NCBI GenBank assembly: GCA_913052575.1 | Contig: CAJXFK010000016.1 | Location: 1 to 34,333, forward strand | Direction: 5' to 3' | Length of the DNA: 34,333 bases | Source of the DNA: an uncultured Planctomycetaceae bacterium | GTDB lineage: Bacteria > Planctomycetota > Planctomycetia > Pirellulales > UBA1268 | Shown: piece by piece, positions 1 to 34,333 of the stretch | Numbering within the stretch: position 1 is the first letter of the stretch | Layout: each line of letters opens with the position of its first letter | The notes under the pieces: generated by a model | What the model was told of the DNA's origin: nothing | The model's database searches: none | Seen by the model: the letters and a program-made list of their open reading frames with translations, nothing else | Program-made: the position numbers and the translations under genes

Positions 1-444
1 CTGGTCATTGCTGAGATTCAACAATCCAGCGATGTCACATTTCGTCTTTTCGACTGGAACCGAATTGATAAACACAATAAACCAAGGGCGCTTCACCTCA
101 ACGAAGGACTTGCGGCAACACGCTTTACGGGCCCAGTCACTCTTGCGAAAAAAAAATTAACAACAGACCCGGTTGTTCACCGTCTTGTTGAAAGCTCCTA
201 TTTCTACTTCGACGACGTGCGTCCGTCCTCAACCTGGTCCACAAACGGCAATTGCTGCGAAATTATTGCAGTATTATCTGGTGAGGTACGATTTTCTTCT
301 GACTGGAATCTCCCAACACTGACAAGAGGCGACTGTGCTCTTTTTCCAGCGAGCCTTCAACCACAAAGTCTGTCATGCCTCTCGATCGGCCAAGAGAATC
401 CACATCTGCTCCGAATTACCGTCCCACGAGCAACCGAAACCTAA
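1..444 (+). CDS. manA: Mannose-6-phosphate isomerase, class I (C-terminal part; 5' end outside window)
   Basis: Frame 1 is open from base 1 (LVIAEIQQSSDVTFRLFDWNRIDKHNKPRALHL...) to the stop at 444. The 'VAEIQQSSDVTFRLFDWNR' motif is typical of type I PMI C-terminal domains. Confidence 0.8.
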   Translation: MVIAEIQQSSDVTFRLFDWNRIDKHNKPRALHLNEGLAATRFTGPVTLAKKKLTTDPVVHRLVESSYFYFDDVRPSSTWSTNGNCCEIIAVLSGEVRFSSDWNLPTLTRGDCALFPASLQPQSLSCLSIGQENPHLLRITVPRATET

Positions 445-558
445 AAATTAGTGAAGTCACCTAAAATCCTCTTATTTTCGACCTTTGGAAAACCGAGGAG
501 CGTCCCTAGACTTCGTATCGATCTGCTTTGCGTCTGTGACTGTTCTGGAGTAAGCAAA

Positions 559-816
559 ATGCATCTTGCACGAGCGATGGTGATAATTTGTGGTTTTGCG
601 TGTACCGGCTGTGCCGCACTGGGACGGCCGGACTGGACTCAGCCAGGTCCGGCGAAACAACAGCAGCGTCGAGCGGTCCGTTTTGACCCATATTTACAAG
701 ATGATATCGCGCCATCTGTTTTGAGATTGCCCCTCATGGATGGGGCTCGCCCTCGTGATTTTGCCGATCCAGTGCCAGAAGTTACACGATCTCGTTGGTG
801 GGCACCCGTTCGGTAG
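559..816 (+). CDS. Small putative lipoprotein, 85 aa
   Basis: In-frame ATG at 559 gives MHLARAMVIICGFACTGCAALG..., a short hydrophobic signal followed by a lipobox-like Cys. ORF call begins at 451, but 559 fits a signal peptide better. Confidence 0.5.
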   Translation: MHLARAMVIICGFACTGCAALGRPDWTQPGPAKQQQRRAVRFDPYLQDDIAPSVLRLPLMDGARPRDFADPVPEVTRSRWWAPVR

Positions 817-865
817 CTGAATGCTGTATCCTTGAGGAATATTAATTCCTCTGGAAATTTCTCCT

Positions 866-1903
866 GTGCCTCAACCACCCCGACGTCCATCGAAAGCCGC
901 AAGGCAGACCCACAGTAGCCCCTTGGCACGAAAGCCATCTCCTCGGTCAGGAGCAAATTATGCCCGACATTCGATACACCGAAATTCTGGTGGTGTCGAC
1001 GACGGTCTTGAACGGCTTCAAAAAGTTCTTGCTGCTGCTGGCCTTGGTAGCCGCCGCTCATGCGAAGAACTCATTACGTCAGGCCGGGTAGAGGTTGATC
1101 GTGAGATTGTTACGACCCTTGGATCAAAAGTGGATCCAGTCCGACAACAAATCCGTGTCGATGGTGAACGACTACCCAACCCTCGTCGTTCTGTATATCT
1201 ACTGAACAAGCCGGTTGGTGTTGTGACAACGAACTACGACCCATCTGGTCGTCCACGAGTGATTGACCTTGTTCCGGCAGATCAACGGTTATTTCCCATA
1301 GGGCGGCTTGATCGAGCAAGTGAGGGCCTTATTCTTGTTACGAATGATGGTGACCTTGGAAATCTTCTCACTCATCCAAGATATGGTGTTGAAAAAAAAT
1401 ACCTGGTTCAAATTGCAGGCATCCCAACAGCAGAGACTGTTGAATCACTCCGGCAGGGCGTCAGCCTCGCAGAGGCGACCGTGCAAGCCAAGAGAGTCTC
1501 TGTCCGTTCTCAGCACAAGCAAAGCACCGTCCTTGAGATGGTTCTTGACGAAGGACGCAATCGAGAGATTCGAAGAATGCTGGCATCTCTAGGTCATAAA
1601 GTACAACAACTCAAACGGATAGCAGTCGGTGACCTGACCCTTGGAAATCTTCTTCCTGGTCAATGGCGGAAACTTAGCTGGGAAGAAATTGAGAAGTTGC
1701 GGCAGGCTGCCACCGCTGCAGTAGGTGAAAATCGCGCTCAAAAACCACGAACAAATGCCCCCAAAAGAACATACGGCGGTAGGTCACGAACAAACCGTGA
1801 CAATTTTAATACCCCAGCAGGGCCGCGGCCTGGTGGGCAAGCCGTCAAACGACGACCCAAACGCCCCGGGAAAGCCTCTTCATGGAGAAAACGGTCTCGC
1901 TAG
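866..1903 (+). CDS. rluB: 23S rRNA pseudouridine synthase, RluB/RsuA family, with basic C-terminal tail
   Basis: S4-like N-terminus (LQKVLAAAGLGSRRSCEELITSGRVEVD) and catalytic block 'FPIGRLDRASEGLILVTNDGDL'. GTG start; long Arg/Lys-rich tail. Confidence 0.88.
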   Translation: MPQPPRRPSKAARQTHSSPLARKPSPRSGANYARHSIHRNSGGVDDGLERLQKVLAAAGLGSRRSCEELITSGRVEVDREIVTTLGSKVDPVRQQIRVDGERLPNPRRSVYLLNKPVGVVTTNYDPSGRPRVIDLVPADQRLFPIGRLDRASEGLILVTNDGDLGNLLTHPRYGVEKKYLVQIAGIPTAETVESLRQGVSLAEATVQAKRVSVRSQHKQSTVLEMVLDEGRNREIRRMLASLGHKVQQLKRIAVGDLTLGNLLPGQWRKLSWEEIEKLRQAATAAVGENRAQKPRTNAPKRTYGGRSRTNRDNFNTPAGPRPGGQAVKRRPKRPGKASSWRKRSR

Positions 1904-1915
1904 AGCAGTGTTTAA

Positions 1916-2866
1916 ATGAAAAAGGATGTTGGTAGAGTTTCTACATCAGGTAACAAAAGCACTATGAACCTTTCACCTCCGAGCCCCTCATGCACAACCG
2001 TCTATCAGCAAGCTGAAATCATTGCTCACGAGCAAATTGCTGAAGCGACATGGCGGATTCGTATTGACTGCCCCCACCTTGCCAAGACGGCTTGCCCGGG
2101 GCAATTTGCAATGGTCCGTCTCGCCAATCAGAACGACCCACTTCTTGCCCGACCTCTCGCTGTGTATGACGTGTTCGGGGATGACCAAAAAATTGACCAC
2201 TGGCAGCCAACACCGTCACCGACTGGCCGGAGGAATCAAAAATTTGTTGATTTCGTTTATGCAGTCGGTGGTAAATTTACAACTGCCTTAACGAAGTTGC
2301 GTCCAGGTGACTGTATCTCGCTCTGGGGGCCTCTTGGTAACGGTTTTGAAACTCCTGCTGTGAAGCATCTTGTTCTTGTGGCTGGTGGTATCGGACAGAC
2401 TGCGCTTCTCATGCTAGGCCGTGATTTCTTAGCTAAAGTTCCTTCCGGCCATGTCACGTTCTGCTGGGGCGCACGACACGCCAAGTTATTCGGACACACT
2501 GAAGACTTTGTGAATCACGGCATGCAAGTTAGCCTAGCGACACTTGATGGATCAAAGGGCTTTCATGGCACGGTTATCGATCTTCTTGATAGCATGGATA
2601 CAGAAAATGCGTTCGAGGCAACTGCACAGCCTGCCATCGCATGCTGCGGACCTGAAGGAATGATGGCCGCTGTCGCAAAATGGACAGCAGACCGCTCGTT
2701 CAAGTGCCAAGTCTCACTAGAGACACCAATGGCCTGTGGAATTGGGATTTGCTTCAGTTGCGTTGCACCCATTATCGATCAGGAAGGCAACTGGGACTAC
2801 CAAAGAACGTGTATCGAAGGACCTGTGTTTGACAGTCAACATGTTGACTGGGGTACGATGATTTGA
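1916..2866 (+). CDS. pyrK: Dihydroorotate dehydrogenase electron-transfer subunit (PyrK-like, FAD/2Fe-2S)
   Basis: RPLAVYD flavin motif, GGIGQTALLML, CGPEGMM, and Cys cluster CGIGICFSC...C. Start may be 1964. Confidence 0.8.
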   Translation: MKKDVGRVSTSGNKSTMNLSPPSPSCTTVYQQAEIIAHEQIAEATWRIRIDCPHLAKTACPGQFAMVRLANQNDPLLARPLAVYDVFGDDQKIDHWQPTPSPTGRRNQKFVDFVYAVGGKFTTALTKLRPGDCISLWGPLGNGFETPAVKHLVLVAGGIGQTALLMLGRDFLAKVPSGHVTFCWGARHAKLFGHTEDFVNHGMQVSLATLDGSKGFHGTVIDLLDSMDTENAFEATAQPAIACCGPEGMMAAVAKWTADRSFKCQVSLETPMACGIGICFSCVAPIIDQEGNWDYQRTCIEGPVFDSQHVDWGTMI

Positions 2867-2902
2867 TAATCATCTGGCCTCGCTCAGCACCGCGGCCTGT
2901 CT

Positions 2903-3187
2903 TCAGTCTGTCGCTGACTGTGCGGCCACAATTCGAGCACAGAGTCTCGACTTGATTCTGGCTGCTTTATTTTTATGAATTGTCTTCGCTGTCGCTGCTC
3001 GGTCAGCCTTCTTGGCAACAGAGTGAAATAGACTCTTGGCTGCATCAACATCTTTCTCGGAGATTGCCTCAAGCACTTTACGAATTGCTGTTTTCATTTC
3101 TGACTTCACAGCCCTATTGCGATCGCGGCTTCTTACATTTTGACGCAATCGTTTTTTTGCACTTGCCGAATGAGGCATGTCTGTCAT
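2903..3187 (-). CDS. rpsT: 30S ribosomal protein S20
   Basis: MPHSASAKKRLRQNVRSRDRNRAVKSEMKTAIRKV... is the S20 signature. Real start probably 3178. Confidence 0.93.
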   Translation of the reverse strand: MTDMPHSASAKKRLRQNVRSRDRNRAVKSEMKTAIRKVLEAISEKDVDAAKSLFHSVAKKADRAATAKTIHKNKAARIKSRLCARIVAAQSATD

Positions 3188-3327
3188 TCCTCGACTTGAT
3201 TAGGAGCAGGATCTCAATGGTTTATTTGAACCCTAAAAATAACCGACAGAACGTAATTCCGCCAGTGCCCAGACAAAACAAGCCCAATCAGAGGGTTTCC
3301 GGAATTCGCACACTAAAAACTGATCCT

Positions 3328-4710
3328 TCAAGCATCTTCTGAATTCAATTTTTCGAGACGCTGTGCCACATCGCGATACCCAAAATCAATCTCAGCAAGA
3401 TTTGAAAGAAATTTCAAGGCTGCGTCCCTATCTTTCAAAGCCGCAGCTAAAACCCCTGCTCGGTATAAAGCTCTTTTCCGCAAATCAATCTCTCGCTCTC
3501 CCAAGCTTTCTACTGCCGTCTGATAATTCCTCATGGCCAGTGGATACTGCTTAATTTTCTGAAAACACTCCCCTAGTTCAAGAGCTACCGCCCCGCGGCG
3601 ACGTGAGTCGACCTGCACCGCCTGAAAATATTTAATTGCTTCAGCAGGGCTTCCAGCAGTTTTTAGTCGTATAGCAAGCTCAAACTTCCAACTTACATTA
3701 TCTGGATATCTTTCTACTCTTGCAGCAAAGATATCAATTTCTTGTTTTACGAGAGCTGTTCTTAAGCGATCTAATGTTTCCCTAGTTGCTTCATTGTCTG
3801 AAATTTGCACCTGTTTTTCTGCAAGCATAACTCTACGTTTTGACCATCGAATTTGTCTGTCTTCAAGATGCTCTTGAACTTTTAAGTCATTTCCTGATGC
3901 CGCCAAGGCGTCTACAAGCACTTTTTCGGCTTCTTCAATGGAAGCTTCTCGTTCGAGTAAATCGGCTAACTCAAAGGCAGTCTCATAATCAGTCGGTGAC
4001 GTGGCTAATTTTTTCTGCAGTTGCTGCAATGGTGTTACACCATTGTCTTCTTTAGCACTTACTCCACGATCTGCTTGTTTTCTTAGCGTTTTTTCTACAC
4101 TGAGTCGTGCAATCTCTTGCTCAGCTTCTTCCCGCACACTTTTGGTTCCTGCAAGCCGCTGCCAGCAGGATATTGCTTGATCGTACTCACCGAGGCGTTC
4201 CTTATAATTCGCACAGTGCTTGTTTACTGCAATGTCTTTTGGCGCTACGTCAAGGGCTTGACGTAGAAAAAGCCCCTGCGTATCCAGATAATTTACTGAA
4301 CCACAGGCCTCCGCTAAACTCAGGATACATGCAGTGTCAAACGGATCCTTCTTAAGAACGTCAAGGCCTGTCTTGATAGCTTCTCTTGTCTTTCCACTGG
4401 CGAGGAGACGCTTCAGGCTACCCCGACTGCCAGCAGAAAGCAGAGACGCGAGCCCACCTTTTTTCTTTCCCTTATACTTTTTGGATAAGGCTTCCAAGAA
4501 TCGTTGTAGATAAATTGGACTTCCTGGATCTCCCGTGACGCAACTCCCAAATAACTCAATCGCATAGTCATAATTACCTTTTCGCAGGTTATCCGACCCT
4601 GTGGTGAAGCATTTTGTGAGTCGGCTACGTTCGGCCGGTGATGGCGGAGATAGGCCCCCGACATCCTTCTGAGTTCCGACTGCTTGTGTTTCTTCAGTTT
4701 TTCCTGACAT
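3328..4710 (-). CDS. TPR-repeat protein, 460 aa
   Basis: Multiple degenerate TPR units (e.g. GNYDYAIELFGSCVTGDP, GEYDQAISCWQRLAG, KQYPLAMRNYQTAVESLG); intact ORF. Confidence 0.75.
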   Translation of the reverse strand: MSGKTEETQAVGTQKDVGGLSPPSPAERSRLTKCFTTGSDNLRKGNYDYAIELFGSCVTGDPGSPIYLQRFLEALSKKYKGKKKGGLASLLSAGSRGSLKRLLASGKTREAIKTGLDVLKKDPFDTACILSLAEACGSVNYLDTQGLFLRQALDVAPKDIAVNKHCANYKERLGEYDQAISCWQRLAGTKSVREEAEQEIARLSVEKTLRKQADRGVSAKEDNGVTPLQQLQKKLATSPTDYETAFELADLLEREASIEEAEKVLVDALAASGNDLKVQEHLEDRQIRWSKRRVMLAEKQVQISDNEATRETLDRLRTALVKQEIDIFAARVERYPDNVSWKFELAIRLKTAGSPAEAIKYFQAVQVDSRRRGAVALELGECFQKIKQYPLAMRNYQTAVESLGEREIDLRKRALYRAGVLAAALKDRDAALKFLSNLAEIDFGYRDVAQRLEKLNSEDA

Positions 4711-4877
4711 GCTTCCTACAATTACACAGAGAATACGACAAAGCCCCTATTGTTAAATCTTAACAAAACTTACTGATAGCCTAAACAAAGACGTCACCCA
4801 ACAACCAGCTTTCAAATAAGATTCGACGCATTTAAGTTCTTTAAGGATACCTGATTACGACCTATTTGATGAGATAA

Positions 4878-6572
4878 TTGCAACAATTTGCACACTCCCT
4901 TGAGTTGCTTCGTTATGCTGAAAGGGAAAATTCAAGGTGTTTGATGAAAAGCCTCCTTACTTCAAACGGTCACGTTACTTACTCGCCTCTTGGAAAAGAG
5001 CCTGGCAGCACTACGTGCAATGGGCATGTCATCTTTGTAGGTGCCGGCCCCGGCCAGCCCGACCTTCTGACTGTTCGTGCTACTCGAGCACTCGAGCAGG
5101 CCAACGTCGTAATCTACGACCAGCTCGTTTCTCCGGCTGTCCTTAATCTGATTCAACCTGACGCACAGAAAATCTCACTAGCGGAAATTCTTGATGGGTC
5201 TACGGGTAAAGATGTTGGCCAAATAATCGGAAAATGTCTTGCTCAACACGCAACAGACAGCCGAAATGTTGTCCGCCTTAAAGGAGGTGATCCTACAATT
5301 TTTGCGAGGCTTCGAGAAGAAATTGAGCCCCTCAACAAATATTCTATCTCCTTCGAAATCATTCCTGGTATTACATCCGCAACTGCGGCGGCTGCAGCGG
5401 CAGGCACACCTCTCACATCACGAAATATTTCATCGAGCCTCACCATCGTCACTGGCCACGAAGCGAAAGAAAAGCAAGACACAATTGATTATGACAAGCT
5501 TGCAATTCAAGAAGGAACTGTTGTGATCTATATGGGAGTTGACCAGGTACAACACTGGTCTAATGCTCTTCTGAAAGCGGGTAGAGCACCTGATACACCA
5601 GTCACTTTTGTAAGCCGTTGTAGCTGGCCAGACCAGCGTATTATCGAAACTACACTCAGTTCATGTGCCGCTGATATCGATGTTGCTCGACTTCCTTCAC
5701 CAGCAGTTGCCGTGATTGGTGAAACGCCACTGTGCAACCCACACCATGACGACGACAAGAGACCGCTGCAAGGATGCCGAATCCTAGTTACTCGCCCAGC
5801 AGGTCAAGCTGATTCAGTTATTGCTGATGTTACGCAACGGGGTGGTGAGGCAATGCACCTGCCATTAATCGAAATTGTTCCAGCTACAAATACGCAAGAA
5901 CTAATCAGTGCTATCACTGATGCATGGTCTTTTGACTGGATCGTATTCACGAGTGCCAACGGTGTTGACCACTTTTGCAGGCAACTCCGACTTCTTCATC
6001 GGGATCCGAGAGCGTTGGGAACTGCGCAAATTGCTGCTATTGGTCCTGCTACTGCAACTGCCCTTGAGAATCATGGTTTGGTCTGCGACTTAATTCCTGA
6101 CAGATGGCTCTCCGAGGGATTTGTAGCAGCATTCAACCAGGATCGTGAAAAGAAGCGATTTCTTCTTATCCAAGCTGAGCGGGGTCGTGATGTATTACGC
6201 AAGGAACTCATAGCGGCAGGCCATGAAGTTCGGCAGGTGGCTGCTTACAAGAGCCAACCAACGACAACTGATCGACGCACAACTATTCGAATGATCGAAC
6301 AGTTTCCGATCACGTGGATCCTACTCACGAGTTCTTTTATTGCAGAAACTGCTGTAAGTATCTTCGGAAATCAACTTCGTTCTTGGAAAATTGCGAGTAT
6401 TTCACCTATCACATCCTCAACGCTGATCCAACTTGGTTACCCAGCGACAGTGGAGGCGCGCGAGCCCACAATGGAGTCACTTTTAGACTCAATAGTATCT
6501 TGGCAAAGCCACCATTCAAAAGACTCAGGGTGTCAAGAATTTCCGGCAAGGAAAACAATGCCGGCCGAATAA
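4878..6572 (+). CDS. cobA-hemD: Fusion of uroporphyrinogen-III C-methyltransferase and uroporphyrinogen-III synthase (CobA-HemD)
   Basis: N-terminal SUMT motifs (VGAGPGQPDLLTVRATRALEQANVVIYDQLVS, VRLKGGDPTIFAR) followed by a HemD domain (ILVTRPAGQADSVIADVTQRGGEAMHLPLIEI ... WIVFTSANGVDHF). Start probably 4941. Confidence 0.88.
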   Translation: MQQFAHSLELLRYAERENSRCLMKSLLTSNGHVTYSPLGKEPGSTTCNGHVIFVGAGPGQPDLLTVRATRALEQANVVIYDQLVSPAVLNLIQPDAQKISLAEILDGSTGKDVGQIIGKCLAQHATDSRNVVRLKGGDPTIFARLREEIEPLNKYSISFEIIPGITSATAAAAAAGTPLTSRNISSSLTIVTGHEAKEKQDTIDYDKLAIQEGTVVIYMGVDQVQHWSNALLKAGRAPDTPVTFVSRCSWPDQRIIETTLSSCAADIDVARLPSPAVAVIGETPLCNPHHDDDKRPLQGCRILVTRPAGQADSVIADVTQRGGEAMHLPLIEIVPATNTQELISAITDAWSFDWIVFTSANGVDHFCRQLRLLHRDPRALGTAQIAAIGPATATALENHGLVCDLIPDRWLSEGFVAAFNQDREKKRFLLIQAERGRDVLRKELIAAGHEVRQVAAYKSQPTTTDRRTTIRMIEQFPITWILLTSSFIAETAVSIFGNQLRSWKIASISPITSSTLIQLGYPATVEAREPTMESLLDSIVSWQSHHSKDSGCQEFPARKTMPAE

Positions 6573-6589
6573 GCCGCAAAAGTGTAAAT

Positions 6590-6613
6590 CGCTGAAGGGA
6601 TTCGTTTTCAGCG
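6590..6613 (+). other. Stem-loop downstream of cobA-hemD (7-bp arms CGCTGAA/TTCAGCG)
   Basis: Perfect inverted repeat with 10-nt loop, 18 nt after the stop codon. No U-run follows, so terminator function is uncertain. Confidence 0.35.
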
Positions 6614-6803
6614 TCGATACGAGTGTAATCGACAATGTTGGGAATAGGGATTTGTCACCCTAACTCATGCTGTGCGCGAGGGCATTTGCTGCTTAGCCAC
6701 ATTTCATTGTGTTTCGGAATCGCATCGGAGAATCAGTGTGCATTACCAAAGTTTGTCAAACATACACATTGTCTGCACACCCCTACCACATGGGAATACA
6801 ACG

Positions 6804-7448
6804 ATGGCCAACGCCCGCAATATGCAGGGGCTGACGCTACCAATCTCGACGCTACCAATCTCTTGGTATGGAACATTAGCCGATTTCGACAACATGCCTC
6901 AGAATACCGGAACTGTGTGCCTCGAGCTAGATTCAGATGACCTCTGTGTGAAACACAGGCTTCGTATGAAATTACGTTCGGCACGAAACAGTTTCCCAGC
7001 AATGAAAGCTGTGGTTATCTCAAAGCCCAACCAAGATAGCCACTATGATCTTTTAATCGATGAAGGAATCTCAGTCATACTTACACAGTCAACAAATTCC
7101 ACCTTATCAGCGTCTCTGCGGCGACCGACACCAACTGGGTGGCCTTGCCGGAACGTCCAGTGGGGACTTTGGGAGGTGGCACGTGCCAACCCAAAGCAGC
7201 GATTATTCGCTCGAGGATTTTTCACATCTTTCCTGTATGAGCGACCCCACGATGGAACTCTTCGGGTTCTGGATACTGGATCAAAAAATGGAACCTATGA
7301 CCATAAGAAATTTATGAAAGCTACCCGGCGTCTTCAAAATCTCATCTCTAAAAAAATGACTACTGTTATAGGTCTTGATCAGCTCCCAACCTTTTTATCA
7401 AAAAGTAGCTCACGGGAGAGGACTGCTTCGATACTCAAAGCCGCTTGA
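6804..7448 (+). CDS. Hypothetical protein, about 214 aa
   Basis: Open frame with ATG at 6804 (MANARNMQGLTLPISTLPISW...). No family recognised. Confidence 0.45.
   Translation: MANARNMQGLTLPISTLPISWYGTLADFDNMPQNTGTVCLELDSDDLCVKHRLRMKLRSARNSFPAMKAVVISKPNQDSHYDLLIDEGISVILTQSTNSTLSASLRRPTPTGWPCRNVQWGLWEVARANPKQRLFARGFFTSFLYERPHDGTLRVLDTGSKNGTYDHKKFMKATRRLQNLISKKMTTVIGLDQLPTFLSKSSSRERTASILKAA
6833..6862 (+). repeat. Perfect 15-bp tandem duplication GACGCTACCAATCTC x2
   Basis: Read directly from the sequence; encodes the LPIS-TLPIS repeat in the 6804-7448 ORF. Confidence 0.9.
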
Positions 7449-7469
7449 ATAACCGAAAGCAAGCGATGG

Positions 7470-7658
7470 CTACTCTTCGGCCCTGCTCATCAATGCGGAC
7501 CAACTCAAATATGCAAGTATTGCACTGCTTAAAATAAAACCAATATCAGCGAGCACGCTCACTCGACTGAACGGAATTGCGACAGCCAAATCTGCCATAA
7601 AGAGGATACTTACGATCCCCGAAACGACCATACCGGCAAACGAAACAGACTTCGACAC
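7470..7658 (-). CDS. Small two-TM membrane protein, 62 aa
   Basis: MSKSVSFAGMVVSGIVSILFMADLAVAIPFSRVSVLADIGFILSSAILAYLSWSALMSRAEE has two hydrophobic segments; intergenic location. Confidence 0.55.
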   Translation of the reverse strand: MSKSVSFAGMVVSGIVSILFMADLAVAIPFSRVSVLADIGFILSSAILAYLSWSALMSRAEE

Positions 7659-7784
7659 GCCGTAAGACCCTCCAAAAAGTTACCGGAAAATTCAGGTGCT
7701 ACAAATCAATCTATTTGAGATTTCTCTCTGAGATACCATACTTGGTCCTCCACGGAGATCCAACAGGATCTTTATTGTTTGTAA

Positions 7785-8324
7785 ATGAGAAATTGTTCGG
7801 AGTCAGTGTTCGTGTCAACTCATAATGGTCAAATCGCTGTTTACACGGGATCATTCGACCCAATTACGCTTGGTCATCTTGATGTAATTGAACGGGCGAG
7901 CCGTATTTTCACGCATATCGTCGTCGGAGTAGGTATCAACCCCGACAAGCAACCTCTTTTCGACCAGAAAGAGCGGGTTGATCTTGTGGAAGCGGCTGTT
8001 TCCCATTTGAACAATGTTACCGTTCGCCGGTTTCAAGGGTTGTCCGTGACATTTGTCCGCGAGCAAGAAGCACACGTAGTTTTACGCGGTGTTCGTTCTT
8101 TAACTGACATTGAATCTGAATTTACAATGACTCTAGCGAATCGAATGCTCGATTCAGAAATCGAGACCGTTTTTCTTATGGCTGATGCTCAGTATTCTCA
8201 TATCTCGTCATCACTACTGAAGCAGATCACCCCGCTCGCAAACGATATCGCGTTAGGAAAATTTGTTCCTCCTGCAGTTGTCAAGGCTCTACGGGAAAAA
8301 CTAGCCAAAAAAATAAACCCTTAG
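7785..8324 (+). CDS. coaD: Phosphopantetheine adenylyltransferase
   Basis: AVYTGSFDPITLGHLDVIERASRIF ... SSSLLKQI: CoaD nucleotidyltransferase motifs. Confidence 0.93.
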   Translation: MRNCSESVFVSTHNGQIAVYTGSFDPITLGHLDVIERASRIFTHIVVGVGINPDKQPLFDQKERVDLVEAAVSHLNNVTVRRFQGLSVTFVREQEAHVVLRGVRSLTDIESEFTMTLANRMLDSEIETVFLMADAQYSHISSSLLKQITPLANDIALGKFVPPAVVKALREKLAKKINP

Positions 8325-8376
8325 GATATTCTTCGATCAAAAACTTCAGTAAATAACTCTGCAGATCTGAAGAGCT

Positions 8377-9444
8377 CTAATTCTCACCCGAGGAACCTGA
8401 TTCAAAATAAGACCGAAGAAAACGTGCTCTTTCAATATTTCGGTCTTTTGTATCTAGATCGATACCTTTCATTTTCTGAAGATGTGCTGGCTGAGTGCGG
8501 ACGAGTAATTTATTCACGTCGGATACATGGAGATCATCGACAAGACCAAGCAAAACTCCCATGCGAACACGTGAAAGTAGCTGCATTGTTTCCTCAGCAC
8601 TAATCGTTTGAGCTGTTCTAAGAATTCCAAAGGCACGGCTAACTTGATCATGTACATTCCGCTCAGTCTCCTCTAGGAGAAATTCTCGGGCACGCCGTTC
8701 ATAATCAATCAGCACAGGGACAACATCAGCCACTTGATTAATCAGCTCACTTTCTGAGCGACCAAGAGTGATCTGATTCGATATCTGATAAAAATCCCCA
8801 AATGCCTGTGATCCCTCTCCATAAAGACCTCGAACAGCCAAAGAGATTTTGTGCAGACTTCGGAAAACCTTATCGATCTGTCGTGTGATTACTAATGCTG
8901 GGAGATGGAGCATAACGCTCACTCGTATTCCAGTACCTACGTTTGTTGGACATGCCGTCAAATATCCCCATCGTTCATGGAATGCATAGGGAACCACTGC
9001 CTCAATTTCTTCGTCTACACTACGAATCTGGTCCCACACCGCTTGCAGATCTAAGCCGCTATGCAGGCACTGTATCCGGAGATGATCCTCCTCATTGATC
9101 ATGAGGCTTACCTGCTCCGCAGAGTCAATCGCCACGCCACGCGCGCCAGTAGCATCGGCGTGCTCCCGACTTATTAACTGACGCTCAACCAGAAATTGGC
9201 GATCAAGGTCCTCGAGGCCACCGAGATTCATATATTCCAGACGCGAGCCAACGGATGTTTTACTAAGCCTTGAACGGAGAAACTCTTCAACCTCACTTCT
9301 TTCCGACTCTGAAGCCCGACCAACAAACGGATAGTGTGCAAGGTTACGTGCAAGCCGCACACGGCTGCTCATGACAATGTCTGATTCTGGTCCGGTTCCC
9401 TTCAGCCACTCACCAACAGATGACTTTAACACTTCAAATTTCAT
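8377..9444 (-). CDS. mcsB: Protein-arginine kinase McsB (ATP:guanido phosphotransferase family)
   Basis: IVMSSRVRLARNLAHYPF, and TACPTNVGTGIRVSVMLHLP with the guanido-kinase catalytic Cys. Confidence 0.93.
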   Translation of the reverse strand: MKFEVLKSSVGEWLKGTGPESDIVMSSRVRLARNLAHYPFVGRASESERSEVEEFLRSRLSKTSVGSRLEYMNLGGLEDLDRQFLVERQLISREHADATGARGVAIDSAEQVSLMINEEDHLRIQCLHSGLDLQAVWDQIRSVDEEIEAVVPYAFHERWGYLTACPTNVGTGIRVSVMLHLPALVITRQIDKVFRSLHKISLAVRGLYGEGSQAFGDFYQISNQITLGRSESELINQVADVVPVLIDYERRAREFLLEETERNVHDQVSRAFGILRTAQTISAEETMQLLSRVRMGVLLGLVDDLHVSDVNKLLVRTQPAHLQKMKGIDLDTKDRNIERARFLRSYFESGSSGEN

Positions 9445-9565
9445 AGATGTTACTGAGTTCTATTTTGTTGAAAAATCTTGCTGCGAAACGACGAGACTCA
9501 ACGAGGGAACGCTTTGTGCTTGCTAAGAAATATACACAAGCCGATACAAGAAAAAAATGAAACCA

Positions 9566-10111
9566 TTATTGCTTAGTCTCCTCTGCCTGCCATTGATGAA
9601 GAATTTTTTTAATATCATCTCGTAGTTTTCCAGCTACTTCATAATCTTCACCCTCGACAGCCTCACGAATTTCTTTCCTCATGCCAATGACACTTGTAAG
9701 CTCTTCAGTTGACTCCGGCAAAACAGATTGATCTTCTGCCGACTTATCCCTATTAGGGCGACATCCTGTGTGTTTCACATCACCGTGAATGTTGGCTATC
9801 AAGGGCTCCAACTCTTCTTCGAATTGAACGTAATCGTGCGGACAGCCGAGTCTTCCTTGGTTACGAAACTCAAAAAATGTGATGCCACACATGTCACAAA
9901 CTTTTTGATCAATTTCGGATAATTCTTTCGCCGTCTGTCCAACACCAATGGAACCACTTTCATCATCGGAGTCTTCTGGCTGTGAATCTGCTTCAGCCTG
10001 ATTTAAGTACACGCGTGCATGATCCTCACACAGATGAAGTTCCCGGACATCGCCTGTCTCTAACTCTGTGATGTGAAACATCGCCTGTTTATCGCACTGC
10101 TGACATTGCAT
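9566..10111 (-). CDS. mcsA: McsA-like zinc-finger/UVR-motif activator of McsB
   Basis: MQCQQCDKQAMFHITE, CEDHARVYL, CDMCGITFFEFRNQGRLGCPHDY, and a C-terminal UVR motif; directly upstream of mcsB. Confidence 0.88.
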   Translation of the reverse strand: MQCQQCDKQAMFHITELETGDVRELHLCEDHARVYLNQAEADSQPEDSDDESGSIGVGQTAKELSEIDQKVCDMCGITFFEFRNQGRLGCPHDYVQFEEELEPLIANIHGDVKHTGCRPNRDKSAEDQSVLPESTEELTSVIGMRKEIREAVEGEDYEVAGKLRDDIKKILHQWQAEETKQ

Positions 10112-10597
10112 ATCGTCATTCCTTATATACCCCAGAGGCGTTGCAGCTAAGGATATCAGCTAACATCCTCAGGCAGAGTCAATTCTGTTGACACCCTTGT
10201 AGATAATAGTACCTGTACTGACATGAAAGCACACTAACACTTCTGAAAATACAATCGAAAATTACCATGAGTGGATAAGCGACAGTGCTATGAAAATCTG
10301 TATTTTGTCTATAATCCCATTGAAATGGCTCTGTAAAGCAGGTTGTCCTCAAGCACATTTTTTCAACAAAACGCAGCCTACGAAGAGGGATTGACACAGT
10401 TTCATCTCCAGCAAATAAACGAAAGCTGAGGACATTCAGAGATTTTTTGCATGAAAATGATCTAATTCAACTTCACTGCTTTCGCTTTGAAGAGACGGTC
10501 CTCCCCATTGACTCCTGCTGACCCATAGTTCCAAATAGCAAGAACTTTCTAATTACAATTTGGAAACTGAAGCAGAACCACGTTCCCTGCAAGCCTC

Positions 10598-12130
10598 ATG
10601 AATCACTTCCCCAACTTCAAGCAATTTTCTCAGTTAGCACAAGAAGAAACTCTTGTTCCCGTCTACCGCCGAATTTTTGCTGACGCCCTCACGCCACTAT
10701 CAGCTTTTGCCCGAATTGACACTGGATCAGACGGCTGCCTCTTCGAGAGTGTCATTGGGGGTGAAAAAGTTGGGCGATACAGTTTTCTCGGGTCTGAACC
10801 ATTTCTTCAGTTCGAAGCACACGGCTCCGATGTAACCATTCGAAGGCAGGGACAACTAACTGAAACTATTCATGTTACGGATCCATTAGCTGAACTCGAA
10901 AAACGAATGGCAGAATTTAGACCTGCCCGCCTGAATGAATTACCACCGTTTACAAGTGGCGCTATTGGTTACGCAGCCTACGATGCAATTCGTTACGCCG
11001 AGCATCTTCCGAACATACCCCATGACGACCTGGGCTTACCTGATATCTATTTCGCACTCTACGATCGACTCGTAGTTTTTGACCATGTCTCGAAATCTAT
11101 TGATATTGTTGCTTTAGCAAAAATATCGGACAAATCAGCTGAAGCCATTCGGGCATCTTATGAAACAGCGAAGCAACGTGTCGACGAGACAATTGACAAA
11201 CTCAACCATAATTGTGGCTGGCCACCCCTAAATGACATCAGTTCTTCAAAACCTTCAACAAAAACAAATGTCACCGCGAACCGAAGCCGTCAAGATTTTT
11301 TAGAAGCTGCTAAACAAGCAATTGCCTATATTCACGCTGGTGACATTTTCCAAGTCGTACTAAGCCGGCGACTGTCGGTACCCTTTGACGCGTCACCGCT
11401 CGAACTTTATCGGACACTCCGTGTCGTGAACCCCAGTCCGTTCATGTTCTGCCTCCGCACCCCCAACGCAACACTTGTTGGAAGTTCACCAGAGATTATG
11501 GTGCGAGTCGTCGATCAAACAGTCACTGTACGACCATTAGCAGGCACGCGTCCTCGCGGCGACACCCCGGAAGAAGATGCCGAATTAGCCGCTGGGCTTC
11601 TAGCAGACCCGAAAGAACGTGCCGAACACGTAATGCTTATTGACCTCGGCCGCAATGATGTGGGGCGCGTATCAGAGGTTGGTTCTGTGGAACTTTCGGA
11701 TGTCATGGCTATTGAACGGTACAGCCATGTCATGCATATAACCAGTAATGTCTGCGGCAAACTCAAACCTCAGACAACTGCCTTTGACTCACTTCGTGCA
11801 TGCTTGCCGGCTGGTACGGTATCAGGTGCACCCAAAATCCGGGCAATGGAAATCATTGATGAACTCGAGCCAAATAAACGGGGCCCTTATGCTGGCGCTG
11901 TAGGCTATATCGATTTCAGTGGCACTATGGACACCTGTATCGCACTTCGCACCATTGTACTCGCCAAAGGCAAGGCTTACATTCAATCAGGAGCCGGAAT
12001 TGTTGCCGACAGCCTGCCGGAGAAAGAATTTGAAGAAACATTGAATAAGGCAAAGGGGCTGATTGTTGCAATCGACATGACAACCGAACGACTCAAGGAT
12101 CATGGTTCGACAATCATAGGGGAGCAATGA
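10598..12130 (+). CDS. trpE: Anthranilate synthase component I
   Basis: Chorismate-binding domain: AGDIFQVVLSRR, PLAGTRPRG, DLGRNDVGRV, AGTVSGAPKIRAMEIIDELEP. Confidence 0.93.
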   Translation: MNHFPNFKQFSQLAQEETLVPVYRRIFADALTPLSAFARIDTGSDGCLFESVIGGEKVGRYSFLGSEPFLQFEAHGSDVTIRRQGQLTETIHVTDPLAELEKRMAEFRPARLNELPPFTSGAIGYAAYDAIRYAEHLPNIPHDDLGLPDIYFALYDRLVVFDHVSKSIDIVALAKISDKSAEAIRASYETAKQRVDETIDKLNHNCGWPPLNDISSSKPSTKTNVTANRSRQDFLEAAKQAIAYIHAGDIFQVVLSRRLSVPFDASPLELYRTLRVVNPSPFMFCLRTPNATLVGSSPEIMVRVVDQTVTVRPLAGTRPRGDTPEEDAELAAGLLADPKERAEHVMLIDLGRNDVGRVSEVGSVELSDVMAIERYSHVMHITSNVCGKLKPQTTAFDSLRACLPAGTVSGAPKIRAMEIIDELEPNKRGPYAGAVGYIDFSGTMDTCIALRTIVLAKGKAYIQSGAGIVADSLPEKEFEETLNKAKGLIVAIDMTTERLKDHGSTIIGEQ

Positions 12131-13038
12131 TTTCGCTTGAACGAGTTTCTGTCCAACGACATGGCGTCATTGCGTTGGACCAATTCACCCACACGATTCA
12201 TCCGGGCCAATCTGTAGCAGTCATTGGCCCGTCAGGATCTGGGAAGACTACACTCCTCGAGACTCTTGCCACGCTCCTACCTATTCATTCTGGAACGTTC
12301 TCTCTCCCCGACCTTGGATCGACGACGGACTCACAATCAGTTCAGCGCGCCATTGGATATGTACCCGACAGTATACCGACATGGCCAATGATTCGAGTTG
12401 ACGAATGCCTTGAGTTATTCGCATCGAGTTTCGGGCTTCGAAGAAATCAAATAAGTGATGCCGTAAGTCGATCTCTTGAAGAGGTTGCTCTACAAAATTT
12501 GTATGGACACCGAATTGACACGCTCTCCTCTGGCCAGAGCAAGCGACTGCTTATCGCAAGAGCATTACTCTGCGAGCCTTCGATCTTGTTATTCGACAAT
12601 CCTTACAGTGGTCTTGATCCTGCTGGCTATCGGATAGTTGAGCAACTCGTTTCAAATTCACAGATTACAGGGCGGATTATTCTTGCAGCTTTTAATGATG
12701 CGAATATCTCCGAGAACTTCACAGACCTGATCGTAATGAAGGACGGACGAAAAATCTCAGGAGATCGTTTTAAGCCCGAACTATTTACGGATGTCACTGC
12801 GTGGCGAATTCGTCTTAAATGTCCATCATCCGCTGTACTGGCAGCCAGAATACTCGGACATCTCACTGTTTCGAGTACGATCATCGACGAGGATTACTTA
12901 TTGTGTGATTTGGCTACTCACCGTGGACCAATCGAAGAGGCGTTAGCCGCTCTTACAAGAGCAGGGTGCCCAATCGCAACGTGTGCATATGATCCACCAT
13001 GGCCCGCTCAAGTCTTGGGAGCACTTGTACACGATTAA
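12127..13038 (+). CDS. ABC-type ATPase domain protein (ABC-2-like), probably hydrolysis-impaired
   Basis: Walker A GPSGSGKTT, signature LSSGQSKR, D-loop SGLDP. Walker B reads LLFDNP (Glu->Asn) and the H-loop AAFND (His->Asn). ATGA overlap with trpE. Confidence 0.85.
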   Translation: MISLERVSVQRHGVIALDQFTHTIHPGQSVAVIGPSGSGKTTLLETLATLLPIHSGTFSLPDLGSTTDSQSVQRAIGYVPDSIPTWPMIRVDECLELFASSFGLRRNQISDAVSRSLEEVALQNLYGHRIDTLSSGQSKRLLIARALLCEPSILLFDNPYSGLDPAGYRIVEQLVSNSQITGRIILAAFNDANISENFTDLIVMKDGRKISGDRFKPELFTDVTAWRIRLKCPSSAVLAARILGHLTVSSTIIDEDYLLCDLATHRGPIEEALAALTRAGCPIATCAYDPPWPAQVLGALVHD

Positions 13039-13049
13039 AAGTCTCAGAT

Positions 13050-13883
13050 TCAGCAAACCTGGCACGATTTAACAAGTTCCTGCACAAAACTGCCCGCAGC
13101 GCTAGCCATTGTTTCAGCATCTCTGGCTTCTTCGAGACAACGGACAACGGCAGACCCGACAATGACACCGTCAGCCACAGTAGCAACCTCTCTGGCTTGA
13201 TCAGCACTTGATATCCCAAACCCAACTAAGATTGGAACATTTGACTCTTTACGCAACCACTTGATGCGGTCAATAAGGCCATCTGGCAGGGCCGTACGTT
13301 CTCCTGTCACCCCAGCAACAGAAACGCAGTAGAGAAACCCTGTCGATCGCTTAGCAATTTCTCGAGCACGCTCCGGTGGTGTTGTTGGCGTGACGAGTCG
13401 GACGAGAGCCAGACCGGATCGCCGACACTGCTCATCAAGTTCATCAGACTCCTCTAAAGGTAAGTCTGGCACAACGAACCCTGCGAGACCACTGGACTCA
13501 CCTCGCTTTACGAATGCTTCAATTCCGCTTCGAAATATAAGGGAATAACTTGCCATTGCCAGCAAGGGCATTTCGCATGCTTCACGAATTTCAGAAACAA
13601 TACTAAACATTTTTTCTAAATTCATTCCAGCATTCAAGGCGCGTGTGTATGAGGATTGAATTACCGCGCCATCCGCAATTGGATCACTGTACGGCACACC
13701 AAGCTCGCAACACGTTGCTCCTGCTGTAGAAATCGATTTTAAAATAGCAACTGTTGTTTCACTATCTGGATCACCGGCAGTAATAAAAGGCGATACGGCA
13801 CGCCGTCCTTCGGCCTTACATACCGCAAAAGCATTTTCAAGGCGTTCGATGCCCGTTTGTTTCTTACCGTCTTTGTGGCTCAT
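13050..13883 (-). CDS. trpA: Tryptophan synthase alpha chain
   Basis: PFITAGDPDSETTVAIL, CELGVPYSDPIADGAVIQ, VGFGISSADQAREVA. Confidence 0.93.
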   Translation of the reverse strand: MSHKDGKKQTGIERLENAFAVCKAEGRRAVSPFITAGDPDSETTVAILKSISTAGATCCELGVPYSDPIADGAVIQSSYTRALNAGMNLEKMFSIVSEIREACEMPLLAMASYSLIFRSGIEAFVKRGESSGLAGFVVPDLPLEESDELDEQCRRSGLALVRLVTPTTPPERAREIAKRSTGFLYCVSVAGVTGERTALPDGLIDRIKWLRKESNVPILVGFGISSADQAREVATVADGVIVGSAVVRCLEEARDAETMASAAGSFVQELVKSCQVC

Positions 13884-13950
13884 TCAACATGTATCTTTTC
13901 TTTTTGAAGGCTGCCCACACAAATCGCATCAACACAGCGTGGTCAATGAA

Positions 13951-15216
13951 TTATTCCTGCCCGCGCAGCCTCGCTATTTCAGCAGCATCTTTATCACCTC
14001 GACCCGACATACAGACTACAAGGATTTCCTCAGGGCTCATTTCTGATGCAGCCTCAACCGCCCACGCCAATGCGTGTGATGTTTCCAATGCAGGAAGAAC
14101 TCCCTCTTGCTGGGCTACCATATCGAAGGCATCAAGCGCTGCGGCATCAGTCACACTTGTGTAGTCAACCCGACCAGAATCCCGCCAATAACTATGCTCC
14201 GGACCCACTCCGGGGTAATCAAGACCTGCGGAAACTGAATGAACATCAGCAGTCTGCCCATCGAGATCTTGCAACACGTAACTCAAACTGCCGTGAAGAA
14301 TTCCTGGAGTACCATACGTCAGTGGCGCGGCATGTTCCCCCTCATTACTCGACCGACCTCCTGCCTCGATACCAACGAGACGAACATCTGGGAAATCAAC
14401 AAAGGGATAGAACATTCCAGCAGCATTGCTGCCACCACCCACACACGCCACCACAGTATCAGGAAGTCTCCCGAATAGTTTATTGCAACACTCTATTGTC
14501 TCACGCCCTATGACTGATTGGAAATCACGGACAATACGTGGAAACGGATGAGGACCAACTACGGATCCAATAATGTAGTGCGTTGTTTCTACCGTGGCCA
14601 TCCAGTCTCGCATCGCTTCATTAATTGCATCTCGTAGCGTGCGAGACCCACTTTCGACAGGGCGAACCTCAGCGCCCATTAATTTCATCGTCCGAACGTT
14701 TGGGGACTGGCGACGAACATCTTCTGCACCCATGTAGACGATACACTCAAGTCCAAATCGGGCACATGCTGTTGCGGTCGCCACGCCGTGCTGCCCCGCT
14801 CCAGTCTCGGCAATAATCCGTTTCTTACCCATTCGCATGGCTAGCAGGGCCTGACCAAGCGTGTTGTTAATCTTGTGAGCCCCTGTGTGACTCAGATCTT
14901 CACGCTTGAAGTAAATCTGGGCGCCTCCTGCCTTCTCGGTAAGCCTTTCCGCAAAAAGTAGGGGTGTCGGTCGACCGACGAAAGCTCCAAAGAGTTCTTC
15001 AAGTTCACTCACAAATTCAGGATCGATAATCGCATCATCATACGCTTTCTCTAGTTGATTCAGTGCTGCAGAGAGTGTTTCCGGCACATACCGACCACCA
15101 AACCGGCCAAAACGACCAAAGTTGTCAGGCACAGCGGAAAGTTTTTGATCAACAGATTCAGCTTGAACACGAGACATTCGAAACTCCAAATGTTTGGACA
15201 AAGCCTTTTGCCACAT
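13951..15216 (-). CDS. trpB: Tryptophan synthase beta chain
   Basis: [32 protein letters not shown] (PLP Lys), [12 protein letters not shown]. Start probably 15177. Confidence 0.94.
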
Positions 15217-15237
15217 ATCGTCTATTATTTAACGTCA

Positions 15238-15268
15238 CTCAAAGAATACTCAAAGCGAATCCTCAAAG
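15238..15268. repeat. Three direct copies of CTCAAAG (15238, 15249, 15262) upstream of trpB
   Basis: Read directly; start-to-start spacing 11 and 13 bp. Confidence 0.6.
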
Positions 15269-15293
15269 CTGAATAAATTGTAGCCTCCTTCTT

Positions 15294-15323
15294 CGTTTTT
15301 CGACCTACCGTTTTTCGGCCTAA
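15294..15323. repeat. 15-bp imperfect tandem repeat CGTTTTTCGACCTAC / CGTTTTTCGGCCTAA upstream of mutM
   Basis: Read directly; two adjacent 15-mers with 2 mismatches, ending 37 bp before the mutM ATG. Confidence 0.65.
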
Positions 15324-15359
15324 GGGGAATCCATCCCCACCGCTCCAAAAGCTCCTACG

Positions 15360-16208
15360 ATGCCAGAACTACCGGAAGTTGAAACAATGTGTCGCGGAAT
15401 CGCCTGTTTCCAAGGTGAAATCATTCAGACCACACACTTTCCTAGATACACCCGCCGGGCATCTCCAATTCAGCCAAGGCCAAAAATTCTTGCGTCCAAA
15501 CTCCATGGTGCTCGCATTACAGATATCAAACGTCTCGGAAAAAGGGCGGTGCTATCTGTCACACCAGCAAACCAAGAAGACAGTTTATTCCTTATTTTTG
15601 AACCCCGAATGACCGGCTTACTTTTGCGAGTTCCACCTCCAACAAAAACTCATGTTCGCCTGATAGTAAAATTCAAAAACTCCAAACAACCGCTGATCTT
15701 CTGGGATCGACGTGGGCTCGGCACAATAACCCTGATCAATAAATCCACTTTTATTTCGCGTTTAGGAAGTCATGCGATTGGTCCTGATGCCCTTACTATC
15801 AGCGGACCCGAACTGTACGTGAAGATTCATCATTCGAAACGGCACATCAAAGTTGCGCTTCTCGACCAGAAAGTACTTGCTGGCATTGGTAACATTTACG
15901 CCTCAGAAATCCTGTACGCTGCGAAAATTGATCCACGGACAAGGTGTAATCGATTAAGCAAAGAGGCGTGCGCACGCATAGTCAAAGCATGCTCACAAAT
16001 TCTCTACCACGCGATTGAACAAGAAGGGTCCTCAATTGGTGATGAAACCTACAGGACGGCTGACAATCGCCCCGGTCGATACCAGCACCTGCATAAAGTC
16101 TACGGCCGCAATAAATACAAGTGCTCTCAATGCAAGAATGAAATCAAACGGGTCATTCAAACCCAACGATCAACTTTCTTCTGCTCCCACTGCCAAACAC
16201 GTTATTGA
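15360..16208 (+). CDS. mutM: Formamidopyrimidine-DNA glycosylase
   Basis: N-terminal MPELPEVETM; KVLAGIGNIYASEILY; C-terminal zinc finger CSQC...CSHC. Confidence 0.94.
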   Translation: MPELPEVETMCRGIACFQGEIIQTTHFPRYTRRASPIQPRPKILASKLHGARITDIKRLGKRAVLSVTPANQEDSLFLIFEPRMTGLLLRVPPPTKTHVRLIVKFKNSKQPLIFWDRRGLGTITLINKSTFISRLGSHAIGPDALTISGPELYVKIHHSKRHIKVALLDQKVLAGIGNIYASEILYAAKIDPRTRCNRLSKEACARIVKACSQILYHAIEQEGSSIGDETYRTADNRPGRYQHLHKVYGRNKYKCSQCKNEIKRVIQTQRSTFFCSHCQTRY

Positions 16209-16292
16209 AGAATATTGAGGTAATCCATTAAACTCTGTTCCTGAACAAAAGCGTGCTACGATGAAATCATTGTCCGCAACAAAAAAACCTTA

Positions 16293-16310
16293 CATCCGTT
16301 AAAACGGATG
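16293..16310. promoter_or_regulatory. 18-bp perfect palindrome CATCCGTTAAAACGGATG (candidate operator)
   Basis: 8-bp arms around AA, 62 bp upstream of the DUF3500 gene. Confidence 0.4.
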
Positions 16311-16372
16311 AATGCTAAAACGAGTACACATCAGAAGCAACATGAAACAGAAGTCACAAGGAATCGCTTGAA

Positions 16373-17398
16373 ATGCCATCTTCACACGAAAATAAAACGA
16401 CTTCTCGAAGACGTTTTCTAGCAAACACATCAGCAGCCATAAGTGCCACTTCGCTTTTACAAGGTTCCGATTGGTGCAGAATTTACGCCACAGAGGCAAC
16501 CTCGTCTCCAACGGCTGAAACTCTCGCTGGAGAACTTCATGCCTCACTTACAGCAGACCAACGGAAACAAGTTTGCTTCCCGTGGAATTACCAACACCCG
16601 AAGTATGGACTGCTGCGTACGCGAGTCGCGAATAATTGGCAGGCAAGTGAACCAGAGATTGCAAGTGATTTTTTTACAACAATGCAGCAGAGCATGATTC
16701 GGAAAATTTTTGAAGGCATTATCTCGCCAAAATGGCAACCTCAGTTTGATAAACAATTGGAAGACGACTGTGGTGGGTTTGGTTATTCGCAAAGCGTAGC
16801 GCTTCTTGGAGAGCCCGGCAGTGGCAATTTCCAGTTCCTGCTCAGCGGACGGCATATGACTTTAAGATGTGATGGAGATTCTGCTGATCACGTTGCTTTT
16901 GGCGGACCTATCTTCTATGGCCACGATACCGGCAACTTTCATGAAGAACCGACACACCCCGGAAATGTTTTCTGGCCACAAGCAGTCGCTGCAAATAAGG
17001 TATACGAGTTGCTTGACAGGCACCAACAAGAGGCATCGATTGTTCGCCGCTCACCCAAAGAAAGTGCCATTCAATTTCACGGCAAAACAGACCGGCCAGG
17101 GTTGTCTGTTGCTGACCTTGCTGATGAGCAAAAAAAAGAACTTGGAAATGTTCTCAAACTTCTTCTTGAGCCATTCCGACCGAGTGACCAAGCTGAAATC
17201 GACCACTGCTTAGCATCGCAGGGCGGAATTGATGCGTGTCGTCTCGTTTATTACAAAGATAAAGATCTCGGCAATGATGGCGTGTGGGACAATTGGCGAC
17301 TTGAGGGGCCGGCATTTGTTTGGCATTTCCGCGGAGCGCCTCACGTCCATGTATGGGTCAACATTGCAGATAGCCCCCAGGTCCCGACGAATGCCTAA
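16373..17398 (+). CDS. DUF3500 family protein with Tat-type signal
   Basis: N-terminal SRRRFLANTSAAISATSLL; DUF3500-like FQFLLSGRHMTLRCDGD, GPIFYGHDTGNF and EPTHPGNVFWPQA segments. Confidence 0.7.
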   Translation: MPSSHENKTTSRRRFLANTSAAISATSLLQGSDWCRIYATEATSSPTAETLAGELHASLTADQRKQVCFPWNYQHPKYGLLRTRVANNWQASEPEIASDFFTTMQQSMIRKIFEGIISPKWQPQFDKQLEDDCGGFGYSQSVALLGEPGSGNFQFLLSGRHMTLRCDGDSADHVAFGGPIFYGHDTGNFHEEPTHPGNVFWPQAVAANKVYELLDRHQQEASIVRRSPKESAIQFHGKTDRPGLSVADLADEQKKELGNVLKLLLEPFRPSDQAEIDHCLASQGGIDACRLVYYKDKDLGNDGVWDNWRLEGPAFVWHFRGAPHVHVWVNIADSPQVPTNA

Positions 17399-18569
17399 CT
17401 GCTGTATCGTTGGGGGTGGCGTGATTGGACTGTCGATTGCTCGAGAACTCGCTGGACGAGGCCGTTCTGTAACTGTTGTGAGTCGTGATACGTTGCGAAA
17501 AAGTGCGAGTTGGGCGGCGGCCGGTATTTTTCCGGCTCAACCAAGAGACACTCTTACCGATTACAACGGAACTCCCATAGAGCGGCTCACGCAATATAGT
17601 GATCGGCTCCACGAACAGTGGACGAAATCACTTCTTGAAGAAACTGGGATCGACAATGGCTTCCGGCGCTGCGGTAGCCTTGCCATCGCGACAACAGAAG
17701 AAACAGTATCTCAAATTCAGGCCGATGAAAAAAAGTGGGAACGCCTGCGAGTGAAACACGAGAGCCTTTCACCAACAGACCTAAGTGACATTGAACCAGC
17801 CCTGCACGGCACCGTTATCACTCGGCAGATACGCAGAGCATTTTATTTGCCCGATGAAACGCAAGTACGTCCTCCTCGACACCTTGCGGCATTACGATCT
17901 GCTTGCTTAACCCGTGGAGTCGAAATACTTGACGGCCACCACGTGCAAAATTTTGAATTCGATTCAAGCCGTATCGTTGCAATCAATACTAAAGATCAAA
18001 AATCGACACTACGATCAATTTGTGCTGATCAGTTTTGTGTCGCAGCTGGAGCATGGTCTGAACAGTTGCTTCAAAAACTTGATATCAATTTGCCTACGAA
18101 GCCATGGCGAGGGCAAATCTTATTGCACAAGATAGACCCCGGAATGCTCCGCCATATTATTAATTTTGGATCAGGCCTCGACTACATAATCCCACGGGAT
18201 GATGGACACCTTCTTATCGGATCAACTATCGAGGATGCGGGCTTTGATACATCAACGACACCTTCTTCTCTTTACCGATTAAACAAAATAGCTGGTGAAA
18301 TTCTCCCCGATGTCATAGCTAATGAACCAGTATCTTCTTGGGCTGGACTGCGCCCGGGATCACCTGATGGACTACCAACCGTCGGCCGAATACCCTCAGC
18401 AGACAACGCATGGTTGGCAACTGGTCACTACCGTTCAGGCTTCCATCTCTCAACGGGGACAGCTCGCCTAGTCTCTGACTCAATGTGTGGCATACCAACT
18501 GAAATGCAATTAGATGCATTTTCACCTGTCCGAGCAGGCCTCCGAGGAACTATCTGTCAGACCAAATAA
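17391..18569 (+). CDS. thiO: FAD-dependent oxidoreductase, glycine oxidase ThiO-like
   Basis: MPNCCIVGGGVIGLSIARELAGRGRSVTVVS Rossmann motif; C-terminal GLRPGSPDGLPTVGRIP. ORF track start 17229 is upstream; ATG at 17391 overlaps the DUF3500 gene by 8 bp. Confidence 0.78.
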   Translation: MPNCCIVGGGVIGLSIARELAGRGRSVTVVSRDTLRKSASWAAAGIFPAQPRDTLTDYNGTPIERLTQYSDRLHEQWTKSLLEETGIDNGFRRCGSLAIATTEETVSQIQADEKKWERLRVKHESLSPTDLSDIEPALHGTVITRQIRRAFYLPDETQVRPPRHLAALRSACLTRGVEILDGHHVQNFEFDSSRIVAINTKDQKSTLRSICADQFCVAAGAWSEQLLQKLDINLPTKPWRGQILLHKIDPGMLRHIINFGSGLDYIIPRDDGHLLIGSTIEDAGFDTSTTPSSLYRLNKIAGEILPDVIANEPVSSWAGLRPGSPDGLPTVGRIPSADNAWLATGHYRSGFHLSTGTARLVSDSMCGIPTEMQLDAFSPVRAGLRGTICQTK

Positions 18570-18696
18570 GGACTTCAGTGTTTCGACAGAAAGTGGTCTG
18601 CTTGTTGCGGCAGCACAATGGAACGTAGCACGACTTTTGTGCTCCAATTCGCCCACGACTCCTTCCACATGCTACAGCTACCCAAACAAACTTCTA

Positions 18697-20493
18697 CTAA
18701 CGAACTGGGTCAAAAAGAATCGCATGTAGGCTTGCCCGTTCAAGGTCTCCTTCGAGACATTGGACAAATACCCGATGCCTGCCGCTCTCTCGAAATTTAA
18801 GCCACCCAATCGGAAACGTCTGGTAGTTATGCGAAGAGTTTTGTTGGTTTTGAATAGATTTTCCACCATCAATACCGACCCGCCAAACAAGCCTTCCTTC
18901 TCCAGCATAATTTAGTGATACCTGATATTCACCAGGGATAAGAACATCGACTTCCCAAGACAATTCAGCTTCAGTATCAAACCCATGGCCGTGCACAATC
19001 CGTTTCCATTCACCAAACTTTTCCATCCAACGTTTCTCTGACTTTTTTAATCCGCCGACATCAGCAAACTCCACGGGTAGTCTTGTAATTGCCTCAGGAT
19101 CAATCGTGAGAGCTGGATCAATTATTGGGATTTCAGTGAAATTCAATTCAATGACCGACGCTAGCACCTCTGGAGCTTTCGCCGGGACACGAATAACTAT
19201 GTGTTTACCGCGACGCTCGCAGACAAGATCAACGGACCCACTACTTTGTAACAATTTCACCCGTTCAACGTCCTGCTGAACATTTGGAAGATAGAGCTCA
19301 CCAGATTTTGGCCAATGAAAAACTGAAAGGGAAAATGTCTTATTTTTTCGGGTCACATCACCCCAAGGCATTGCATGCTGCCAAGGCGAACCTTCAACGT
19401 CGTACACAACCTGTGGATAGCGAGCAATCCACTCACCAGCAGCACGCAGCGATTCGGCACATCGCAAAGAAACACTTCCGTCGCCACGCGGACCTATATT
19501 CAACATATATGTGCCACCTCTGGCAACGCAGGCAATGAGACGTTCAAGTATTTGTTTTGGTGATTTCCAGTTTTCGTCATACCACGCATATGCCCACGAA
19601 TCGTTTGTGGTATCAACGCTTTCCCATAGCCCATCAATATTAACGATAGGCACTTCCATATCACCAAGCGTCTGATAATCGCCAAGCCCATGGCCAGCAC
19701 GCCCAGACACGAGTGCTCGAGGCTGGTTTTGGTGTACCACTTCGACAAGCTTTTCAACATAGTGTTTCGGCATTGCTCCAGGTGTATCAAACCACACAAT
19801 TTCTATCGGACCGTATTGCGTTGTGATCTCCCTAACCTGAGGCAGACATTTCTTCTCAAAATAATCATCGAAGGTTGCAGGCTTACCATTCGCATCCACT
19901 TTTGGACCATTTCCGCCCCCCGGAAACGTCCAGTCTTGATTGTGGGAATAATAAAACCCAAAACCAAGCCCCTGATTACGGCAAGCCGCTGCCAGATCCT
20001 TCATTGGATCTTTGCTCCAAGGAGTTGCGTCCACAATATTAAAGTCGCATGCCTTTGATTCATACATGGCGAAGCCATCATGGTGCTTGGCAGTGATAAC
20101 TATATATTTCATCCCTGCATCACGGGCGAGCTTTGCAATGGCATCTGCATCAAAATCGACAGGATTGAATGTCTTTGCAAGTTCCTTGTACTCGGCAATA
20201 GGAATACCAGCCATCCGCTGATTCATGATCCATTCGCCTATACCGTAATAGGTTTTCCCATCTACCTTATTGCCTAACTGGGAGTACAGCCCCCAATGAA
20301 TAAACATTGCGTAATTGCCCTGATCAAAGAGCTGCCCCCTGCTTGCATTTTCAGCCCTGAGCTTGATGACACGTGCACCCCACAAACCATCCATAGACTG
20401 CTTATTATTGACACTCTCAACAGCATTACTTTCATGAATAAAACTGATAGAAAAGATTGCGACCGACACGAAAACAAGAATGCTGATTCTCAT
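18697..20493 (-). CDS. Secreted alpha-L-fucosidase (GH29)
   Basis: Signal peptide; YAMFIHWGLYSQLG, YIVITAKHHDGFAMYESK, FGFYYSHNQDW, IEIVWFDTPG (nucleophile Asp region). Confidence 0.9.
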   Translation of the reverse strand: MRISILVFVSVAIFSISFIHESNAVESVNNKQSMDGLWGARVIKLRAENASRGQLFDQGNYAMFIHWGLYSQLGNKVDGKTYYGIGEWIMNQRMAGIPIAEYKELAKTFNPVDFDADAIAKLARDAGMKYIVITAKHHDGFAMYESKACDFNIVDATPWSKDPMKDLAAACRNQGLGFGFYYSHNQDWTFPGGGNGPKVDANGKPATFDDYFEKKCLPQVREITTQYGPIEIVWFDTPGAMPKHYVEKLVEVVHQNQPRALVSGRAGHGLGDYQTLGDMEVPIVNIDGLWESVDTTNDSWAYAWYDENWKSPKQILERLIACVARGGTYMLNIGPRGDGSVSLRCAESLRAAGEWIARYPQVVYDVEGSPWQHAMPWGDVTRKNKTFSLSVFHWPKSGELYLPNVQQDVERVKLLQSSGSVDLVCERRGKHIVIRVPAKAPEVLASVIELNFTEIPIIDPALTIDPEAITRLPVEFADVGGLKKSEKRWMEKFGEWKRIVHGHGFDTEAELSWEVDVLIPGEYQVSLNYAGEGRLVWRVGIDGGKSIQNQQNSSHNYQTFPIGWLKFRESGRHRVFVQCLEGDLERASLHAILFDPVR

Positions 20494-20733
20494 TCAGTAA
20501 CCCTTCTATAAAAACGCAGAGATCGTATTCATGCCCCTAAGATACAGCAAAACAGAGGTGAGTATCATCCGAGTAAAACTACACATCCGGCATAATAATG
20601 AACGGCCCATATCGAACTAAATATCCTCTGAAGTTTAGTCACCCTATCCTTTCTCTCAATCGGGAGAACACATGACACTCAACATACCGATCGCCATACT
20701 ATCACCGAACGACCGACACCTACGTCATCTCAC

Positions 20734-21486
20734 TTAAAGCTTCAATGCTCGTTGTCGATAATGCTCATCGGTTCGATTTGAGATTCGGTCAACATCCTCA
20801 GCGCTCATAAAAGTAGGCCCTCCCAATGCGGCTGCTCCCACAAAAATTTCTGCAGCCTTGTGAGCCATTAGCATCGCTGCTTTCACAGCCCCCGAGGTCT
20901 TGCCAAGAGTGATAATGCCATGATTTTCAAGCAGAATTACGCGAGGGGCACAGCCAAAATCATCGAGATACGTATCGGTCGCAAGACGAATTGATTTGGA
21001 CAGCGACAATCCAGGATCGGTGTAAGGAATAAGCACCGAGCGAGCACCACAGCACACAATTTCATCAGGAAAAAGCTTTCGTGTTGCAAATTGACTCGCA
21101 CGTGGTGAACAGAGAATCTGATTCACTGCGATACTATGCGTATGACCAACAAAATGGATACCCTCCAGCGACAACAGATACGCATGAAACAGAGTCTCGA
21201 CAGACGGCTTTTTTGCTGATACGTCAACTCGACTCGCCAAAAGCAAGTCTTCAATTACCTGATCTGACATCGTATCTTGATCAAGCATGGGAAGAAGAGA
21301 ATCAAACCTGCACGCAACAAGATCCTCGCTCGTGAGTGTCTGAAGGCAACTACCACTCGCTTTGACAAGAAACGTGTGCTCGTCAATCCGAGCCGATGTG
21401 TTTCCTTCACCAAGAATAGCCAACTGTCGCTTCTCTTCACCAAGAAAATGTGAGAGTTCTAACAGAGTATCTTGAGTTGTCGACAT
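20734..21486 (-). CDS. Class II aldolase/adducin domain protein (sugar-phosphate aldolase)
   Basis: LGEGNTSARIDEHTFLVKASG, FVGHTHSIAVNQIL, VILLENHGIITLG. Resembles the aldolase half of RhaD/YuxG fusions more than compact FucA. Confidence 0.8.
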   Translation of the reverse strand: MSTTQDTLLELSHFLGEEKRQLAILGEGNTSARIDEHTFLVKASGSCLQTLTSEDLVACRFDSLLPMLDQDTMSDQVIEDLLLASRVDVSAKKPSVETLFHAYLLSLEGIHFVGHTHSIAVNQILCSPRASQFATRKLFPDEIVCCGARSVLIPYTDPGLSLSKSIRLATDTYLDDFGCAPRVILLENHGIITLGKTSGAVKAAMLMAHKAAEIFVGAAALGGPTFMSAEDVDRISNRTDEHYRQRALKL

Positions 21487-21549
21487 AATGCTTCCGTGTC
21501 TTTACAAAGTACAAACACTCATACCACCTCTACTTATACAACACCTTCT

Positions 21550-23385
21550 CTACACACGACCGTAGAGAGGACCAAAAGCCTCACAGGCTCTAAAGTCAGC
21601 TCCTTCAAGACCATCAGTACCAAAAGCATTCCATGCACTTGGCCGGAACACTCTATCAGCTGCCACATTATGCATGTAGACGGGAATTCTGAGGATAGAT
21701 GCCAACGTTATGAACAAATGCCCGACGTGGCCGGCAGTCATCACACAGTGGTTTGCACCCCAATGATTCATGACCTCATATGTGGAAGTAAACGCGCCCC
21801 GCCCAGTAATTGTCGGGGCAAACCAGGTGGTTGGCCATGTTGGATTCGTTCGCTGATCAAGAACGTCGTGAACTGACTCGGGGAGTTCAACCGTATAGCC
21901 CTCTGCAATCTGAATTGCTGGCCCGAGACCTGCTACCAAATTAATACGAGTCATGGTTGCCGGCATGCCTCCGAGGGTCCGATACCGGGTGCTCAGACCA
22001 CCCCCAGGAAAGTATTCTGTGATCGATGGATGCCAGGTTGTTGCCTGAAGGCACTTCGTTGCTTCGTCATCAGTTATCTCCCAGAACGGCTTCATTGTCG
22101 GCGTGCCGTCTTGATCCATTTGTTGCCCCGTACCATCAAGTGCCGCCGGCCCAGAATTAATAAGATGGAGCAAGCCATCAGCTGCTGCCCCCTCTAACTG
22201 ATAGCCTTCACAGGCTCCGGCAACTGCCTCGGGACTCCAATACGTACGCAAATCAGCAAAAATTTGCGCGGTGTTGGTAAGCAAGTGCCCACACAGCATA
22301 GTAGCTGCATTGAGAGCATCATTCTCGGTGGCAACGATATAGGGTGCCCGCTTACCATTCCAGTCAAAAGAGGTATTGAGTATGGCTTCAAGAAAATCAC
22401 CATTCGGAAAATGATCGGTCCATTGTCGCTGGCCCTGAAACCCAGCGGCAATTGCACCGTGTCCCTGTGCCTGTTCCTGGAGCCCCATCTCAGCAAGTCG
22501 CTTGTTGCCAACCATCAAATCACGAGCAATCAAACACATTTTTACGGAGTCGGACCACTCCGAATCAAGATGCTCGCGGGATCGTTTCGTTTCGTCGCTA
22601 TTGTAGTCATCACCCTCCGGGCAATTTTCTTTCACCCAGGCAAGAGCCTCCTCGCACTCATCATGATCAAACTGCCCTTTGTTCATGCGCCCGACAAACT
22701 CGGTCATGTCGATGTCTTCAACTCGCATGCCGAACCATTTTTCCCAAAACGCATAGTCAACCATTGAGCCAGCAATGCCCATCGAAGTACCGCCCATCGA
22801 TAAATAGGCTTTGCCCCTCATCAACGCAGCGGCAAGACCACATCGGGCAAAATCGAGGATTTTACTCCGCACATCAGCGGGCATATGAGCGTCACCAGCG
22901 TCCTGTACGTCTCGACCATATATCCCAAATGCGGGAATACCCTTCTGGCTGTGTCCTGCAAGTACTGCAGCGAGATACACAGCACCCGGACGTTCGGTAC
23001 CATTGAATCCAAATACTGCCTTCGGCCGTAACGGATCCATGTCCATGGTCTCACTTCCGTAGCACCAACAGGGTGTTACCGTCAGTGAGACTCCTACGTT
23101 TTCTCGACGAAACAAGTCATCACACGCACTGGCCTCAGCAACTCCACCGATGCATGTTTCCGCTATGACGCAGTCTACTGGTGCACCATTTGGATAGCGC
23201 AGCTCACTGGACACCAATTCTGCTACACGGCTGGCCAGATTCATCGTCTGGTCTTCCAACGATTCACGAACTCCACCAAGTCGGCCATCAATTGTTGGCC
23301 GAATACCAATTCTCGGGAGGACACCATTCCAAATTGTGGGGACTGTACTCATGGATATTCTCTCATCAAAAAAATTCTTGAACAA
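21550..23385 (-). CDS. fucI: L-fucose isomerase
   Basis: [41 protein letters not shown]; length and order typical of FucI. Start probably 23352. Confidence 0.93.
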
Positions 23386-23401
23386 TGAAAACTCTCATCA
23401 A

Positions 23402-24811
23402 TCAGCTCTCTACGGCAGGCTTCGGAGAAAACAAGGCAACCGCAAAGCCAAAAACTGCAACCACCACAAAGCAACTCAGTGGAAGGAAAAACGAGAGGCG
23501 TACTGGCTCAAGCATCTGACCAGCGATGGTCATGCCGTCGCCATCAATTATTGCACCTTGTAAACGTGGCATAAACGCACCACCAACAATTGCAAAAATC
23601 AAACCCGCTGATCCTAATTTCGCATCATTTGGGCTGAGTCCGTTCAGGGCAATTCCATAAATTGTTGGAAACATGAGCGACATACAAGCAGACACACCGA
23701 CTAGACAGTAAAGACCTGTGAACCCCTGCAGGAAGATTGCCCCGGCAGTCAGCAGACCACCTCCCACAGCGAGTACACCAAGCAACAAGCCGGGAGCCAT
23801 GTATTTCAGTATGAACGTACAGATAAAACGACTCGCAAGAAAAATACCCATGGCAAGAATGTTGTAATTCTGTGCTTGGGCAGCACTTAATCCCACAAGC
23901 GTCATTCCATAGTGAATAACAAATGTCCAAGTCATTATCTGTGCACCAACATAGAAAGTTTGTGCAATAACACCCCCGACATACTGCCAATTTGTAAACA
24001 GGTTCTGAGCGAGCGTCATAACGTGAATCTCTTCATCTTCCTGCCCTGTGTCCGGCAGCCTCGAAATAACAAAAAGCAGCAGGACAGCGAGTACGACTAA
24101 AGCGATAACTACATAAGGGGTCCTGACAACTGCTAAATCATGGGAGACCATTGCCTCATACTTCTGCGGTTCCGCCGTTGCAGAATCTTCCATTGCTTTG
24201 GTTATGAGTTTATCGACATCACTGGGCAGCATCGTTGCATATTCTGGATGTCTCGCAATCTCGGCCTCTCGAAATTGTGAGACTTCAAGCCCCGGGAGAA
24301 TGAACATGCTCGCCACCACCATGCCGGTAAGAGACCCAATTGGATTAAATGCTTGAGCCAGGTTTAGTCTTTGCGTTGCAGTACTTCGTGGCCCCATTGA
24401 GAGGATATACGGATTGGCCGTTGTCTCCAAGAAAGCAAGGCCAAACGTCAGAATGTAGAAACCCACAAGGAAGACATTAAATTCCATCATCAAGCTTGCT
24501 GGAATAGTCATCGCAGCACCTACTGCATAGAGAAGCAGCCCAATAATAATCCCAGACTTGTACGACACTTTTCGAATAAGCAGTGCTGCTGGAATCGCCA
24601 TCGTGGCATATCCACCATAGAAGGCCCATTGCACTAAGCTGCTTTGTGCATTGGAAATAAGGAATATTTCTTTAAAGGCACGAACGAGTGGATTAGTGAT
24701 GTCGTTCGCAAATCCCCATAACGCAAACAATGACGTTACAAGAATGAACGGTACAACGAACTGTTTCGGAACAACCGACTCTCGCGACGTCGATATTGTT
24801 GATTCCTCCAT
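23402..24811 (-). CDS. fucP: L-fucose:H+ symporter-like MFS permease
   Basis: FILVTSLFALWGFANDITNPLV, GLAFLETTANPYIL, RLNLAQAFNPIGSLTG: FHS-family motifs; polytopic. Confidence 0.9.
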   Translation of the reverse strand: MEESTISTSRESVVPKQFVVPFILVTSLFALWGFANDITNPLVRAFKEIFLISNAQSSLVQWAFYGGYATMAIPAALLIRKVSYKSGIIIGLLLYAVGAAMTIPASLMMEFNVFLVGFYILTFGLAFLETTANPYILSMGPRSTATQRLNLAQAFNPIGSLTGMVVASMFILPGLEVSQFREAEIARHPEYATMLPSDVDKLITKAMEDSATAEPQKYEAMVSHDLAVVRTPYVVIALVVLAVLLLFVISRLPDTGQEDEEIHVMTLAQNLFTNWQYVGGVIAQTFYVGAQIMTWTFVIHYGMTLVGLSAAQAQNYNILAMGIFLASRFICTFILKYMAPGLLLGVLAVGGGLLTAGAIFLQGFTGLYCLVGVSACMSLMFPTIYGIALNGLSPNDAKLGSAGLIFAIVGGAFMPRLQGAIIDGDGMTIAGQMLEPVRLSFFLPLSCFVVVAVFGFAVALFSPKPAVES

Positions 24812-24890
24812 GCCAAACCTCCTATATGATCACCACTCAAATTTCACCAATCGAACGCTCATGCTTCAACTGGACAAATCCCCAAATGTA

Positions 24891-24912
24891 TTACAGCCCT
24901 TTGTTGTAACAA
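24891..24912. promoter_or_regulatory. Inverted repeats TTACA-N9-TGTAA and TTGTT-GT-AACAA upstream of fucP
   Basis: Read directly; about 80-100 bp upstream of the fucP ATG. Confidence 0.3.
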
Positions 24913-25177
24913 ACCACACACTACCCGCGATAGGAGGGGCCCGACTTTCCAGAACTTATTGCAACTCATGCAAACACCTGATTTATCAGCAGTTCGTTTA
25001 AACACGCACGCCATGTTCATGGCTTTCATATTATGCATGTTTGTCATTGATTATATGAATACAAAAGAGCATTCTCTCGGACACATTCCCCAAAGCACTA
25101 GGAGAGGCGGCACTCAAACAAGATATCGAAGACCCAAAGTATCAGCATGGCAGCTCTGTAGACCTCCATCACGAAAG

Positions 25178-26236
25178 CTACTGTGACTGATTTTTTTCAC
25201 AGTCGTCGTCTGCCGGAACCGAGGGTCCCACCTCATCAACGGGATGTGTATACAAGTAGCGCCACACTGATTCGTGCATATACTTGCCACCCTTGCTTTG
25301 AAATGCCCGACTGCCCGGCTGCACACTGCCGTGTGCTTTTTTTTCATTACCACCCACATCGAAGTCAGTAATCAAGCGACGCGTGTTTTGATATGGAGGC
25401 CGTGAGTTATCGACATTGACAATCGGGCCATACTGATTCATTCCCAACATTTCCCAACTGCGACAATAGTGATCCGCTTTCCATCCACTATCGAGAACGT
25501 GCGTGAATCCAAAATAGCGATTTGTGGGGGTTGCCGAGGGCAGGGCCTGCCACATCTGATATTGATCACGGGGACCACACAACGTAACGACGCGACTGAC
25601 TTTGACATACTTTGCGAACCGTGCAGCGGTGGTGGAGCCATGCGAACTGCCAGAAACAATAACTTTTTCCCAATTGATTCCCTTTCTATCTGCATTCAAA
25701 AATTGCCCCCAGTCGCCTTCGGGATTAGCGTGCTCTAACCACTTAACAAATTGGTAGGCACGTTCCATCATGCCGTCAGGTTTCGGAATACTGACCTCAT
25801 CACTGAAATCTGTTCCTGTCGCTGCTTCTAACCGAATATTTCCGCGACAGTGTGGACCAACGGGTTTCTCTTGGCAACAAACGGAAAACCACGACCTCGC
25901 ATACTCCACTTGCACTGCATGTAACCCGTAGTCAGCAAGACGATCAAAGAGAGCTTGATTGTGACTCATGAGCCAGATAACAAGCTTGCCACGCTGAGGG
26001 ACCGACGTATCAACAATTGCATTTTGAACATCAGCAGGCTTACCACTGGCGGTTTCAAGTACGAATTTGATTTCCGGATGTGACCGTACTCGACGATCGA
26101 TGGCACTCGCTCTCACTTGCAGTTCATAACGCTTGGGTTTTGATGTAATCTGTTCTGCCAATACGAGTTGCCCGCACGTTACATATAATGCGACTCCAGT
26201 GAACACAAACACTGAGAAACTAATCTTGGTCCCCAT
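25178..26236 (-). CDS. Secreted alpha/beta-hydrolase, BPSS1187-like
   Basis: Signal peptide; nucleophile elbow SGSSHGSTTAARFA; LVIWLMSHNQALFDRLADYGLHAVQVEYA. Confidence 0.65.
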   Translation of the reverse strand: MGTKISFSVFVFTGVALYVTCGQLVLAEQITSKPKRYELQVRASAIDRRVRSHPEIKFVLETASGKPADVQNAIVDTSVPQRGKLVIWLMSHNQALFDRLADYGLHAVQVEYARSWFSVCCQEKPVGPHCRGNIRLEAATGTDFSDEVSIPKPDGMMERAYQFVKWLEHANPEGDWGQFLNADRKGINWEKVIVSGSSHGSTTAARFAKYVKVSRVVTLCGPRDQYQMWQALPSATPTNRYFGFTHVLDSGWKADHYCRSWEMLGMNQYGPIVNVDNSRPPYQNTRRLITDFDVGGNEKKAHGSVQPGSRAFQSKGGKYMHESVWRYLYTHPVDEVGPSVPADDDCEKNQSQ

Positions 26237-26729
26237 CTCTTATCTACTTTCGTATTGAATTGCATCTGCCTAGCTACCACACACCTGGGTCGCCTGACAT
26301 ATCATAGTTATTTGACAACGATCACATGTTTCAAGAAAGCACAAAGCACTTAAAAAATCGGTAGTCATGCAGGTCACGAATCTCCGAACACTGCGACACA
26401 CGATAATGATCATGGGACTCGATTACAACTTTTCCATAAACCATTCGGGTTTAGCCGACTGTAGCTCGGGAGCATCCAAACTGAAGAGCAAGTTGAAGAG
26501 CAAAATAAAACGAATAGAACAACCGTCACTAGAAATCTCGTGATATTTCAACTCATTTTTGGTGAGCAAAAAAACGGAGAACATGGATCAGGCCCCGCCT
26601 CCTGCCTGACTTGTTCGTCGAAGGTTCGCATCCAGCAACAACGAAGCCACCAGCCTCATCGCTTCACAAACGCACTGTTGAACAAGCAGCCGCGTAGGAC
26701 CTGAACACCAGCCTTCGACTGACCGTGCT

Positions 26730-27551
26730 TCATGCCGCTGCTGCATGGAGTCGTTCATAAATCTGCTCGATATCGTCTGCCTGAATAGTCGTATCAGGCT
26801 GGCTCCCTGCAACAACTTGAGCCATACCGACAAGACGAAAGACATCTTCTAGAATTCCACCAGTTATTTGATGAACGACCACCCACGCGCTCTCTGAGCA
26901 TGCATGGCCATTCGTGGCCAGCCGAGTTTCTACAATGCTTCGTGTCTCAGAAAGCGAAAGTGGATGAATTACTGAACGTAACAAAACCTTATCAAGCAAT
27001 CCACGATCTCGAGATAACAGCGTCATCAAACGACCCCGCCCACCAAGAACAACTGAAGCCCTTGGCGCCTGCAGCCATATTGCTTCAGAAACAGACCCCA
27101 ACAGATCAACTGTTGCGAGATGACAATTATCAATGACGACAACAACGTTACCGGTAGCTCGACATGCCGCAAACTGCGAAGAAACTTCGGCTTGCCTCAC
27201 ATCAATATGCACAACATGCGATGCTCCATAAAGCTTCGTTACAAGAGCACTCATAACGGTTGACACACCGGAACCGCCAGGACCACAAAGGACTGCAAGG
27301 CTCGACTCCTGCAAGACAGCGTACTGCAAGCGTGCAAGAGCAGCACGCTGAGAATGAAATAGTTGTATCGCAGAGGGCTGAGTTTTTATTCCACCAACCA
27401 CCACCCCAGAAGGTGACCTTAACCCAGGAGCCCCAGAACGACTTCTCTGCGAGTCCTTAGACATCAATGGCTTTGCTTGATTCAACATCGCGATCTCCAG
27501 CATTAGGCAACCTGGCAGGAATCTGCAGAATCTTGTGACCGTGAACCACAT
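26730..27551 (-). CDS. ExeA-like AAA ATPase with degenerate Walker motifs
   Basis: LCGPGGSGVSTVMSAL (Walker A Lys->Val), VVVVIDNCHLA (Walker B Glu->Asn), SLSETRSIVETRLATNG C-terminal pattern. Start probably 27488. Confidence 0.7.
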   Translation of the reverse strand: MWFTVTRFCRFLPGCLMLEIAMLNQAKPLMSKDSQRSRSGAPGLRSPSGVVVGGIKTQPSAIQLFHSQRAALARLQYAVLQESSLAVLCGPGGSGVSTVMSALVTKLYGASHVVHIDVRQAEVSSQFAACRATGNVVVVIDNCHLATVDLLGSVSEAIWLQAPRASVVLGGRGRLMTLLSRDRGLLDKVLLRSVIHPLSLSETRSIVETRLATNGHACSESAWVVVHQITGGILEDVFRLVGMAQVVAGSQPDTTIQADDIEQIYERLHAAAA

Positions 27552-28261
27552 TCCATCTCACCTGAAAAGGTTACAACCTCGCCTATTGGAAAGACGCCTA
27601 GCTCTCCGAGGAGTTGCTGCCGGTGAGGGCAGGGCGGCACGTCCGCGTGACGAACTAACAGTACCGCATCACAACCAAATACTCGTGATGCCATCTCTCT
27701 CCTTCGGAATGGACCACGAGTAAACCAGATGCCGGCATCTACCAGGACAATGCTTTGCTTGCTGCTTGGAACACTCGTGCGTGCTTGATCTCGATGCCAC
27801 GCCACCGACTGAGAGTCATCAATTAATTCGCACCAAAGCTCCTGCATGGTATCGAGACATCGTACCTGCCAACCTGACGCATTGAGGATGGTGAACAAAC
27901 CTTGCGCGATCGTTGTCCGTCCCTCCTGAACCCGATGGCCAGCAATTGCGATTACACGATGACCACCTTCCTGAGCTTCGATAACGCGATCAGTGATTGC
28001 TTTCCACTGCGATGGTAACGCTGCCAACAAACCGGCCAGAGTATCGCTGAAATTTTTACCTTTACAACCGACCTTACCCTTCGATGTGTCTTGGTTCCGA
28101 TTTACTACTTGTGTTTTCTGAGGAATCCTCTCACCGCTTTGTTTTGCAACTGAGACAGCAGTGACTTCTTCTGACTCCAGACCTGCCGCCCCCGACGCAC
28201 GCTGTCGTGTTATCGACACTTGTTGATCTATAAAGCTTTGATCGAGACGGTCGAATTCCAT
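27503..28261 (-). CDS. CpsD/CapB (BY-kinase)-like P-loop protein, degenerate Walker A
   Basis: VIAIAGHRVQEGRTTIAQGLFTILNASGWQVRCLD and SIVLVDAGIW align with the CpsD architecture; no Tyr-rich tail. Confidence 0.65.
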   Translation of the reverse strand: MEFDRLDQSFIDQQVSITRQRASGAAGLESEEVTAVSVAKQSGERIPQKTQVVNRNQDTSKGKVGCKGKNFSDTLAGLLAALPSQWKAITDRVIEAQEGGHRVIAIAGHRVQEGRTTIAQGLFTILNASGWQVRCLDTMQELWCELIDDSQSVAWHRDQARTSVPSSKQSIVLVDAGIWFTRGPFRRREMASRVFGCDAVLLVRHADVPPCPHRQQLLGELGVFPIGEVVTFSGEMECGSRSQDSADSCQVA

Positions 28262-28864
28262 TTACTGCCTGCTCTTCTCTTGGTGGTAAGACGTAACAGG
28301 GGCCTCCGCAAACCGAATAGAATTCATTTCTGTTGACTCCGTTTTCATTACAGGCTGCTGTTCAACAAAAAAGACACGCATCCAGATAACTGCTGCTACC
28401 AAGGACAGCACCCATAATGTCAGTGATGGCCTTAATGCCCCCGAGGGCTCCGTTTTTTTCTTGCGATTACGCGAGCTACGTTGATTTGTGGAGAGACCTC
28501 CTTGCCGCCCACCAGCGGAGCCCTGCTTTTTTGTGTGTCGCTGATGCATCACATTTAATACACCGTCCTGCTGAAGTGTCTGCTCATTGCGAAGAGGCAC
28601 GGCTTCCGGTGGTTCTTTATCCTTAGAATTTGGCCCAATGCTATTACGAGGAGCGATTTCACAAGAAGCTCTCCGTGCCGCTTTTGCATCGTGTTCTTTC
28701 AGGGACTCCGACAAACCCTTTCCGTCGTTCAGCATGTTCGACACGGAAGTCGATTGTGCTCTCTCTACTGACTTAGAGCTACGGGTGTGCTCATCACATC
28801 CATCTTCTGGAAGTGGGCCGCGTTCGGTTTGTCGTACATGTGGAAACGCTGTAATTAAATCCAT
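28262..28864 (-). CDS. Hypothetical single-TM protein with long hydrophilic N-terminal region
   Basis: About 140 charged/low-complexity residues, basic NRKKK, TM LTLWVLSLVAAVIWMRVFF, short tail. Directly abuts the next ORF. Confidence 0.6.
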   Translation of the reverse strand: MDLITAFPHVRQTERGPLPEDGCDEHTRSSKSVERAQSTSVSNMLNDGKGLSESLKEHDAKAARRASCEIAPRNSIGPNSKDKEPPEAVPLRNEQTLQQDGVLNVMHQRHTKKQGSAGGRQGGLSTNQRSSRNRKKKTEPSGALRPSLTLWVLSLVAAVIWMRVFFVEQQPVMKTESTEMNSIRFAEAPVTSYHQEKSRQ

Positions 28865-28899
28865 AATTCTCCTACAGAATTTTCGTCAAAAACAAGACC

Positions 28900-28952
28900 A
28901 AGCCTTTAGAGGCTTCATCTCACTTCGTCAGAGTTTGACGGAACGTCAAGTG
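28900..28952. promoter_or_regulatory. Clustered hairpins AAGCCT-TTAG-AGGCTT, CGTCA-GAGTT-TGACG and the overlapping TTGACG-GAA-CGTCAA
   Basis: Inverted repeats read directly; the middle TGACG arm can pair with either flanking arm. Confidence 0.5.
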
Positions 28953-29095
28953 GGAGCAGGTATTGAGTTTTCCCCGAACCACCACTACATCCAAGGCCAC
29001 TCGCCCAAACCCTCAAATCGACGACTAGCACCAGACTGCGCCCCAAATAGAGGGGAGAAAGCTCAGCGGTATCCGAACATCATGAACTTGCCTAT

Positions 29096-29121
29096 ACTAC
29101 TATGAAAACAGTAGTTTTTTT
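29096..29121 (+). terminator. Terminator-like hairpin ACTACT-ATGAAAAC-AGTAGT followed by T7, in the metH leader
   Basis: 6-bp stem directly followed by a 7-nt T run, ending 38 nt before the metH ATG. Stem is AT-rich, so predicted weak. Confidence 0.4.
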
Positions 29122-29159
29122 GAGTTCAGCAACTCCCCCACGACAAACCAGAAAGCCCG

Positions 29160-32100
29160 ATGGAGATTACTAATAGCCGATCGACAGAATTTCTCGATCT
29201 TCTTAATGACCGAATTGCCATTCTTGATGGCGCAATGGGCACAATGGTTCATACCCTCGGCTTAGATGAGCAGGGTTTTCGAGGAAAACCTTTCCAAGAC
29301 CATAGCCGAGACCTCAAAAACTGCATCGATGTTTTGACATTGTCTCAACCAGATGCCATTCGTCAAATTCACTCTTCGTTCCTTGAAGCGGGAGCTGATA
29401 TTGTTGAGACGAACACATTCGGCGCTACATCGGTTGCGCTAGCAGACTTTGGGCTCTCGGGCCAGACCCGGGAACTCAATCTGGCTGCCTGCAAGATCGC
29501 ACGGGAAGCAGCTGACGCAGCAACGGCCAAATCGCCTCATAAACCAAGATTCATTGCCGGCTCTATGGGGCCAACGAATAAGCAACTGTCAATTGCTGGA
29601 AATGTGGCTGACCCTGGACACCGTGATGTCACTTTTGATGAGATGGTTGCGTGCTATAGGGAACAGGTTGAGGCCCTCCTTGAAGGCGGCGTCGACCTTC
29701 TCCTTGCAGAAACAGCATTCGATACGCTGGTTCTCAAAGCAGCCCTATTTGCGATCGAAGAGGCATTCCAATCAACAGGTATTGCCGTACCGATCATGGC
29801 CTCATTTACCGTTTTCGAAGGAGGCCGTACGCTCTCCGCTCAGACTGTTGAGGCATGCTTTCAAAGTATTTCACATGCTAATATTATAAGCGCGGGGATC
29901 AACTGTGCCCTCGGACCAGAGAAGCTACGCCCGTACCTGGCAGACCTTTCCCGCATCTGCCCCGCAATGGTGAGCTGCTACCCTAATGCCGGCCTTCCAA
30001 ATGCCCTCGGTGGCTTTGATGAGACCCCGGAAATGATGGCCTCGGTCATTGGTGAGTTCGCGAAAGATGGTTTTCTTAACATTGTTGGTGGATGTTGTGG
30101 CACAACTCCTGACCACATTCGCGCAATTTCTGAAGCTGTTTCACCTCACCCCACAAGAAAACCAGCAAAGCCGCTGCGATTGAGTCGTTACTCTGGCCTT
30201 GAGCTTCTTGAAGTGCGTCCTGAGAGTAGTTTTACAATAATTGGTGAACGCACGAACGTAACCGGTTCAAAAGCATTTTCTCGACTCATTAAAGAAGAGA
30301 ACTATGAAGCCGCTCTAAGCGTCGCCCGGCAGCAGGTAGAAAATGGTGCAAATTTAATCGACATAAATGTCGACGAAGGAATGATTGACGGGCCAGCAGT
30401 CATGACGAAATTCCTGACACTGATCTCAAGCGAACCAGACATATCCCGCGTTCCTATCATGATCGACTCCTCTCGCTGGGAAGTGCTCGAAGCTGGACTG
30501 AAGTGCATCCAGGGCAAGGGTGTCGTCAACTCCATCAGCATGAAAGAGGGTGAGGAGACGTTCCTCAAACAGGCCCGCATCATTCGAAGCTATGGAGCAG
30601 CTGTGGTCGTCATGGCATTCGACGAGGAAGGCCAGGCCACAGACATCGAAAACAGAGTCGCTATCTGCGAGCGAGCCTACCGCCTGCTTACAGAAAAAGC
30701 TGACTTCCCTCCAGAAGATATCATCTTCGACCCCAACATTCTCACCGTCGCAACGGGGATGGAGGAACATAATCGCTACGCAATGAACTTTATTGAGGCA
30801 ACGCGTCAAATTAAAGAAAAAATGCCCCTGGTGAAAATATCTGGTGGCGTGAGTAATATTTCGTTTTCATTTCGCGGTAATAACGCTGTTCGCGAGGCGA
30901 TGCATGCGGCTTTTCTTTATCATGCCATTAAGGCCGGCATGGATATGGGCATTGTCAATGCAGGACAACTCGCGCTCTATGAAGAAATTACTCCTGAACT
31001 TCTTGAAAGAATTGAAGACGTTCTCTTTGATCGCCGAACAGATGCAACCGACAGATTGATTGAATTTGCAGAAACCGTGAAGGGTGAAGGAGGCATCAAT
31101 TCTGAAAAAATTGATGAGTGGCGTGAATTTGATGTTGATGGTCGTCTAGCCCACGCATTATTGAAAGGCCTTACGGATCATATTGAAGACGATATTGAAG
31201 AGGCTCGAAAGCAATACGACACAGGCCTAAAAATCATTGAAGGCCCACTTATGAGCGGCATGCAAATCGTTGGCGACCTCTTCGGTGAAGGCAAGATGTT
31301 TCTTCCTCAAGTTGTGAAAAGTGCTCGTGTCATGAAGAAGGCTGTCGCGCACCTCCTGCCCTACATGGAAGAGGAACGAAAATCACAAGGTGCCGCTGCG
31401 AAAAAGCGTGGTCGCATTTTGTTAGCAACTGTGAAAGGTGATGTTCACGACATCGGGAAGAACATTGTTGGTGTCGTTTTAGGGTGCAACAACTATGAGA
31501 TCATTGACATTGGCGTTATGGTTCCTTGTGCAACGATCATCGATAAGGCCAGGGAAGAAGACGTAGACATAGTAGGCCTTTCTGGCCTTATCACTCCAAG
31601 TCTTGACGAGATGGTGCAGGTCGCAAAAGAGTTTGAACATGAAAAATTCAAGGTCCCGCTTTTGATAGGTGGTGCTACTACCTCAGCTCGACACACTGCA
31701 GTTAAAATTGCACCTCAATACTCAGGAAGCATCATTCATGTAACAGATGCCTCACGCGCTGCCGGTGTAGCTGAAAAACTTTTGAATCCGAATACCCAAG
31801 AAGCATTTGCGATAGCGAATCGCGAAGCTCAGGCAAGAGATTTGGAGAACTTCCAGAAGCGTCAGCAAGTAAAACTTGTACCGTATAAAACCGCCATCGA
31901 AAAACGATGGACGACTGATTGGTCATCGGCCGAAATAGAAAAGCCTAGTTTTCTTGGCCTGCAACCACTTCCTGTGGTCTCACTTGAAGAACTTGTTCCG
32001 TTTATCGACTGGTCTCCTTTTTTCATGGCCTGGGAATTAAAAGGCAAGTATCCAGGCATTTTTGATGATGCAATTGTGGGCAGTGAGGCCAAGAAACTTT

Positions 32101-32852
32101 TTAATGATGCACAAAGACTTCTTGATGAAATTGTTTCAAAACAAAAATTAGAAGCCCGAGGAGTCTACGGATTCTTCCCGGCTAACAGTGACGGGGATGA
32201 TATCATCCTCTTTGACGATGAATCTCGTAAAAATGAACTTGGACGAGTCTGCACGCTGAGGCAACAATGGGAACGTCGAGGCCAAGACACGTTTTATGCA
32301 TTAGCTGACTTCATTGCCCCCGTGTCGAGTCGTCGGGAAGACTATCTGGGCGCCTTTGCATGTACAACTGGCCATGGTTGTGAAGAACTCGCTGAGAAGT
32401 TTGATAAAGACCACGATGACTACAACTCCATTATGGTGAAGGCGCTCGCTGACCGGCTTGCTGAAGCATTTGCCGAATGGCTTCACCAGAGAGCTCGGCA
32501 GGAATGGGGATTCGGAAAACAAGAAAAACTCAGCACTGACGAACTTATTTCAGAAAAATATCGAGGAATTCGTCCAGCGCCTGGTTATCCGGCCTGTCCT
32601 GATCACACAGAAAAACCCGGCCTTTTCCAGTTGCTCGATGCCAGAAATGTTGCTGGCATGAATCTCACTGAGAGTTTTGCAATGACTCCAGCGGCAAGTG
32701 TCTGTGGACTCTACTTTGGCCACCCAGAAAGCCGATACTTCGCTGTAGACAGAATCACACGTGAACAAGTGGAGTCATATGCCGCCCGGAAAGGCATGTC
32801 GGAGCCAGATATTGAACGCTGGCTCGCTCCAAACCTTGGATACGACCCTTGA
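29160..32852 (+). CDS. metH: Cobalamin-dependent methionine synthase
   Basis: Full domain order: Hcy-binding (GINCALGP...GGCCGTTP), pterin-binding ([11 protein letters not shown]), B12-binding [14 protein letters not shown], activation domain [15 protein letters not shown]. Confidence 0.96.
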
Positions 32853-32903
32853 TTCAAGTACCTCATCCGTCATGCTTCTTGGCGACTTTGATATATCAAA
32901 TTC

Positions 32904-33887
32904 ATGGCAACGAGTCACAAGCAACAGAAAAATACAGCGAAGAGATCAAGAATACGAAAAATTGCTTTCGAGGGCCCGCAAAGTAAGCCAATCTCCTCAA
33001 TCTGTATTGAAGAACTCACGGAGAAATTTCTCCAATTCACACGGCACGAACGAGGCCTTGCAGAGAACACCCAATCAGCCTATCAAAGAGATCTCCAGAC
33101 TTATGGTGCGTGGCTCAACGGGCGGTCACCGCTGACTGTAACCATTCAAAACCTGGGTGATTACCTCGGTACGCTTTCTGATAAGGGTCAGTCTCGTGCG
33201 ACAATTGCAAGAAAAGCAGCAACGCTTCGTTGCTTCTACTCCTTCTTGCAACTTGAGGGAGTTTTGGTTGATAACCCAGCTGAGCAACTTGTCTTAGCTC
33301 GCCGTGACGACACAATTCCTGCAGTACTTTCGCCTCGTCAGGTTGATCAATTACTCAACAGTCCATCACGCTTCACTGCCGCTGGAGTACGGGACCGCGC
33401 TCTGTTAGAGCTGCTCTATGCCACCGGATGTCGCGCCTCGGAGGTCTCTTCGCTGCAATTAAAAGATCTTCGTCTCGAAGAACAGTTCTGCACATGCCGA
33501 GGAAAAGGAAATAAAGAACGAGTAGTACCTCTTGGCCAGCGGGCTCATTCTGCAATCACCCAGTGGATGCAAGACTACCGACCTCAATTCCTATTAGAAT
33601 CAACCGAACAAAACCACCTCATTGTTTCAAGCAGAGGAAATAAGCTTTCGAGAATGCGGATATGGGAAATTGTTCATGAGCACGCCACGTCAGCAGGACT
33701 CGCAAATAACATCTCACCACACACACTTCGACATAGCTTTGCCACTCATCTTGTCGCCGGCGGTGTCGACCTGAGACACGTCCAAGAAATGCTCGGGCAT
33801 GCTAGTATCGCTACAACACAACGATACACCCATGTTGACTCCGGACGATTAAAAAACGTTCATGAGCAATTCCACCCAAGAAGCTAA
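32904..33887 (+). CDS. xerD: Tyrosine recombinase XerC/XerD
   Basis: Catalytic residues in GCRASEV, HTLRHSFATHL, LGHASIATTQRYTHV; SAM-like N-terminal domain. Confidence 0.92.
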   Translation: MATSHKQQKNTAKRSRIRKIAFEGPQSKPISSICIEELTEKFLQFTRHERGLAENTQSAYQRDLQTYGAWLNGRSPLTVTIQNLGDYLGTLSDKGQSRATIARKAATLRCFYSFLQLEGVLVDNPAEQLVLARRDDTIPAVLSPRQVDQLLNSPSRFTAAGVRDRALLELLYATGCRASEVSSLQLKDLRLEEQFCTCRGKGNKERVVPLGQRAHSAITQWMQDYRPQFLLESTEQNHLIVSSRGNKLSRMRIWEIVHEHATSAGLANNISPHTLRHSFATHLVAGGVDLRHVQEMLGHASIATTQRYTHVDSGRLKNVHEQFHPRS

Positions 33888-33930
33888 ATAACATCTGGAA
33901 CACGTCAAGCAGGTTCTATGCTGACCCCAG

Positions 33931-33950
33931 AAGGCAAACACTAATGCCTT
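33931..33950. terminator. Stem-loop AAGGCA-N8-TGCCTT between convergent xerD and exbD-like gene
   Basis: 6-bp perfect stem, weak T tract; position fits a bidirectional terminator. Confidence 0.3.
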
Positions 33951-34020
33951 TCGCTGCTTCTCAAGACATGGTTGTTCGTCTCATAAATCAAGCGTAGATT
34001 TTGAACAGCGACTAACAATA

Positions 34021-34333
34021 CTACGGTGTTCGTTTGAGTGGCACAAAACTAATTTTCTTAATCATTTCAATGAGTTGTCCGCCTTCTATCCTTCCCGACA
34101 CCGCGGTAATTGCATCAATAATATTGATGTAATCAAGTTCGTAATCACAATCAATTTCAAGCTCTACGTCATCCCGCGAAGCTCCACTCTCGATCGCCAC
34201 ATCAACAAAACTAGCAACTCTTTGTCGCAAATCACGGAAATCAGTAACAGCCTCTCCGTTCATTGAAATCCCCGAGAGTGAGCCGTCATCACCCGAAGCC
34301 AATCGAACCTGTATCGGTGGCAACTGTAAGTCA
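34021..34333 (-). CDS. exbD: ExbD/TolR-type biopolymer transport protein, C-terminal part (5' end outside window)
   Basis: Frame is open to the window edge (DLQLPPIQVRLASGDDGSLSGISMNGEAVTDFRDLRQRV...LEIDCDYELDYINIIDAITAV); the ORF-track TTG start is not the true start. Confidence 0.65.
   Translation of the reverse strand, partial: DLQLPPIQVRLASGDDGSLSGISMNGEAVTDFRDLRQRVASFVDVAIESGASRDDVELEIDCDYELDYINIIDAITAVSGRIEGGQLIEMIKKISFVPLKRTP

Follow-up and report, generated by a model that had tools for sequence, protein, structure and literature searches.

A compact three-gene locus in a planctomycete draft genome is probably a stripped and relocated XrtA-type set of co-polymerase, tyrosine kinase, and ATPase, kept as a membrane-tethered BY-pseudokinase scaffold. 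The locus lies in a window of 34,333 nucleotides, by which we mean the whole stretch of DNA analyzed, from the draft genome G000 (2.9 Mb, 84.7% complete). It encodes a single-pass membrane protein (gene 1), a CpsD/BY-kinase/MinD-like protein (gene 2), and an ExeA/XrtA-type AAA+ protein (gene 3). The trio is kept under selection across nearly the whole planctomycete order, and no description of such a gene set in planctomycetes was found in the open-access literature searched.

The tight packing of three minus-strand genes noted in the first-pass annotation is borne out. The ORFs are all present at 28262-28864 (gene 1, 200 aa), 27503-28261 (gene 2, 252 aa), and 26730-27551 (gene 3, 273 aa), with the stop codon of gene 1 abutting the ATG of gene 2 and a TAATG at 27503 overlapping the stop of gene 2 with an in-frame ATG of gene 3. 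This ATG is the likelier start of gene 3, giving a protein of 257 aa (26730-27503), because the frame shared with a 93%-identical relative begins only at residue 17. The trio thus shows a tightly coupled, operon-like packing and is divergent from metH, a plus-strand gene (29160-32852) identified by Pfam as a cobalamin-dependent methionine synthase, which serves here as a context marker and is not proposed as a part of the module. Directly downstream of metH lies an XerC/D-type tyrosine recombinase gene (32904-33887, plus strand). Just downstream of the trio is a gene for a BPSS1187-family protein (25178-26236, minus strand; NCBIfam score above the cut-off), which follows the trio in the two closest relatives too. 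The window also contains an apparent L-fucose catabolic cluster (18697-24811, minus strand), comprising an alpha-L-fucosidase, a class II aldolase, a fucose isomerase, and an MFS (FucP-like) transporter, and a McsB-like arginine kinase gene (8377-9444, minus strand; ATP-gua_Ptrans, 1.5e-70) beside a small ORF (9566-10111, minus strand) that might be McsA. A search for Rfam families in the window returned none.

By itself, gene 2 of the window yields no credible single-sequence match. The profile of its family matches the CapB, Wzc, and MinD structures (best E value 1e-7), as well as Etk, BceF, VpsO, FlhG, and, weakly, BcsQ, and relatives from the order match TIGR01007 and TIGR03018. The protein is built of a short conserved N-terminal motif (FDRLDQSF), a linker, and a SIMIBI-type domain in which most of the catalytic parts of a BY-kinase are missing. 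In the window, the P-loop reads AGHRVQEGRTT (Walker A, GHRVQEGRTT, at 27911-27940), with the lysine changed to arginine at residue 115. Of 88 sequences from the trio loci, 87 have another residue in place of the lysine (R in 42, C in 25, others in 20), while the glycine before it never varies and the T/S after it hardly does. The one exception is L115 (GEGKTS); the other lysine in the raw census, from L145, belongs to a full-length GumC and so is not counted as a trio exception. The ExxRxxR oligomerization motif was seen in 0/22 sequences of the window's family, 3/66 other trio sequences, and 19/34 outgroup sequences, and the Walker A' motif (hhDxD) in 0/22, 32/66 elsewhere in the order, and 29/34, respectively. 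The Walker B aspartate is retained, at residue 175 in the strand IVLVDAG (27731-27751), and is invariant in both alignments. Gene 2 of the window has no tyrosine at all, hence no C-terminal tyrosine cluster, and so cannot autophosphorylate a tyrosine tail of its own. A quick tree built from 124 kinase domains sets the trio versions apart by a single branch with moderate support (SH-aLRT 83), which fits a single early loss of the lysine and one regain. Over the whole tree, the presence or absence of the lysine requires five changes.

The closest family of gene 3 is the XrtA ATPase, TIGR03015. The window protein reaches E=5e-7 (29.3 bits) and its orthologues in the order reach 1e-46 to 1e-55 over the full length (159-186 bits), neither attaining the curated cut-off of 324.5 bits. 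Sequence comparison establishes that gene 2 is a homologue of BY-kinases and gene 3 one of the XrtA ATPase. AlphaFold runs from three-row alignments gave poor models (mean pLDDT 33.5 and 49.2); the low-confidence model of gene 3 retrieved AAA+ clamp loaders and RuvB in Foldseek with a TM score of about 0.35, which is consistent with an AAA+ fold but not diagnostic of it. The P-loop of the window protein is CGPGGSGVST (Walker A, GPGGSGVST, at 27258-27284), with the lysine changed to valine, and its Walker B is VVVIDNCHL (27126-27146 for VVVVIDN), in which DN replaces the usual DE. The lysine of the canonical GK[ST] is present in 73 of 83 sequences from the order; valine replaces it in G019 and in the window's genus (all eight aligned members), and threonine in G015. 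The loss is accordingly both recent and partly convergent, and it shows no correlation with the loss of exopolysaccharide genes, as G009, G015, and G019 lack the lysine and possess Wza.

The proposal that both NTPases are degenerate thus stands as regards the motifs EGRTT and GSGVST, but the two losses are not of the same age: that of the CpsD-like protein is old and order-wide, that of the ExeA-like protein nearly confined to one genus. Orthologues with canonical Walker motifs, which had been named as the sign of a local pseudogene or sequencing error, exist for the ExeA-like protein and not for the CpsD-like protein. The ExeA-like change is nonetheless not a local pseudogene, because it is common to the whole genus under purifying selection; with the dN/dS values given below, the genus-wide sharing of the substitutions led us to reject a pseudogene or local error. 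In this genus, gene 3 too probably no longer hydrolyzes ATP efficiently. A Walker A without lysine is not in itself proof of lost nucleotide binding, and gene 2 and gene 3 might be unusual working nucleotide switches that bind nucleotide, and perhaps hydrolyze it slowly, despite the missing lysine and that cycle at the membrane like MinD or BcsQ. The retained P-loop glycine and threonine, the profile matches to MinD, FlhG, and BcsQ, and the precedent of BcsQ functioning in a membrane-recruited SIMIBI complex (PMC7439463) all speak for such switches, but the additional absence of the Walker A' motif from gene 2 throughout the family, together with the missing lysine and altered Walker B of gene 3 in the genus, makes them decidedly unlikely.

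Gene 1 had been described as a single-TM protein with a long hydrophilic N-terminus, and indeed about 148 mostly hydrophilic residues, including a disordered basic linker, precede one TM segment (residues about 149-167; 28364-28420, predicted from hydropathy and flank counts), which is followed by a tail of 33 residues. Its relatives have no Pfam match, and outside the TM segment the sequences do not align between families. An unbiased Gibbs search upstream of the TM segment in 77 membrane proteins encoded at the homologous position recovered one strongly conserved element, PVLARLPDL, with an information content of 11.63 nats as against 6.19 +/- 0.11 in shuffled sets. Copies in family f1 begin right after the initiator methionine; the version in the window, DLITAFPHV (residues 2-10; 28835-28861), is among the more divergent. 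A second motif, VARFxGTIE-like, occurs near the C-terminus in a subset of the homologues (among them L131, L138, L140, L141, and L102; 7.88 versus 5.74 +/- 0.11 nats in shuffled sets), presumably on the outer side of the membrane.

The first motif matches the docking strand that polysaccharide co-polymerases use to bind their BY-kinases. A matrix built solely from gene 1-type proteins was scanned over 20 full-length GumC/Wzc kinases of the same phylum, and in 14 of them its single best site was juxtamembrane, 19-23 residues after TM2; column-permuted matrices placed their best site there in a mean of 2.9 and a maximum of 9 of the 20, or of 7 when the tight spacing is required. Among three-TM XrtA-type chain-length determinants encoded beside canonical kinases, the best site lay between TM2 and TM3 in five of six; the determinant of locus L163 does not show the motif by this test. 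In Staphylococcus aureus, CapA docks onto CapB through its juxtamembrane alphaA-betaA element, in which Phe221 makes contact with the nucleotide (PMC3795738); the tail of CapA1 scores only 1.9 bits with the matrix. The layout of gene 1 corresponds to the last third of a three-TM determinant, namely docking strand, basic stretch, TM3, and short tail. The flanking charges fit an N-in topology by the positive-inside rule, being more basic before the TM segment in 48 of the 77 proteins and after it in 15, and the flanks of the window protein are likewise more basic on the N-terminal side. A topology inverted relative to that of the co-polymerases was considered and dropped, as the three-TM XrtA-type proteins show the same motif-TM-tail order. 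Compared with TIGR03007, gene 1 retains a docking-type motif (divergent in the window copy) followed by a C-terminal TM, but it is single-pass and lacks the Wzz-type periplasmic domain and TM1/TM2. From layout and motif, as opposed to alignable homology, we infer that gene 1 may be a relic of the C-terminal docking strand and TM3 of an XrtA-type determinant. The long upstream protein of locus L054 (471 aa) was rejected as a Wzz/GumC candidate, as it has no Wzz match and one TM.

The juxtaposition of an ExeA-type AAA+ protein with a single-TM protein might also recall the GspA/GspB (ExeAB) pair that inserts secretins. That gene 1 and gene 3 form such a pair is scarcely credible, as Pfam scans found neither GspB (T2SSB) nor a peptidoglycan-binding domain, gene 3 consists of the AAA domain only, without the C-terminal TM of ExeA/GspA, and is nearest to the XrtA ATPase, and gene 2 would be left unexplained.

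The resemblance to XrtA loci pointed out in the first-pass annotation is instead upheld, in that relatives of the two cytosolic proteins hit the families of the XrtA kinase and the XrtA ATPase, respectively, and gene 1 carries the co-polymerase docking motif. The trio shares with the XrtA/PEP-CTERM set (TIGR03007, TIGR03018, and TIGR03015) the kinds of protein, the kinase-then-ATPase order, and an upstream membrane protein whose counterpart, the XrtA determinant, bears the docking motif in its TM2-TM3 segment. It differs in the absence of the Wzz/periplasmic domain and TM1/TM2, in the loss of the kinase motifs, in its location outside an exosortase/EPS cluster, and in scores that all fall short of the curated thresholds. 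A possible picture of the unreduced state is offered by L163, a locus of the same phylum outside the order, where the genes run in the order ChnLen (TIGR03007, 6e-21), TyrKin (TIGR03018, 1e-30), and ATPase (TIGR03015, 6e-36) and the kinase has a canonical P-loop, GEGKTT; another locus, L162, has the same three kinds of gene in a different order. As all scores lie below the curated cut-offs, these sets are XrtA-like as opposed to certified XrtA. The trio would most simply be an L163-type set minus the periplasmic part, the kinase chemistry, and the polysaccharide locus. In another family of the phylum (L153-L156), single-domain kinases with an intact lysine adjoin three-TM chain-length determinants, and no ATPase gene was detected nearby.

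The neighborhood survey covered 22 loci of the window's family and 66 from other families of the order, with stretches of 20 kb or smaller read in all frames. Gene 2 and gene 3 are next to each other in 22/22 and 59/66 of these loci, respectively, and a membrane protein gene sits upstream of the pair order-wide; metH lies divergently beside the trio in 17/22 and 29/66. The gene 2 profile matches 193 of 198 genomes of the order, a count that includes some canonical kinases, so that the 88 inspected loci provide the firmer figure. Gene 3 was present in 33 of 39 relatives and is without an adjacent copy in seven loci of the order (L095, L098, L100, L115, L116, L143, and L146), so it is not always needed. 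Five loci without it, all of family f15, retain gene 1 and gene 2 beside metH, an arrangement that characterizes the genera of L115, L095, L098, L100, and L116.

Pairwise NG86 estimates of dN/dS, which had been suggested as a check for constraint, lie at 0.21-0.37 for gene 2, 0.24-0.27 for gene 3 (hence 0.21-0.37 across both NTPases), and 0.43-0.51 for gene 1, so the trio genes are constrained, not neutral. The stepwise loss of catalytic motifs and the disappearance of gene 3 from several genera are what a functionless, decaying remnant of an EPS locus would display, but with dN/dS far below 1 for both NTPases, coupled frames intact in 22/22 family loci, and retention throughout the order, such decay is highly improbable. 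The neighborhoods of the 88 loci likewise led us to reject a fragment of an EPS cluster. The suggestion of a standalone module is upheld by its recurrence order-wide, often beside metH, and by its persistence without detected Wzz, Wza, or exosortase.

The relation to polysaccharide export elsewhere in the genome bears on a further alternative, that the trio assists in trans an ordinary EPS or exosortase pathway encoded elsewhere, with a pseudokinase aiding a distant co-polymerase in the manner of EcpK of Myxococcus xanthus and HfsB of Caulobacter, two BY-pseudokinases argued to be scaffolds that serve a PCP (PMC12004946). Most of the 30 family genomes examined do encode an exosortase (24) or Poly_export (Wza, 22), and some encode Wzz (8), but none of the three markers was detected in G000, G002, G014, and G023, all of which hold the trio. 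These are draft MAGs, whose incompleteness tempers this absence (in the 84.7% complete G000, exosortase PF09721 was among the markers not found), and in one locus of the order (L056) the gene 2-gene 3 pair lies beside kpsF/kdsC-like genes for a KDO-type sugar. The trio has its own anchor, and it is usually outside polysaccharide loci; we consider the trans-acting role unlikely.

The preferred reading, a membrane-tethered pseudokinase scaffold derived from an XrtA-type set, finds partial parallels in several known systems. Gene 2 has BY-kinase homology without the catalytic motifs or tyrosine tail, as is characteristic of BY-pseudokinases, and in this resembles EcpK and HfsB. Those proteins are encoded with a full PCP-2 co-polymerase and work for it in EPS production, whereas no PCP lies beside the trio, which has instead a short anchor as membrane partner and an AAA+ ATPase in the set. 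The two-protein BY-kinases of the CapA/CapB type share the separation of a membrane modulator from a cytosolic kinase-like protein, but CapB2 is an active kinase with a tyrosine cluster and CapA is of the Wzz type with two TM segments. BcsQ, with BcsR, BcsE, and BcsF, offers a MinD-type protein recruited to the membrane via partners that include a short single-pass protein (PMC7439463); unlike the trio, it is embedded in a cellulose operon and has no homologous AAA+ partner.

We propose that gene 1 would tether gene 2 to the inner membrane via the docking strand, as CapA does CapB, and that gene 2 would act there as an adaptor instead of a kinase, both steps being suggested by motif and homology. 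Gene 2 may in turn recruit gene 3, as their adjacency and coupling hint. In most relatives, gene 3 could then spend ATP on assembling a client at the membrane or moving it there; hydrolysis is probably lost in the window's genus, which would leave a purely structural scaffold. The membrane scaffold role first suggested for the trio is thus kept here as an inferred one.

To our knowledge, every BY-pseudokinase scaffold described so far assists a full co-polymerase in a polysaccharide pathway. In the trio, the co-polymerase has apparently been cut down to a docking strand and one membrane helix, the kinase is without its chemistry, and the polysaccharide locus has been left behind, yet the trio is retained across almost the whole order. 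It therefore provides a natural test of what a kinase/ATPase pair does apart from phosphorylation, and the series from the canonical set through the kinase-dead state to that in which both are dead is open to direct comparison. It also adds a concrete core gene module to the study of bacteria in which the envelope and cell division are still poorly understood. A broader reading, which we offer tentatively and hold to be rather unlikely, is that the trio forms an undescribed module of the cell envelope or of polarity that is near-universal in the order, a BY-kinase system turned into a general membrane scaffold. If so, a BY-kinase system would have shed both polymerization and catalysis in bacteria with unusual envelopes and division, and in the window's genus the trio would operate with no canonical NTPase left.
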